This document shows positions 1-64,000 of a stretch of 64,000 nt of DNA, piece by piece. Source of the DNA: an uncultured Phycisphaerales bacterium (lineage in GTDB: Bacteria; Planctomycetota; Phycisphaerae; Phycisphaerales; UBA1924); the NCBI GenBank assembly GCA_937995595.1, contig CALKJW010000025.1:24264-88263 (forward strand). The letters run 5' to 3'. How positions within the stretch are numbered: position 1 is the stretch's first letter; the number at the start of each line of letters is the position of its first letter. The translations under genes and the position numbers were made by a program. The notes beneath the pieces were generated by a model that did not search any database, was not told the origin of the DNA, and was given only the letters and a program-made list of their open reading frames with translations.

Positions 1-1
1 G

Positions 2-328
2 TCGATGGCGGGCGGCGTGGGCCGCATCGGCATCGGCCTGGTTGCAACCGTCGATGCTCTGGCTTCGTACGACGCGGGCGGGTCGGCGGTCTACGCCGCG
101 GGCGTGTTCGACTTCAGCGGCACGGTCAGCGCCAACAGTTTCGCGAAATGGTCACGCCGCATCCCGGCGGACTTTGACAACTCGGGCACGCTCACGGTCG
201 CAGATATCTTCGCGTTCCTCAGCGCGTGGTTCGCCGGCGACATGCGTGCCGACTTTGACAACTCGGGCTCGCTGGGCGTGCCCGACATCTTCGCCTTCCT
301 GAGCGCGTGGTTCGCGGGCTGCCCGTGA
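2..328 (+). CDS. C-terminal fragment of exported protein with GC-type dockerin-like repeat (5' truncated by window)
   Basis: Two tandem repeats ADFDNSGTLTVADIFAFLSAWFAG / ADFDNSGSLGVPDIFAFLSAWFAG at the C-terminus; frame open to window edge. Confidence 0.7.
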   Translation, partial: SMAGGVGRIGIGLVATVDALASYDAGGSAVYAAGVFDFSGTVSANSFAKWSRRIPADFDNSGTLTVADIFAFLSAWFAGDMRADFDNSGSLGVPDIFAFLSAWFAGCP

Positions 329-384
329 ACTCGGCCGCGCTCTCGGGTTCTTGTCTTCGCGCCTCACACCTCATCTTCGCGACG

Positions 385-412
385 CCGCGGGCAGGTTCAT
401 CCCTGCCCGCGG
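385..412 (+). terminator. Strong hairpin downstream of dockerin-type gene (possible terminator or REP-like palindrome)
   Basis: CCGCGGGCAGG-ttcatc-CCTGCCCGCGG, perfect 11-bp stem, 6-nt loop. Confidence 0.45.
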
Positions 413-640
413 TTGTCGTTGCGCGCGGCGCGGACGAACAGACCCGGCATTTCGGGCCGGTCACGGTGAAGTCGCAGAGAGGCGGCGTCAGGAGTGGTAG
501 CGAGTTTGCCGCAATCTCCCGAACACCTGCCCGTGCCCTCGCCTATTGTGTGCATCCACCGGCATTGCCTCGCCGCAACGCCGGGACGTCAGTCGCGATG
601 TGTTCCCGATCAAAACCCAGACAAGGAGGGAGCGGTCCTC

Positions 641-2608
641 ATGTCCTACGAAGCAGCCGTCCACGCACAGGCGATCGAACTCGACAAGATGTGTCTTGAA
701 ATGACCGCCGCGGCGGGCTCGGGGCACCCCAGCACCGCGCTCTCGCTTGGGCACATCGTCACCGTCCTGATGTTCTCGACGATGCGCTACTCGCCCGACT
801 ACCCCGACTACCCCACGTCGGACCGGCTCGTGCTTTCGGAGGGCCACGCGGTGCCCATCGTCTACGCCGCGGCGTGCAAACTGGGCTTGATGGTCGGCAA
901 GGACCCGGACAACCGCCGGCGCCTGAAGCCCGAGGACATCAAGACGCTCCGGGAGTGGAACTCGGAACTCGACGGGCACCCCAACCCGATGGAGGGCTTC
1001 CCGTTCTTCGACGCCGCGACCGGCTCGCTCGGTCAGGGCCTGTCGGTCGCGGCGGGTCTGGCCGTGGCGGCGCGGCTGGACGGCATGGACAAGCGGGTGT
1101 ACTGCATCATCGGCGACGGCGAGAGCCGCGAGGGGCAGATCACCGAGGCGCTGGACTTCATCATCGATCACAGACTGAGCAACGTCCTGCCGATCTTCAA
1201 CTGCAACGAGTACGGGCAGGCCGACCGCGTGAGCCCGCAGCAGAGCGCGGAGAAGATCAAGGCGCGGCTGGAGGCCGCGGGCTTCGACGTTCGCAGCATC
1301 GACGGGCACAACCCCTCGCAGATCAAGGCGGCGTTCGACGAGTTCTGCAGGCGCGGCGGCGGCGACGACCGGCCGATGGCGCTGGTCGCGCGGACGGTCA
1401 AGGGCTGGGGCGCGCCGAGCATGGCCGGCTCGGGCTGGCACGGCAAGCCCGCCGAGGGCGACGCGCTGAAGAGGGCGCTGGCCGAACTCGACGAGCGCCG
1501 GGTCGAACTCACCAGCGCGCTCTCGGGCGCCGACGCGTTCACCATCCAGCCCCCGGCCGAGATGCCCGAGACCGATGACCGCGCGGCGGAACTGCCCGCC
1601 TTCTCCGACGTGCTCAAGAAGTACGACATGGAGAGCGTGCTGCACTCGGGCAAGATGGCCACGCGCCGCGCCTACGGCATCGCGCTCCGCGCGCTGGGCC
1701 ACGCCAACAGGCGCGTGGTCGTGCTCGACGCCGACGTCTCGAACTCGACCTTCGCCGAGACCTTCCGCAAGGACTCGGCCCTGGCCAAACGCTTCGTCGA
1801 ATGCAAGATCGCCGAGCAGAACATGTTCTCGGTCGGCGCGGGCATGAGCGCGGCGGGCAAGATCCCCTTCTGCTCGACCTTCGCCAAGTTCGTCACCCGC
1901 GGCTACGACCAGATCGAGATGGCGATCAACTCGGGCGCGAACCTCAAGATCGTCGGCTCGCACGCGGGCATCAGCCTCGCCAGCGACGGGCCCAGCCAGA
2001 TGGCGCTGCCCGACGTGGCGTGGTTCAGATCGTTCACCACCATGCGCGACCACCGCGGCAACCCCGGCTGCTACATCCTGCAGCCGGCCGACGCGTTCGC
2101 GGCGTACGCGCTCACCGGCGTGATGGCCGAGTACGAGGGCGCGTGCTACATGCGCACCATCCGCCCCGAGACCGAGTTTCTCTACAACGACGACGTGGTC
2201 TTCAACCTCGGCGGGTTCGAGGTCCTCAACGAGGGTCGCGACGTGCTGCTGGTCGCCTGCGGCTACATGGTCCACGAGGCCAACAAGGCGCTGAACGAAC
2301 TCGACAAGGCCGGCATCGCGGCGACGCTCGTCGACGCGTACTCGATCCCCTTCGACACCGAGAGACTGCTCGACCTGGCCAACGCCAACGGCGGGTACGT
2401 CGTCACGATCGAGGACAACTACGGCGGCGGGCTGGGCTCGGCCGTGGCCGACGCGCTCACCGAGAGCGGCGACGCGTTCACGCTCCAGCAGATGTTCGTC
2501 CGGCGCATCCCCAAGAGCGCCAAGACGCCCGCCGAACTGCTCAAGATGTGCAACCTGACATCGCAGGACATCGTCGAGACGACGATGAAACTGCTGCAGG
2601 TGGCGTAA
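641..2608 (+). CDS. tkt: Transketolase
   Basis: MSYEAAVHAQAIELDKMCLEMTAAAGSGHPSTALSLGHI..., TPP motif GDGESREGQ; SD AAGGAGGG before ATG 641; ORF called upstream at 494. Confidence 0.9.
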   Translation: MSYEAAVHAQAIELDKMCLEMTAAAGSGHPSTALSLGHIVTVLMFSTMRYSPDYPDYPTSDRLVLSEGHAVPIVYAAACKLGLMVGKDPDNRRRLKPEDIKTLREWNSELDGHPNPMEGFPFFDAATGSLGQGLSVAAGLAVAARLDGMDKRVYCIIGDGESREGQITEALDFIIDHRLSNVLPIFNCNEYGQADRVSPQQSAEKIKARLEAAGFDVRSIDGHNPSQIKAAFDEFCRRGGGDDRPMALVARTVKGWGAPSMAGSGWHGKPAEGDALKRALAELDERRVELTSALSGADAFTIQPPAEMPETDDRAAELPAFSDVLKKYDMESVLHSGKMATRRAYGIALRALGHANRRVVVLDADVSNSTFAETFRKDSALAKRFVECKIAEQNMFSVGAGMSAAGKIPFCSTFAKFVTRGYDQIEMAINSGANLKIVGSHAGISLASDGPSQMALPDVAWFRSFTTMRDHRGNPGCYILQPADAFAAYALTGVMAEYEGACYMRTIRPETEFLYNDDVVFNLGGFEVLNEGRDVLLVACGYMVHEANKALNELDKAGIAATLVDAYSIPFDTERLLDLANANGGYVVTIEDNYGGGLGSAVADALTESGDAFTLQQMFVRRIPKSAKTPAELLKMCNLTSQDIVETTMKLLQVA

Positions 2609-2625
2609 ACCCAGCCGGGCCGCGA

Positions 2626-2639
2626 CAAAACATGTTTTG
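2626..2639. promoter_or_regulatory. 14-bp perfect palindrome, candidate operator
   Basis: CAAAACATGTTTTG, immediately upstream of putative promoter. Confidence 0.35.
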
Positions 2640-2648
2640 ATAACCCGC

Positions 2649-2678
2649 TTGACAATCAGGCGGGGGGGGGGGTAGTCT
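2649..2678 (+). promoter_or_regulatory. Candidate promoter with G11 tract in spacer
   Basis: TTGACA (2649-2654), 18-bp spacer ATCAGGC-G11, TAGTCT (2673-2678); GTG start at 2685. Confidence 0.45.
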
Positions 2679-2684
2679 GCCCTC

Positions 2685-3839
2685 GTGCGATTCGGGCGGA
2701 AGTATCTTTCATGGATGTCAGGCGCATCGGCCTTATGCGTGCTGATCGCCTGTGTGCGCGCGCAATCGCTGCCGGACGAACGGGTCATCCGAGAAGCTGT
2801 GCAGACCGCGTGGGATGCCGCTGCGCGGTTCCCCGACCTGGAGAGCGTCTCGATCTCATGGAGGGTCGAAGATCGCACGATCGGGACGCCGGAGGAGTGG
2901 TCGCGGCTGATTGCCGAGGTCCCCGGTCATCCAGATCATCCTGACCGCTGGACGCTGGAGATATACAAGAGGCGTCGGGCGGGCGATTTTCTTACGGACT
3001 CGGTGAGATTCCGCCTGCAGGCCCGCTCGATCGACTTCTGGCGGTTGGGGAGTGATCTTCGACCGGCGAACCTTCCCGACGTGGAGTTGTATAACGACCG
3101 CGCCAGCGCCCGGGATGCCGCATGGAGCCTGACCAACCACAGCCTGAGGGTGACCGGGTCGGAAGGCCCGAGCCAACCCGGCGACCACCATGGTCAGAGT
3201 TTTCGCAGCGCGTTCTACGACATCAGCCACATGCTTGGCGGCGGTGTCTGGTTGCGAGCGATTCATCCATTCGAGGCCGACCCGGTGATCGTCCGCGGCG
3301 ATCGCTGGGAGCATCGCGTCTACAGGCTGGAGGGATCAACGCGCCGGTATGGGCTTGTCCGCGAAGGCCGCTGGGACGCCGAACTCGGCCAGCCGATCAC
3401 CGAGACTGGCTTTTCCCTCGTCGGACCCGACCTGTCGATCAGGGGCACGACGGTGAAGTACCTCGACCAGCGTATTGACCCTGTGCTTGGTCGCCTGGTT
3501 GCACATAGGGTAGAGCATGTCGATCCGGATGGCATGCTCTCCAAGGTCTTGGTTTATCTCGGCGCTCGCGCGGAGCCGAAGGGATCGTTGGATGCCGCAA
3601 TCAAGGTTCCATCGGCAGGGGCGAGCGACCCCTGGCGGGGCACGCCAACATACACGATGGTCGTGGACGAGCGCGCGGGCCAGACACTCGCGCGGCCTGT
3701 TGACGGACCAACGGTCGTTCATCCACCGATGACAGACCATAGCCTCGCCGGCTGGCTGAGGATCGCCGGGTGGTTGGTTGCCGGATCGCTCGCCGTCGCA
3801 CTCGGCACGCTGATCGTCCATCGCAGATGGGGTCACTAA
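2685..3839 (+). CDS. Exported/membrane-anchored hypothetical protein
   Basis: N-terminal signal-like MRFGRKYLSWMSGASALCVLIACVRAQS; C-terminal TM segment AGWLRIAGWLVAGSLAVALGTLIV followed by HRRWGH. Confidence 0.65.
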   Translation: MRFGRKYLSWMSGASALCVLIACVRAQSLPDERVIREAVQTAWDAAARFPDLESVSISWRVEDRTIGTPEEWSRLIAEVPGHPDHPDRWTLEIYKRRRAGDFLTDSVRFRLQARSIDFWRLGSDLRPANLPDVELYNDRASARDAAWSLTNHSLRVTGSEGPSQPGDHHGQSFRSAFYDISHMLGGGVWLRAIHPFEADPVIVRGDRWEHRVYRLEGSTRRYGLVREGRWDAELGQPITETGFSLVGPDLSIRGTTVKYLDQRIDPVLGRLVAHRVEHVDPDGMLSKVLVYLGARAEPKGSLDAAIKVPSAGASDPWRGTPTYTMVVDERAGQTLARPVDGPTVVHPPMTDHSLAGWLRIAGWLVAGSLAVALGTLIVHRRWGH

Positions 3840-3862
3840 GAACGTTTCTTGAAAGGCGGAGA

Positions 3863-4306
3863 ATGGCAAAGAACTTGTGTTCGGATCGACCGTCTCAGTC
3901 TGTTTGGGCCGCCCTTGCCATTGGACTCACTCTGCCGGTTTCCACAGTTCTGGCAACCGCCGGATACTGCTGGCATCTCAACCCGGGCACGACGGTTTGT
4001 CTTGTCGGACCGTTGCATGCGTGCAGGGCTGGCAGCGCTCCGAATCAGGTTGCCTGGCAGTGCATTGATGAGACCGAGCCCGGGCCATCCATTGTGTACA
4101 CCGTGACTTCGCCGCCGCCCGAGGGTCAGCAAGGGCGCTCATCCACCTCAGAGTCGAGTCATCCTTGCTGGTACAAGAGGTTCCGCTGTGGGAACATCCT
4201 CGGCGAACCGCCGGAAGCCTTGTGTGTGCACGTCAGCACGACGTTTACCGTCCACACGTCGATCGTGCCGAACCCGGCCGGTGTCTTGTGCCCTGCTCTC
4301 CCATGA
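3863..4306 (+). CDS. Small Cys-rich exported hypothetical protein
   Basis: MAKNLCSDRPSQSVWAALAIGLTLPVSTVLATAGYCW..., several Cys in about 110 predicted mature residues; ATGA overlap with next gene. Confidence 0.6.
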   Translation: MAKNLCSDRPSQSVWAALAIGLTLPVSTVLATAGYCWHLNPGTTVCLVGPLHACRAGSAPNQVAWQCIDETEPGPSIVYTVTSPPPEGQQGRSSTSESSHPCWYKRFRCGNILGEPPEALCVHVSTTFTVHTSIVPNPAGVLCPALP

Positions 4307-5568
4307 CGGCACCGGACGTTCCAACTGTGCAATCGTCTGCATCGCCGACGTTGACACGGCGCACGGGGCGACTTGTGCTCTCCGCCGCGTTTTCGTGCAT
4401 GGGTCTCGCGGGCGCGTCGAAGTTTGTGGATGCCGGCGCGTTCAGCGTCCGGCTTGAGTCACTCTACGGCGTCCCGGTCTTTGCGGCCGCGATGTTGGCC
4501 CTGCTCATCCCCGCCGCCGAGGTGGTCCTCTTCGGACTCTGGTTTGCCCGCATCGGACGCGGCGCCTGCGTAGTCGGACTTGTCGGCTTGCTCGTGGGCT
4601 TCGTGGTCTTCTGGATCATCGTCACTTCGCGACAACTTCCCGCCGACTGCGGCTGCATCGGCATTCTCGAACAGTTCCTCCGAACCAAGAAGACGGCGGT
4701 GGAGGGTCTGCTCGTATCGGTCTCGCTGCTCGCCATTGCGGTCGTGGCCGGCCTTGTCGCGTTCCCTCACTTTCGGAATGGCCCGCGGGCTCTGGCGCTC
4801 TCGGCCGGGGCCGCCTCCCGCGGATTCACACTGCTCGAGACACTCCTGGCTATCTCGATCACCGCGATCCTCCTCGCGCTGCTGTTTCCGAGCCTGGGCG
4901 CGTTCCGAGATTCCGCTCGCACGGCAAAGTCCCTCTCCAACATCCGCTCGCACGCTTCGATCATCTCGATCTACACCATCGACTGGCGCGACACCTACCC
5001 GTACTTCACGTACCCGCAGGCCACGCGCACCGTCCTCCGCGCCGAACAGGCGGGCGTCGTCGTGGAAGTTCCGTACTTCTGGGCGTTCCAGTACTGGAAC
5101 GTGGCGCTGGCCGACTCCTACTACGACGGCCAGCCCTTCCACGACTCGTTCTATCCGCCCACCTACCCGGACGGGCTTGGCACGCGTGAATGGAGGTTCG
5201 GCCCCACGCCGTATCACTACGCCTGCTCGTTCCTGGCAAGGCCCGAGTTCTGGAACCCCGCGAGACGGACCTATCAGAAAGACCAACTGGGTCCGAACTC
5301 CGCGCAGGACGTGGTCTTTCCGGCGGCCAAAGCCCTGCTCACGGCGTCGTACCCGGTCGCGCCGCTCCCCGGCAACATCGTGAGTTTCGAGATGTCGAAC
5401 CCGCTGGCCATCGGTTTCGTCGATGGGTCCGCCGCTAACGTGCCCGCGAACCGTTGCACACCCGGCTACCCCAACGGCGACGGTTCGTTCAACTTCCCCA
5501 TGCACCAGAACGCCTGGCCGCCAGGACTGCACACCATCGATGGTGCCCGCGGGCGCGATCTGCGATGA
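4303..5568 (+). CDS. MauE/DoxX-like membrane protein fused to type IV prepilin-like domain
   Basis: N-terminal multi-TM region with DCGCIG motif; internal prepilin signal SRGFTLLETLLAISITAILLALLFPSL at residues 172 onward; ATGA overlap at 4303-4306. Confidence 0.7.
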   Translation: MTAPDVPTVQSSASPTLTRRTGRLVLSAAFSCMGLAGASKFVDAGAFSVRLESLYGVPVFAAAMLALLIPAAEVVLFGLWFARIGRGACVVGLVGLLVGFVVFWIIVTSRQLPADCGCIGILEQFLRTKKTAVEGLLVSVSLLAIAVVAGLVAFPHFRNGPRALALSAGAASRGFTLLETLLAISITAILLALLFPSLGAFRDSARTAKSLSNIRSHASIISIYTIDWRDTYPYFTYPQATRTVLRAEQAGVVVEVPYFWAFQYWNVALADSYYDGQPFHDSFYPPTYPDGLGTREWRFGPTPYHYACSFLARPEFWNPARRTYQKDQLGPNSAQDVVFPAAKALLTASYPVAPLPGNIVSFEMSNPLAIGFVDGSAANVPANRCTPGYPNGDGSFNFPMHQNAWPPGLHTIDGARGRDLR

Positions 5569-5576
5569 ACGGGCCG

Positions 5577-7589
5577 TCAATCCTGAACATCAATCCGGGC
5601 GCGGATCATCTTCGCCCTGTTCGACTGGCCCGCGGCGTCGTAGAGTTCCGCCAGACGGCTGCCCACGCGGTAGAAGTTGCTCTGCTGCGCAAAGCCGGGT
5701 GAGAGTTGGCCCGGCTTGGTGATGCGCCGGAACGCGTCCTCGTAGAGGCCGATCGCCGCGGTGGCGGGCTTGCCCTCGTCGCGCAGCAGACCCTCGGCCG
5801 CGCGCAGCGCATCGACCACCACCGTTCCATCGTCCGGGTAGCGGGCCGCCACGTCCTTGAGGATGGCCCAGGCCTTGCCGGGGTTCTTCGCCGCGGCCCA
5901 CGCCTGCGCCTGGTTGAAGCGGGCCCGCGCCACGAGGTCCGGGCGCGCGACGAACTGCTGCGCGCACCAGTCCCACAGGCGGTCCTGCGCCTGCGCATCG
6001 CCGCTGCCGGCGATCATCGGCGAGACGATCTCCATGGCGAAGTCGGGCGCGGCGCGGCCGCACAGGTTCATCACGGCGCGGCACCACTCGTTCTTCTCCG
6101 CCGCGGACAGCGCGCCGCCCTCGGCGAGTTTCGCGGCCTCGGTCCAGATGCGCGCGTCGTACGGGCAGGCGTTGGCCGCGCTGCGCAGCAGGGCGTTGCG
6201 CGTCGCGGCGTCGGCGGTTCGCGCCGGCGCGGCGGGCGCGGGCCAGTCGCCGTGCGGCTCGGTCGCCAGCGGGGGCGGGGTGCTCCGGCCCGGCGCGGCG
6301 GGCTCATCGCCCGCCTCGGCCAATCGCGCGACCACGTCGAGCAGCGCGGCCGCGCGCAGGCGGTCCTGCGCCGGCGTGTCGAGCAGGCCGGCGGTCAGGC
6401 CCACGTGCGAGTGCGACACGCGCCGGCCGGTCTGCGGGTCGGTCACGTTGCCGCGGATGTCGTCGTACTCGTCGTACCGCCCCTCGCGGAAGTCCCACGC
6501 CGCGCCCCTGCTGCCGCGGAACAGGTAGCCGACGTAGGCGTGCGAGACGTCCGGCCCCGTGACCGAGACCTCGACGGTCGGCACGCCGATGGCCTTGCCG
6601 CAGTGGGCGGCGAAGTAGGCCTGCTCCTCGCACACGCCGCCGACCTTGCGGATGTTGGGCAGCGTGTACCCGCCGTCGGCCTGCCAGATCTTCTTCTCGC
6701 GCCCGTACCTGAACGCCGCGGTGTCGTAGACGATCGTCGAGTAGACGCGCCCGATGGTGCGGTTGCCCGCGTAGTTCTGCATCGCCCAGCGCAGTTCGTC
6801 GACCGGCGCGCGCGTGTCGACAACATAAGTAAGAAGTTCGACGGGCAACTGCCGCGGGTCGAAGACCATCCGCCCCGCGCTCGCCGCGAAGTAGTCGAAC
6901 ACCGCGACCGGGTCGATCGGCTCGGCGGGCGGGAGGCCCTCGGGTGCGCGCGGCGGCGCGGCGGGCGCGTTGCGGTTGGCGGCGCGGTCGCGCTCGCGCT
7001 GCCGCACCTGCGCGGGCGTCAGCCCGTCGCCGCGGCGCGGCGGGAACAGCGGCCGTTCGTGCACGACGCACACCGCCGCGACCAGCGAAGATAAGCCGCC
7101 CGAATCCTGCACGCGGCGCGGGTTCTCGGCGAGTTTCAGGAACACGCCGTAGACGTCGGCCGGGCGGTCCTCGTCGCGCAACGACATCGCGAGCGTGCGC
7201 GCCGTGACGGGGTTGGCCAGCAGCAGCGGCAGCGCCTTGTCGCGGTCATCGGCCTTGAGCGAGGCGAGTTGGTTCACCAGTCGGCGCCACGCCGCGGCCT
7301 CGATCAGCACGTCGGCGCGCCTGTCGAGGTCGGCCCGGGTCGCCGCGAGATCGAACAGCCGGTTGAACTCGGCCTGCGCCGCGTCCAGCGAGCGGGCATC
7401 GGCGAGTGCGCCGACCTGTCCGCGGATCTCGGCCAGCAGCGCGTCCTCGAACGAGCGCGGGCCGGCGTCGGCGCGGCGCGCCGGCGGCGTTGTCTCGGGC
7501 TGCGCGGCGTGCGCGTGCGGAGCGTGGGCCGCGGCCAGACCCGCCGCGCCGACCAGCACCGCAACCGCTCTGCGCACGGCCGTGTTCAT
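5577..7589 (-). CDS. Transglutaminase-like domain protein, exported
   Basis: GGVCEEQAYFAAHCGKAIGVPTVEVSVTGPDVSHAYVGYLF; signal peptide MNTAVRRAVAVLVGAAGLAAAHA. Confidence 0.6.
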   Translation of the reverse strand: MNTAVRRAVAVLVGAAGLAAAHAPHAHAAQPETTPPARRADAGPRSFEDALLAEIRGQVGALADARSLDAAQAEFNRLFDLAATRADLDRRADVLIEAAAWRRLVNQLASLKADDRDKALPLLLANPVTARTLAMSLRDEDRPADVYGVFLKLAENPRRVQDSGGLSSLVAAVCVVHERPLFPPRRGDGLTPAQVRQRERDRAANRNAPAAPPRAPEGLPPAEPIDPVAVFDYFAASAGRMVFDPRQLPVELLTYVVDTRAPVDELRWAMQNYAGNRTIGRVYSTIVYDTAAFRYGREKKIWQADGGYTLPNIRKVGGVCEEQAYFAAHCGKAIGVPTVEVSVTGPDVSHAYVGYLFRGSRGAAWDFREGRYDEYDDIRGNVTDPQTGRRVSHSHVGLTAGLLDTPAQDRLRAAALLDVVARLAEAGDEPAAPGRSTPPPLATEPHGDWPAPAAPARTADAATRNALLRSAANACPYDARIWTEAAKLAEGGALSAAEKNEWCRAVMNLCGRAAPDFAMEIVSPMIAGSGDAQAQDRLWDWCAQQFVARPDLVARARFNQAQAWAAAKNPGKAWAILKDVAARYPDDGTVVVDALRAAEGLLRDEGKPATAAIGLYEDAFRRITKPGQLSPGFAQQSNFYRVGSRLAELYDAAGQSNRAKMIRARIDVQD

Positions 7590-7656
7590 GTTCGCTGCCA
7601 GACTACAGGAGAACGTTCGTGATTGGAAGACCGCCACGCCGGATTCGCCGCGCGGC

Positions 7657-8952
7657 CTACTTCGCCGCGTCGCGGATCAGCAGCACCCGCTCCAGCCGCA
7701 CGCGGTCGCGGATCGGGCCCAGGTCGCCCGGATCGACGCGGATGCGCAGGCGGTCGCCGCCCGCGGTCCGCGGCAGGTCGAACGCCATCTGCAGGCGCAC
7801 CAGCGCGCCGCCCAGCCCGCCCGAGAACACCGGCACCGGGGCCCCGCCCGCGGGCACGACCTCGGCGGTGATCGTGCACTCGCCCCACGCCCGGTCGGAG
7901 TCGTCGAGCGCGGCCGCGCCGATCAGACGTATCGCCCCCTCGGGCAGCGCCCACTCGACGACCATCGGCCCGGGGATCAGCACGTCCGCGGCGTTGAGCG
8001 GCGCGGGCCGGTCGTCGCGGTATGCGCTGCGCGGGCCGGGCCGTCGCGACAGGCCGATCGGCTGGTGCGCCGCCACCGGCACCGCCGACAGGGGCACGAT
8101 CCGGCCCGGCTCGGGCGCGAGCGCCAGCAGGTCGCCCGGCGCAACCATCACGCCGGCGTCTGCTCCCGTTCCGCTGTTCACGTCGGCTCGCAGGCTCAGC
8201 AGCCCGCGCGAGACATCGGTCGTCGCGCCCGACAGGCGCGCCACCGTCCCGTCGCTCAGCCACGCCACCGGCCCTGCTGCGGGGACCGGCGGGTTGGCCA
8301 ACCGGACCTCGGCAATCTGCGAAACCGGGATGACCGCGCGCGCGCCGCCCGTCTGCACCACCGCCGCGAACGCGCCGTCGGCGGGCGAGGCGGTCGGACG
8401 GATCGACTCGACGAAACCTTCCAAGCGGTCGCCGTTGGCGAGCACGAGCAGGTCGGTCGCCGTTTCGGCCCCGCGCGCCGACTCGCCGGGCCGGACGACG
8501 ACTCGCCGCACGCGGTCGAGATCGATCGAGAACTCACCGAAGCGATCGGACACCCACGCCAGCCGCTCGCCCGCGTCGGCGATCGGCCCCGGCCTGCCGG
8601 GGAATCGCTGGCCGTCGGTCAACTCGACCCAGCCCGAGGTCGGCGGCGCGGCCGCCGCGGAAGCGTCGGACCAGCCCCCCCCGCCCCCCCCGCTGCCGCC
8701 GGCCCACCACCGCGGCACCAGCGCCAGCACGCCCGACAGCGGGCGCGCCCGCTCGGCGCCGCGCGGCTCGACCGTGCGCACCTCGGCCGATGCGCGGCCG
8801 ATCTCGATCGAGGAAACCGCCACCGTCTCGGCCGCGCCGGCGCGGTCGAGCAGCGACATCTCGGCGATGGGCGGCGCGCCGGCGTCGGCCCCCGCCCGCG
8901 CAACGGACGAGGCGAGCAGGCAGAGCGCGATGATCGCGGGTGTGCTGGTCAT
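7657..8952 (-). CDS. Exported hypothetical protein, possible NPCBM-like C-terminal domain
   Basis: MTSTPAIIALCLLASSVARAG signal; ATGA overlap with upstream gene; C-terminal beta-rich region LRIRVDPGDLGPIRDRVRLERVLLIRD. Confidence 0.5.
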   Translation of the reverse strand: MTSTPAIIALCLLASSVARAGADAGAPPIAEMSLLDRAGAAETVAVSSIEIGRASAEVRTVEPRGAERARPLSGVLALVPRWWAGGSGGGGGGWSDASAAAAPPTSGWVELTDGQRFPGRPGPIADAGERLAWVSDRFGEFSIDLDRVRRVVVRPGESARGAETATDLLVLANGDRLEGFVESIRPTASPADGAFAAVVQTGGARAVIPVSQIAEVRLANPPVPAAGPVAWLSDGTVARLSGATTDVSRGLLSLRADVNSGTGADAGVMVAPGDLLALAPEPGRIVPLSAVPVAAHQPIGLSRRPGPRSAYRDDRPAPLNAADVLIPGPMVVEWALPEGAIRLIGAAALDDSDRAWGECTITAEVVPAGGAPVPVFSGGLGGALVRLQMAFDLPRTAGGDRLRIRVDPGDLGPIRDRVRLERVLLIRDAAK

Positions 8953-10061
8953 TTCTGGAAGATCGGCAGCAGGCGCTTGGGCATCTGAAGGATGATGAGC
9001 GCCATCGCCGTGCCGTACGAGGGACCCACGCTCTGGTCGGCCCACGAGCCGTCGTCGGCCTGGCGCTCCAGCAGTTCGCGGCGGATCGCGGGCCACCACT
9101 CGGCCCACGACGGCCCGCCGGCGAGGTACATCGCCTGCACGGCGTAGTAGTGCCCGTAGAAGTAGTGCGCGCTGGGCGCGTTGGTCGCGCCCGGCAGCGC
9201 GGTGTTGCGGAGGTACTCCACGCCCTTGTCGATCGCGTCGTCCTTGTAGATGCCGGCGTAGTAGAGGCTCGCCACGCCCGCGGCCGAGCGCGGCCACGCC
9301 GAGTAGCCCTGGTTCAACTGGTAGCGGAACCCGCCGTCGGGGTTCTGGCACTGCCGCACGTACTCGACGGCCTTGTCGATCACCCCGCGCGGGACCTCGA
9401 TCCCCGCGTTGCGGGCCGAGCGCAGCGCCATGATCTGGCAGATGGTCACCGACACGTCGGCGTCGTAGGGCACGGGGTTGTAGCGCCAGCCGCCGTCGGG
9501 GTTCTGCGACTGCTCGATGAGCCGGCACGCCTTCACCAGCGCCTCGTGCACGCGCGCGGCGTAGGGCGTCTCGCCGCCGCCGCTGGTCATGCCGTAGACC
9601 TCGCCCAGGAACAGCGCGGCGAAACCGTGCCCGTACATCGGGCCGTTGGTCGAGTCCGACGCGAGCAGGCCCGTCTCGGTGCTGGAGCGGAGGACGAACT
9701 CCAGCCCCTTCTCGACCTGTTTGCCGTAGGGACCGCGACCGGGCAGGTTCCCGTCGGCCAGCATCGCGATGCTCGCCAGCGCGGTGACGGCGATGTTCTT
9801 GCCGAAGCGGCCCGAGCCGAACGACCCGTCCTCGTTCTGCTCGGATGCGAGGAACGCCAGGCCGCGTTCGATCGCAACGTCGAGTTCGGGCGTCATCTCG
9901 CCCTCGAGCGGCTTGTTCTCGGCCGATGCGCCGCCGTCGGGGCGCTGCGCGGGGCGGCCGTCGCCCGCGGGCTCGCCGGGCGCGGCGTCCTCGGGCTGCG
10001 TGCCCGCGTGGGCGACGCCCAGCGCGAGCAGACACGCCGCCATTCCCGCGTTGCAGATCAT
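8949..10061 (-). CDS. Prenyltransferase/squalene oxidase repeat-containing exported protein
   Basis: Repeated SQNPDGGWRYNP / CQNPDGGFRYQL / QADDGSWADQS motifs; N-terminal signal. Confidence 0.75.
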   Translation of the reverse strand: MICNAGMAACLLALGVAHAGTQPEDAAPGEPAGDGRPAQRPDGGASAENKPLEGEMTPELDVAIERGLAFLASEQNEDGSFGSGRFGKNIAVTALASIAMLADGNLPGRGPYGKQVEKGLEFVLRSSTETGLLASDSTNGPMYGHGFAALFLGEVYGMTSGGGETPYAARVHEALVKACRLIEQSQNPDGGWRYNPVPYDADVSVTICQIMALRSARNAGIEVPRGVIDKAVEYVRQCQNPDGGFRYQLNQGYSAWPRSAAGVASLYYAGIYKDDAIDKGVEYLRNTALPGATNAPSAHYFYGHYYAVQAMYLAGGPSWAEWWPAIRRELLERQADDGSWADQSVGPSYGTAMALIILQMPKRLLPIFQK

Positions 10062-10119
10062 CCCGGACTCCTTGGCTCGCTGAGTGGTCGCGTCGGCGCT
10101 TTGCGTCCCCGTGTGCCTG

Positions 10120-10869
10120 TTACTGCCCGCCCGTGCTCTCCTCGGCCAGACGACGGTAGTAGTCCTGCGTGCGCTTGTTGTAGAGCGCGCTGAAGCGGTC
10201 GCCCGAGCCCTGCATGAGCATCTCGCGCACGCGCGCCGGCAGCGCGCCCCACGCCGCGCGGGCCGAGTCCAGCAGCGGGTTGAGCGCGCCCTCCTGCAGC
10301 GTCGGGCCATCGTGCTCCTGCGGGTCGCTGCCCGCGGCCTGCTGCTGGGCCGACTGTTGCTGCTGCTGCTGACGCTGGCGCGGCGAGCTGCGCGGGTCGT
10401 CCTGCTGCTGGCTCTGCGACTGCTGCTGCTGTTGCTGGCTCTGCCGGTCGAGGCTGCTGATCAACTGGTCGAGTTTGCGGAGCGCGTCTTCCTGCACGCG
10501 CTGGGTCGCGAGGCCGACGTCGCGCGACTCGGTGAGCCGCCTGGCCGCGTCGCCCATCAGCGCGACGGCCTGCTGGAACGCCTGGCCGAGTTCCTGCCCG
10601 GAGAGCAGTTTGTCGAGTTGGGCCTTGTCGGTCTCATCCTCGGCCGCGCCCTGGCTCAGGCCGAGCAACTCATCGAGCGAGGGCAGGGCGTCGCCCTTGG
10701 GCGGCGCGGGCCTGGTCTCGGCGGGCTTGGACTTGGGCTCCGCCGCGGGCTGCGCGGGCGCCGGCCCGGGCTGCGGCGGCGCGGGCGGGGTGGGCGGCGC
10801 CTGCGCGAGCGAGCGAGCGCCGAACACCAACGCCAGCACCACGGCCGCCGCGGCTGTACGGTTCGTCAC
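10120..10869 (-). CDS. Gln-rich exported hypothetical protein
   Basis: GTG start overlapping upstream stop (GTGA); signal VTNRTAAAAVVLALVFGARSLAQA; poly-Q blocks. Confidence 0.6.
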   Translation of the reverse strand: MTNRTAAAAVVLALVFGARSLAQAPPTPPAPPQPGPAPAQPAAEPKSKPAETRPAPPKGDALPSLDELLGLSQGAAEDETDKAQLDKLLSGQELGQAFQQAVALMGDAARRLTESRDVGLATQRVQEDALRKLDQLISSLDRQSQQQQQQSQSQQQDDPRSSPRQRQQQQQQSAQQQAAGSDPQEHDGPTLQEGALNPLLDSARAAWGALPARVREMLMQGSGDRFSALYNKRTQDYYRRLAEESTGGQ

Positions 10870-13800
10870 GGCCGCCTCCCTTCGTTGCCGGCGGGCTGGT
10901 CGCCGCCGCGCTGACGCGAGATCCGATCGAGCAGTTCGCGGGCCTGCTCGGCGATGCCCTGCTGCAGCGTCGCGGCGTCGCCGGCGGCGTCGGCGCGGAC
11001 GCGCTCGGGCGCGTCGGAGGCGGCGCGGGTCATCTCGATCGCCTCCTGCTGCATGGCGCGCAGGAGTTTCAACTCCGCCGCTGGCGGGACGAGCGGCTGC
11101 TGCCCGCTCTGCCCGCCGCCCTGGCCCTGCTGGGCCTGCTCCTGCTCGCGGAAGTCTTCCTCGCCGCGCGACTGGTCGAGCGCCTCGATGAGTTGCGCCA
11201 GCACGCGCGCGGCGGAGGTCTGGCGGCGCACCACGCCCTCGTCGGGCTCGCCCAGGGCGAGTTGCTCGGCGGCGGCTCGCATCAGGTCGTCGAGCCGCCG
11301 GTGGGCGAACTCGAACACCCTGGCCTCGGAGAGTTCGGCGGTGTCGTTCTTGAACTGGGCCAGGTCCTCGCGGAGGGTCTGCTGGTCCTGCCCGATGAGC
11401 CGCGCGGCGTTGCGGGTGCGGCGGTTGAGTTCCTCGGCGCGGAGCGCGTCGGCGCTGTCGCGCAGCGCGACCTGCCGGGCCAGCGCCTCGGCGTACTTCT
11501 TCCTGAGTTCGGCGCGCTTGCGCTGCTGCTCGCGCTGCGCCGCCTCGCGGTCGAGTCTGGCCGCCAGGTCGCGCGCCTCGCGCAGGTTCTTCAGGCTCGC
11601 GGTCTCGCGCTCCTCGGCCTCGCCCGAGTCGACCGGCGTGCGGCGCAGCGCGGCGGTCGCGCCGGCCTGCTCCGCCGCCGCGGCGTCGATCAGCCGCGCC
11701 ACGGGCGCCAGTTCGCGCGGGCCGGCGTTGGCTTCCTCGAGCACGGCCAGCGTGTTGACGTGCAGCCGGGCCATGTTGCGGTCGAGCCCGGCGAACCGGC
11801 CGGTGTCGCGCGCGGCCCCGAGCGCGGCCAGTTCGTCGGTCTGCGCGCGGATCAGCGCGTCGAGCGACTCGATCAGGCTCGCCAGCGCGCGGCGCAGCAC
11901 CTCGTCGCGGTTGCGCGCCGTCTGGTCGAGGTCCTGCAGCATCTGCTCCAGCGCCTGGATGGCCTGGCTCTGCTGCTGCTGGGCGTTGTTGGTCTGGTTG
12001 CCCCGGGCCTGCCGGGCCGCCTGTTCCATGCGCTCGGGCACCTGCTCGCGCCGCCCGCGCTGGGCCGCCCGCGACATCGACTGGGCCGCGGCGGGGTCGC
12101 TCCTGCGCATCGACTCCTCGCGCGACTGCATGTCCTCGATCGCGCGCCGGGTGCGCTCGGCCAGTTCCTCCTGCTGGCGCGCGATCCCGGCCAGATCCTG
12201 CCGCTCCTGCGGCGTGAGTTGCTCGGCGCTGCGCCCGGTGGTGCGCCGACCCGCGTCGGCCGTCCGGTCGCGCAGGTCGCGCTGGGCCTGGAGCGCCTGC
12301 TCGACGGCGCGTCGCGCGGCCCAGGTGTCCTGCCCCTGGTCGAGCATCTCGATCAGCGAGGCCAGTTCGTCGCGCACGTCCTGCTGGGCCTGCTGGGCGC
12401 GGGCGCGCTCGGGCGCGCCGGCCTCCGGGCCCGCGTTCTCCTGCGACGCGCGGTCCGCCGCCGCCGACAACTCCTGCCCCGCCTGCACCGAGCGACGCCC
12501 CGCGCGCTCGAGCGCGCCGCGGCTCTCGCGCAGCACGCTCTCGAGCGCGGGCTCCGCGGCGTCGTTCTCGGCCAGCCGCTCGGCGATGCGCCGCACCGCG
12601 TCCTGCTGGCGCGCCAGGCGCTCGGTGATGCCCGCCTGGGCCCGTTCGTTCTGGCGCGCCGCCTGCTCGCCGGCGCGGGCCGACGCCTGAGCCAGTTCGC
12701 GCTGGTCGCGCTCGATCTGGATCGCGTTGCGGCGCACGCCCGTGAGTTCTCCCCACACCTGCTCGATCAACTCGTCGCGCGAGATGATCCGCAGTTTGCG
12801 GACCAGCGAGCGCACCGGCTCGTGCCGGCAGCCGTCGAGCGCGAAAGTGTCCGCCGCGAGCGCGGTGACCCACACCTCGTCGCCCGGCCGCAGCGGCATG
12901 GCGGAGAGGTCCAGCATCGACTCGGCCAGCAACTGCCGCGCGCCCGCCGCGCCCTCGGACCGAGCGAAGATCTCCGGCTCGCCCAGCGGCTCGGGCGCGC
13001 CGCCCTCGGACCCTGCCGGTCGGCGCGCGACCCGTCTCTCCAGCGCGACCCACGCCAGCCCCACGTCGTCGCGCGCCTCGCCCGCGATGTCGACCACCGC
13101 CGTGGGCAGCAGCGACTTGTCCTCGGCCGGCCGCACGATGACCGCCGTCGGCGGGTTGTCGCGCTGCACGTCGAAGCGGAACGAGCGTTCCTCCACGTCC
13201 GCGATGCCGTGCTCGTCCTCAACACGCACGGCGATCCGCACCGGATCGTCGAGCGTCCACGCGAGCACCCACTGGCGCGGGCCGAGTTCCAGCGACACGC
13301 CCTCGGGGCGCGACACCAGTTCCGCCGCGGGCTCGCCGAGCGAACGCCGCAGCCAGTCCGCGCCGCCCGCGGCGAAGGCCGCGGCGGCGGGCACGTCCTT
13401 GTTCAGGCGGATCGTCAGCCGCACCGCCGAGCCGGCCAGCAGCGGCGGGGGCGCGGCGCGTTCGTCGGTGCCCGAGCCGAGTTCGATGCGCCGCGCGGCG
13501 TCGGCGCCCCGCGCGTACTCGGGCTCGACCGCTTCGAGCGTCGCGCCGACGACCGCCGGTGGCTCGACCAGCAGCACCCGCGCGACCGGTGTGCGGTCGT
13601 CGCTGGTCTCGAAGAAGTACTCCAGCGCGACCGACGAGCCCGCGTCCGCCGCGCCCAGCGTGCCCGGCTCGATCAGTCGTTCGAACAGCGTGCCGACCAC
13701 GCCAGGCGCGGCCTGCACGGGCCGGTCCTGGCTGGTGAGCAGCACGCGCCGCCACTCGCCGGCGCGCCCGTCGGCGATCAGCCGATACTCGGCCGCGACG

Positions 13801-14513
13801 CGCGTCCGCGAGGCCGCGCTGTCGGACTTGAGCAGCGCGGCCCGCAGCGGCAGCGCCGCGCCCAGCGGGTGCACGGTTGCGCCCGTCGCGTCGGCCACGC
13901 CGGTGCGCTTGGGCCACTCCGCCGCGGCGAACGGCCACAGGACACGCTTGGCGCCGATCGAGGCCAGTTCCGGGGCCAGCGTGAACACCCCGGCCACGAC
14001 CAGCAGCGCCGCCAGCAGGTACCCGCCGTTGCGCGCCAAGAGGTCGCGCCGCACCGCGTCGGCCGGGCGCAGGGCCGCGGCCCGGCGCGAGGCCTCGGCG
14101 ATCACCGGCTCGGCCAGCGGCACGGGCTCGCCCGAGTCGCGCTGGCGCGCCAGGTCCACGCCGCTGGCCAGCACGCCGCGGAGTTCGGGCCGTTCGCGTT
14201 CGAGCCGCAGGGCCAGATCGGTCAGGCCGGGCGCAAACCGGGCCGCGGGCCAGACCGAGCGCGCGACCCACCACGCGATCGCGCCAAGCCCCAACGCCCA
14301 CGCCGCGATCCGCAGCGGCGCGGGGCTGCGCAGGAAGAAGTCCACAAAGCCCCACGCCAGCGCCGCGGCCACGGCGCACGCCAGCAGCACCGCCGCGCGT
14401 TCGCCAACCAGCACGGCGCGGGCCAGCCGACGCACCGCGCCCACCGCGCCGAGCATGCGCTGGGCGTCCGCGTGCGGCATCGGGCTGGGGCTGGCCTGCT
14501 GGTGCTGGGACAC
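10866..14513 (-). CDS. Large membrane/coiled-coil protein, DUF4175-like
   Basis: Two N-terminal TMs, Ig-like middle, long Q/R/E-rich coiled coil; typical of planctomycete DUF4175-type proteins. Confidence 0.6.
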   Translation of the reverse strand: MSQHQQASPSPMPHADAQRMLGAVGAVRRLARAVLVGERAAVLLACAVAAALAWGFVDFFLRSPAPLRIAAWALGLGAIAWWVARSVWPAARFAPGLTDLALRLERERPELRGVLASGVDLARQRDSGEPVPLAEPVIAEASRRAAALRPADAVRRDLLARNGGYLLAALLVVAGVFTLAPELASIGAKRVLWPFAAAEWPKRTGVADATGATVHPLGAALPLRAALLKSDSAASRTRVAAEYRLIADGRAGEWRRVLLTSQDRPVQAAPGVVGTLFERLIEPGTLGAADAGSSVALEYFFETSDDRTPVARVLLVEPPAVVGATLEAVEPEYARGADAARRIELGSGTDERAAPPPLLAGSAVRLTIRLNKDVPAAAAFAAGGADWLRRSLGEPAAELVSRPEGVSLELGPRQWVLAWTLDDPVRIAVRVEDEHGIADVEERSFRFDVQRDNPPTAVIVRPAEDKSLLPTAVVDIAGEARDDVGLAWVALERRVARRPAGSEGGAPEPLGEPEIFARSEGAAGARQLLAESMLDLSAMPLRPGDEVWVTALAADTFALDGCRHEPVRSLVRKLRIISRDELIEQVWGELTGVRRNAIQIERDQRELAQASARAGEQAARQNERAQAGITERLARQQDAVRRIAERLAENDAAEPALESVLRESRGALERAGRRSVQAGQELSAAADRASQENAGPEAGAPERARAQQAQQDVRDELASLIEMLDQGQDTWAARRAVEQALQAQRDLRDRTADAGRRTTGRSAEQLTPQERQDLAGIARQQEELAERTRRAIEDMQSREESMRRSDPAAAQSMSRAAQRGRREQVPERMEQAARQARGNQTNNAQQQQSQAIQALEQMLQDLDQTARNRDEVLRRALASLIESLDALIRAQTDELAALGAARDTGRFAGLDRNMARLHVNTLAVLEEANAGPRELAPVARLIDAAAAEQAGATAALRRTPVDSGEAEERETASLKNLREARDLAARLDREAAQREQQRKRAELRKKYAEALARQVALRDSADALRAEELNRRTRNAARLIGQDQQTLREDLAQFKNDTAELSEARVFEFAHRRLDDLMRAAAEQLALGEPDEGVVRRQTSAARVLAQLIEALDQSRGEEDFREQEQAQQGQGGGQSGQQPLVPPAAELKLLRAMQQEAIEMTRAASDAPERVRADAAGDAATLQQGIAEQARELLDRISRQRGGDQPAGNEGRRP

Positions 14514-14680
14514 ATTCCCTCCATGGCCGGAGCGGGCCGATTGGGTCCTTCCCCGGCAGAACGCCCATACCGTCGGCCCGATTCACACAGTATCAACTAC
14601 AAACCGGGCATCGGCGAGACGGGGTTGTACCGGCAGCCGACCGTGGGGCAACGCGCGCTGGGCGCATTACCGGACCAAAA

Positions 14681-14719
14681 GCGAAAACGCCCCCTAGGAG
14701 GCACCGGGGGCACTTTCGC
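14681..14719 (-). terminator. Intrinsic terminator for the SnoaL-like gene
   Basis: GCGAAAACGCCCCC-N11-GGGGGCACTTTCGC (12/14 paired); T-run follows on minus strand. Confidence 0.6.
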
Positions 14720-14833
14720 CTTGTGAGAAGGTGGACAGAAACGGCCGTCGAAGTGTGAAGTGTTCGACTGCGTGTGCACGTAGTGATACGGCGACCGCGG
14801 CGCGACGGTTCGATCCGGGCCCGATTTTGTTCT

Positions 14834-15349
14834 TCAAGTCCTTGTCGTTACTGGTGTTACAGTACCGTACATGAACTCTTCCCGAACAATCTTTCCGTTC
14901 TTCACCTCGTACACGCCGACTTCTTCCATCAGCGTGCGCTGGCCGTTGGCCCGGTTCTCGACGTCCATTCGGAACCGGACGGCAAACCCGCTGGCGCCCA
15001 CGTAGGGACCCTCGGCGCTCGCGCCGTGAACCTGGTTCTCGGCGTACCACTGCTCGCCCTTCTGGCGCACGGCGTTGCGTCCGACCCACTCCATCGCGAC
15101 GCCCTCGCCCTCGCACGACACGATCCCGGGCGACCAGAACCTGTCCTCGATCTCGGTCCACTGGCCGCGGTTGAACATCTCGACCAGTGCGCGACCGATC
15201 TCGCCGGGGCCGGGGCCGGGGCCGGTCTTCACGGCGCGAACGGTCGCGGCTTTCCTGGCGGGCTTCTTGCCCGCCGCGCCGCGTGCGGCGGGCTTCTTTG
15301 ACTTGCCGGCGGGTCTGGCCCTGCCGGCCTTGGACTTCTTCTTCGCCAT
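14834..15349 (-). CDS. SnoaL/NTF2-like protein with Lys/Arg/Ala-rich histone-H1-like N-terminal tail
   Basis: MAKKKSKAGRARPAGKSKKPAARGAAGKKPARKAATVRAVKTGPGPGPG then NTF2-like fold sequence EIGRALVEMFNRGQWTEIEDRFWSP. Confidence 0.65.
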   Translation of the reverse strand: MAKKKSKAGRARPAGKSKKPAARGAAGKKPARKAATVRAVKTGPGPGPGEIGRALVEMFNRGQWTEIEDRFWSPGIVSCEGEGVAMEWVGRNAVRQKGEQWYAENQVHGASAEGPYVGASGFAVRFRMDVENRANGQRTLMEEVGVYEVKNGKIVREEFMYGTVTPVTTRT

Positions 15350-15510
15350 GGCGTGCACTCCGACGGACAGCGTACCGACCTGATGCTCCGAGCGGCCCTC
15401 GCGGCCGACGCGTGTGGTATACCGCGCCGCCGCGTCCGGCGCGGTCGGTGGACAACTCCGCGTTGCGCAAAGTTCGGGTCAACCGTCGGCCGGGGTCGCC
15501 CCTCGGCCCC

Positions 15511-16728
15511 TCACGCGGCCATGGCCTGCATCACCCGGATGAGTTGGCGCATGTCGGCATCGGGCGCGTCTTCCAGGCCCAGTTTGCGGCGGATGGTGTC
15601 GGCGGTCTCGCGCTCCGGCCGCACGGTGCAACTGAGCAGGCGCTCGCCGTTCTGCCCGGCGATGTACGCGATGACCGCGCCGTCGTCGGCCGCTTCGACC
15701 TCGATGTTCTGCCCCGCGACGGTCATGCGCTCCGACCCCCCGCGGGTCTCGAGTTTGAGCGCCCGCTCCATCTGGTCGTCCATCATCTCGATGAGTTGGA
15801 CCTGCACGGCGTCGGTGACGGCCTCCAGATTGTCGACACGGTCGCCCAGGTGCGAGAAGACCTCGAGCGCGCCGCGGTAGTCCTGGGCCGCGTCGGCGAC
15901 GATCCGCCCGACTTCCGACGACTCGAGGCCGAAGAGTTTCTCCGCCGTGGTCTGGAGGGGCGCGTGCACGATGGGCAGGCCGTCGGCGTTGAGTTGCACC
16001 GCGCCGACGTAGTAGGCGATGCGCTGCAGGCGCGCGACGCTGTCCACCCGCACGTCCACCGTCGGCGGGGCGTGGTGCCACGCGATCGGGCGCGCCAGCA
16101 CCGTGGGCAGTTTCCACTTGCGCACGAGGGTCGCGGCGACGTCCGTGTGCGTGAAATCCAGCCGGTCCAGTTCGGTGGCGAACAGCCTGGCCGGCGACGG
16201 GCACCCCCGGACCAGCCGCACGTACTCCTCGCCGAGCATCCGGGCCATCAGCGGGACGGCGCAGTCGAGCATCAGGCCGACCACGAACGCCTCGGCCGTC
16301 AGCGCGGGGCACTGGGCCCGCGCGATCGCCGACGCGAGGCTGGCGCGGAACACCGACTGGCCCCACACCGCGCGCGAGAGTTCGTTCACGCCCGGCAGGG
16401 CCGCGGCGCGGCTGAGATAGAACCCCAGGCACACGGCCTTGGTGCGCTCCGTGCCCAGCAGCACCAGCGCGCGCTCCAGCCGCGTCACCGGGGCGCGCTG
16501 CGCGTAGTAGGCCGAGTTGGCCAGCCGGAGCAGGCGGCCCGTGAGCGCCCAGTCGGTCTGCACCGCGGCGCACCAGTCCTTGAGTTGCGAGCGCTCGTCC
16601 TGGGCCAGTTCCATCACGCGGATGGCGACCCTGGGCTGCGTCTCCAGCCCGATGCGCTCGAGCCGGCGCCCGATGCTCTCGTACAGGTCCTCGATCTCGA
16701 TGGCTGAAAGGTCGCGCCGCGGCTTCAT
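15511..16728 (-). CDS. HDOD domain protein
   Basis: LTGRLLRLANSAYYAQRAPVTRLERALVLLGTERTKAVCLGFYLS. Confidence 0.75.
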   Translation of the reverse strand: MKPRRDLSAIEIEDLYESIGRRLERIGLETQPRVAIRVMELAQDERSQLKDWCAAVQTDWALTGRLLRLANSAYYAQRAPVTRLERALVLLGTERTKAVCLGFYLSRAAALPGVNELSRAVWGQSVFRASLASAIARAQCPALTAEAFVVGLMLDCAVPLMARMLGEEYVRLVRGCPSPARLFATELDRLDFTHTDVAATLVRKWKLPTVLARPIAWHHAPPTVDVRVDSVARLQRIAYYVGAVQLNADGLPIVHAPLQTTAEKLFGLESSEVGRIVADAAQDYRGALEVFSHLGDRVDNLEAVTDAVQVQLIEMMDDQMERALKLETRGGSERMTVAGQNIEVEAADDGAVIAYIAGQNGERLLSCTVRPERETADTIRRKLGLEDAPDADMRQLIRVMQAMAA

Positions 16729-16898
16729 GGGCACGCCTCCCCCACGGGTCGGGCGCGGTTCCTGTCGGCGCGCAGATCCCGCCGGGAGTTGTCGCCGCAC
16801 GAAGGGACCATCGCAGGATTGATCGTCCAGAATGCGCGCCGTCTTGTCGTCAACCGGCCAAGGGAACACCCGACCGCGCGACGCTTGGTCCGAGAACG

Positions 16899-17651
16899 TC
16901 ACGGCTGGAGGCGCGTGGCCGCCCACGGCCCCGCGCCCGCCGCGCCGATGAGCCGGCCCGCCGCGTCGCGCTCCTCGCGCAGGGGCCGGCGCCACGCCGC
17001 GCGGTCGTGCAGTCGGACCTTGCTGCCGACCCACAACTCGACGCACGCGGCGACGAACCGGAACCCGCCCCAGTGCGGCGGGCGGGGGATGTCGACCTTC
17101 GCGTCGGGCGCGGGCGGGTGCGCGGGGTCGATGCCGAACCGGCGCAGCGTCGCGTCGACGCGCGCCAGCATCGCCGCGCGCGAGGCCACCGGCTCGCTCT
17201 GGTCGCTCGCCCACGCGCCGACGCGGCTCATCCACGATCGGGTGGCGAAGTAGGCGTCGCTCTCGGCGGCGGTGGCGCGCACGACCAGCCCCTCGAACCG
17301 CGCCTGCAGGTCCAGCGCGTCCCAGTGGAACGCCGCGGCGGCGCGCGGGTTGGCGTCCAGCGCACGGGCCTTGCGCCCGCGGTAGTTGGTGTAGAACGTG
17401 AACGTTCCAGCCGCGGCGTCGATGTCCTTGCACAGCACGATGCGCACCGCGGGCGTTCCGTCGGCGTCGATCGTCGCCAGGCTCAGCGCGTTGGGGTTCG
17501 GCTGCACGCGCTGGTCGCGCGCGCGGTCGAACCACGACACGAACAGCGGCATCGGGTCCGCCGGCAGCGGCTCGGGCAGCAGTTGATCGACCGCCCACCC
17601 AGAGCGCGGGTCGGACTGATCGAACACCGACAGGTTGCGGTCCGTGGCCAT
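16899..17651 (-). CDS. pdxH: Pyridoxamine 5'-phosphate oxidase
   Basis: NPNALSLATIDADGTPAVRIVLCKDID...FYTNYRGRKARALDANPRAAAAFHWDALDLQARFEG. Confidence 0.85.
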   Translation of the reverse strand: MATDRNLSVFDQSDPRSGWAVDQLLPEPLPADPMPLFVSWFDRARDQRVQPNPNALSLATIDADGTPAVRIVLCKDIDAAAGTFTFYTNYRGRKARALDANPRAAAAFHWDALDLQARFEGLVVRATAAESDAYFATRSWMSRVGAWASDQSEPVASRAAMLARVDATLRRFGIDPAHPPAPDAKVDIPRPPHWGGFRFVAACVELWVGSKVRLHDRAAWRRPLREERDAAGRLIGAAGAGPWAATRLQP

Positions 17652-17788
17652 GGACAAGCCTACGGGGCGTCAAGCGCGGCGGAGCGAGAGCCTGTTCCGG
17701 GTGGTCGGTCGGCGCGGGATCAGAATTTCTCGTGCACCGCCTGTCGGTTGACCGCGCCGGGCCGGCGCGCGGCGTACGCTCGCGCCGC

Positions 17789-19477
17789 ATGAGCACCTTC
17801 CCGAACAACCCGGCGGGCCCGGGCCCCGGCGACGCACAGCAGGCCGGCCAGCGCGACCGCCGCCGCGCGGCCGACGAGGCGGCCCAGCCGTCGCTGGAGA
17901 AGATGTTCGAGAAACCCCCGCCGCACTCGCCCGAGGCCGAGATGGCGCTGCTGGGGGCGATGATCCTGGACCCGTCGATCGTGCACGACGTGGTGCCGAT
18001 CGTGCGCACGTCTGAGGCGTTCTACAACGAGGCGCACGCCGCGATCTACGACGCCATCGTGCGCATGTACGACCAGAAGCAGTCGGGCGACCTGGTGCTG
18101 CTGCACGAGGAACTGCGCGACAGGGAGCAACTGGCGGGCGTGGGCGGCGCGGCGTACCTGGCCAAACTGGCCGAGGAGACGCCCGGCCCCGCGGCGGCCG
18201 AGCACTTCGCGCGGATCATCGCCGACAAACACAAGTTGCGCAGACTGATCAACGCCGGCGGCAAGATCCTCTACGACGCGTACAACGCGGGGGCCGCGGG
18301 ACCGGACGGTGCGCGAGAGGTCGTCGACGCCGCCGAGACGCTGATCTTCGAGATCGCCCAGCAGGAGGAGACCTCCGCCGCCGAGCGGCTGAACATCCTG
18401 CTGGACCGCGAGGTGCAGCGTCTGGAGAGCCTGCAGGGGCGCGGCGTCAGCGGCGTGCCCACCGGCTACGCCGACCTGGACGAACTCACCAGCGGCCTGC
18501 AGCAGGGCGAGATGATCATCATCGCCGCGCGGCCGAGCATGGGCAAGACCGCGCTGGCTCTCAACCTCGCCGAGCAGGTCGCCCTCGGCGGCGCGGCGCA
18601 CGGCGCCCAGCCGGCCCGCCCGACGCCCGTCGCCTTCTTCAGCATGGAGATGAGCAAGTCGTCGATCGCGCAGCGCATGCTCTCGGCTCGCTCCGGCCTG
18701 TCCAGCCACGACATGCGCTCGGGCCGACTCTCCGAGGAGGGCTACCGGCGGCTGGCCGACGCCGCGATCGAACTCGAGCACGCGCCCATCTACATCGACG
18801 ACACGCCCGGCCTCTCGATCTTCGGCCTGCGCACCCGCGCGCGGCGGCTGGTCGCCCAGCACGGCGTCAAGGCCATCTTCATCGACTACCTCCAACTCAT
18901 GTCCGTCCCCGGCGCGGCCAAGGAGAGCCGGCAGGTCGAGGTCTCGGCCATCAGCCGCGGGGTCAAGGCGCTGGCGCGCGAACTGAACGTGCCGGTCGTC
19001 TGCCTCTCGCAGTTGAACCGCGGGCCGGAGTCGCGCGGCGACAACCGCCCGCGGATGAGCGATCTGCGCGAGTCCGGCTCCATCGAACAGGACGCCGACG
19101 TCGTCATGCTCCTGCACCGCGAGGCCTACTACCACGTCGGCGACCGCGACTGGGAGATGGACAACGCCGACAAGCTCAACGTCGCCGAGATCATCATCGC
19201 CAAGCAGCGCAACGGCCCCACCGACGTCGTCAAACTGATCTGGGACGCCAAGAGCACGCGCTTCAAGAACTACGGCGCGTTCCCCGGCGGCACCGGCCTC
19301 TCGCCCGGCTACGCCTCGCCCCACGGCGCGCCCGGCGGGCCCGCCGCGGATCCGCCGCCGTTCGACGACCCCTTCCGCGTCCCCGTGGTCACCTTCGCGC
19401 CCGGCAAGAAGACCGGCCCGGTCGGCAACTTCCGCGACGGCGGCGGGCCCGACAAGGACGACGACCTGCCGGTGTGA
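17789..19477 (+). CDS. dnaB: Replicative DNA helicase
   Basis: PHSPEAEMALLGAMILDP; Walker A ARPSMGKTALALNLA; FIDYLQLM. Confidence 0.93.
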   Translation: MSTFPNNPAGPGPGDAQQAGQRDRRRAADEAAQPSLEKMFEKPPPHSPEAEMALLGAMILDPSIVHDVVPIVRTSEAFYNEAHAAIYDAIVRMYDQKQSGDLVLLHEELRDREQLAGVGGAAYLAKLAEETPGPAAAEHFARIIADKHKLRRLINAGGKILYDAYNAGAAGPDGAREVVDAAETLIFEIAQQEETSAAERLNILLDREVQRLESLQGRGVSGVPTGYADLDELTSGLQQGEMIIIAARPSMGKTALALNLAEQVALGGAAHGAQPARPTPVAFFSMEMSKSSIAQRMLSARSGLSSHDMRSGRLSEEGYRRLADAAIELEHAPIYIDDTPGLSIFGLRTRARRLVAQHGVKAIFIDYLQLMSVPGAAKESRQVEVSAISRGVKALARELNVPVVCLSQLNRGPESRGDNRPRMSDLRESGSIEQDADVVMLLHREAYYHVGDRDWEMDNADKLNVAEIIIAKQRNGPTDVVKLIWDAKSTRFKNYGAFPGGTGLSPGYASPHGAPGGPAADPPPFDDPFRVPVVTFAPGKKTGPVGNFRDGGGPDKDDDLPV

Positions 19478-19555
19478 CCCGGACCCGTGCCCGACCCCGG
19501 GCGCGACGGATGCGGGACGCGTGCGCCGCTGTGCGGCACGGGCAGGATGCCCGCG

Positions 19556-21565
19556 CTACGCCCCCTCACGGAGCGACTGCGCGATCGCGACCTCGTGCAG
19601 GCGCACGCTGAGCCGGTCGAGCGCCTCCTTGCTGCGCTGGAACTCGTTGGCGTCGACCGCGCGCCAGTCCGCTTCCGCCGCGGCGATCCGGGCCTTCAAG
19701 TCCGCGATCCGCGACGCGAGTTGCTGGACGTAGGTCGCGTCGAGGTGCGGCCCTGCGCGCGCCAGCGCCTGCTCGATCCAGTGCACGTCCAGCCGCGAGT
19801 TGGTCACCAGGTCCGCCACGCGGTGGCGGGTCATGTCCTGGCGCGCAAACTCCACGCTCTCGCGCTCGATGCGTTCGACCTCCTCGCGCGTCAGGCCGTG
19901 GTTGGGCACCACCTGCAGAGAGGCCCGCTTGCCGCTGCGCTTCTCGACCGCGCTCACGTTGAGCACGCCGTTGGCGTCGACCAGGAACGTCACCTCGACC
20001 TGCGGGATGCCCGCGGGCATCGGCGGCAGGCCCGAGAGGTGGAACTCGCCCAGCGAGCGGCAGTCGCTCGCCATCTCGCGCTCGCCCTGCAGCACGTGCA
20101 GTTTGATCGAGGTCTGCCCGTCGACGCTGGTGCTGAACATCTCCGTTGCGCGGGCGGGCACGGTCGAGTTGCGCATGATGAGTTTGGCCACGCCCCCGCC
20201 ACGGGTCTCGATGCCCAGCGACAGCGGCAGCACGTCCAGCAGCAGGCTCGATTGGCGCCGGCCGGCCCCGCCCGGAGCGTTGGTCGCCGCGCCCCTTCGC
20301 GCGAGCACCCCCGCCTGCACCGCAGCGCCCAGCGCCACGACCTGGTCGGGGTCCAGCGCGGTGTACGGCGGCATGCCGAACACCTCCTCGACGCGCCGGC
20401 GCACCAGCGGCGTGCGCGTCGCCCCTCCCACGAGCACGACGCACGAGGGCCGCTCCTCGCCCGCGGCGTCCATCTGCCGCCGCGCGTCGCGCAGGGCGCG
20501 CCGGCAGCACTCGATGGTGCGCTCGACCAGCGGCGCGATCATCGACTCGAACTCCTTGCGCGTGACCGTCCGCTCGTACACCCGCCCTCCGCCGAGATCG
20601 ATCCGCACGCTCGCGCGGTCCTCGCTCGACAGCCGGACCTTCACCTGCTCGGCGAACTGCCGCAGCGCGGTGCGCGTCTCGGCGTCGAACCCCGGCGCCG
20701 CGGGCGGGACGGCCGCGCCGCGACCCAGCAAGGCGTTGATCTCCCGCGTGAACAGCGCGACCAGCGCGTGGTCGAAGTCGTCGCCGCCCAGGTGCGTGTC
20801 GCCCGCGGTCGAGAGGACCTGGAAGATGTCCGCCCCGAGCGGCGCCGCCTGCTCGACGGCGGACGCGCCCGGCGTCAGGCGCAGCACGCTCACGTCGAAC
20901 GTGCCGCCGCCCAGGTCGTACACCACCACCACCTGCGGCTTCGTGGCGTTGACGCCGAGCCCGTAGGCCAGGGCCGCGGCCGTCGGCTCGTTGATGATCC
21001 GCACCACCTCCAGCCCCGCCAGTCGCCCCGCGTCGCGAGTCGCCTGTCGCTGCGCATCGTCGAAGTACGCCGGCACCGTCACCACCGCCTTGCGCACCTC
21101 AACGCCCAGCGCCCGGCTCGCCTGCTCCTTCAGCCGGCGCAGGATGATCGCGCTCACCTCCTGCGGCGAGATCATCCTCCCGCCGCCCGCTCCCGGCAGC
21201 AGCACGCGCGCCGTCGCGTGCGGGCCCTCCACCACCCTGTACGACAGATACGGCACGTCCGCCGCGGCGTCCTTCAGGCTCCGTCCCATCAGGCGCTTCA
21301 CGCTCGACACCGTGCGCTCCGGATGCCGGACCGCCTCGGCCCGCGCCTCGTGCCCGACCGCCTCGACACGCCCCGCCCCCCCACCACCATCCGCCGCGAA
21401 TCGCACGACGCTCGGCAGCATCGCGCGGCCGTGTTCATCGGGGATCACGCGCGGCGCGGCGGCGTCGGGGCCCTCGCCCCAGCCCGCCACCGCGACCAGG
21501 CTGTTGGTCGTGCCCAGATCGATGCCGACGATCGGCTCGCTCGGCGATGATGGACGCTCGCTCAT
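19556..21565 (-). CDS. Hsp70 family chaperone (DnaK/HscA-like)
   Basis: [45 protein letters not shown]. Confidence 0.88.
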
Positions 21566-21705
21566 CGCATGACCTTAGCGCGTCGGCGGCGGCCACCGGC
21601 GGCCGCCGGCCCGCGTCTTGTGTCTGCTCTCCGCGTCATCCGGGTTCCTGAGATCTGGTGTGCTCGCGGCGTTCCAAACGCCCGTCTCGACCAATACCCT
21701 TGCCC

Positions 21706-22818
21706 ATGCTTCCGGCCCGCCGCTTCCTCGACATCGCCGCGCGGGCCGCGCTGCGCGCCGAGGGCGACGTCGAACCCAACCCGATGGTCGGGTGCGTGAT
21801 CGCGCGCGGCGAGTCCGTGATCGGCATCGGCCACCACCGAAGGTTCGGCGGGCCGCACGCCGAGGTGAACGCGCTGGCCGACTGCGCCCGGCGCGGCAAC
21901 GACCCGCGCGGCGCAACGGCCTACGTCACGCTCGAGCCCTGCTCGCACTTCGGCAAGCAGCCCCCCTGCTGCGACGCGCTCATCCGGGCGGGCGTCGCGC
22001 GCGTGGTGTGCGCGCGGCCCGATCCCAACCCCGTCTCGGGCGGCGGCGCGGCACGGCTGGCCGCGGCGGGCATCGCGTGCGAGTTCACCGGCGCCAGCCC
22101 CCTCGCGACACATTTGGCCGACCCGTTCGCGATGCGCATCGAGCACCATCGCCCGTGGGTGATCCTCAAGTGGGCCCAGACGATCGACGGCCGCACCGCC
22201 ACGCGCACCGGCGAGAGCCGGTGGATCTCCTCCGAGGCTTCGCGCCGCGAGGTGCACAGGCTGCGCGCCAGAGTCGACTGTGTTCTCGCGGCGATCGGAA
22301 CGGTGCTGGCCGACGACCCCGCGCTGACCGCGCGCGGTGTCCCGCGCGTGCGGCGCATCGCGCGGCGCGCGATCATCGACCCGCGGCTGGAACTGCCCGA
22401 GGGCTGCGCCCTGCTCCGCACGCTCGACGCCGCGCCGCTCACGCTGTTCACCACCGCCGGCGCGACCGAACGCTCCGCGGAGCGCGCGGCAGCCCTCCGC
22501 GACCGCGGCGTCGAGGTCGTGGCGTGCGGTGAGTCCGGGGTCGTGGACCTGCACGCCGCGCTGCGGCACCTCGCCGGCGCTCACGACGCCACGCGCGTGC
22601 TCGCCGAGGGCGGCGCGGGCCTGGCGGGCCGCCTGCTCGCGGCGGGCCTGGCCGACGAACTGCGCGTCTACACCGGCCCGCTGATGCTGGGCGACGGGCA
22701 CGCGGCGCCCGCCGCGCGCGGGCTCGACGTCCCGCGACTGGCCGACGCGCGGCGCTTCGAACTGGTGCGCGTGCACCGCCTCGGCCCCGACGTCGCGTCG
22801 ACGTACCGTCGTGTTTGA
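21706..22818 (+). CDS. ribD: Bifunctional diaminohydroxyphosphoribosylaminopyrimidine deaminase/reductase
   Basis: NPMVGCVIA, HAEVNAL, YVTLEPCSHFGKQPPC; C-terminal RibD reductase. Confidence 0.9.
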   Translation: MLPARRFLDIAARAALRAEGDVEPNPMVGCVIARGESVIGIGHHRRFGGPHAEVNALADCARRGNDPRGATAYVTLEPCSHFGKQPPCCDALIRAGVARVVCARPDPNPVSGGGAARLAAAGIACEFTGASPLATHLADPFAMRIEHHRPWVILKWAQTIDGRTATRTGESRWISSEASRREVHRLRARVDCVLAAIGTVLADDPALTARGVPRVRRIARRAIIDPRLELPEGCALLRTLDAAPLTLFTTAGATERSAERAAALRDRGVEVVACGESGVVDLHAALRHLAGAHDATRVLAEGGAGLAGRLLAAGLADELRVYTGPLMLGDGHAAPAARGLDVPRLADARRFELVRVHRLGPDVASTYRRV

Positions 22819-22873
22819 CCGCGCGTCGCGTTCGGCGGGGTACACTCCCGCGCACAACGCCGGAGGCCCGTGC

Positions 22874-23773
22874 ATGATCCCCCGCCGAACACTCTCCGCG
22901 CTGCTGGTGGCGTGGTCGCTGTGCGCGCCCGTCGGTGCGCAGATCCTCCCGCCGACTCCGCCGCCCGCCGCGCCCTCCAAGCCCTACGAGCCGCCCCCGC
23001 CTCCGCCGCCCGCGCCGACGCCCCCGCCGCGGCCCGAGCCGGGCCCGAGCGACCAGGACCGCGCGGTCCCGTCGCTGGTCGAGCGCGACAGCGCGGGGCG
23101 TGTCAAGCCGCTGACCGTCGCGCCGGAGGACGCGCTGCTGTCGCGCGTCGAACTGACCGCCGGCGAGCGCGAGCGGCTCGCCGCGTGGCGGCAGCGCCGC
23201 GCGGCCGAGGCGGAGCGGCTGGTGATCCAGAAACTCGACGTGGTGCTCGCCGCGCGCGAGATGGTCCGCGACTCTGGGCAGGTGACCGACCCATCGGGCA
23301 TGGCGCGCGTGAAGGAGATCGCCACCGCGCTGGCCCTGCCGCGCCCGCTGGAGTCGATGTCGCGCGAGGGGGTGATCTCGCCGGTGCTGCGCTCGAGACT
23401 CGACCAGGCCATCCGCGAGTACGAGCAGGCGCTCATGCAGCAGGACACGGCCGACGTCGGCGACAACGTGTCGAAGATCATCCAGATCGTGGCGCGCCGG
23501 TCGTTCGAGAGCGCGACGCGCGAGCCCTTCGCAGCGCTCGACGCGCTGGTCGTCAGGGCCGCGGGCGACATCGAGAGCCTCGGCGCCGCGCTGGGCCTCG
23601 AGGGCGACGCGGCCCGGGCGTTCGCCGAACTCCGGCGCGAACTGTCGGCGCACGCCGCGGGCGACGAAGCCCAGCGTGCCGCGCGCCGCGTCGCGCTGGT
23701 GCGGCCGTTCTTCTTCGATTCGCTCTCGCTCGAACAGCAGCGGGCGCTGCTCCGCGCCGTCGCGCCCGAGTGA
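22874..23773 (+). CDS. Exported hypothetical protein, SLVERDxAGR family (paralogue of 60051..60920)
   Basis: Signal peptide, Pro-rich linker, SLVERDSAGRVKPLTVAPEDALL motif. Confidence 0.6.
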   Translation: MIPRRTLSALLVAWSLCAPVGAQILPPTPPPAAPSKPYEPPPPPPPAPTPPPRPEPGPSDQDRAVPSLVERDSAGRVKPLTVAPEDALLSRVELTAGERERLAAWRQRRAAEAERLVIQKLDVVLAAREMVRDSGQVTDPSGMARVKEIATALALPRPLESMSREGVISPVLRSRLDQAIREYEQALMQQDTADVGDNVSKIIQIVARRSFESATREPFAALDALVVRAAGDIESLGAALGLEGDAARAFAELRRELSAHAAGDEAQRAARRVALVRPFFFDSLSLEQQRALLRAVAPE

Positions 23774-23776
23774 CCG

Positions 23777-24235
23777 CTACCGCCGGCCCGCCGAGACCGT
23801 CAGCCGCGCCGCGGTCTCCCTGTCGCACAGCGGCTTGCGGTCGCCCTGGCTGACAAGGTCCTGCAGCGTGACGTTGCCGTAGATCTCGATCAGCGCCTTG
23901 GCCGCGTCGTCGATGCGCCGGTGCAGTGGGCAGAGGTTCGGCCCGTGGTTGTCGAGCCCGAGCGGGCAGGTGGTGATGCGCTCCACATGCGCCACGGCGC
24001 GGACGACGGTCAGCAGCGTGATGTCGGCCGCGGGCCGGGTGAGTTTGTACCCGCCCCGCACGCCGCGCCGGCCGACGATCAGGTCCGCCGCGGCCAGTTG
24101 CTGCAGGACCTTCGCGAGGTAGTGCGGCGGCACCTTGGTGCGCTCGGCGAGTTGGTTGGTCGGCACCAGTTGGGTCGGGCTCAGCGCCAGCCAACTCATG
24201 GCGCGGAGGGCGTACTCGGTGGTCTGCGAGAACAT
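23777..24235 (-). CDS. Rrf2 family transcriptional regulator
   Basis: MFSQTTEYALRAMSWLALSP...PPHYLAKVLQQLAAADLIVGRRGVRGGYKLTRP; Cys residues in TTCPLG/NLCPLH/PLCDRE. Alternative ATG at 24277. Confidence 0.85.
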   Translation of the reverse strand: MFSQTTEYALRAMSWLALSPTQLVPTNQLAERTKVPPHYLAKVLQQLAAADLIVGRRGVRGGYKLTRPAADITLLTVVRAVAHVERITTCPLGLDNHGPNLCPLHRRIDDAAKALIEIYGNVTLQDLVSQGDRKPLCDRETAARLTVSAGRR

Positions 24236-24309
24236 GCGGAAGGTCCTTCGCCGGCCCGACGCGCACGAAACACCCATCTCTCCCCCTTGAGACGCGCGCA
24301 GCCGCAATG

Positions 24310-24321
24310 GACACTAGTGTC
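24310..24321. promoter_or_regulatory. 12-bp perfect palindrome, candidate Rrf2 operator
   Basis: GACACTAGTGTC upstream of rrf2; overlaps a possible -10 (minus strand TTGAAA-N17-TAGTGT). Confidence 0.45.
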
Positions 24322-24335
24322 TTTTTATCGTGATT

Positions 24336-26447
24336 TCAACTCACCGCCGCCCCGGCGACCGCCCCGGACGGCCGCGCCGCCTCGGGCGCGGCGTCCGTCT
24401 CCAGCCCGGCCACCGCCGCGCCCGGTCCCCTCGCGGCCAGGATCAGCAGCGAGTTGAGCACCACCAGCAGCGTCCCGCCCTCGTGCCCCAGCACGCCCAT
24501 CCACAGCGGCGCGTGCCACCCCGCCAGCGAGCCGGCCAGCAGCGCGACGGCCATCACCACGATCGCCGAGACCGCGAACCACAGGTTGAACGCGATCGTC
24601 GCGCGGGCGCGCCGCGCGACCCGCAGCGCCCACGGCACCACCGAGAGGTCGTCGTTGAGCAGCACGATGTCCGCCGATTCCAGCGCGGCGTCGGAGCCGA
24701 TCGACCCGATGCCGATGGCCACGTCCGCCGCGGACAGCGCGGGCGCGTCGTTCACGCCGTCGCCGATGACCCCGACCGCGCGGCGCGAGCGCGGCCTGGT
24801 CGCGTCGGCGTGCACCTCCTCCTTGAGCGCGGCCACGCCCTCGACCTTGTCCTGCGGCAGCATCTCGGCCTGCCAGCGGTCGATGCCGAGGCTCTCGGCC
24901 ACGGCCCGCGCCGTGGCGGCGTTGTCGCCCGTGAACATGCACACCGGGCGCACGCCCATGCCGTGCAGCCGCTCGACAAGCCCCGCCGCGCCGGGACGCG
25001 CCGAGTCGGCCAGGATGATCACGCCCGCCTGCTGGTCGTGCGCGATGACGACGCCGATCTGCCCGCGCTGCTGCACGCCGTCGAGCACTTCCTGCACGCG
25101 GTTCCGGAAGCACTCGGGCACCAGGTCGCGCGCGTGCACCATCGAGCCCAGCCGCGCCGGCTTGCCGTCCACCACCGCGCTCACGCCGCGCCCGGGCGTG
25201 AAGGTCGGCTCGCTGACGGTCGCGGGCTCGACGCCGCGGCGTTTCGCCTCCTCGCGCACCGCCTTGGCGATCGGGTGCGTCGAGTCCTGCTCGAGGCCCG
25301 CCGCGACCGCCAGCAGCCGCTCCTCGTCGCTCCACCCCACGGGGTGCAGTTGGCGGACGCGCGGCCGGCCGACGGTGAGCGTGCCGGTCTTGTCGAACGC
25401 GACGGCGCCCAGGCGCGACAGGCGCTCGATCGCCTGCCCGCCCTTGAAGAGCACGCCCCCGCGCGCGGCCCGCGCGATCGCCGCGAGCGTCGCCGTCGGC
25501 GTGGCGATGATCACCGCGCACGGCGAGGCGACGATCAGCAGGGTGATGGCCGTGTACACCGCCCCGCCGCGTCCGCCCGGCCCGTCGCCCACCAGCGGCG
25601 CGCCCAGCGCCAGCCACCACACCAGCAGCACCGCGAGGCTCGCGGCGAACACCGCCACCGCGTACGGCTGGCTCACGCGGTCGATCAGCCGCTGCACCGG
25701 CTCGCGCTGCTGCTGCGCCTCGGTCACCAGCCGCAGCACGCGTTGCAGGCTCGACTCGGCCGCGAGGCGCGTCACCTCGGCCTGCACCGGGTCGCCGACG
25801 TTGATCGTCCCGGCCCAGATCTCGTCGCCGGGACGCACGGTTCGCGGCATGCTCTCGCCGGTGAGGCTCGCCTGGTCAACGCTGGTCAGGCCCTCGACCA
25901 GACGCGCATCGGCCGGGACCGCCTCGCCCGGCAGCACCTTCACGCGGTCGCCGGGGCGCAGGTCCTCTGGCGCGACCTCGCGCCACGCGTCGCCCTCCAG
26001 CCGCAGCGCGCGGGTCGGCATGAGTTTGTGCAGCGCCTCGACCGCGCGCCGGGTCCGCTGCATCGCCAGGTCCTCCAGCGCGCCCGAGAGCACGAAGAGG
26101 AACAGCAGCAGCGCGCCCTCCGCCGGCGCGCCCACCCACGCCGCCAACCCCGCGCCGACCACCATCAGCACGTCGATGTCGACCTTGCCCGCGCGCAGCG
26201 CCGCCGCCGCGGCACGCACGCCGTGCACCATCCCGATCCCCAGGCTCAGCCACACCAGCGCGAGGCCCGCGGGCGCGGCCGCCTCGACACGCCCGAGCAC
26301 CGCCCCCGCCAGCAGGAGCGCACCCGCCGCGACGGCCGCGACGAACTCGCCACGGGCCGATGTCGCCGCGGCCCAGACCGCGCCCACGCCGCGGCGCGGC
26401 GGGCCAACGTTCTCCTCCGGACCGTGTTCAGCGGTCGCCTTGTCCAT
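24336..26447 (-). CDS. P1B-type heavy-metal ATPase, P1B-4-like subclass
   Basis: DKTGTLTVG, SPCAVIIATPTA (SPC), HEGGT near C-terminus; no N-terminal metal-binding domain seen. Confidence 0.85.
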   Translation of the reverse strand: MDKATAEHGPEENVGPPRRGVGAVWAAATSARGEFVAAVAAGALLLAGAVLGRVEAAAPAGLALVWLSLGIGMVHGVRAAAAALRAGKVDIDVLMVVGAGLAAWVGAPAEGALLLFLFVLSGALEDLAMQRTRRAVEALHKLMPTRALRLEGDAWREVAPEDLRPGDRVKVLPGEAVPADARLVEGLTSVDQASLTGESMPRTVRPGDEIWAGTINVGDPVQAEVTRLAAESSLQRVLRLVTEAQQQREPVQRLIDRVSQPYAVAVFAASLAVLLVWWLALGAPLVGDGPGGRGGAVYTAITLLIVASPCAVIIATPTATLAAIARAARGGVLFKGGQAIERLSRLGAVAFDKTGTLTVGRPRVRQLHPVGWSDEERLLAVAAGLEQDSTHPIAKAVREEAKRRGVEPATVSEPTFTPGRGVSAVVDGKPARLGSMVHARDLVPECFRNRVQEVLDGVQQRGQIGVVIAHDQQAGVIILADSARPGAAGLVERLHGMGVRPVCMFTGDNAATARAVAESLGIDRWQAEMLPQDKVEGVAALKEEVHADATRPRSRRAVGVIGDGVNDAPALSAADVAIGIGSIGSDAALESADIVLLNDDLSVVPWALRVARRARATIAFNLWFAVSAIVVMAVALLAGSLAGWHAPLWMGVLGHEGGTLLVVLNSLLILAARGPGAAVAGLETDAAPEAARPSGAVAGAAVS

Positions 26448-26868
26448 GCGGTGCAACGCTAGGGCAACAATCCGGCCGCGGGGCCCGATGGCCTCGCCAC
26501 CCGGCGCGCCCGGGCCCGACCGCGATTCTCGGACTTCTGCGCGGTTTTCCTGACGGGCAGCCCGAAAGTTTGAGTCGGCAGGGCTTGACCCAAGGCCCCT
26601 GCGCTCCGAACATTCCCGGGTTCGCACCGCACGCGGAACAGCCGCGTGGAGGCTCCAGGATGAGTCGCCCACGGGAGTTGCCGGAACCTTCCGGCGCAAC
26701 GCGCAAAGGCCCGCTCGCACGGTTGTCGTGCGCGGGGGCCGCCGACCGCTTCGGCCGGCAAGCCTCAGACGGCCTGCGAACTGACAAGCCGACGATCGGC
26801 TCCTCTCCGTGGGGTTTGCCGTCGTGTTCGACACTCGCGGTCGGCCACGGCGCGGCAAGGTGTGGCCC

Positions 26869-27600
26869 ATGATTCTCGCAAAGCCCCTCCGCGAAGAGAG
26901 TTCCCGCGTGTCAATTCCCATGTCGCTTGGTTGGGAAGAACTGCTCGGCGACGCCGGCGTGCCCGCCGTTGTCAGCGACCCGTTCGCCGGACGCATCCTC
27001 TGGGCCAACGAGCCCTTCGCCGCGATCTACGCCAAGGGCCGGCGCGCGAGCGAACTCGCCGGCCGCCGCCTGGCCGAACTCACCAGCGAAGAGGCCGCGA
27101 TGGAGCGGCACTCGATCAGCCGCGACGTCATCCGCACCGGCAAGCCGCGCGTCATCCGCGACCTGTGGAACGGGCGCGCCCTGTGCGTGACCATCCGCCC
27201 GCTCGCGCCCTTTGACCAGGCCCCCAACGGCGCGGTGCTCGCCGTCTTCCGGCCCGCGCTGGCCGGTCCGCCGGGCCTTGCCGACCCGTGCGAGGGCGTG
27301 CACCAGCTCCGCAACATCGACCTTGGGCCGCTGGCCAACCTCTCCAAGCGTGAACTCGAGGTGCTGGCGCACATCGGCGAGGGGCTCACCAACGCCGAGA
27401 TCGCCTCGCGCCTGCACCGCACCGCCAAGACCATCGAGGCCCACCGCACGTCGCTGGCCGCCAAACTCGGCGTCGGCACGCGCGTCGAACTCGCCGCGGT
27501 CGCGGCCCGCGCAGGGCTCGGCCCGCACACCCTGCCCCACGCGGTGCAGCGCGCCAACCCCATCAGCCCCGACAAGATCGAGCGCGCGGCCAGCAACTGA
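26869..27600 (+). CDS. PAS-like domain / LuxR-type HTH regulator
   Basis: C-terminal LSKRELEVLAHIGEGLTNAEIASRLHRTAKTIEAHRTSLAAKLGV; N-terminal PAS-like PAVVSDPFAGRILWANEPF. Confidence 0.8.
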   Translation: MILAKPLREESSRVSIPMSLGWEELLGDAGVPAVVSDPFAGRILWANEPFAAIYAKGRRASELAGRRLAELTSEEAAMERHSISRDVIRTGKPRVIRDLWNGRALCVTIRPLAPFDQAPNGAVLAVFRPALAGPPGLADPCEGVHQLRNIDLGPLANLSKRELEVLAHIGEGLTNAEIASRLHRTAKTIEAHRTSLAAKLGVGTRVELAAVAARAGLGPHTLPHAVQRANPISPDKIERAASN

Positions 27601-27606
27601 GCCGCG

Positions 27607-28509
27607 TCAGGCGTCCGACAGCCGCACCGCGCTGCGCGCCACGCGCTCCGCCGTCGGCGCGTCGCGGGGGTCGATCGGCGCGTACACGCCCCGGTCGTGG
27701 TCCGAGTTGAGCACCACCGCGTTGCGGGCCAGCGCGAGCGCGCCGTCCTCGGCCTTCTCGTGGCCGAGCACGAACAGCCCGACCTTCCAGCGCGCCGCGA
27801 GCGCGTCGACCTGTTCCTGCGTCTGGTTGCGCCCCCACACCATGAGGTGCGCCGAGCCCGTGCGCGGCCGGTAGTCCTCGTCGCGCAGGTCGCGCTCGAG
27901 GATCGTGACGTCGAACCGGTCCATGCGCTCCGGTGCCGGCAGCGAGTGCGCGCAGAGCAGGTCGCCGCCCTCGCCCGCCGTCGTCACGCGCAGCGCGACG
28001 GGCATGGAGCGGACAAACGCCCGAACCGCCTCGCGCACGCGCGCGGCGTCGCCGCCGAAGGCAAAGTCGAGGGCCTCGTCGAACGCCGCGACAAGGCGGA
28101 CGCCGTCCTTGGCGACCTCGGAGCCGGTGAGTTGCGCCAGTTCGTGGTTGGCCAGCAGCACGTGCACGTGCCCGGGGCGCGCGGCCTTGAGCCAAGCGAC
28201 CCGCGCCAGCACGCGGAACGAGAAGTCCATCCCGTTCACCAGCCGGTCGGAGTGGATCAACTCGTGCAGTGTCAGGTGCCGCCAATCGGCGGGGTCGTCG
28301 GACTCCAGCCCCGCGGCGGCGACGAGCCGGGCCAGGTGCAGCGGGTTGTCGTGCAGGTCGCCGGTGGCGATGAGTCGCGCAGGCGATCCGACGCGGTCGA
28401 TGGACCGGTCGCGGCAGGTGGCTTCGAGGTTGGCCCGGGCCCCGGCGTGCAGCGCGTCGCACACCGCGCCGGCGTCGCGCAGGTCAACCTGTTGCAGCAG
28501 GCCGGACAC
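27607..28509 (-). CDS. Metallophosphoesterase (calcineurin/PPP-like)
   Basis: ATGDLHDNPLHLARL; VLLANHELAQL; FVLGHEKAEDG. Confidence 0.7.
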   Translation of the reverse strand: MSGLLQQVDLRDAGAVCDALHAGARANLEATCRDRSIDRVGSPARLIATGDLHDNPLHLARLVAAAGLESDDPADWRHLTLHELIHSDRLVNGMDFSFRVLARVAWLKAARPGHVHVLLANHELAQLTGSEVAKDGVRLVAAFDEALDFAFGGDAARVREAVRAFVRSMPVALRVTTAGEGGDLLCAHSLPAPERMDRFDVTILERDLRDEDYRPRTGSAHLMVWGRNQTQEQVDALAARWKVGLFVLGHEKAEDGALALARNAVVLNSDHDRGVYAPIDPRDAPTAERVARSAVRLSDA

Positions 28510-28517
28510 GGCGGGCC

Positions 28518-29441
28518 TCAGCGCCCGCCCGATTCGCGGCGCTCCGCGGCGACCGGCTCGATCTTGGGCAACTGCCCGGACTTCCGAAGGATCTGCTCGG
28601 CCCGCAGTTTCCCGTGGATCAGGTTGAGGCGGTCGGCCACGGTGTCCATGCTCGGGCGGTCGTCGGGGTTGACCTCGACGCAGTCCATCACCAGTTTGTC
28701 GAGCATCTCGGGGACGCGCGGGTTGAGTTCGATCGCCCGGCGCGGCTTCTCGATCAGATGGTCCTCGACCGAGCCGACCAGCGAGTCGCCCTTGGCCAGC
28801 GCGGTGGGGACGAAACTGCGGGTCAGCATCCAGTACATCGCCGCGCCGAGGTTGTACACGTCGGTCTTGGGCGTGATGGCCCGCCGGTGCACCTGCTCGG
28901 GCGCGATGTAGTCCGGCGTGCCCTGGATGCGCTGCTTGACCGTGCCGATCTTGCACGACTGGCCGAGGTCGATGATCTTGGCCCGCAGTTCGTTGTCGAC
29001 GATGATGTTGTTGGGCTTCATGTCCGCGTGGACAAAGCCCGCCGCGTGCATCGCCGAAAGGCCCTTGGCCACCTGCTCGCAGATCACGACCGCGTCGTCG
29101 AAGGTCCGCGGCGGCTCGCGCTCGACGCTCGCCCCGTCCACGTGCTCCATCACCAGGAACAACTCGCCCACGGTGAGCAGGCCGCTCTTCTTGGTGACGA
29201 TCCGTTCGACCTGGCGGATCAGCGGCGAGCGGATCTTGGACCCGATCTCGTACTCGGTCATCGCCTGATCGAGGAAGCGCTGGTCCTTCTCCGAGTCGCG
29301 GACCACGTGCTTGAGCGCCCAGATGTGCTTGGTCTTGGGGTCCTGCACCAGATAGATGATCGACGCCGCGCCGCGGCCCAACTCCGCCATCACGCGGTAG
29401 CCCTCGATCATCTCGCCTTGCTTCTTGGGTAGCAGGGGCAC
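28518..29441 (-). CDS. Serine/threonine protein kinase
   Basis: LGRGAASIIYLVQD; AGFVHADMKPNNIIVD; IIDLGQS; GTPDYIAPEQ. Start uncertain (GTG 29441 or ATG 29411). Confidence 0.85.
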   Translation of the reverse strand: MPLLPKKQGEMIEGYRVMAELGRGAASIIYLVQDPKTKHIWALKHVVRDSEKDQRFLDQAMTEYEIGSKIRSPLIRQVERIVTKKSGLLTVGELFLVMEHVDGASVEREPPRTFDDAVVICEQVAKGLSAMHAAGFVHADMKPNNIIVDNELRAKIIDLGQSCKIGTVKQRIQGTPDYIAPEQVHRRAITPKTDVYNLGAAMYWMLTRSFVPTALAKGDSLVGSVEDHLIEKPRRAIELNPRVPEMLDKLVMDCVEVNPDDRPSMDTVADRLNLIHGKLRAEQILRKSGQLPKIEPVAAERRESGGR

Positions 29442-29680
29442 GAAGTCTCGCTCTCCAGACAGCAGCCGGGCCCGCGGCCCGGGAAAACACCGATGCGACA
29501 ACGCCCGATCAGACGCCCGGACGCGGCCTCCCCACGGCTGGACGGCGAACAGACCATTCGCGGCCGGCGGCCAGAGGGATCGTAGACAAGGGCGAAAGTA
29601 TCGGCATCGGAACTCGGAAGTTCAACGGCCGACCCGGTTTCGGTCTTGCTTTGTGAGGGTCGCCCGGCCCGACACGCGGC

Positions 29681-30379
29681 TCAGCGGTCGCCGCCAGCGA
29701 CGGTCAGGGCCGAGACCGGGAACAAGTGGCCCGGATCCTCCACCTTCGCGATCTGCGAGTGCAGCAGGACGTGTTCGGGCCGGATGCCCAGTTCGCGGCA
29801 GAGCGCCGCGGTCAGTTCCCGCAGTTCGCGGATCTGGGCCGGCGTGAAGGGCCGGCGCGTCCCGTCGCCCACCAGACAGATGCTGATGGCGTGGTGGTTG
29901 AACCAGTCCCCTTCCGGCCCCGCGGCGTGGGCGCCCGGCAACTGGTCCAGCCAGCGGTAGCCCATGTGGACCTCGCCGTCCGCCATGCCGCGGCCGTTGC
30001 CGATAATCAGGTGGTGGCCCAGACCACGGAGGCTGCGGGCCTCGTGCTCGCGCTCGATGGATTCCGGCGTGCCCGAGAGCGAGCCGGAGTGATGAATCAC
30101 GATCGCCTGCCAGCGGGCGGTGTCCAGCGGTTTGCGGGTCTGAAAGATCACCGACCGCCCGTCCGGCGCGTTCACGCCCGCCGCGGCGGCCAGCGGCGGC
30201 AGCGAAAGGCCCGTCTGCGGGACCGCGCCGCCGTCCAGAAGCATGAGCACCCCGCCGACCAGCGTCATCGACGCCAGGAAACTGACCCAGACGACCTTGG
30301 CCCGTCGGCCCGCGCCGGCGTGCTCGCCCTGCTGGGCGGCGGCGGACGGTCGGGACTTGCGGCGGGTGTAGACGGCCAT
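29681..30379 (-). CDS. N-acetylmuramoyl-L-alanine amidase (Amidase_2)-like, membrane anchored
   Basis: AIVIHHSGSLSGTPESIEREHEARSLRGLGHHLIIGNG; ISICLVGDG. Confidence 0.75.
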   Translation of the reverse strand: MAVYTRRKSRPSAAAQQGEHAGAGRRAKVVWVSFLASMTLVGGVLMLLDGGAVPQTGLSLPPLAAAAGVNAPDGRSVIFQTRKPLDTARWQAIVIHHSGSLSGTPESIEREHEARSLRGLGHHLIIGNGRGMADGEVHMGYRWLDQLPGAHAAGPEGDWFNHHAISICLVGDGTRRPFTPAQIRELRELTAALCRELGIRPEHVLLHSQIAKVEDPGHLFPVSALTVAGGDR

Positions 30380-30530
30380 GGTGTGTTTCGCGATGGTATC
30401 AAACGATCGGGCCGAGGGTCGTTCTCTCTTCCCAATTTCGCGCGCGAACCGCACATCGTTCGGTGCGACGGGCCGCGCACGCGACAGGCCCGCGATTGTC
30501 CACCGGTTATCCGGACAGGTTGCACGCGGT

Positions 30531-32282
30531 CTACAGGCGTTGCTCGGGGCGGTAGCGCTGCGCGATCGGGTACCGACGCCCGGAGCCGAACGCGACCCCG
30601 GTCACTTTCAGCCCGATCGCCGCCTGCTTGCGCTTGTACTCGCTCAGGTCGATAAGCCGGATCGTGCGCCGGATCATCGCGGGGTCGAAGCCCGTCTCGC
30701 GCGCGATGCGCTCGGGGCTCTGACGGCGTTCCACCACGCGCTCGATCACCTCGTCGAGTTGCGCGTACGGCCCCAGCGTCGCCTCGTCGGTCTGGTCCGG
30801 TCGCAGTTCCGCCGAGGGCGGCTTGGAGATGGTGCTCGCGGGGATGGGCCCAGACACGGGCACGCCGGGGATGCCGAGTTTGTCCGGGTGGGCGTTGACC
30901 CACTTCGACAGTCGGTAGACCCACTGCTTGGTCACGTCCGAGAGCACCGCCAGTCCGCCGTTCATGTCGCCGTAGAGCGTGCAGTATCCCACCGCCAGTT
31001 CGCTCTTGTTGCCGGTGGTCAGCACGATCGCGCCGGTCGCGTTCGAGAACGCCATCAGCACCGTGCCGCGCAGGCGCGACTGCAGGTTCTCCTCCGTCAG
31101 GCCCGAGACCGGCGCGTCGCCGGCGCGCAGCGTCGCGACCAGCGCGTCGAACCCCGGCCCGATCGGGATCGTCCGGTACGGCACGCCGAGGTTCGCCGCC
31201 AGCGCCGCCGCGTCGGTCTTGGAGCCCTCCGACGAGTACGGGCCCGGCATGCTGATCCCCGTGACGTTGCGCGGCCCCAGCGCGGCCGCGGCGATCACGC
31301 ACGTCAACGCCGAGTCGATCCCGCCCGACAGGCCGATCGCGGCGGTCGCGAAGCCCGTCTTGCGGCAGTAGTCGCGCACGCCCAGCACCAGCGCGCGGTA
31401 CAGCAGTTCCTCGTCGGGCGCGCCCAGCAGCGGGTCCGCCGCGCCCAACGCGACGCCTGCGCGTGCGCTCGGCGAGATGTCCGCCACCAGCAGGTGCTCG
31501 ACGAACCCGGGCGCGGCGGCGACCAGCGCGCCCGAGGGATCGAACACCGCGCCGTGCCCGTCGAAGATGAGTTCGTCGTTCCCGCCGACCTGGTTCACGC
31601 CCGCGACGTGCACGCCGTGCCGCACCGCGTGCCGTTTCAGGATGTCGCGGTGCCGCCGGCCCTTGCCCAGCACGAACGGGCTGGCCGAGGGGTTGACGAT
31701 GAGCGTGGCGCCCGCGCGGCCGTCGCGCGGCGAGACCAGTTCGGGCACCGGGTCGGGCCGGTCGAGGTAGCGGTGCGAGAAGCCCGCGTCCTCGCCCTTC
31801 CACAAATCCTCGCAGACCGTCAGCCCGACGCGCACGGCCGGGCCAACGCGCGTTGGCACATCGATCACCACGGCCCGCCCGCCGGGCACGAAGTACCGGT
31901 CCTCGTCGAACACGTCGTACGTCGGCAGGAGCCGCTTGTCGTAGGAGTCGATCATCACCCCGTCGCGGTAGGCCAGCAGCGCGTTGTGCACGCCGCGCGA
32001 GAGGTCGTTGCCGTCGCCCGACACCGGCAGCGGCGCGCCGAACACCAGCGTGAGGCCGGCCGAGTGCCGCCTCCCGAGTTCCCCGGCCGCGGCGACGCAG
32101 TCGCGGACAAAGCCCTCCTGCAGCAGCAGGTCCTTGGGCGGGTAGCCCGACAGGCCGAGTTCGGGGCAGACCAAGAGGTCGGCGCCCGCGTCGCGCGCGC
32201 GGCCCGCGGCGTCGGCGATGAGCCGCGCGTTGCCCTCAAGGTCGCCCACGATCGGGTTGAGTTGCGCAAGCGCGAGCCGCAT
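30531..32282 (-). CDS. nadE: NAD+ synthase (glutamine-hydrolysing)
   Basis: N-terminal nitrilase domain, C-terminal IGLSGGIDSALT; NKSELAVGYCTLYGD. Confidence 0.92.
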   Translation of the reverse strand: MRLALAQLNPIVGDLEGNARLIADAAGRARDAGADLLVCPELGLSGYPPKDLLLQEGFVRDCVAAAGELGRRHSAGLTLVFGAPLPVSGDGNDLSRGVHNALLAYRDGVMIDSYDKRLLPTYDVFDEDRYFVPGGRAVVIDVPTRVGPAVRVGLTVCEDLWKGEDAGFSHRYLDRPDPVPELVSPRDGRAGATLIVNPSASPFVLGKGRRHRDILKRHAVRHGVHVAGVNQVGGNDELIFDGHGAVFDPSGALVAAAPGFVEHLLVADISPSARAGVALGAADPLLGAPDEELLYRALVLGVRDYCRKTGFATAAIGLSGGIDSALTCVIAAAALGPRNVTGISMPGPYSSEGSKTDAAALAANLGVPYRTIPIGPGFDALVATLRAGDAPVSGLTEENLQSRLRGTVLMAFSNATGAIVLTTGNKSELAVGYCTLYGDMNGGLAVLSDVTKQWVYRLSKWVNAHPDKLGIPGVPVSGPIPASTISKPPSAELRPDQTDEATLGPYAQLDEVIERVVERRQSPERIARETGFDPAMIRRTIRLIDLSEYKRKQAAIGLKVTGVAFGSGRRYPIAQRYRPEQRL

Positions 32283-32342
32283 GAAGCACGATGGTAGTGG
32301 CGACGGCGCGCACGCGATTCCCGCGTGCCCGGCCCGGCGCCT

Positions 32343-32894
32343 TCAGGCGCCAACCGGCTTGCTCATGATCAGGCTGTCGTAGTTGGTCTCGCGCCAGTGC
32401 CACCGCGCGACCTCGCGGTACCCGTGCCGCGCGTACATCGCCACCAGCCACTCCGCCGGGCCGGGGGTGGAGAGCGCCAGTTCGGCGGCGTTGATCGCCG
32501 CGGCACGGTCCTCGGCGCGCCGGAGCAGCTCCATGCCGATGCCCTTGCCCTGGTACTCGGGCTCGACGGCGAACTGCGAGAAACTCGCGACGCCGCCCTC
32601 GGGCCGATCGAACCACGGCACGCCGGGCCACGCCCGCGCCGTCTGCTCGGGCGACTTGAACATGATCGTGCCGACGACCCTGCCCATGTAGAGCGCGACG
32701 TAGCACTCGCCGTCGCTGACCCGGCGGCGCGTCACCTCCTCGGGCTGGAACGCCGCGAGCGCCTGGATGCCGCGCTCCATGTGCTGCTTGTACGCTCGGT
32801 GGAGCAGGCCGGTCAGGTGCGCAAGCGAGTCCTCCGGCTCCAGAAGCCGGATGCGGATCTTATTGGCCAGACGTTCGTGCAACAGGGGACTCAT
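32343..32894 (-). CDS. GNAT family N-acetyltransferase
   Basis: [35 protein letters not shown]. Confidence 0.8.
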
Positions 32895-32899
32895 GCCAA

Positions 32900-32990
32900 G
32901 TGGGAAGTGGGAAGTGGGAAGTGGGAAGTGGGAAGTGGGAAGTGGGAAGTGGGAAGTGGGAAGTGGGAAGTGGGAAGTGGGAAGTGGGAA
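32900..32990. repeat. Heptamer tandem array (GTGGGAA)13
   Basis: 13 perfect copies read directly (91 bp). Confidence 0.98.
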
Positions 32991-33011
32991 GGCTGGCATT
33001 GTACGATCGTT

Positions 33012-33074
33012 CCGCACTCCGCACTCCGCACTCCGCACTCCGCACTCCGCACTCCGCACTCCGCACTCCGCACT
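33012..33074. repeat. Heptamer tandem array (CCGCACT)9
   Basis: 9 perfect copies read directly (63 bp), ending 4 bp before ATG 33079. Confidence 0.98.
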
Positions 33075-33078
33075 CCCG

Positions 33079-33558
33079 ATGTCTCACCGCGCCCCCGACA
33101 ACGCCCCGCGACCGACGCGCCCCGTCCCGACGTCCGGCGCGCTGCGCCTCCGCGTCCGCTACTGCGAGTGCGACCCCATGGGCGTGGCGCACCACGCGGC
33201 ATACATCCCGTGGCTGGAGATGGGCCGCACCGAACTGCTCCGCGACGCGGGCGTGAGTTACGCCAACCTCGAAGCCGCGGGCGTGTTCCTGGTCATCGTG
33301 AAACTCGAAGCCTCGTACAAGCGCCCCGCCTTCTACGACGACCTGCTGGAGGTGCGCACGCGCGTGGTGCAGGCCACGCGCGTCAAGATCCGGCACGAGT
33401 ACGAGGTGGTGCGCGTCGAGTCCGGCGCGGCCATTTCCTCCGGTATTGCGCGGCACGGCCCGCCGGGCGAGACGCTCGTCACCGCGACGACCCTGCTGGC
33501 CAGCGTCGACCGCTCCGGCCGGCCCAGCGCGCTGCCCGACTGGCTCGCGGGGGAGTGA
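33079..33558 (+). CDS. Acyl-CoA thioesterase (YbgC/4HBT-like hotdog)
   Basis: [31 protein letters not shown]. Confidence 0.8.
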
Positions 33559-33604
33559 CGCGGACTCTCGCTCGATCTCGGGCGTGAAGGATCGAGGGCG
33601 GGAC

Positions 33605-33710
33605 TCACCGCAGAGCCGCCGAGGACGCAGAGAAAGCCGAAGGAACAGAGGATCGACCGCGAATCGCGAGGCGTTCGAAATCGCGTGTGGCTCGGCGCTC
33701 TCTGCGGTGA
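33605..33710. mobile_element. Small non-coding REP/MITE-like element with 11-bp terminal inverted repeats
   Basis: TCACCGCAGAG (33605-33615) ... CTCTGCGGTGA (33700-33710); internal GCAGAG-like units. Confidence 0.5.
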
Positions 33711-33776
33711 AGTTCTTTCGAACCTTCTTCGCGGCACGAGTTTGATCGGCAAGGCGTATGACGCCGCAGAAACACA

Positions 33777-33803
33777 GACGCCCGGGCACGTGGCCCGGGC
33801 GTC
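33777..33803 (-). terminator. Hairpin downstream of tRNA-Ala
   Basis: GACGCCCGGGC-acgtg-GCCCGGGCGTC, 11-bp stem. Confidence 0.6.
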
Positions 33804-33815
33804 TTGAACGGGAAG

Positions 33816-33888
33816 TGGAGGCGATGAGACTCGAACTCACGACCTCTTCCATGCCATGGAAGCGCTCTACCAACTGAGCTACGCCCCC
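33816..33888 (-). tRNA. tRNA-Ala (anticodon GGC)
   Basis: GGGGGCGTAGCTCAGTTGGTAGAGCGCTTCCATGGCATGGAAGAGGTCGTGAGTTCGAGTCTCATCGCCTCCA; full cloverleaf, no encoded CCA. Confidence 0.95.
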
Positions 33889-33980
33889 GTCCTGTGGCAT
33901 TGCCCGCCGCGGCCGTCCGCTCCGGGGCTTGACGCGAAACAGTAGATCGTCTGTCCGCCGCGTCAAATCGACCCGAACAC

Positions 33981-35063
33981 TCACCGTTCCAGCACTTTCT
34001 CAACGGCCGCGAGCACGCGGTCGCCCTCGATCCTGTCGATCCGGCAGCGTTCGGGGTGGTCGTCGGCCAGTTCGCCCGCGGGGAGTGTCGGGTCGGCGAC
34101 CAGGTCCACGCGCGGCGTGCCGTCGTCGGGCAGCGTGGTCCAGCGCGGGTCGGTCGGGCCGTAGAGCGTGACCGTCGGCACGCCGAACGCCGCGGCGATG
34201 TGGCGCGGGCCGGTGTCGTTGGTCAGCATGACCGCCGCGCGGCGGACCACGCCCTTGAGCGCGCCGATGGTGATGCCCAGCGCGGGGAGTTCGGCCACGG
34301 CCGCGCCCGGCGCGAGCGTTCGAGCTTGGCCCGCGATCTGTGCCGCGAGTTCGCGCTCTGCGGGCGAGCCGTTGACCGCGATGCTCATGCCGCGCTGCGC
34401 CAGACGCGCCGCGACCTGCGCGAAGCGCTCGGCGGGCCAGCGCTTGGCCTGGTTGTTCGCGCCGGGGTTGATGACCGCCAGCGGCCGCGATCCGTCGATG
34501 CCGCCCGCGCGCAGCACGCGCTCCGCCGCGGCGTCCTGCTCGGGTGTCACGGCCAGTTCGAGCCTTGTGCGTCGGCTTCCATCTGCGCCGTTGGCGTCGT
34601 GTTCATCGCCAAGCGCCGCGCGGGCGGCCCGCAGGTAGTACTCGACCATCGGCACCGGCGCGTACGTGCCGCGTGCCGTACGCTGGGGCTGGATCCGATC
34701 GGTCAGCAGCAGGCCGCGGCCGTCGCGGTCGTAGCCCACGCGGCGCGGGATGAACGCCAGCCGCGTGACCAGCGCGGTGGAGAAGGAGTTTGTGAGCAGG
34801 AGCGCGGTGTCGTAGCCTCGACCGCGCACCCGCGAAGCGACGCGCTTGGGGCCCATGATGCCCTGCGCCCTCGCGACGTGCGCCTCGTCGAAGAAGTCGG
34901 TCCCGGCGAGCAGTTCATCGAGCCCCGGGCGGAGCAGGCCGCCGATGAACGCCCCCGGCAGCGCGCCGCGCAGCAGCCGCAGCGCGGGCGTCGCCATGAC
35001 CACGTCGCCCAGCCACGACGGGCAGACCACCAGCAGACGCAGGATCTTTCCGCTCGCGCCCAC
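33981..35063 (-). CDS. waaF: Lipopolysaccharide heptosyltransferase-like (GT9)
   Basis: CPSWLGDVVMATPALRLL; NPGANNQAKRWPAERFAQVA; TNDTGPRHIAAAFGVPTVTLYGPTDPRWT. Confidence 0.8.
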   Translation of the reverse strand: MGASGKILRLLVVCPSWLGDVVMATPALRLLRGALPGAFIGGLLRPGLDELLAGTDFFDEAHVARAQGIMGPKRVASRVRGRGYDTALLLTNSFSTALVTRLAFIPRRVGYDRDGRGLLLTDRIQPQRTARGTYAPVPMVEYYLRAARAALGDEHDANGADGSRRTRLELAVTPEQDAAAERVLRAGGIDGSRPLAVINPGANNQAKRWPAERFAQVAARLAQRGMSIAVNGSPAERELAAQIAGQARTLAPGAAVAELPALGITIGALKGVVRRAAVMLTNDTGPRHIAAAFGVPTVTLYGPTDPRWTTLPDDGTPRVDLVADPTLPAGELADDHPERCRIDRIEGDRVLAAVEKVLER

Positions 35064-35069
35064 CCGCGC

Positions 35070-35975
35070 TCACCCGTCCCGCCGCGGCGGAGCCGAGGGC
35101 CGCGCCGTGCCCTGCACCCCCCCACCGCCCGCCACCGACGCCGCGCCGGCCCTCTGGCCGTTCCCATCGCCGCCGGCACGCCCGCCCGCGCCCCCACCCC
35201 CCCCCGCCGGCGCGGCCTCGCCGGCGCGCTGGCGCGGGTGATCGTCGAACTCGTCGCCGCGGAACAGCGAGCCGAGGTAGACGCGGCGGACCATCTCGTT
35301 GTTGATCAACTCGCGCGGCGTGCCCTCGGCGAACTTCCGGCCCTCGTCGATGATGTACGCGCGGTCGCACACGCGCAGCGTCTGCTGCACGTTGTGGTCG
35401 GTGATCAGGCAGGCGATGCCGCGGTCGGCCAGACGGCGGATCTCGGCCTGCAGGTCCTCGACGGCGATCGGGTCGACGCCGGAGAAGGGCTCGTCGAGCA
35501 GGATGAGTTTGGGATCGGTCACCAGCGCGCGGGCGATCTCGAGTTTGCGCCGTTCGCCGCCCGAGCAGGTGCGCGCCTGATGGTGCGCCTTGTGCACGAG
35601 GCCGAACTGCTCGAGCAACTCCGCCGCGCGCGCGGCCCGCTCGGCGCGCGACATCGGCAGCGTTTCGAGGATCGCCAGCAGGTTCTGCTCGCAGGTCAGG
35701 CGCTGGAAGACGCTCGGCTCCTGCGACAGGTAGCCCATGCCCAGCCGCGCCCGCTGGTACATCGGCAGCGTCGAGACGTCGCGCCCGTCGAAACTCACCT
35801 TGCCCCCGTCGGGCTCGATCATGCCGATCGTCATGCGGAAGGAGGTCGTCTTGCCCGCGCCGTTGCGCCCCAGCAGGCCGACGATCTCCGACTTCTCGAC
35901 GTGGAACGACACGCCGTTGACGACCACGCGACCGGCGTAGGACTTCTTCAGGTTGTGGGCCTGCAGCAGCGGCAC
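35070..35975 (-). CDS. lptB: LPS export ABC transporter ATP-binding protein, with Gly/Ala-rich C-terminal tail
   Basis: LLGRNGAGKTTSFRMTIGMI; CSGGERRKLEIARAL; LLDEPFSGVDPIAVEDLQ. Confidence 0.9.
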   Translation of the reverse strand: MPLLQAHNLKKSYAGRVVVNGVSFHVEKSEIVGLLGRNGAGKTTSFRMTIGMIEPDGGKVSFDGRDVSTLPMYQRARLGMGYLSQEPSVFQRLTCEQNLLAILETLPMSRAERAARAAELLEQFGLVHKAHHQARTCSGGERRKLEIARALVTDPKLILLDEPFSGVDPIAVEDLQAEIRRLADRGIACLITDHNVQQTLRVCDRAYIIDEGRKFAEGTPRELINNEMVRRVYLGSLFRGDEFDDHPRQRAGEAAPAGGGGGAGGRAGGDGNGQRAGAASVAGGGGVQGTARPSAPPRRDG

Positions 35976-35993
35976 GCCGGGAGTGTAGGGACT

Positions 35994-36422
35994 TCAGCCG
36001 ATCAGCCGCAGGCACGCGGGGTAGCGGAAGTACTCGCCCCGGTTGGCCGCGGCCGCGCCCAGCACCATGCCCACGATCGCCAGCACGTACAGCGGGATGA
36101 ACGCGACGGCCGCGATCCCGCAACTGACGATCGACAGCGCGCCGATGAGCAGCGCGTAGAGCAGCAGGCTGAGTTGGAAGTTGGTCGCCTCCCTGCCGTG
36201 GTCGTCAAGAAACGCCGACTCGTCCTTCTTGATCAGCCACATGACCAGCGGGGCGACGACCAGCGCCGGGGGCACGAAATGCGAGGCGATCAGCGACAGG
36301 TGCATGACCAGGGCGTAGGTCCGCTGTTCGGGCGTCGCCGAGGGGTCGCTCAGGCGCTCACCGCGCGCGGGTTGTCCGGGTCCGTTGTCCATCCACGTGC
36401 TCGCAGAGGCCTGTGCGCCCAT
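35994..36422 (-). CDS. DUF4870-like small membrane protein
   Basis: HLSLIASHFVPPALVVAPLVMWLIKKDESAFLDDHGREATNFQLSLLLYA. Confidence 0.75.
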   Translation of the reverse strand: MGAQASASTWMDNGPGQPARGERLSDPSATPEQRTYALVMHLSLIASHFVPPALVVAPLVMWLIKKDESAFLDDHGREATNFQLSLLLYALLIGALSIVSCGIAAVAFIPLYVLAIVGMVLGAAAANRGEYFRYPACLRLIG

Positions 36423-36697
36423 GGTGACCTCCCGACGCTTGTTGGGCAAGTCGCACGGCGGGTTTCAGGGGCGGGCGGCCTGCCCTGCCGACCAATGATC
36501 CTCCTGATGTGCTGGATCATCACCATCGCGCAGCGCGAGACGTGGAGCGCCGCGGAACTTGACCGGCTCGAACCGACGCTTCGGCCGGACACGGCAGCGG
36601 GTATCACCTCTGGCCCGAACACAGCGTCGGACACTTGACCACGCGCGGTCATCGAGATCTCACCGTTCGCGATCTCGTGGACTGTTGCCTCTGGTGG

Positions 36698-36716
36698 GGC
36701 AGGCGTCCCGCCTGCC
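36698..36716. repeat. Short GGCAGGCG...CGCCTGCC palindrome (REP-like candidate)
   Basis: GGCAGGCG-tcc-CGCCTGCC in intergenic DNA. Confidence 0.5.
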
Positions 36717-36804
36717 TTTCGGACCTTCAGGCTGACCGGATCTTGGACGAGCCGTGTGCGCGTGTCCCATTGATCATCAGCACCGTGATGCGGTCGGTCA
36801 CGCT

Positions 36805-38340
36805 CTACCCCCCCACCAGCCCCTCCGCCTCCGCGACCGTCGGCGCTTCGGCGATCAGCCGCAGGATCGGCTCGGTGTTGCTCGCCCGCACGTGCAGCCA
36901 GCCGCGCGGGCCGAAGTCGATCCGCAAGCCGTCCTGTTCGTCGATCGTCGCCTCGCCCGCGGCGATGCGCGGCTCGAACCGCTGCTTCACCGCCGCGAGC
37001 GCGGGCGCGGCCCGGCTCAGGTCGGGCAGGTCCACCTTGCGCTTCACGATCGCGTAGGACGGGACTTCGGCCACGAGTTGGCCGACCGTCCTGCCCGTGC
37101 GGGCGAGCAGGCCGATCACCAGCGCCATGGCGGTCAGGCTGTCGCGGATGTACGTGACCCGCGGCCAGATCACGCCGCCGTTGCCCTCGCCGCCGAGGAT
37201 CGCCCCCTCGCGCTTCATCAGCTCGACGACGTTGGCCTCCCCCACCGCCGCGCGGAGCACCCGCGCGCCGTACCTCACGGCGACGTCCTCGATCATGCGA
37301 CTGGTGGAGAGGTTCACGACGATCGTCGCGCCGCGTGCGGCGTCAGGTCCGTGCCGTTCGACCATCGCGCCCAGCACGGCCTGGGCGCACAGGACCAGCG
37401 TGTACTCCTCGCCGATGTAGTCGCCGCGTTCGTCGATGATCGCGAGGCGGTCGGCGTCCGGGTCCTGGGCAAAGCCGGCGTCTGCGTGTTTCTTGGCGAC
37501 GAACTCGCACAGCGCGGTCAGGTTCTCGCGCGTCGGCTCGGGCGTGTGCGGGAAGACGCCGCTGGCGCCCGCGCCGAGGTGATGCATCAGCCGCGCGCCG
37601 AGGAACTCGCGCGAGGCCTCGACGCCCGAGGCGTTCACCGAATCGACCACGCACTTGACCGCCATCGAGCGGCGGTCGTCGTGCATGCCCAGGTCCCTGA
37701 GCGCGGCCCTGAGGCGTTCCAGATGCGCCGTCGTTGGTGCGCTGGGCAGGCCGAGGCCGCCGCGGGCGGATTCGGTGATCGTGCCGACCTCGAGGGGGCC
37801 GGGGGGTGCGCCCCTTGCCGGCGCGCCGCTCGCTGCCGGGCGGGCGTCCGCGCCCGCCGCCCCCCCACTGGCCGCCTTGAACCGCGCGATGATCGCATCG
37901 GCCGCGGCTTTCGCCGGCGCGCAGGCGTCGACGACGCCGCGGCCGAGGCCGCGTGCGCGCGTGACGACTTTCAGCCCGTTCCACTCCTGCGGGTTGTGGC
38001 TGGCGGTGATGATCAGGCCCGCCGCGGCGGCGTGGGCGTCGACCATCACGCCGACGGTGGGCGTCATGGCGACGCCGCAGTCCAGCACGTCGCAGCCCCC
38101 CGCGGCAAGGCCCGCCGCGGCGGCGCGGAGGAGCAGGTCGCCCGCCGCGCGGCCGTCGCGCGCGAGGATGACCAGCGGCCGGCCGGTGGTGGGCTGTCGA
38201 GCCGCGCCGGCGGTCAACTCGGCGGCGACCACCGACGCGAACCGTGCGGCGACCTCGGGCGTCATCGAGCGGCCGAAGATGCCGCGGCAGCCGCTCACGC
38301 TGAGCATCAACGGCGCGGGTGATGGGGCGTCGTGATTCAT
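36805..38340 (-). CDS. Phosphohexomutase (phosphoglucosamine/phosphomannomutase)
   Basis: SVSGCRGIFG; IITASHNPQEWNGLKV; DPDADRLAIIDERG; GGEGNGGVI. Confidence 0.85.
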   Translation of the reverse strand: MNHDAPSPAPLMLSVSGCRGIFGRSMTPEVAARFASVVAAELTAGAARQPTTGRPLVILARDGRAAGDLLLRAAAAGLAAGGCDVLDCGVAMTPTVGVMVDAHAAAAGLIITASHNPQEWNGLKVVTRARGLGRGVVDACAPAKAAADAIIARFKAASGGAAGADARPAASGAPARGAPPGPLEVGTITESARGGLGLPSAPTTAHLERLRAALRDLGMHDDRRSMAVKCVVDSVNASGVEASREFLGARLMHHLGAGASGVFPHTPEPTRENLTALCEFVAKKHADAGFAQDPDADRLAIIDERGDYIGEEYTLVLCAQAVLGAMVERHGPDAARGATIVVNLSTSRMIEDVAVRYGARVLRAAVGEANVVELMKREGAILGGEGNGGVIWPRVTYIRDSLTAMALVIGLLARTGRTVGQLVAEVPSYAIVKRKVDLPDLSRAAPALAAVKQRFEPRIAAGEATIDEQDGLRIDFGPRGWLHVRASNTEPILRLIAEAPTVAEAEGLVGG

Positions 38341-38367
38341 AATATTACGTATGATGTTCTATATAAG

Positions 38368-39330
38368 TTATTTCATGGCGAAGCCCGTCATCGCCACGAT
38401 GCCGTCGAAGTGGTCCAGGTCGAAGAACCGGATCTCGATCGTCCCGGCCTTGCCTGTGCGGTCGGTGCGGATGCGCACCTTGGTGCCCAGGTGCTCGCCC
38501 AGTTGCTTTTCCAGGTCGGCCACGATCGCGCGCGAGTGCAGCGAGTCCTGCGTGGCCGCCTCCCCCCCACTTCCGCCCTCGGCGTACACCCCCGCCCTGC
38601 TGGCCCGCGCCAGTTCGGCGTTGACCTCGTCTTCCAGACGGCGGATCGGCCATTCGAACTTCGCGGCAAGGTCCGCCATGCGGAACTGCAACTCCTGCGG
38701 CAGGCCGACGAGGATCTTGCCGTGCCCGGAGTTGAGCCGGCCGTCGTCGATGAGTTTGCGGATCTCCGGCGGCAGTTCGAGCAGGCGAAGAAGGTTCGTC
38801 ACCGTCGGCCTTTCGAGCCCGAGGCGCTCCGCGACCTCGGCGTGCGTCAGGCCGAAGCGATCGCACAGCGACTTGATCGCCGCGGCACGCTCCATCACGC
38901 TCAGGTCGGCGCGCTGCAGGTTCTCGATCAGCGACCATTCGGCCGCCTGCTCTTCTGTCAGCGGCACAACGATCGCGGGAATCGTGTTCAAGCCCGCGCT
39001 CGCCGCGGCACGCCATCGCCGCTCGCCGGCGACAAGTTCGTATCGCGGCTGACCGTTCGGGTTCGGCCGCACCACGATCGGCTGGACCATGCCCGCGGTT
39101 TTCAGCGACGCCGCGAGTTCGGCGAGCGCGGCTTCGTCGAAACGCTTCCGCGGCTGGTAGCGACCCGGCGAGATATCGCTCAGCGCGAGATACTGGATGC
39201 GCCGACCGGAAGCGTCTTCAGCCCCCTGCTGCTGTGCCGCGGACGGCGCAAGAGGAACTTCGACCGGCGAACCGATCAGTCCGCTGAGTCCGCGACCGAG
39301 GCGTTTGCCCTTGCCTTGCGGTGTTTGCAT
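38368..39330 (-). CDS. parB: ParB/Spo0J family chromosome partitioning protein
   Basis: RLGRGLSGLIG; PRKRFDEAALAELAASLKTAGMVQPIVVRP; YELVAGERRWRAA; IENLQRADLS. Confidence 0.92.
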   Translation of the reverse strand: MQTPQGKGKRLGRGLSGLIGSPVEVPLAPSAAQQQGAEDASGRRIQYLALSDISPGRYQPRKRFDEAALAELAASLKTAGMVQPIVVRPNPNGQPRYELVAGERRWRAAASAGLNTIPAIVVPLTEEQAAEWSLIENLQRADLSVMERAAAIKSLCDRFGLTHAEVAERLGLERPTVTNLLRLLELPPEIRKLIDDGRLNSGHGKILVGLPQELQFRMADLAAKFEWPIRRLEDEVNAELARASRAGVYAEGGSGGEAATQDSLHSRAIVADLEKQLGEHLGTKVRIRTDRTGKAGTIEIRFFDLDHFDGIVAMTGFAMK

Positions 39331-39426
39331 TATGTTCGCACTCCGGAGTGGGTTTGCAGCATGGCTGGCATACTACCATTGGCATTCGGGCTCGTAAAGC
39401 GATCTGTTTATCGGACCGGAGGTAGG

Positions 39427-39909
39427 ATGGCAAAGGCAAGTCGGGCTTCGCATCGTTCCGCGCGGAACCCGCAACAGATCGAGGTGATCGCCCGCTGCGT
39501 CTTGGTGCGGGATGGCCGCGTGCTGCTTTGTCAGAACGTCAAGCACGGGTACTTCTACCTGCCGGGCGGTCACGTCGAGTTTGGCGAGGCCGCGGCACGC
39601 GCGGCCGAACGCGAGTTGGCGGAGGAGATCGGCGTTCGCGTTCAAGTCGGCGAACTTGCTCTGGTTTCGGAATGTGCATTCCAAGCCAAGCGAGCGCACC
39701 ACGAGATCAACCTGGTCTTCCACGCAGAACCTCGACAGAGATGGCCGAAAGAGCTGACAGCACCAAGATCTCGTGAATCAAGCATCGCGTTTCACTGGAT
39801 CGATCTGGCCGCAGCGCAGGATCTGGACATCCGTCCCACCGCAGCGAAGGCCTGGCTGACCTCGGGAATGGGTGGAGCCCGGATCGAATGGATCTCCGAG
39901 GTTGAGTAG
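39427..39909 (+). CDS. NUDIX hydrolase
   Basis: Nudix box GGHVEFGEAAARAAERELAEEIGV; SD GGAGGTAGG. Confidence 0.88.
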   Translation: MAKASRASHRSARNPQQIEVIARCVLVRDGRVLLCQNVKHGYFYLPGGHVEFGEAAARAAERELAEEIGVRVQVGELALVSECAFQAKRAHHEINLVFHAEPRQRWPKELTAPRSRESSIAFHWIDLAAAQDLDIRPTAAKAWLTSGMGGARIEWISEVE

Positions 39910-40024
39910 GGGGGTGGTTTGGCTATCTTGCCGAGCAGTTACAGGGGGTTTCTAACGCTGAACTGCCAGCGACCGTACCGAAGGGTCCACGTGTCTTGTC
40001 CGATGTCATCCTCACGAGAGCGGC

Positions 40025-40942
40025 ATGGTCAAGACAGAGTCGACATCGTTCCGCGCGGAGCACGAGCCCCTGCCTCGGCAGAGCCCCGAGCAACTGCTCG
40101 CGGCGGTTGATGCGCTGCAGCAGCGCATCCGTGATCTCGAGCAATCGCTCGAGCGCCAAGAGCGCCTTGCAACGGTCGGGACGATCGCCGGGCTGATTGC
40201 TCACGAGTTCAACAACATTCTGACGCCGGTCCTGTCCTATGCACAGATGGCCCAAGCGAACCCGGATGATCGAGACCTTGTCGCAAAGGCTCTTCAGAAG
40301 GCCGTCGATGGCGCAGACCGTGCAGGGCAGATCGCCAGCGCGATCCTCGGCCTGGTTCGCCGCGAGCACGCGCCGGCCCAGTCGGATTGTCGCTTTACGT
40401 GCTGTGCCCGCGAAGCGCTTGATCGTGCTCTCGCGTGCCTGGCACGCCCGCTGGAAAAGGACGGACTGCGTCTGGTTGTAGACATCGAAGCGGGCGCTGC
40501 TGTGGCAGCGCGGCCTGTGGTGCTCGAACACGTCTTCCTGAACCTGATCATCAACGCGCGCAATGCGATGGTCGGCTCTCGCGGCACACTCCGCGTGTGT
40601 TCCGCGCGCAACCTCCCGCACCTTTCCAGCAGTGCGGCTCGGAGTTGGAGCGGGGGAGGCGACTGGCCACTCCGCACCTCCACGGGCCCATTGTTGGTGC
40701 TCACCATCGAAGATTCCGGCCGCGGCATCCAACTGGACAGACTGGCAACCATCTTCGATCCAACGACGTTGATTGCCAAACATAATACAAACACAGGCCC
40801 CAGTACAGAGCGACGGGGCCATGGCCTCGGCATGCTCGTGTGCAAGCGTCTGGTCGAGGACGCGGGCGGGGCCATCGCGGTCGAGTCGCGCGTCGGCGTC
40901 GGCACAACCGTGCACGTCGTGCTGCCCGCGGCCGCAGACTGA
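40025..40942 (+). CDS. Soluble histidine kinase-like protein without recognisable sensor domain
   Basis: H-box LIAHEFNNILTPVLSYAQMAQ; N box NLIINARNAM; EDSGRGI; GHGLGM. Confidence 0.8.
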   Translation: MVKTESTSFRAEHEPLPRQSPEQLLAAVDALQQRIRDLEQSLERQERLATVGTIAGLIAHEFNNILTPVLSYAQMAQANPDDRDLVAKALQKAVDGADRAGQIASAILGLVRREHAPAQSDCRFTCCAREALDRALACLARPLEKDGLRLVVDIEAGAAVAARPVVLEHVFLNLIINARNAMVGSRGTLRVCSARNLPHLSSSAARSWSGGGDWPLRTSTGPLLVLTIEDSGRGIQLDRLATIFDPTTLIAKHNTNTGPSTERRGHGLGMLVCKRLVEDAGGAIAVESRVGVGTTVHVVLPAAAD

Positions 40943-40943
40943 A

Positions 40944-41371
40944 TCAGTGCCGGGGCGCAGCGGCGTCGCGCCGCTTCATCGCTGCGATCGCGTGCTTGCT
41001 CCCGAGGAAGACGCCGTCGAGGTTCGATGCGTGCACCGCGCGCCAGGCTTCGATCGAAGCATGCTCAGGGTCGTGCGGGCCGGTGGGGGGGCACTGGGGC
41101 CGAAGCGCTGTTGCGCGTAGGCGATGGCGCGCTGCCAGTCGGACTCGATGCCGACATCGAGTTTCATCGCCGCGGCCCGAGCAGGAGCGGGGTGTGCGGC
41201 GTTGATGGAACTGGCCACCGGGCGCACGCCGGGTTTGTTGAGATCCGTTGCGAGGACACCCGCGCCGTGTTGCGCAAAGAGCCGCGCGATGGCCTAGCCG
41301 ATGCCGCGTGCGGCACCGGTGACGAGTGCGGTACGGCCGGCGAGACGGGGCTGGGGAAGAGTGGGGGGCAT
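40944..41371 (-). pseudogene. Decayed short-chain dehydrogenase/reductase
   Basis: [43 protein letters not shown] (in-frame TAG at 41294-41296), later frame change to [39 protein letters not shown], catalytic YxxxK region absent. Confidence 0.8.
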
Positions 41372-41410
41372 GGTCTGTGAGAAGTTGGGGGCCGGGAGTC
41401 CGGGGTCCGC

Positions 41411-43237
41411 TCACTTCGCCGCGCCCTGCAGGAGCATGCGGACGGCGTCTCCCGCCCCGGTGAGGCTCTCGCCCGCGACGATGCCGGCGCAAAGCGTGAC
41501 AAGGAACCGGCCGCTCCAGTTCGGAAACAGCCGGGAGACGGCCGCGCCGGCGGTCGCGCCGATGAACATCGAGATCGAGTTGGCGCCCGAGATGACAAAC
41601 GCGAGGCCCGCCGCGGAGCAACTGGGCATGTACACTGCGGCCTTCTTCGGGAGTTTCTTCTCCAGCACGGGGAAGATGGTCCCCGCGATCGCGGCAAGGA
41701 GCATCGCGGTCGTGGCGTCGGGCGGGAGCGAATCGAGCCCGCGCTTGAAGACCTCGGCGACGGCCTTCCACATGGCCACCGCGGGCGCGGGCCATTCGGG
41801 CGTCAGGAGCATGGCCGAAGGGTCGGGCACGAGGACGAGATAGAACGCGCTGCCGACGGCCGCGCCGGCGACCGCCCCGCACATCTGCGACACAACCTGG
41901 TACCGGGCCACGGCGCCGAGCAGGTAGCCGCACTTGAGGTCGTGCATGAGGTCGGCGGACTGCGACGCGGCCCCGGCCGTCACGCTCGCGCCCAACAGGT
42001 TGGCCGAGGCGTTCTTGGGCAGCATGACGGCGAAGAGCAACTGCGTGACCTTGCCCATGGCGCCGACCGGCGTGACGTTGGTCTCGCCCGCGACGCGCGT
42101 GGCCACGATCGCGAGCACGAAACTCAGCAGCACGGCGAAGATCGCCGCCCACCACGAGATCCCGAACAACCACGTCTGCAGCGCAACGCTCAGGATCGCC
42201 GCGGCCACGAGAGAGCGGACGAACCACTTGCGCGACACTTCGCCCGTGTCGCCCGGCGAGTCCGCCCCGGCCGACCGGCGGAACGACCGGAGGATCGTCG
42301 GCATCGAGAAGGAGAACGAGACCAGCGACGCGACGACCATGAGCGTCACGCCGGGCCAGAGCAGCCATTCCGCGAACGGGACGACGTGCTGCTCGGTCGG
42401 GAGCGAGGCGTTGCGCGCCGCGGCCTGGGCCTTGTCGAGCGCGGCGCGGCCGGAGTTGACGAGCCACGGGGCGAGGACGAGGTACGCCAGGACCGCCCCG
42501 CCCAAGAGGGAGATGCACGCCCGCAGGCCGACCAGCCCCCCGATGGCGACCATGAGCAGCGTCGGGTCGAGCGCCAGCAGGTACTTGGACGCCGGCGCGC
42601 CGTTCACGATCAACCCGAGATCGGTGGCCTTGGTGAGTTTGAGGATGTTGACGATCTTGAGGGCCGACGCGATGACCGCGCCGATGCCGAGAACCGCGAC
42701 GCGTCGCACGGCCTCGGCCCCGGTGTTGTAGATCTCCTTCAACGTCTCCGCGCAGGCCAGCCCGCCGGGGAAGGGCAACTTGTCGCGGATGACCATCTGC
42801 CGCCGCAGACCCATCGCGACCGCGACGCCGACGAAGCACACCGACGACAACCACAGGAACAGTTGCCACCACGGGAACACCGTGCCCTCGAGCATGGTGA
42901 CCGCGGGGATCGCGCTGACCAGCCCCGCGCTGGAGATCGCCGCGGCGGCCGAGCAGGCCGACTGGTTGATGTTGTTCTCGAGGCGGTTCATCATCGGCAC
43001 GCGCCCCGCGCTGGCCTTGCTGACGGCGCGCCAGAGCACGAACGCGAGCAGGATGCCCGTGATCGACATGTTCAGGCCCCAGCCGATCTTCAGGCCGGTG
43101 TAGACGTTGCAGATCGACAGCAGGCCGCCCAGGATCATGCCTGTGGCGAGCGCGCGCACCGTCAGTTGGCGCGTCGCGAAATCAACGTCGGGCGCTGGAG
43201 AAGCGGCGTGGGCGGCGGCATCGCTGGTACTGGTCAA
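41411..43237 (-). CDS. OPT family oligopeptide transporter
   Basis: Many TMs; [23 protein letters not shown]; start probably TTG 43237. Confidence 0.82.
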
Positions 43238-43403
43238 GATCGCGGCTCCGTGAAAGGCGAAGACTACCGCCAATGTCGAAGGACCGCGAACAACGCGGCC
43301 GGGACGGGAGGACGCGGGACGACAGGCCGTCTGTTGCACGGGGTGAAGCGGGCACCGACCGAACCTCGAAGACGCGGTCCCGTTCGGCGGCACGGCGATC
43401 GGT

Positions 43404-44411
43404 TCAAACGACCATGCCGGGGAGTGCCGCGGCGATCGCCGCGTTCATCTGCGCACGTTCGTCCACAGTGATCGATACGGAGGCCGCGGCGGCGTTCTCG
43501 GCGACCTGCGCTTCGGTCCGCGCGCCGACCAGCGCGTGCGTGACGCCGGGCTGGTGGATCGTCCAGGCGATGGCGAGTTGCGCGAGCGTGCAGCGGTGGG
43601 CGAGGGCGATCGGTTCGATCTGCGCCAGGAGCGCGGCGATCGCGGCACGGTTCTCACGCGTGAACCGCCGGTGCGTCCGTCGCATGTCGCCGAGCGCGAA
43701 CTCGCGCTCGGGACCGACCCTGCCGGTCAGCAGTCCGAGCGCCAGCGGCGAGTACGCCAGCACGGCGATGTTGTGCGCGCGGCAGTAGGGGAGCTGCTCG
43801 GCGTCGAGCCGCCGGTCGATCATCGAGTACTTCTCCTGATCGGAATCCAGCGGCCCCACGGCGCGGTAGCGGTCCATCTCGGCGGTGGTGGCGTTGCAGA
43901 CGCCGATGGCGCGCACCTTGCCCCGGTCCTTGAGTTTGAGCAGGGCGGCCATGGTGTCCTCGTACGGCGTCTGCTGCTCCTGCCAGTGCGTCTGGTACAG
44001 GTCGATGTAGTCGGTCCGGAGGCGCTTGAGCGAGTCCTCGCACTCGCGCGCGACCGACTCCGGCCCGTTGAAGACGTAGACCTCGATGTGCCCGGTCTCG
44101 CTGGGGCCCAGCGCGGTGGAGCGCATCATGGCGCGGCCCCGGCGCGTGTTGCACACCATGCCGCACTTGGTCGCGATGACGGCCCTGTCGCGCCTGCCCA
44201 CAAGCGCGCGGCCGACAATCTGCTCGGAGAGACCAAAGCCGTAGATCGGCGCGGTGTCGATCAGGTTCATGCCGCGGTCGATCGCGGCGTGGATCGCGCG
44301 GACGGCCGCGTCGTCGTCGCTGCCGCCCCACATCCACCCGCCCATGGCCCACGTGCCGAGCGCGACGACGGAGGCCTCGATACCGGAGGAACCGAGCGGG
44401 CGGGTGCGCAT
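43404..44411 (-). CDS. Aldo/keto reductase
   Basis: LGTWAMGGW; DRGMNLIDTAPIYGFGLSEQIVGRAL; DLYQTHW. Confidence 0.9.
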   Translation of the reverse strand: MRTRPLGSSGIEASVVALGTWAMGGWMWGGSDDDAAVRAIHAAIDRGMNLIDTAPIYGFGLSEQIVGRALVGRRDRAVIATKCGMVCNTRRGRAMMRSTALGPSETGHIEVYVFNGPESVARECEDSLKRLRTDYIDLYQTHWQEQQTPYEDTMAALLKLKDRGKVRAIGVCNATTAEMDRYRAVGPLDSDQEKYSMIDRRLDAEQLPYCRAHNIAVLAYSPLALGLLTGRVGPEREFALGDMRRTHRRFTRENRAAIAALLAQIEPIALAHRCTLAQLAIAWTIHQPGVTHALVGARTEAQVAENAAAASVSITVDERAQMNAAIAAALPGMVV

Positions 44412-44448
44412 GGCGGAGCATACGGCGCGCCGGGCCGCCCGGCCCGTG

Positions 44449-46941
44449 TCAGAACGGGATGTCGAAACTGAAGGAGAACACCCGTTCGCGGTCGCCGAAC
44501 TGCTTGAGCAGCGGGAACCCGAAGTCGAACGCGAACGGCACGGGCGTGAGCGAGGGGACGTACAGCCGCAGGCCGACGCCCACGGACAGCCGGTAGTTGT
44601 CCAGCGACAGTTCCCTGTCCACCGTGCCGGTGTCGATGAACGCGGTGACGGAGATGAGTTCCTCGAACACCGGCTTCTCGATCTCCGCGCCGACGAAGAA
44701 CATGAACGTGCCGCCCGCGGGCTCGTTGGTGATCTCGCCGGTGCTCTGGCGGATGCCCTTGGGCGAGACGGTGCGGAAGTCGAAGCCGCGGAACGTCCGG
44801 CCGCCGAGGAAGTAGCGCTCGAAGATGGGCGCGTCGTCCTGCCCCTCGGGGATGTACGAGGAGGCGACTTTGAGTTGCGCGACCGTCTTGTACCCCAGGA
44901 AGTCCTCGTCGACGGTGACAAAGACGTTGTGCTCGGCGGAGATCTTCGTGAAGTCGTAGTCGCCGCCGGCGGCGCCGACGCGTTCGACCTCGAAGTTGAA
45001 CCGCGTGCCGCGGCTGGGCCGGAAGCGGCTGTCGACCGTCGAGCGGATCAGTCGGAACCCGATGCCGGTGAGGTTGTGCTCGCCCTCGGTCTGGAACAGG
45101 TCGACGATGGCGTCCTCGTCGATGTCGGAGATGTCGATGTTCTCGAAGCGCCCGAAGACCGAGGCCACCCAGCGCTCGCCGAAGCGCCGGCCGATCGCGG
45201 GTCGGCCGCCGATCCGCCGCTCGTCGAAGTCGCGGTACTTGCGCTTGCGGAAGTACGCCGCGGCCGATCCGGAGTAGTCGGTGTCGAACAGGTACGGGTC
45301 CGAGAGCGAGATCTGGTAGGTCTGGCTCTCGGTGCCGGGCTCCAGGCGCAGGTCGAAGGTCTGCCCCGCGCCGCGGAAGGCCTGCCCGCTGAAGAACTCG
45401 CCGACCGAGTCGGGGAAGTCGAACAGGTCGAAGTTCCGCTGCGTGATGCCGAATGTGCCGATCACGCCGCCGTCGCTCGACGCCGCCGCGCCGAAGGTGA
45501 TCGCACCCGTGTTGGTCTCCTTCACCTCCACCAGCATGTCGCGGTAGCCGGGGTTGGCGGGGTCCTCTGGCTGCACGGTGATGCGGACCGACCGCGGCTC
45601 GAACAGGCGCGTCTCCTCGATGCGCCGCTCGGAGTCGAGCACGACCCGTTCGCCGACGCGTTCGTAGGAGAGCCGCAGCGGGCGGTCGGGCGTCTGGTCG
45701 ATCTCGCGGAAGAGCACCTTCTTCTGCGTGATGCTGTTGCCGGCGGGTCGGATCAGGCCGGTCAGGAAGCGCCGCCCCTCGTCGACGAACAGCAGCAGGT
45801 CGACCTCGGGCCTGTCGGGGTCGCGCAGCTCGCGGTTGGCGATGCGCACGTCGACGTAGCCCTGCAGCGTGTAGGCGTTGCGCAGCGCGTTGAGCGAGCG
45901 CCGGAGTCTGTCGGCGCTGTAGGCGTCGCCCGGCTTGATCGAGAGCAGGCCCGCGACCTGCTCGGCGGTGAACACCGTCAGCGGCGGGCCCTCGTCGCCC
46001 GCGGCGGGCGAGGTCATCGGCCGCACCTTCACCGAGCGCAGCGTGTACACCGGCCCCTCGCGGATCACGAACTTGACGATCGCCTCGCGCCCGTTGGGCG
46101 AGAAGACCAGTTGCCGGTCGGCCTGCACGTCGAGGTAGCCGCGGTCCTTGTAGAAGGCGATGAGCGCGGCGACGTCCTGGTCGAGCACGTCCTGGTCGAT
46201 CGCGCCCGATTCGAGGATGCCGGCGGTGCGGGTCTTGACGGCGGACCGGAGTTCGGACCGCGAGAACGAGCTGGCGCCCTCGAAGCGGATCTCGGTCACG
46301 CGCAGCCGCTCGCCCTCGGTGATCTTGAACAGCACGATGCCGTTGCGGTCCAGTTCGGCCTGGTCGATGGTGACGTCGGCGTTGTAGTAGCCCTTGTCGC
46401 GGTACAGGCGCAGGATGCGGGCCTTGGCGCTGCCCAGTTGGTACTCGTCGACGGGCGTGCCCTTGAGGAAGAAGATCTGCGAGGCCAGTTCGGTGTCGGA
46501 GATCTGACGGTTGCCGACGGCCTGCACGTCCTCGATGATCGGCGCGGGCTCGAACTCGTAGATGAGCGCGACCGACCCGTCGTCGTACGGCTGGGCCTTG
46601 GCCTGCAGACGCTTGAACCGGCCCAGCGCGTTGAGGCGGTGGATGTCCGACCGCACGACCTCGGCCGCGAGCGGCGTGCCGGCGCGGGCGCGGATCTGGT
46701 TGCGCACCAGCCGGTCGTCGCGCTCGGGCAGGCCCACCAGCCGGATCTCCCGGATCGGCCGGTCCTGGTACGGGATGATCGAGTCGTCCGTCACGGCGAC
46801 GGGAGCCGCGGGACGCGGCGCCAGCGGGTCGGCCGGCTGCGCGGCCGGCGGGGGCGTCAGGGGCTGTGCCGAAGCGGCGCACGCCAGCAACGAAACCGCG
46901 ACGGCGGCGAGCGCGCGTGCGACGCGCGCGCGGAGGGGCAC
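44449..46941 (-). CDS. bamA: Outer membrane protein assembly factor BamA-like (POTRA + barrel)
   Basis: POTRA repeats (DVQAVGNRQISDTELASQIFFLKGTPVDEYQL; YRDKGYYNADVTI); barrel domain; terminal Phe. Confidence 0.85.
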   Translation of the reverse strand: MPLRARVARALAAVAVSLLACAASAQPLTPPPAAQPADPLAPRPAAPVAVTDDSIIPYQDRPIREIRLVGLPERDDRLVRNQIRARAGTPLAAEVVRSDIHRLNALGRFKRLQAKAQPYDDGSVALIYEFEPAPIIEDVQAVGNRQISDTELASQIFFLKGTPVDEYQLGSAKARILRLYRDKGYYNADVTIDQAELDRNGIVLFKITEGERLRVTEIRFEGASSFSRSELRSAVKTRTAGILESGAIDQDVLDQDVAALIAFYKDRGYLDVQADRQLVFSPNGREAIVKFVIREGPVYTLRSVKVRPMTSPAAGDEGPPLTVFTAEQVAGLLSIKPGDAYSADRLRRSLNALRNAYTLQGYVDVRIANRELRDPDRPEVDLLLFVDEGRRFLTGLIRPAGNSITQKKVLFREIDQTPDRPLRLSYERVGERVVLDSERRIEETRLFEPRSVRITVQPEDPANPGYRDMLVEVKETNTGAITFGAAASSDGGVIGTFGITQRNFDLFDFPDSVGEFFSGQAFRGAGQTFDLRLEPGTESQTYQISLSDPYLFDTDYSGSAAAYFRKRKYRDFDERRIGGRPAIGRRFGERWVASVFGRFENIDISDIDEDAIVDLFQTEGEHNLTGIGFRLIRSTVDSRFRPSRGTRFNFEVERVGAAGGDYDFTKISAEHNVFVTVDEDFLGYKTVAQLKVASSYIPEGQDDAPIFERYFLGGRTFRGFDFRTVSPKGIRQSTGEITNEPAGGTFMFFVGAEIEKPVFEELISVTAFIDTGTVDRELSLDNYRLSVGVGLRLYVPSLTPVPFAFDFGFPLLKQFGDRERVFSFSFDIPF

Positions 46942-47013
46942 GGGATGGGCGTGAGGCCGCGGGTTCAAGCCCGGGAAGATATCGGCCCTGCGCGTCGAAC
47001 ACAAACGCGCCGG

Positions 47014-48195
47014 TCAGTTCCTGACCCGGGCGTACAGCCCTTCCAGCGCTCCGGCGACCGCCGCGGCGGAGAGGTGCTCGCGCACCCACGCCATGCCGCG
47101 TTCGACGATCTCCTGCCGCGGCTGGGCGCGCAGGGCCTCGGTGTACGCCGCGGCGAGGGCTTCGGGGGTCTGCCCGCAGGCGAACCCGCCGCCGACACGG
47201 GCCAGTTCGGGCGCCAGCGCCAGATTGTCGGTCAGCACGGGCACCGCGCCGACGCAGAGCGCCTCGACGGCGACGAACCCGAAGTTCTCGTGCCTGGAGT
47301 TGAGCGTGAGCACGTCGCCCGCGGCGAGCGCGGGCCACTTCTCCGAACCGGCCACGAACCCCGCGAAACGGACGCGACCGGCGATCCCGAGCCGCTCGGC
47401 CAGCGCGCGCAACCGCGCCGTGTAGTCCGCGTCGCCCTCGCCGAGCAGCAGCAGGTGGAGACCGGGCAGCGTGCGCGAGGCGAGCGCGAAGGCCTCGAAC
47501 GCCAGTTCGAGCCGCTTGACGTGGTGCAGGCGGCCCATGAACACGACCGTCGGCGCATCGGCGGGTATGCCGAAGCGCGCCCGCGCCTCGGCGCGCATCC
47601 GCTCGCGCGGCGGGAGCCCCGCCGGCAGGTGCAGCGGCAGGGGGACGACGTGCTGGCGCGCTCCCGGGTAGTCCGCCGGCGGGATCGACCGCTCGCGCTC
47701 GTCGGCCGAGCAGTACACGATCGCCGCGGCGTGCGCGAGCGCGGCGCGCATGCCCAGCGCCATGAACACCTGCTTCTTGAGTTTCTTCTGCTGCAGCGCG
47801 GCGCGCACGAGCATGCCGTGCGGCTGCCAGACGTAGGGGACCCGCGCCGCCCGTGCGGCGCGTGCCGCGCCGAGCAGATCGGGCGACCAGAGACCGTGGA
47901 TGTGCAGGACGTCCGCGGCATGGCCCCGCAGCAGCGCGCAGGCCGCGTTGCCCAGCGGGCCCGGCCAGAGGAACCGGCCCTGCCCGTTCACGAGCGTCCA
48001 CGCGGACTCGCCTCGGGCCCGCCGGTCGGCGTCGATGGTCGCCCACGCCGGGTCGCCCTCGGGCGGCGGCGTCGAGACGGCGAGTGCGTGCACGCCCGAG
48101 TGCTCGCGCAGCGCGTCGAGCAGGCCGAGAAAGGCGGTCGCGGTCCCGCCGGCCTGCGCGTTGACGGACTGGATGAGGTGCAGGACTCGCGCCAT
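47014..48195 (-). CDS. Glycosyltransferase family 4
   Basis: LHIHGLWSP; VVFMGRLHHVKRLELAFEAF; SRHENFGFVAVEALCVGAVPVL. Confidence 0.85.
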   Translation of the reverse strand: MARVLHLIQSVNAQAGGTATAFLGLLDALREHSGVHALAVSTPPPEGDPAWATIDADRRARGESAWTLVNGQGRFLWPGPLGNAACALLRGHAADVLHIHGLWSPDLLGAARAARAARVPYVWQPHGMLVRAALQQKKLKKQVFMALGMRAALAHAAAIVYCSADERERSIPPADYPGARQHVVPLPLHLPAGLPPRERMRAEARARFGIPADAPTVVFMGRLHHVKRLELAFEAFALASRTLPGLHLLLLGEGDADYTARLRALAERLGIAGRVRFAGFVAGSEKWPALAAGDVLTLNSRHENFGFVAVEALCVGAVPVLTDNLALAPELARVGGGFACGQTPEALAAAYTEALRAQPRQEIVERGMAWVREHLSAAAVAGALEGLYARVRN

Positions 48196-48206
48196 GGATG
48201 AGAACG

Positions 48207-48815
48207 TCAGTCCACGAACTCGCGCGGGCGGATCGGCCGCGCCGGCGAGCCGACGGCGACCACGCCGGGCGGAAGGTCCGAGAAAACGCTGGAGCGCGCG
48301 CCGACGAGCGTGCCGTCGCCGATGGTCACGCCGGGGCCGACGAACACGTCGGTCGCGATCCAGACGTAGTCGCCGATGGTGATGGGGGGCCGGAGCAGGA
48401 GCATGCGGCGGGTGTTGGTCTCGTGCGTGCCGGCGCAGAGGTGGGCGTACTGCGAGACCGAGGAGTTCCGCCCGATGGTGATCGGACCGAGGCAGTAGAC
48501 GATGGCGAAGTCACCGATCGAGGAGTTTGAGCCGATGGAGAGGTTCCACGGGATCTCGATGCGCGCCGAGGCGCGGACCCGGACGTTGGGCTCGAGCCTG
48601 GCCCCGAACAGGCGGAGCAGGAACGCCCGCCATCGGTAGGCGTTGTGAAGGGAGTAGCGGAAGAGCGTGGCCTGCACGAGGTACCAGAGTTGCCGCTTGA
48701 TCTGCTCGGCGCGCGTCCACGGGCTGACGTGGACCGGGTCGGGCCCGGCGCGCGACGCCGCCGGCGGGGTCGCCGCGCCGGGGGCAGGGGGGGTTGTTGC
48801 GGTTGAGTCGGCCAT
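48207..48815 (-). CDS. Hexapeptide-repeat (WcaF-like) acetyltransferase
   Basis: IGSNSSIGDFAIVYCLGPITIGRNSSVSQYAHLCAGTHE; VFVGPGVTIGDGTLVGARSSV. Confidence 0.8.
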   Translation of the reverse strand: MADSTATTPPAPGAATPPAASRAGPDPVHVSPWTRAEQIKRQLWYLVQATLFRYSLHNAYRWRAFLLRLFGARLEPNVRVRASARIEIPWNLSIGSNSSIGDFAIVYCLGPITIGRNSSVSQYAHLCAGTHETNTRRMLLLRPPITIGDYVWIATDVFVGPGVTIGDGTLVGARSSVFSDLPPGVVAVGSPARPIRPREFVD

Positions 48816-48995
48816 GGTCTGCCGCCGCGGCGGAGCGGGGGAGGGGTCGGGGCGGTTCCCTATCATCGGCCGTCCGGGCCGGTCGCCGTTGCGCGGCGGA
48901 GATTCCTACGAGCCGGGGCGGCGGCGTGTGCGTACCAGACCGGGTCGGGGCGTCGGGCGCGGGACGTCGGGCAGACGAACGGAGAGGGTTGACGC

Positions 48996-49634
48996 GTGAC
49001 GGACATCGCCGAGTACTACGACCGATCGTGGACGCAGCCGGAACTGTACAACGACCGGACGTCGCCGCTGCGCAAGGCGCTGTTGCGGAAGCACCTGCCC
49101 GCCGCGGGCGTCAAGCCCGGCGCGCGGGTGCTCGACCTCGGGTGCGGGTGCGGGGAGTTCGCGGCGTTCTTCAAGGCCGAGGGGTACGAGGCGGAGGGGA
49201 TCGACATCAGCGGGAACGTGGTCGAGTGGGCCCGCACGCACAACCCGGGGCCGGTGTACCACGTGGGCGAGGTGAGCGCGATGCTGCCGGCGCGGCAGGG
49301 GGCGTTTGACGCGGTGTTCTCCAGCGAGGTGATCGAGCACCTGTTCGACGTGGAGGGCTACCTGCGGTCGATCAACCGCCTGCTCAAGCCGCGGGGCGTG
49401 CTGGTGCTGACGACGCCCTACCACGGCGTGGTGAAGAACATCGTGATCGCGCTATCGCGGTTCTCGCACCACTTCGACCCGCTCGGGCAGCACATCCGGT
49501 TCTTCGACCGGCCCGGCCTGGAGATGTGCCTGCGGAAGTTCGGCTTTGCGGCGGAGGTGTGGACGGGCTTCGGGCGCTTCTGGCCGGTGTGGCAGTCGCA
49601 CTTTGTCGTGAGCAGGAAGGTGCAGGATGTCTGA
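48996..49634 (+). CDS. Class I SAM-dependent methyltransferase
   Basis: ARVLDLGCGCGEFAAFF; DAVFSSEVIEHLFDVEGYLRSINRLLKPRGVLVLTTPY. Confidence 0.85.
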   Translation: MTDIAEYYDRSWTQPELYNDRTSPLRKALLRKHLPAAGVKPGARVLDLGCGCGEFAAFFKAEGYEAEGIDISGNVVEWARTHNPGPVYHVGEVSAMLPARQGAFDAVFSSEVIEHLFDVEGYLRSINRLLKPRGVLVLTTPYHGVVKNIVIALSRFSHHFDPLGQHIRFFDRPGLEMCLRKFGFAAEVWTGFGRFWPVWQSHFVVSRKVQDV

Positions 49635-50676
49635 GCGGCCGGGCGCGACGCTGGAGCCGCGCGCGCCCGACGCGCCGGCGGAGAACAGGGCGGGCGGCCC
49701 GCGCCGCTCGGCCCGGGTGTGGCAGGGCACCGCCGGGCAGGGCCCGCTGAGCACCGAGGGCTGGCCGCACGCGCCGGTGAGCGTCGTCATCCTGACATAC
49801 AACGAAGAATCGAACATCCGCGACTGCATCCTGTCGTGCGGGTGGTGCGACGACGTGCACGTGCTGGACTCGGGCTCGACCGACCGGACGCGCCAGATCG
49901 CCGAGTCGCTGGGCGCCAAGGTGACGGTGCACCCGTTCAGGAGTTTCGGCGACCAGCGGAACTGGGCCATCGACCACGTGCCGTGCAAGTACCCGTGGCA
50001 CTTCCACCTCGACGCCGACGAGCGCTTCACCTGCGAACTGGTGGAGGAGATGCTGGCCGAACTCGGTCCCGACGGGAGCCGCAGCACCAAGGCCGCGTAC
50101 CTGTGCCCGAGCAAGATGATGCTGTTCGGGCGCTGGCTGAAGTACTCGGGCGGCTACCCGTCGTACCAGGTGCGGCTGTTCCGCTACGGGCAGTGCCGGT
50201 TCGTGGACTTCGGGCACGGCCAGCGCGAGGACTGCCACGGCGAGATCGGCACGCTGGCCCAGCCGTACACGCACTTCAACTTCAGCAAGGGCCTGCTGGA
50301 GTGGTTCTACAAGCACAACGACTACTCGTCGCGCGAGGGCCGCGAGGCGATGATGATCCGCGCGCAGGGCAAGCCGCGGGCGCGGCAACTGTTCAGCGGC
50401 GACTCGACCGCGCGCCGGCGCGCCTGGAAGAACTTCAGTTACTTCATGAAGGGCCGCGCCGCGTGGCGGTTCCTCTACAACTACATCCTCCGCGGCGGCA
50501 TCCTCGACGGCGCGGCCGGGTTCCACTACTGCGCGATGATCAGCGTGTACGAGTACTGGACCGAACTCAAGATCAAGGAGACCGCCGCGCCCTGGACCGA
50601 GGCCAACAACCGGCTGGTCGAGCGGCTGCTGGCCGAGAAGCCGACGGGCGCGGGGCGCCGGGGGGGCGCGCCGTGA
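49627..50676 (+). CDS. Glycosyltransferase family 2
   Basis: VSVVILTYNEESNIRDCI; VLDSGSTDRT; HLDADER. Confidence 0.88.
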   Translation: MSERPGATLEPRAPDAPAENRAGGPRRSARVWQGTAGQGPLSTEGWPHAPVSVVILTYNEESNIRDCILSCGWCDDVHVLDSGSTDRTRQIAESLGAKVTVHPFRSFGDQRNWAIDHVPCKYPWHFHLDADERFTCELVEEMLAELGPDGSRSTKAAYLCPSKMMLFGRWLKYSGGYPSYQVRLFRYGQCRFVDFGHGQREDCHGEIGTLAQPYTHFNFSKGLLEWFYKHNDYSSREGREAMMIRAQGKPRARQLFSGDSTARRRAWKNFSYFMKGRAAWRFLYNYILRGGILDGAAGFHYCAMISVYEYWTELKIKETAAPWTEANNRLVERLLAEKPTGAGRRGGAP

Positions 50677-51539
50677 GCGACGGACGCATCGAGATCCTCA
50701 TCCCCACGCTCAACGAGGCCGCGGTCATCCGCGACACGGTCGAGAACGCCAGCAAGGTCGGGCCGGTCTTCGTGCTCGACTCGCTGAGCACCGACGGCAC
50801 GCAGGAGATCGCGCGCGCGGCGGGGGCGACGGTCGTCGAGCACGCCTTCGAGGGCTACGCCCGCCAGAAGAACTGGGGCCTGGACAACCTGCCCTTCAGG
50901 GGCGAGTGGGTCTTCATCCTCGACGCCGACGAGCGCATCACGCCCGTGCTGCGCGAGGAACTCGAGCGGGTCATCGACGACCCCCGCGCCGCCGACGGCT
51001 ACTTTGTCAACCGCGTCGTCATCTTCATGGGCCGGGCCATCCGGCACGGCGGGCTGTACCCCTCGTGGAACCTGCGGTTCTTCCGGCGCGGCAAGTGCCG
51101 GTACGAGGACCGCTCGGTGCACGAGCACATGGTCTGCGACGGGCCGACCGAGTACCTCCGCAACGAGATGCTGCACATCCGCTCCGAGAGCATCCACGAG
51201 TGGATCCGCAAGCACATCCGCTACGCCGACCTGGAGAGCGACGAGTGGGTCAAACTCCGTTTCGGGCAGGAGGCCGGCGCCTCCGCCGAGCGGCTGTTCC
51301 GCAAGACGCTCAAGTACCGGCAGTACCTGCGGCGCGAGATCTGGCCGCGCACGCCGCTCAAGCCCATCCTGCGGTTCATGTACATGTACCTGCTGCGGCT
51401 TGGGTTCCTCGACCGGCGCGCGGGCCTGCACATGGCGACCATGATGATGGCCTACGAGTACATGATCGAACTGCTCTACCGCGACAAGCTGGCGCGGATC
51501 GAGGCGGGCCTGATGCCGCCGCCGGGCGAGGAGCGGTAG
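50673..51539 (+). CDS. Glycosyltransferase family 2 (tandem paralogue)
   Basis: IEILIPTLNEAAVIRDTV; VLDSLSTDGT; ILDADER; GTG start in GTGA overlap. Confidence 0.87.
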   Translation: MSDGRIEILIPTLNEAAVIRDTVENASKVGPVFVLDSLSTDGTQEIARAAGATVVEHAFEGYARQKNWGLDNLPFRGEWVFILDADERITPVLREELERVIDDPRAADGYFVNRVVIFMGRAIRHGGLYPSWNLRFFRRGKCRYEDRSVHEHMVCDGPTEYLRNEMLHIRSESIHEWIRKHIRYADLESDEWVKLRFGQEAGASAERLFRKTLKYRQYLRREIWPRTPLKPILRFMYMYLLRLGFLDRRAGLHMATMMMAYEYMIELLYRDKLARIEAGLMPPPGEER

Positions 51540-51607
51540 CGCCGGGCCCGGACGGCCCCGGGTCCCGCGTCCGGGGCGCGCCGCGCGGGCCGACCTACCC
51601 TCCGGCC

Positions 51608-52933
51608 ATGGCATCCGTCGTCTTCTACTTTCAGGTGCACCAGCCGTTCCGGCTCAAGCGGTACACGGTCTTCGATTCCTCGCACTTCTACTTCGACACG
51701 CAGAAGAACGGCGACATCTGCCGGCGCGTGGCGGACAAGTGCTACCGCCCGGCGACGCAGCTGATCCTGGACCTGGTGAAGCGGCACAAGGGCCGCTTCA
51801 AGGTCGCCTACGCCATGACGGGCGTGGTGCTGGACCAGATGCAGGAGTTCTGCCCCGACGTCATCGACATCTACAGGCGACTGGCCGAGACCGGCTGCTG
51901 CGAGTTCATCGGCGAGACGTACTACCACTCGCTGAGTTTCCTCTACTCGCGGCAGGAGTTCACCGAGCAGGTGAACATGCACACGCGGAAGATCCAGGAC
52001 CTCTTCGGCCAGACGCCGCGGGTCTTCCGCAACACCGAGTTGATCTACAACAACGACCTGGCGTACTTCATCCACTCGATGACCGACGAGGGCCTGCCCG
52101 GCGCGGACCCGAAGCACCCGAAGAAGCGCTTCCTGGGCGCGATCTGCGAGGGCACCGACCCGATCCTGGGCTACCGATCGCCCAACTACGTCTACCGCCC
52201 GCCGCACACCGGGCAGGGCCCGCACGGCAGGCCCTTCGGCCTGCTCCTGAAGAACTACCGGCTCAGCGACGACATCGCGTTCCGCTTCTCCAACCGCGGC
52301 TGGGCCGAGTGGCCGCTGACGGCCGAGAAGTTCGCGTCGTGGGTGAACAACATCAACGGCGACGGGTACCTGTGCAACCTGTTCATGGACTACGAGACCT
52401 TCGGCGAGCACCAGTGGGCCGACACGGGGATCTTCCAGTTCCTCGACGCGCTGCCGGAGAAGATCTTCGACGTGAACCCGGGGCACAACCACTTCAACAC
52501 GCCGACCGAGGCGCTCACGCAGTTCGAGCCGGTGGGCGTGTACGACGTGCCGCACATGATCAGTTGGGCCGACACCGAGCGCGACCTGACGGCGTGGCTG
52601 GGCAACTCGATGCAGAGCAACGCGCTGCAGGAGACGTACCGGCTGGAGCGGCCGATCAAGGAGCGGCTGCACGCCGCGCAGGCCGCGCACGCCAGGGGAC
52701 CGACCGCCGAGACCGAGCACGAACTGAAGGAAGCGGGCTACCTGCTCGAGGACTGGCGCAAACTGACCACCAGCGACCACTTCTACTACATGTGCACCAA
52801 GTACTGGGCCGACGGCGACGTACATAAGTATTTCTCGCCGTACGACTCGCCATATGATAGTTACATCAACTTCATGAACGTGCTCGACAACGTGCGGACG
52901 CGCGCGACGGGCCAGAAGGTCGGCGCGGGGTGA
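51608..52933 (+). CDS. Glycoside hydrolase family 57 (alpha-amylase-like)
   Basis: VVFYFQVHQPFRLKRY; CCEFIGETYYHSLSFLY; LFMDYETFGEHQW. Confidence 0.87.
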   Translation: MASVVFYFQVHQPFRLKRYTVFDSSHFYFDTQKNGDICRRVADKCYRPATQLILDLVKRHKGRFKVAYAMTGVVLDQMQEFCPDVIDIYRRLAETGCCEFIGETYYHSLSFLYSRQEFTEQVNMHTRKIQDLFGQTPRVFRNTELIYNNDLAYFIHSMTDEGLPGADPKHPKKRFLGAICEGTDPILGYRSPNYVYRPPHTGQGPHGRPFGLLLKNYRLSDDIAFRFSNRGWAEWPLTAEKFASWVNNINGDGYLCNLFMDYETFGEHQWADTGIFQFLDALPEKIFDVNPGHNHFNTPTEALTQFEPVGVYDVPHMISWADTERDLTAWLGNSMQSNALQETYRLERPIKERLHAAQAAHARGPTAETEHELKEAGYLLEDWRKLTTSDHFYYMCTKYWADGDVHKYFSPYDSPYDSYINFMNVLDNVRTRATGQKVGAG

Positions 52934-53511
52934 GCGCCCGCGCGACCCGATGCCCGTGGGCCGTCACCGATCTCGGCGTCGTCTACCACGACCGCGAGTG
53001 GGGCGTGCCCGTGCACGACGACCGCACGCTGCTGGAGTTCGTCATCCTCGAGGGCGCGCAGGCCGGCCTGTCGTGGGAGACCATCCTCGCGAAGCGCGAC
53101 CGCTACCGCGAGGTCTTCGCGGGCTTCGACGCCGCGAAACTCGCGCGCTTCACGCCCGCGCGCATCGACCGACTGCTGCTCGACCCCGGCATTGTCCGTC
53201 ATCGCGGCAAGGTCGCCGCGGCGGTCGCCAACGCCCGCGCGTTCCTCGACGTGCAGGACGAGTTCGGCTCGTTCGACGCCTACGTCTGGCGCTTCGTCGG
53301 CGGCGCACCGATCCAGAACTCATGGAGAGCCATGAAGCAGGTCCCCGCGCAAACCGCCGAGTCGGTCGCGCTCTCCAAGGACCTGCGCAAGCGCGGCTTC
53401 AACTTCGTCGGCCCCACCATCTGCTACGCCTTCATGCAGGCCGTGGGCATGGCGAACGACCACCTTGTCACCTGCCCTCGCCACGCGGCGTGCGCACGGA
53501 TGGGCCGGTGA
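52930..53511 (+). CDS. tag: DNA-3-methyladenine glycosylase I
   Basis: RCPWAV...YHDREWGVPVHDDRTLLEFVILEGAQAGLSWETILAKRDRYREVFAGFD; FNFVGPTICYAFMQAVGMANDHLVTC. Confidence 0.92.
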   Translation: MSARATRCPWAVTDLGVVYHDREWGVPVHDDRTLLEFVILEGAQAGLSWETILAKRDRYREVFAGFDAAKLARFTPARIDRLLLDPGIVRHRGKVAAAVANARAFLDVQDEFGSFDAYVWRFVGGAPIQNSWRAMKQVPAQTAESVALSKDLRKRGFNFVGPTICYAFMQAVGMANDHLVTCPRHAACARMGR

Positions 53512-53542
53512 GTCGCCGGCCCCGTCCCTACCATTGGCCCCG

Positions 53543-55396
53543 ATGCACCGCCGTGCGCCGCTGACCATCTGGCTCTACGTCGCCTTCGAGATGTGGCGGC
53601 TGGTGCTGCTCACCGCCGCGGTGCTGCTGTGCGTCACCGCCTTCGGCGTGACCATCAAGTACCTGGCCGACGGCAAACTCAGCCCGGCCGACTGCCTGAA
53701 GGTCATGTTCCTGTTCATGCCGCCGATGCTGCACTACGTGCTGCCGTTCGCGGCGTGTTTCGGCGCGACGCTCGCCTACCACCGGCTCGCGGCGGACAAC
53801 GAAGCGCTGGCCTGCCACGCGGGCGGGATCGGCCACCGCTCGCTGCTGCTGCCCGCCGCGGCGTCGGGGCTGGTGATGGCCGTCGCGCTGGTGGGGCTGT
53901 CGAACCACGTGATCCCGCGGTTCCTGCACAAGGCCGCGGCGGTGGTGACCGAGGACGTGACGCGGCTGATCGTCGCGTCGATCGAGCGCGGCGAGGCGGT
54001 GCGCTTCGGCGACAAGTGGCTGTACGCCGACGCGGTCAGCGAACTGGGCCCCGACCCGCGCGTGGGCGCGTACCAGCGCCTGTGGCTCGGCGGCGTGATG
54101 GTGGTGTCGCTGGACCGCAACGGCGACGTGCGCGAGCAGGGCTCGGCGCGCGTGGCCTACGTCTGGCTGCAACGCACGACCGGGCGCGACGCCGCGGCGT
54201 CGGGCGCGGCGGGTCTGGGCGACAATCTGTCGTCGGACAACGCGCCGGTGACGCGGATCCTCTTTCAACCCGAGGACTACATCGGCGTGGGGCGCGGGCT
54301 GCGCGGCTCGGGCGGGGAGATGGTGCAGTCGTTCTACGTGAGCAACGCGCTGATCGACGACCCCAAGTTCATGACCTGGCCGGAACTGCGGCGGCTGCGG
54401 ACTGAGCCGGAGATCATCGGGGGTGTGGACCGCCGGCGGCGCGAACTGGCGCTGGCGCTGGCCCAGCGCGAGACGTTCGAGGCGCTCCGCCGCGCGCTTC
54501 GCGCCGAGGGCCGCGCGACGCTGGCCGACGGGCTGGGCCAGCGGTTCATCGTCCACGCGTCGGACGTCAGGCCGCCGAACCGGCGCGAGCGCCGGCAGAA
54601 CGAGGGCGCGGCGCGGAGCGACTGGCTGTACGTCGTGCCCGTGCCTGGCGAGGGCCGCGTGGTGATGGACGCGCTCGGGCCCGACGGGCGCGTGCAGCGT
54701 CGGCACGCCGCGAACACGGCGTGGCTACGGTTCCAGCGCCCGGGCTCGGCTGGCGGCGGCAGGGGCGGCGGTGGGGGTGGAGGTGGTGGGGGTGGTGGGG
54801 GTGGTGGGGGGGTGACGATGGCGTTGCAGTTCAACGAGGTTTCGGCCGAGACCATGCCCGCCGAGGGCGACCCGGCGCCGCCGGACCAGGCGGACCACGC
54901 CGACGGCGACGACGCGCCGCTGCCGGCGGGCACGGTGCTGGAGTGGCGCGCCTCGCAACTGACGCTGGTCAACGGGCCCGACGCGGCGTTTGTCGACGAA
55001 TCGGCCGCGAACCTGATCCGCGCCGCCGAGGCGCAGGTGCAGAACCGGCCCGAGGACGGCGCGGCGCTCGGCCCGCCGCTGGAGGACCTCAAGCGCCGCA
55101 TCGCCGCGCTGCAGCGCGAGGTGACGAGCAAGATCCACGAGCGACTGGCGATGGCGGTGTCGTGCCTGGTGATGGTGCTGCTGGGCGCGGTGATGGCGCT
55201 GCGGCTGCGCGACAGCCTGCCGCTGACGATCTACCTGTGGGCGTTCTTCCCCGCGCTGGCGGCGGTGGTGACGGTGAGCGCGGGCCAGCAGTTGACGCAC
55301 CAGCAGGGCGCGGTCGGCCTGCTGCTGCTGTGGGGCGGCGTCGCCGCGCTGGGCGCGTACACGCTGGTCGAACTTCGGCGGCTGGCGCGGCACTGA
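53543..55396 (+). CDS. LptF/LptG family permease with poly-Gly insertion
   Basis: N-terminal TMs with MPPMLHYVLPFAACFGATLAYHRLAADNEALACHAGGI; C-terminal HERLAMAVSCLVMVLLGAVMALR; poly-Gly at about 54760-54810. Confidence 0.75.
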   Translation: MHRRAPLTIWLYVAFEMWRLVLLTAAVLLCVTAFGVTIKYLADGKLSPADCLKVMFLFMPPMLHYVLPFAACFGATLAYHRLAADNEALACHAGGIGHRSLLLPAAASGLVMAVALVGLSNHVIPRFLHKAAAVVTEDVTRLIVASIERGEAVRFGDKWLYADAVSELGPDPRVGAYQRLWLGGVMVVSLDRNGDVREQGSARVAYVWLQRTTGRDAAASGAAGLGDNLSSDNAPVTRILFQPEDYIGVGRGLRGSGGEMVQSFYVSNALIDDPKFMTWPELRRLRTEPEIIGGVDRRRRELALALAQRETFEALRRALRAEGRATLADGLGQRFIVHASDVRPPNRRERRQNEGAARSDWLYVVPVPGEGRVVMDALGPDGRVQRRHAANTAWLRFQRPGSAGGGRGGGGGGGGGGGGGGGGVTMALQFNEVSAETMPAEGDPAPPDQADHADGDDAPLPAGTVLEWRASQLTLVNGPDAAFVDESAANLIRAAEAQVQNRPEDGAALGPPLEDLKRRIAALQREVTSKIHERLAMAVSCLVMVLLGAVMALRLRDSLPLTIYLWAFFPALAAVVTVSAGQQLTHQQGAVGLLLLWGGVAALGAYTLVELRRLARH

Positions 55397-55403
55397 GTCG
55401 GGG

Positions 55404-56597
55404 CTACCGCGCCTTGATGAACGTGAGGGCGATGATCACCAGCGTCGAGGTGATGATCCAGAAACGCGTGACGACCTGCTGCTCGGGCCAGCCGAGCAGG
55501 TGGAAGTGGTGATGGATCGGCGCGACGCGGAAGAGCCGGCGCCCGGTCCCGGTCCGTGCGCGGGTGTACTTGAACCAGCCGACCTGCAGGACCACCGACC
55601 CGATCTCGAGCAGGAAGATGCCGCTCATCACCAGCAGCAGGAACTCCTGCCGGACGACCACCGCCAGATAGGCCAGCACCGCGCCCAGCGACAGCGACCC
55701 GGTGTCGCCCATGAACACGCTGGCGGGCGAGCAGTTCCACCACAGGAAGCCGAGGCTCGCGCCCGCCGTCGCCGCGGCGAGGATGACCAGTTCGGCCGAC
55801 TCGGTGACGTGCGGGACCAGGAGCGTCCGCGCGATCGTGTCGCCCGCGATGGCCGTGAGCACGACCAGCCCGAGCGCGACGATGGCGGTGTTGCCCGCCG
55901 CGAGGCCGTCCATGCCGTCGGTGATGTTCACCGCGTTGGACATGCCCGCGATCATCAGCGCGCCGATCACGACGAACACGCTCAGCGGGAGGTAGAACAG
56001 CCCGCCGGAGGGGTGGAACACGCCCGCGGCGTCGCGGACGTAACTCTTCTGGAACGGCAGGTTCAGCACGTGCCCCATGTCCTGAGGCGCGGGCGTGTCG
56101 CCGTTGCGGAAGACGAAGTAGGCGAACATCGCGCCAAGGCCGAGTTGGAACAGCAGTTTCTCCCACGCGTGCAGTCCCTGTCGCGACGCCCCGGGGCGCG
56201 ACGCCGCGGTGAGTTTCAGCCAGTCGTCGATCCCGCCCAGCGCGGCGAAGCACACGAGCGCGGCCAGACCGAGCACGACGTAGAAGTTGCGGACGTCCGC
56301 CAGCAGCACGACCGAGACGATGATCCCGCCGACGATGAGCACGCCGCCCATGGTCGGGATGTTGGCCTTGGAGTTGGCCCGGTGACGCAGGGCCTCGGCG
56401 TCGGTCAGGCCGGTGTCGCCGATCTTCTTGCGGCGCAGCCACTCGATGACCGGCCGCCCGAAGACCAGCACGAAGGCGAAACTCAGCCCCGCCGCGGCCA
56501 GCGCGCGGAACGCCAACTGGTCGAGGATCATGAACAGCGGGTCGATCCGCAGGTCGACGAGCCGGTCCTGGAGCGCCTTGTAGAGCAGATACAGCAT
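55404..56597 (-). CDS. mraY: Phospho-N-acetylmuramoyl-pentapeptide transferase
   Basis: NSKANIPTMGGVLI; NAVNITDGMDGLA; FMGDTGSLSLG; APIHHHFHLLGW. Confidence 0.93.
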   Translation of the reverse strand: MLYLLYKALQDRLVDLRIDPLFMILDQLAFRALAAAGLSFAFVLVFGRPVIEWLRRKKIGDTGLTDAEALRHRANSKANIPTMGGVLIVGGIIVSVVLLADVRNFYVVLGLAALVCFAALGGIDDWLKLTAASRPGASRQGLHAWEKLLFQLGLGAMFAYFVFRNGDTPAPQDMGHVLNLPFQKSYVRDAAGVFHPSGGLFYLPLSVFVVIGALMIAGMSNAVNITDGMDGLAAGNTAIVALGLVVLTAIAGDTIARTLLVPHVTESAELVILAAATAGASLGFLWWNCSPASVFMGDTGSLSLGAVLAYLAVVVRQEFLLLVMSGIFLLEIGSVVLQVGWFKYTRARTGTGRRLFRVAPIHHHFHLLGWPEQQVVTRFWIITSTLVIIALTFIKAR

Positions 56598-56696
56598 CGA
56601 CGGGCGGGAGTCGGGCGGACGAGCGGGAGGGAAGAGGGCGGCGCGTGGACAGCGCGGCCCGCGTGCGGGCGGCCGGGGGTGCGCCTGTTCAATCGG

Positions 56697-58160
56697 TCAG
56701 GAGGCCGCGCCGGCGACAGCCGATGCCGCGGCGCGCAGCGAATCGAGCACCCGCTCGAGTCTCATCCGGCGCGACCCCTTGAGCAGCACCACGTCGCCGG
56801 CTCCAACGTGGCCGGCCGCGGCGCGGCAGGCGTCGTCGCCGGTGTCCGGGATCGTCACCACGCGGCAGGCGCGCGCGGCCGACTCGTCCAACGCGCCCGC
56901 CGCGGCGGTCATCCGCGGCCCGAGCAGGACGAGCACGTCGAGTGTGCCCGACCCCGCCGCGGCGTGGCGGACCACGGCACGGTGCAGGTCGTCCGATGCC
57001 GAACCAAGTTCGAACATGTCGGCGAGAATCGCGACGCGACGGCCGCCGTCATCCGGCGCGAGCGCGCGCAGCGTGTCGATCGCGGCGGTCATGGAGTCGG
57101 GGTTGGCGTTGTACGCGTCGTTCAGGATGCGCGCCTGGCCGCGGCCGACGTGCACGCGCACGACCTGCATCCGCATCTCCGCGCCCGCCGCGGTGGCGAA
57201 CGCGTCGATGACGCGCCGCTCGGCAACCCCGAAGAGCCGAGCGACGGCGAACGCCGCGAGCGCGTTGCAGGCGTTGTGCACGCCGGGAAGCGGCAGGCGC
57301 ACGCAGGGTCCGCCGTTGATCGTGAACTCGATGCCGACCGTGCCGGCATCGTCGATCGTGCGGATGTCGGTCGCGCGCAGGTCGGCCTCGGGCGACAGGC
57401 CGAAGCGCGTGATCGCGGCGGGGCGAACGGGCGGCCAATCGCTGCGCACCAAGTCGGCCAGTTCCGGCGAGTCGGCGGTGACCACGGCGTGCCCGCCCGG
57501 CGCGACAAACCGCAGCACGGCGCCCTCTTCGCGCGCCACGCCCGCGAGGTTGCCGAGCCCTTCGAGGTGTTCGCGCCCGATGCTGGTGATGACGGCGACG
57601 TCTGGCCGAACGACCGCCGCGAGTTGCGCGATCTCGCCGGGCGCGTTGGTGCCGACCTCGCAGACCAGGAAGTCGTCGTCGGGCTTGGCGCGCAGGATGG
57701 TGAGCGGCACGCCGACGGCGTTGTTGAAGGACCTGATCGACGCGGCGCCGCGGAGCGTGGTGCGCAGCGCCTGCTCGATCAGGCGCGTGGTGGTCGTCTT
57801 GCCGTTGGAGCCGCAGACGGCGACGACGCGTGTGCGCGTCAGGGAGTCGCGGTGCGCCGCGGCCAGGCGCAGCAGGGCACGCCCCGTGTCGCCGACCTTC
57901 AGCACGCCGACGCCGGCGGCAAGGCCCGCCGCGCCGAGGGCGGTCTCGTCGTGAATGACGACCGCCGCCGCGCCGGCCGCCGCGGCCTGCCTCAGAAAGC
58001 GGTGCGCGTCGTGGTTCTCGCCCCGCAGGGCGAGGAAGACCTGCCCCGGCCCGATGGCGCGCGTGTCGGTCGAGAGGCCGGCGAACTCGAGCGCGGCCGG
58101 TCGTGCAAGCCACGCGCCGTCGCACGCCGCGCCGAGGTTGTCGGGATTCCAGACGTTCAT
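56697..58160 (-). CDS. murF: UDP-N-acetylmuramoyl-tripeptide--D-alanyl-D-alanine ligase
   Basis: VVAVCGSNGKTTTTRLI; LNDAYNANPDSMTAAIDTL. Confidence 0.92.
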   Translation of the reverse strand: MNVWNPDNLGAACDGAWLARPAALEFAGLSTDTRAIGPGQVFLALRGENHDAHRFLRQAAAAGAAAVVIHDETALGAAGLAAGVGVLKVGDTGRALLRLAAAHRDSLTRTRVVAVCGSNGKTTTTRLIEQALRTTLRGAASIRSFNNAVGVPLTILRAKPDDDFLVCEVGTNAPGEIAQLAAVVRPDVAVITSIGREHLEGLGNLAGVAREEGAVLRFVAPGGHAVVTADSPELADLVRSDWPPVRPAAITRFGLSPEADLRATDIRTIDDAGTVGIEFTINGGPCVRLPLPGVHNACNALAAFAVARLFGVAERRVIDAFATAAGAEMRMQVVRVHVGRGQARILNDAYNANPDSMTAAIDTLRALAPDDGGRRVAILADMFELGSASDDLHRAVVRHAAAGSGTLDVLVLLGPRMTAAAGALDESAARACRVVTIPDTGDDACRAAAGHVGAGDVVLLKGSRRMRLERVLDSLRAAASAVAGAAS

Positions 58161-58207
58161 GCGTGTTTCACCGGCCCGCGGTCGGCACGGCCGAACTACT
58201 CGAAGCG

Positions 58208-59824
58208 CTACGCGCTGCCCTGGAGAACCGGGGCCCGCCGCAGTTTCACGCCGCGCTTGCTCAGCGCCTCGCGCGCCACCTCGCGGTCGTCGAAACGCCG
58301 CGTGACGGTCTGCCCGGGCCGGTCGGGGTCGGGCAGGATCTGGTAATCCTCGTGCCCCTTGCCGGCGATGACGATCACGCTGCCCGGGGGCGCGCTGCGC
58401 ACGGCGAGGTGGATCGCCGCGGCACGGTCGGGCTCGATCTGCACGCGCGTCTGCGCCTCGGGCGGGATGCCGTCGATGATCTGGCCGATGATGGCGCGCG
58501 GGTTCTCGGTGCGCGGGTTGTCGCTGGTGACGACCACTCGGTCGGCCAGGGCGGCGGCCGCCGCGCCCATCCGCGGGCGCTTGGTCGCGTCGCGGTCGCC
58601 GCCGCAGCCGAAGACGCACCACAGTTCGGCCCGCCCGTCGGCGCCGGCGGGCGCGCCCAGCGCCTCGCGCGTGGTGGCGAGCACGGTGCGCAGCGCGTCG
58701 TCGGTGTGCGCGTAGTCCACCAGCACGGTGATCTCCGCGCCCGGCGCGGTCACCGGCTCGAGCCGGCCCGGCGGTGGTCGGCAGCGCGACAGCGCCTGCG
58801 CGATCGTCGTGAACGACACATCGTCCTCGCCCGTGCCGCCGAAAACCGCGTGCACCAGCGCCGCGGCCTGCAGCGCGTTGCTCGCGTTGAAGGCGCCGAC
58901 CAGCGGCACGCGCACGCTGGTGTGGCCCCACGGCCCCGCGAGGTTGAGTTCCATGCCCGAGCGCGACATCGCGCGGATCGCCGCGCGGCAGCAGCCCTCC
59001 GGCGCGTCGGCGCGCTCGGCGCGGACGGTCTCCAGGCACCGCACCACGCGTGCGCGGCAGTCGCGCAGCATGCGCCCGTGCCACGGGTCCGCCGCGTTCA
59101 CCACCGCCGCGCCCTCGGGCGGGAGCGCGGCGAAGAGCATCGCCTTGGCCGCGGCGTAGTCGTCCATGGTCCTGTGATAGTCCAGGTGATCGCCGGTGAG
59201 GTTCGTGAAGACCGCGCCGGCGAAGCGCGTCGCGCCCACGCGCCGCTGGTGCAGCGCGTGGCTGGAGACTTCGAGGACCGCCGCGACGCACCCGGCCTCG
59301 TGCATCCGCGCCAGCGTGCGCGAGATCTCCAGCGCGGGCGGCGTGGTGAGCGAGGCGGGCGCGACCTCCGTCCCGTCGTCGATGACGACCGTGCCCATCA
59401 GCCCGCACCGGATGCCCAGCGCGTTGAGCACCTGGTGAACCAGGAACGTCGTGGTCGTCTTGCCGTTGGTGCCGGTGACGCCCAGCACGGTCAGCCTGCT
59501 CGACGGGTCGCCGTAGAAGCGCTCGCCGATCTGCGCGGTCGCGAGCTCCAGGTCGCCGGCGCGGAGCACCGCGACCGGCGCGTGCCCCTTGGGCGGCGGG
59601 GGCGCGGCCAGCGCGGGGTCGTCGGTCAGGACGGCGACCGCGCCCGCGGCGACCGCGTCGGCGACGAACGCCCGCCCGTCGCTCTTCTCGCCGCGCCGCG
59701 CGATGAACAGCGAGCCCGGCAGCACCGTGCGCGAGTCCTCGGTCACGTCGCACACGCGCACGGCGCGGGCCGCGCCGTCGGCCGCGGCGATGCCCAGGCC
59801 CTCGATGAGTTCGCCGATGTTCAT
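58208..59824 (-). CDS. murE: UDP-N-acetylmuramoyl-L-alanyl-D-glutamate ligase
   Basis: LGVTGTNGKTTTTFLVHQVLNALG; TSDNPRTENPRAIIGQI; IAGKGHEDYQI. Confidence 0.92.
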   Translation of the reverse strand: MNIGELIEGLGIAAADGAARAVRVCDVTEDSRTVLPGSLFIARRGEKSDGRAFVADAVAAGAVAVLTDDPALAAPPPPKGHAPVAVLRAGDLELATAQIGERFYGDPSSRLTVLGVTGTNGKTTTTFLVHQVLNALGIRCGLMGTVVIDDGTEVAPASLTTPPALEISRTLARMHEAGCVAAVLEVSSHALHQRRVGATRFAGAVFTNLTGDHLDYHRTMDDYAAAKAMLFAALPPEGAAVVNAADPWHGRMLRDCRARVVRCLETVRAERADAPEGCCRAAIRAMSRSGMELNLAGPWGHTSVRVPLVGAFNASNALQAAALVHAVFGGTGEDDVSFTTIAQALSRCRPPPGRLEPVTAPGAEITVLVDYAHTDDALRTVLATTREALGAPAGADGRAELWCVFGCGGDRDATKRPRMGAAAAALADRVVVTSDNPRTENPRAIIGQIIDGIPPEAQTRVQIEPDRAAAIHLAVRSAPPGSVIVIAGKGHEDYQILPDPDRPGQTVTRRFDDREVAREALSKRGVKLRRAPVLQGSA

Positions 59825-60050
59825 GGCCCGCTCTCCCGATCAACCAATCGTATCGGCGCAGGCGCGCTCAGGCGTGCACAAGGTTTGCATCGGCCCCCGC
59901 GGGTATGCAAGCGCCGTCACGCCAAGAGCGTTGTGCACGTACAAACCGGCGCGGGCCCGCGGCTTTTGCGGCGTTTGTGCTTGGGACCGCGACCCCGCGC
60001 TGTTAGATTGGGCAACGCCGCACAGCGCAGAGACCGACCGGAGAACATCC

Positions 60051-60920
60051 ATGCTTCCTGCCGCGATGGCCGCCGCCATGTTCCTGACCCTGACGCAGCC
60101 CGACCCCGGCGCGGCGACGCCGGACCGTCCCGAACAACCGCCCGCGTTGGCCGGGCCCAAGGTGCAGACCGCCGAGCGGCCCCGGTCGCTGGTGGAGCGC
60201 GACTTTGCCGGCAGACTCAAGCGGCTGGAGGTCGACCCCGCGCAGGCCGCGCTGGCGCTGCTCGACCTGAGCGCCGAAGAGAAGGCCGCGGCCGATCGCA
60301 TCCTCAACGAGCGGGCGTTGATCATGGACGGCGTCGTGACCGAGAACCTGCGGCAGGTCGTGGAGATGGCCCAGGCCTTCCAGGCGCGCGACACCGTCGC
60401 TGGCCTTGCGCTGGCCGCGGACCTGTACAAGAAGGCCGGCGCGTTCGTCGAGCGCGGGCGGCTGGTGGACGAACTCGCGGCGGTGCTGAGCGAGGACCAC
60501 GCGTCGGAACTGCGCCGGCTCACGCAGGACTACTGGCGCGCGGCCATCGACGAGTCGGCGCAGGAACCCGGCCCCAACGGCCGCCCGCGCGGACGCATGG
60601 GCGCGCTCACGCACGAGCGCCTCGTCGCGCTGGGCAACGAGGTGCGGCTGAGTTTCGAGCGCACCGTCGCCGCGCGGGGACGCGAACTCGAAGACCTGCT
60701 CAAGACGCTGAACGCGACGCCCGAGCAGGACTCGAAGATCCGCGGCGTGATCGAGGAGACGTACGTCGCGACCTTCGGCAAACCGACCAAGGCGCAGCAG
60801 GCGCTTGGGTTCGTGAAGATCTACGCCGTGTTGAACGACGAGCAGCGCAGGGAACTGGCGCGGCTCATCCGCGAGCAGCAAAGCGCCGCGGCCACGCGCC
60901 GCGCGCCATCGGACCGTTGA
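60051..60920 (+). CDS. Exported hypothetical protein, SLVERDxAGR family (paralogue of 22874..23773)
   Basis: Signal-like N-terminus; SLVERDFAGRLKRLEVDPAQAAL; C-terminal LNDEQRRELARLIRE. Confidence 0.6.
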   Translation: MLPAAMAAAMFLTLTQPDPGAATPDRPEQPPALAGPKVQTAERPRSLVERDFAGRLKRLEVDPAQAALALLDLSAEEKAAADRILNERALIMDGVVTENLRQVVEMAQAFQARDTVAGLALAADLYKKAGAFVERGRLVDELAAVLSEDHASELRRLTQDYWRAAIDESAQEPGPNGRPRGRMGALTHERLVALGNEVRLSFERTVAARGRELEDLLKTLNATPEQDSKIRGVIEETYVATFGKPTKAQQALGFVKIYAVLNDEQRRELARLIREQQSAAATRRAPSDR

Positions 60921-60959
60921 GGTTCCCGAAGACCCCCTTTCCCCGCCCCCCTCCGCTCC

Positions 60960-60983
60960 GCTGCTCTGCTGCTTTGCTGCTTT
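60960..60983. repeat. Degenerate octamer repeat GCTGCTYT x3
   Basis: GCTGCTCT GCTGCTTT GCTGCTTT between convergent genes. Confidence 0.6.
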
Positions 60984-61009
60984 GTTCGTCTGCCGACCCG
61001 CCGGGCCGC

Positions 61010-63787
61010 TCACACGTCCAGGTTCTTGACCTCCAGCGCGTGCTCTTCGATGAACTTGCGGCGCTCTTCGACGTTCTCGCCCATCAGGGTCGTGAACAGC
61101 ACCTCGGCCTCGCGCGCCCCGTCCCACGTCACGCGCATCAGCGTGCGCTTCGATACGTCCATCGTCGTGTCCCAGAGTTGCTCGGCGTCCATCTCGCCAA
61201 GGCCCTTGAACCGTTTGATCTCCAGACCGCGACGCCCCACCTCGTGCAGCGACGCGAGGATCGACGGGATATTCGCCGCTTCGACAAACCGCGACGCGCG
61301 GCCGGCCGCCTTGGCCTCGGCGTCGTCTTCGCCGCCACCCTCTTCGTCCGCGGCCTTGCCGCTCTGCGGCTCCGCCGCCTTCTCATTCAGTTCCCACGCG
61401 TACTTGGTCGGCAGTTTCTCGCCGCTGACCGATTCCTCCTGCGTGAGGGCGTAGTCGGCGATCGACAGCCCGTGCGACGCCAGTTGCTCGAAGATGCGCT
61501 CCAGTTCGCGGTTCTCGTGCAGTTCGCGGAGTTGAGCCGCGGCACGGCGCGGGCCGCCCTCGGCGGGCGCCGCCGCGGCGGCCTCGGCCTCCTCGCCGTC
61601 GAGTTCGAGCAGTTGCAGGCCGTTGCGCTCGGCGATGCGCCGCGCGTCCGGCTCCGACCACGCCCACGCCTCGCCGCCGGTCCACGTCAGGCGGTGCGTG
61701 GGGAGTTTGCCGGCGCCCGACGGGTCCTGGCTCCGGGCCGCGAGCAAGTCGGGGAACTTCACGCCGCGGCGCTCGGCGACCTCGACCAGTTCGCCCAGCC
61801 GGCGCAGCACGCGCACCAGGCGCGTCAGTTCGTCGCCCTCGATCCGGCGCGCCACGGCCGGCTGGCGCGTTTGGGGGTCGGCGATCACCGTCGTGTTGTC
61901 CGACGGGTCGGTCCTGCGGACGACCAGCGTCGCGCGCTGCAGCCCGACCTCGGTCAGCATGTCGTCGAGTTTGGCGTTGTTCAGCACGTACTGGGTCTTC
62001 CTGTTCCTGCCGCCGCCCCAGGCCAGTTGGTACAGCGGCGGCTGGGCGATGAACACCTTGCCGCGCCGGATCAGCTCGGGCATCTGCCGGAAGAAGAACG
62101 TCAGCAGCAGCGTGCGGATGTGCGAACCGTCGACGTCGGCGTCGGTCATGATGATGACGCGCCCGTAGCGGAGTTTGGAGACGTCGAAGTCCTCGCCGAT
62201 CCCGCACTTGAGCGCGGAGATGAGCACCCGGATCTCCTCGAACCCCAGCACCTTGTCGATGCGGGCCTTTTCGACGTTGAGGATCTTGCCCTTCAGCGGC
62301 AGGATCGCCTGCGTCTCCACGTCGCGCCCCTGCGTGGCCGACCCGCCCGCCGAGTCGCCCTCGACGATGAAGATCTCCGAGCGGTCGACGTCCTTGGTCT
62401 TGCAGTCGCGCAGCTTGGCGGGCATCGAGCCCGACTCCAGCGCGGACTTGCGGCGCGTCAGTTCGCGCGCCTTGCGCGCCGCCTCGCGCGCCTGCGCCGC
62501 GTTGATGCCCTTGAGCATCACCTTCCTGGCCTCGCCGGGGTGCTCCTCCAGCCACGCCTCCAGCGCCTCGGCGACCGCCGCGGAGACGAAGCCCTCGATC
62601 TCCGGGTTGAGGAGTTTCTCCTTGGGCTGGTTGTTGAACGTCGGGTTGGGCAGTTTGACGCTGACGATCGCCACCAGCCCCTCGCGCAGGTCCTCGCCCG
62701 TCGGCACCGGGTCCTTCTCCTTCAGGATGCCCGCCTTGCGCGCGTAGGTGTTCATCGCGCGCGTGAGCGCGGCCTTGAACCCCTGCCCGTGCGTGCCGCC
62801 GTCGGTGTTGTTGATGTTGTTGGCGAAGGTCAGCAGCGTCTCGTTGTACCCGTCGTGGTACTGCATCGCGACCTCGCAACTCATCAGCGAGGCGGGGTCG
62901 GTCTTGACCAGGTGCACGGGCGAGGCCACCGGCGTCTTGCCCGTCATGAGGAACTGCACGTACTCCAGCAGGCCGTTGGTCGCCTTGTAGGTCTCGCTGC
63001 GGATCTTGCCGTCGGGCCCGACGCGCTCGTCGCGCAGGCGGATCGTCACGCCGGGGTTCAGGTACGCCAGTTCCCGCAGGCGGTTGGACAGGATGCCGAA
63101 GTCGAACCGCGTGTCGGGGAAGATCTCCGGGTCGGGCATGAAGGTGACCTTCGTGCCCGTCTTGAACGGCGAGTCGGCGGGGATGTCGCCGACCACGGTC
63201 AGCGGCAGCGTCGTCTTGCCGCGCGTGAAGCCGATGGTGTGGATCTTGCCGTCGCGGTAGACCTCGCACTCCAGCCACTCCGAGAGCGCGTTCACGCACG
63301 ACACGCCCACGCCGTGCAGGCCGCCCGACACCTTGTACGCGCTGCCCTCCTCGCCGAACTTGCCGCCCGCGTGCAGCACCGTCATCACGATCTCGACCGC
63401 GGGCTTGCCGTCGTAGGCCGGGTTCTCGTGCTTCTTGGGGCCGATCGGGATGCCGCGGCCGTTGTCGACGACCGAGCACGAGCCGTCGGGCAGGATCGTC
63501 ACGCTCACCGTGTCGGCAAAGCCGGCCATCGCCTCGTCGATCGAGTTGTCGACCGTCTCGTACACCAGGTGGTGCAGCGCGCGGAGGTCGGTCCCGCCGA
63601 TGTACATGCCCGGTCGCTTGCGCACCGCCTCGAGACCTTCGAGGATCTTGATCTGGTCCTCGGCGTACGCCGCGCTCGCCCCGGCGCCGTTCGCCGCGGC
63701 CCCGGCTCCCGCCGCGGCGGCGGCGCTGTCGGGCTGGTTCGATTCGGGCGTGCTGGGCTCGGGCTTGCTGGGCATGGTCTGGTCCAT
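61010..63787 (-). CDS. gyrB: DNA gyrase subunit B
   Basis: IKILEGLEAVRKRPGMYIGGTDLRALHHLVYETVDNSIDEA; VEGDSAGGSATQGRD; ADVDGSHIRTLLLTFF. Confidence 0.95.
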   Translation of the reverse strand: MDQTMPSKPEPSTPESNQPDSAAAAAGAGAAANGAGASAAYAEDQIKILEGLEAVRKRPGMYIGGTDLRALHHLVYETVDNSIDEAMAGFADTVSVTILPDGSCSVVDNGRGIPIGPKKHENPAYDGKPAVEIVMTVLHAGGKFGEEGSAYKVSGGLHGVGVSCVNALSEWLECEVYRDGKIHTIGFTRGKTTLPLTVVGDIPADSPFKTGTKVTFMPDPEIFPDTRFDFGILSNRLRELAYLNPGVTIRLRDERVGPDGKIRSETYKATNGLLEYVQFLMTGKTPVASPVHLVKTDPASLMSCEVAMQYHDGYNETLLTFANNINNTDGGTHGQGFKAALTRAMNTYARKAGILKEKDPVPTGEDLREGLVAIVSVKLPNPTFNNQPKEKLLNPEIEGFVSAAVAEALEAWLEEHPGEARKVMLKGINAAQAREAARKARELTRRKSALESGSMPAKLRDCKTKDVDRSEIFIVEGDSAGGSATQGRDVETQAILPLKGKILNVEKARIDKVLGFEEIRVLISALKCGIGEDFDVSKLRYGRVIIMTDADVDGSHIRTLLLTFFFRQMPELIRRGKVFIAQPPLYQLAWGGGRNRKTQYVLNNAKLDDMLTEVGLQRATLVVRRTDPSDNTTVIADPQTRQPAVARRIEGDELTRLVRVLRRLGELVEVAERRGVKFPDLLAARSQDPSGAGKLPTHRLTWTGGEAWAWSEPDARRIAERNGLQLLELDGEEAEAAAAAPAEGGPRRAAAQLRELHENRELERIFEQLASHGLSIADYALTQEESVSGEKLPTKYAWELNEKAAEPQSGKAADEEGGGEDDAEAKAAGRASRFVEAANIPSILASLHEVGRRGLEIKRFKGLGEMDAEQLWDTTMDVSKRTLMRVTWDGAREAEVLFTTLMGENVEERRKFIEEHALEVKNLDV

Positions 63788-63948
63788 CAAAGACGGGTAC
63801 GAACGACCTGAACAGGACTCGGACCCAACGCCCCCGCCGCCCGCCCGCCCCCTGATCCGCGGCCCTGTTCGAGCGCCCAAAACCCCGCAAAAACCGCTTG
63901 GGAAACGGGGTTTTGGACGTGTGCGATGTTAGGCGCGCAGGGGGTGAA

Positions 63949-63971
63949 AATCGACCCGGCACGGGTCGATT
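63949..63971 (-). terminator. Hairpin upstream of gyrB, probable terminator of the preceding (off-window) minus-strand gene
   Basis: AATCGACCCG-GCA-CGGGTCGATT, 10-bp perfect stem followed by T-run on minus strand. Confidence 0.45.
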
Positions 63972-64000
63972 CGGCCACGCGGCGGGCGCATGAAAAACGC

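Follow-up and report, generated by a model that had tools for sequence, protein, structure and literature searches.

The window analysed in this study is a 64-kb stretch of DNA from an uncultured Phycisphaerales bacterium, whose draft genome comprises 3.1 Mb on 55 contigs. As listed in Table 1, a candidate promoter with a G11 tract in its spacer lies directly in front of three genes. Direct reading of the sequence confirmed that the layout given in a preliminary description (TTGACA, ATCAGGC plus G11, TAGTCT, and a GTG start codon at 2685) is exact, with the six bases GCCCTC between TAGTCT and the GTG. No other G or C run in the window reaches 10 residues, and TTGAC-N-TANNNT with a 16-19-nt spacer matches at just one further position there. 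A strict sigma-70 consensus scan of the window did not call the site, because TAGTCT fits TATAAT at three positions only. Among the poly-G sites tallied in this study, TTGACA is the -35 in 92 of 113, and TAGTCT is the most frequent -10. With its 11 residues, the tract is a homopolymer of at least 8 between -35 and -10, as in promoters of the porA and tp0126 type.

Table 1. Promoter elements and operon genes in the window
Feature	Position	Strand	Basis or remark
-35 hexamer TTGACA	2649..2654	+	read from sequence
Spacer, 18 nt: ATCAGGC then G11 (tract 2662-2672)	2655..2672	+	read from sequence
-10 hexamer TAGTCT	2673..2678	+	read from sequence
384-aa ORF, uncharacterised multigene family	2685..3839	+	GTG at +6 after -10, predicted leaderless
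147-aa Cys-rich secreted-type ORF, second operon gene	3863..4306	+	sequence reading
421-aa MauE + prepilin N-terminal-motif fusion, third gene	4303..5568	+	PF07291, PF07963

The product of the 384-aa ORF has a signal-peptide-like segment at the N-terminus and a membrane-anchor-like segment at the C-terminus. It has no match in Pfam or NCBIfam, and its structure model (mean pLDDT 35) is too poor for use. A family search with the 147-aa Cys-rich ORF also gave no match. The 421-aa fusion passes both curated cut-offs, with 43.3 bits for PF07291 (cut-off 27) and 22.8 bits for PF07963 (cut-off 21.2). The stop codon of the Cys-rich gene and the start codon of the MauE-prepilin gene overlap as ATGA, and a relative of the window's prepilin gene is present near the first gene at nearly every homologous locus examined. 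The proposed Cys-rich/MauE-prepilin operon is plausible on these grounds.

Is the G11 spacer a singular case? I performed pattern searches in a comparison set with one genome per species, using the reversed pattern as the control. TTGAC-N-polyG-TANNNT was found four times in the own genome (control 0) and 44 times in 61 relatives (control 2). The search of 163 genomes from the same bacterial family gave about 97 matches to TTGAC-N-G8+-TANNNT and none for the control; spacers from 7 to 37 nt were allowed, and nearly all matches have a spacer of 10-22 nt. The pattern is present across the phylum but is rarer than in the family. Poly-C spacers are also enriched (27 against 3 in the control), and so are G tracts without contact to the -10, in a listing that repeats some of the adjacent sites. 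These results clearly indicate that the poly-G promoter is a recurrent architecture and not a product of chance.

Of the other poly-G sites in the own genome, one on contig C8 (position 83457) precedes a 90-aa Cys-rich secreted-type protein, one on contig C9 (105300) precedes a 345-aa secreted-type protein, and one on contig C31 (62731) is at a contig end; a sister tract of poly-C is on contig C44. At C10:87222 of the same genome, a G11 separates a TACACT -10-like motif from the start codon, where it is likely to be part of a 5' leader, not a spacer. Ten poly-G promoters were seen in the single closed chromosome of Phycisphaeraceae H1_PLA1 (CP054186). Four of them form two pairs, each of identical sequence and with a distance of about 2.5 kb between the partners, and one pair precedes prepilin-type genes. 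Outside the planctomycetes, TTGACA-N-G8-10-TAGTCT is common before lipoprotein-like genes of uncultured spirochaetes (Spirochaetaceae, Spirochaetales, and Treponema sp.), where each genome has 5-14 matches and the controls have none.

The long tracts are a distinct class of their own. In a manual tally of G runs of four and above before the -10, the distribution is bimodal, with a second mode at 8 or more: twelve runs of 4, then 2, 1, and 1 of 5, 6, and 7 residues, then 3, 5, 2, and 2 of 8 to 11, and four of at least 14. These lengths come from draft assemblies, which may misstate homopolymers. A run of 75 G in the own genome (C15:22412-22486) and runs of 86 C and 36 G in one relative are likely assembly artefacts. 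At 104 sites in the bacterial family, the mean tract length is 10.8 (sd 2.5, range 7 to 18). The longer the tract, the shorter is the rest of the spacer (rho -0.38, with a p value of 6e-5 that is nominal because the sites are phylogenetically non-independent), and the variance of the total spacer is 8.4, compared with 14.3 after shuffling. Total spacing thus seems to be held around the sigma-70 optimum by compensation between tract and remainder, as far as non-independent sites can tell, and an assembled spacer of 16-18 nt is seen in only 38% of the sites. Such compensation is what would be expected of a slipping spacer under selection towards a spacing near 17. In the own genome, a 16-nt spacer is seen in 26 of 74 TTGAC..TANNNT matches and a 17-nt spacer in 16, and most of these lack G runs; the total of 74 is not above the control, and the length peak alone stands out.

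Direct differences in tract length were also found. Two loci with flanks that agree at 59 of 60 positions upstream and at all 60 downstream have G12 and G9, respectively. Mis-binning is possible for this pair, because the bins were assigned to different genera, yet both natural length variants exist regardless. At three loci of sister species that share exactly the same core promoter, the tracts are 9, 9, and 11 long. A further candidate pair, TTGACAAGC-Gn-TAACTT with 9 and 13 G in two genomes, was rejected as orthologous since the flanks are dissimilar.

The window's first gene offers a second view, through its homologues. A profile built from nine homologues of the 384-aa protein was searched in the 163 genomes, and about 140 places were found in 66 of them, with a maximum of eight in one genome. 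Of 71 upstream regions of these genes, a rule that asks for G7+ or C7+ within TTGAC..TANNNT selected 30, and several further repeat spacers with TTGCC or other -35 forms were recognised by eye. The own-genome paralogue has a poly-C spacer (CTTGCCCCCCCACCCCCCCCCCCTGTACACT), as have both members examined in another genome of the same genus. In one homologue, a (CT)n run lies in the spacer, while many homologues are without any repeat, and the position of the tract inside the spacer is variable across the protein family. Because repeats persist at homologous genes while their base, position, and length shift, the comparison points to hypermutability as the conserved property rather than G as such. 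Explanations specific to the G strand are weakened by the poly-C and CT members. One result from the same protein family counts against a switch: promoters with a repeat show no significant difference in spacer variance from those without one (Levene p 0.24). Separately, some members of this family have short repeats of an ATG-containing hexamer at the start codon.

What do these promoters control? An ORF with a signal-peptide-like start is found near the promoter at 94 of the 104 sites, compared with 10 of 36 genes of the window (Fisher p 2e-12; the calls were made by a crude hydrophobicity rule). The genes after poly-G promoters therefore seem mostly to encode surface or secreted proteins, as expected of phase-variable loci. 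The preliminary description had proposed the G11 tract as a phase-variation element in a promoter spacer. This proposal gains comparative support from the recurrence of the architecture, the long-tract class, the tract differences between near-identical loci, and the secreted products.

The poly-G stretch (poly dG.dC) could instead be a fixed element, acting through DNA stiffness or as the binding site of a regulator, with no switching at all. A case of this form was found in an alphaproteobacterial bin, WQWV01 (Alphaproteobacteria bacterium Emb289P3bin118), which has about 50 promoters of the form TTGACAAAA-N-G9-TAnnnT in 1.1 Mb, with spacers mostly of 18 nt and varied genes downstream; the tract is exactly 9 in 24 of the 25 examined. 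This genome-wide fixed form, unlike the variable form in the bacterial family, warns that a poly-G spacer alone is no proof of switching. Tracts outside the family, mostly from spirochaetes, are likewise narrow in length (8-10, sd 0.65), and a poly-C spacer is the same duplex seen from the opposite strand. Within the family, however, the tracts span 7 to 18 residues and shift in position, and a homologue with a CT repeat and many repeat-free homologues do not suit a fixed element. I regard this explanation as unlikely, though it is the strongest of the rivals.

It is less probable still that the promoter and its slippage are real while the slippage is neutral or nearly so, with expression set elsewhere or dominated by read-through from upstream. 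The upstream neighbour is a transketolase gene that ends at 2608. Its stop codon is only 76 nt away from the GTG, and a scan gave no terminator-like site in this interval. Read-through from transketolase could soften an ON/OFF switch in any case. A neutral tract, however, would not be expected to be kept in a long class at secreted-protein genes with its spacing compensated.

The transcript from GTG 2685 had been proposed to be leaderless, and comparison with the homologues is in keeping with this prediction. A -10 could be assigned in 50 promoters of homologues; here the earliest start codon in frame lies at +6 in 14 cases and at +7 in nine. At the 104 sites, the start lies at 5-7 nt in 12 cases and at 8-10 nt in none. 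With a peak of start codons at 6-7 nt past the -10, a leaderless start is apparently a trait of the family, and the GTG of the window would fit it. That no promoter exists here, or that translation starts from the in-frame ATG at 2715 of a leadered mRNA, is very improbable despite the missing call in the consensus scan, given this peak, the ATG exactly at +6 in homologues from other genera, and an N-terminus from the GTG (MRFGRKYLSW) with the basic residues that a signal peptide should have.

The G11 site is probably best explained by phase variation in which homopolymer slippage alters the promoter spacing, and I hold this view with reasonable confidence. Known systems provide the model. In Neisseria meningitidis porA, the strain studied has 11G between -35 and -10, and surface expression is high with 11G, intermediate with 10G, and low with 9G (PMC3639595). 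In Treponema pallidum, the G tract of tp0126 lies between -35 and -10 with optimal transcription at a distance of 17 nt, and the promoter G tract of tprL varies from 7 to 11 within isolates and alters promoter activity by its length (PMC7864442). In N. meningitidis opc, a poly-C tract that spans the -35 region controls transcription (PMC7864442).

For the window, a sigma-70-type promoter with a hypermutable G11 in its spacer would drive a predicted leaderless operon for an uncharacterised secreted, membrane-anchored protein, a Cys-rich protein, and a MauE-prepilin fusion. Replication slippage would add or remove G residues and shift the spacer away from its present 18 nt. Expression would be maximal with about 16-18 nt between the hexamers (G9-G11), declining with shorter or longer tracts, giving reversible and graded ON/OFF variants inside a clonal population. 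I infer all three of slippage in this population, the site where transcription starts, and an influence of tract length on transcription. The present G11 is expected to be active or near-optimal, with activity lost beyond about 16-18 nt, because of the analogy with porA, tp0126, and tprL. A mutator background through loss of MutS was ruled out by the finding of a MutS_I domain; the presence of MutS is compatible with slippage but provides no special mutator background. Somewhat better than an even chance is given to a wider view, in which the Phycisphaerales family has a multi-locus phasome. Repeated cassettes of an uncharacterised secreted-protein gene and prepilin-like genes (often MauE-linked), together with other secreted proteins, would each be controlled by a G, C, or CT spacer that slips independently of the others, often with a leaderless start, and one clone would produce many surface-protein combinations without a known animal host.

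A poly-G promoter-spacer switch, as proposed here, seems to be unreported for Planctomycetota. A literature search for Phycisphaer* with 'phase variation' found no paper combining both, and planctomycetes and intergenic tracts are not mentioned in a 2010 survey of homopolymeric tracts. In the cited literature, promoter-spacer slippage is described for host-adapted pathogens, and immune evasion is the usual explanation. If the switch is true and concentrated in Planctomycetota known mostly from environmental assemblies, at a repeated cassette of secreted and pilin-like genes, another selective force would be needed, such as phages, predators, or cell-cell interaction. The promoters of the homologous genes, which are apparently leaderless and carry G, C, CT, or no repeat, form a natural test set, and the proposed switch would give a first hint of function for this protein family, which has no Pfam or NCBIfam match.

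The window shares with porA a poly-G tract in the spacer between -35 and -10. While porA belongs to a host-adapted pathogen and its mRNA has a leader, the window has its start codon 6 nt after the -10, and the homologous promoters have G, C, or CT. Homopolymeric promoter G is likewise common to the window, tp0126, and tprL. The latter two encode spirochaete outer membrane proteins and have a ribosome-binding site after the transcription start, whereas a planctomycete operon of secreted-protein and prepilin genes, predicted to be leaderless, follows the tract here. Poly-C is found both in opc and in the family of the 384-aa protein; it lies over the -35 in opc and mostly after TTGAC or TTGCC, inside the spacer, in this family.
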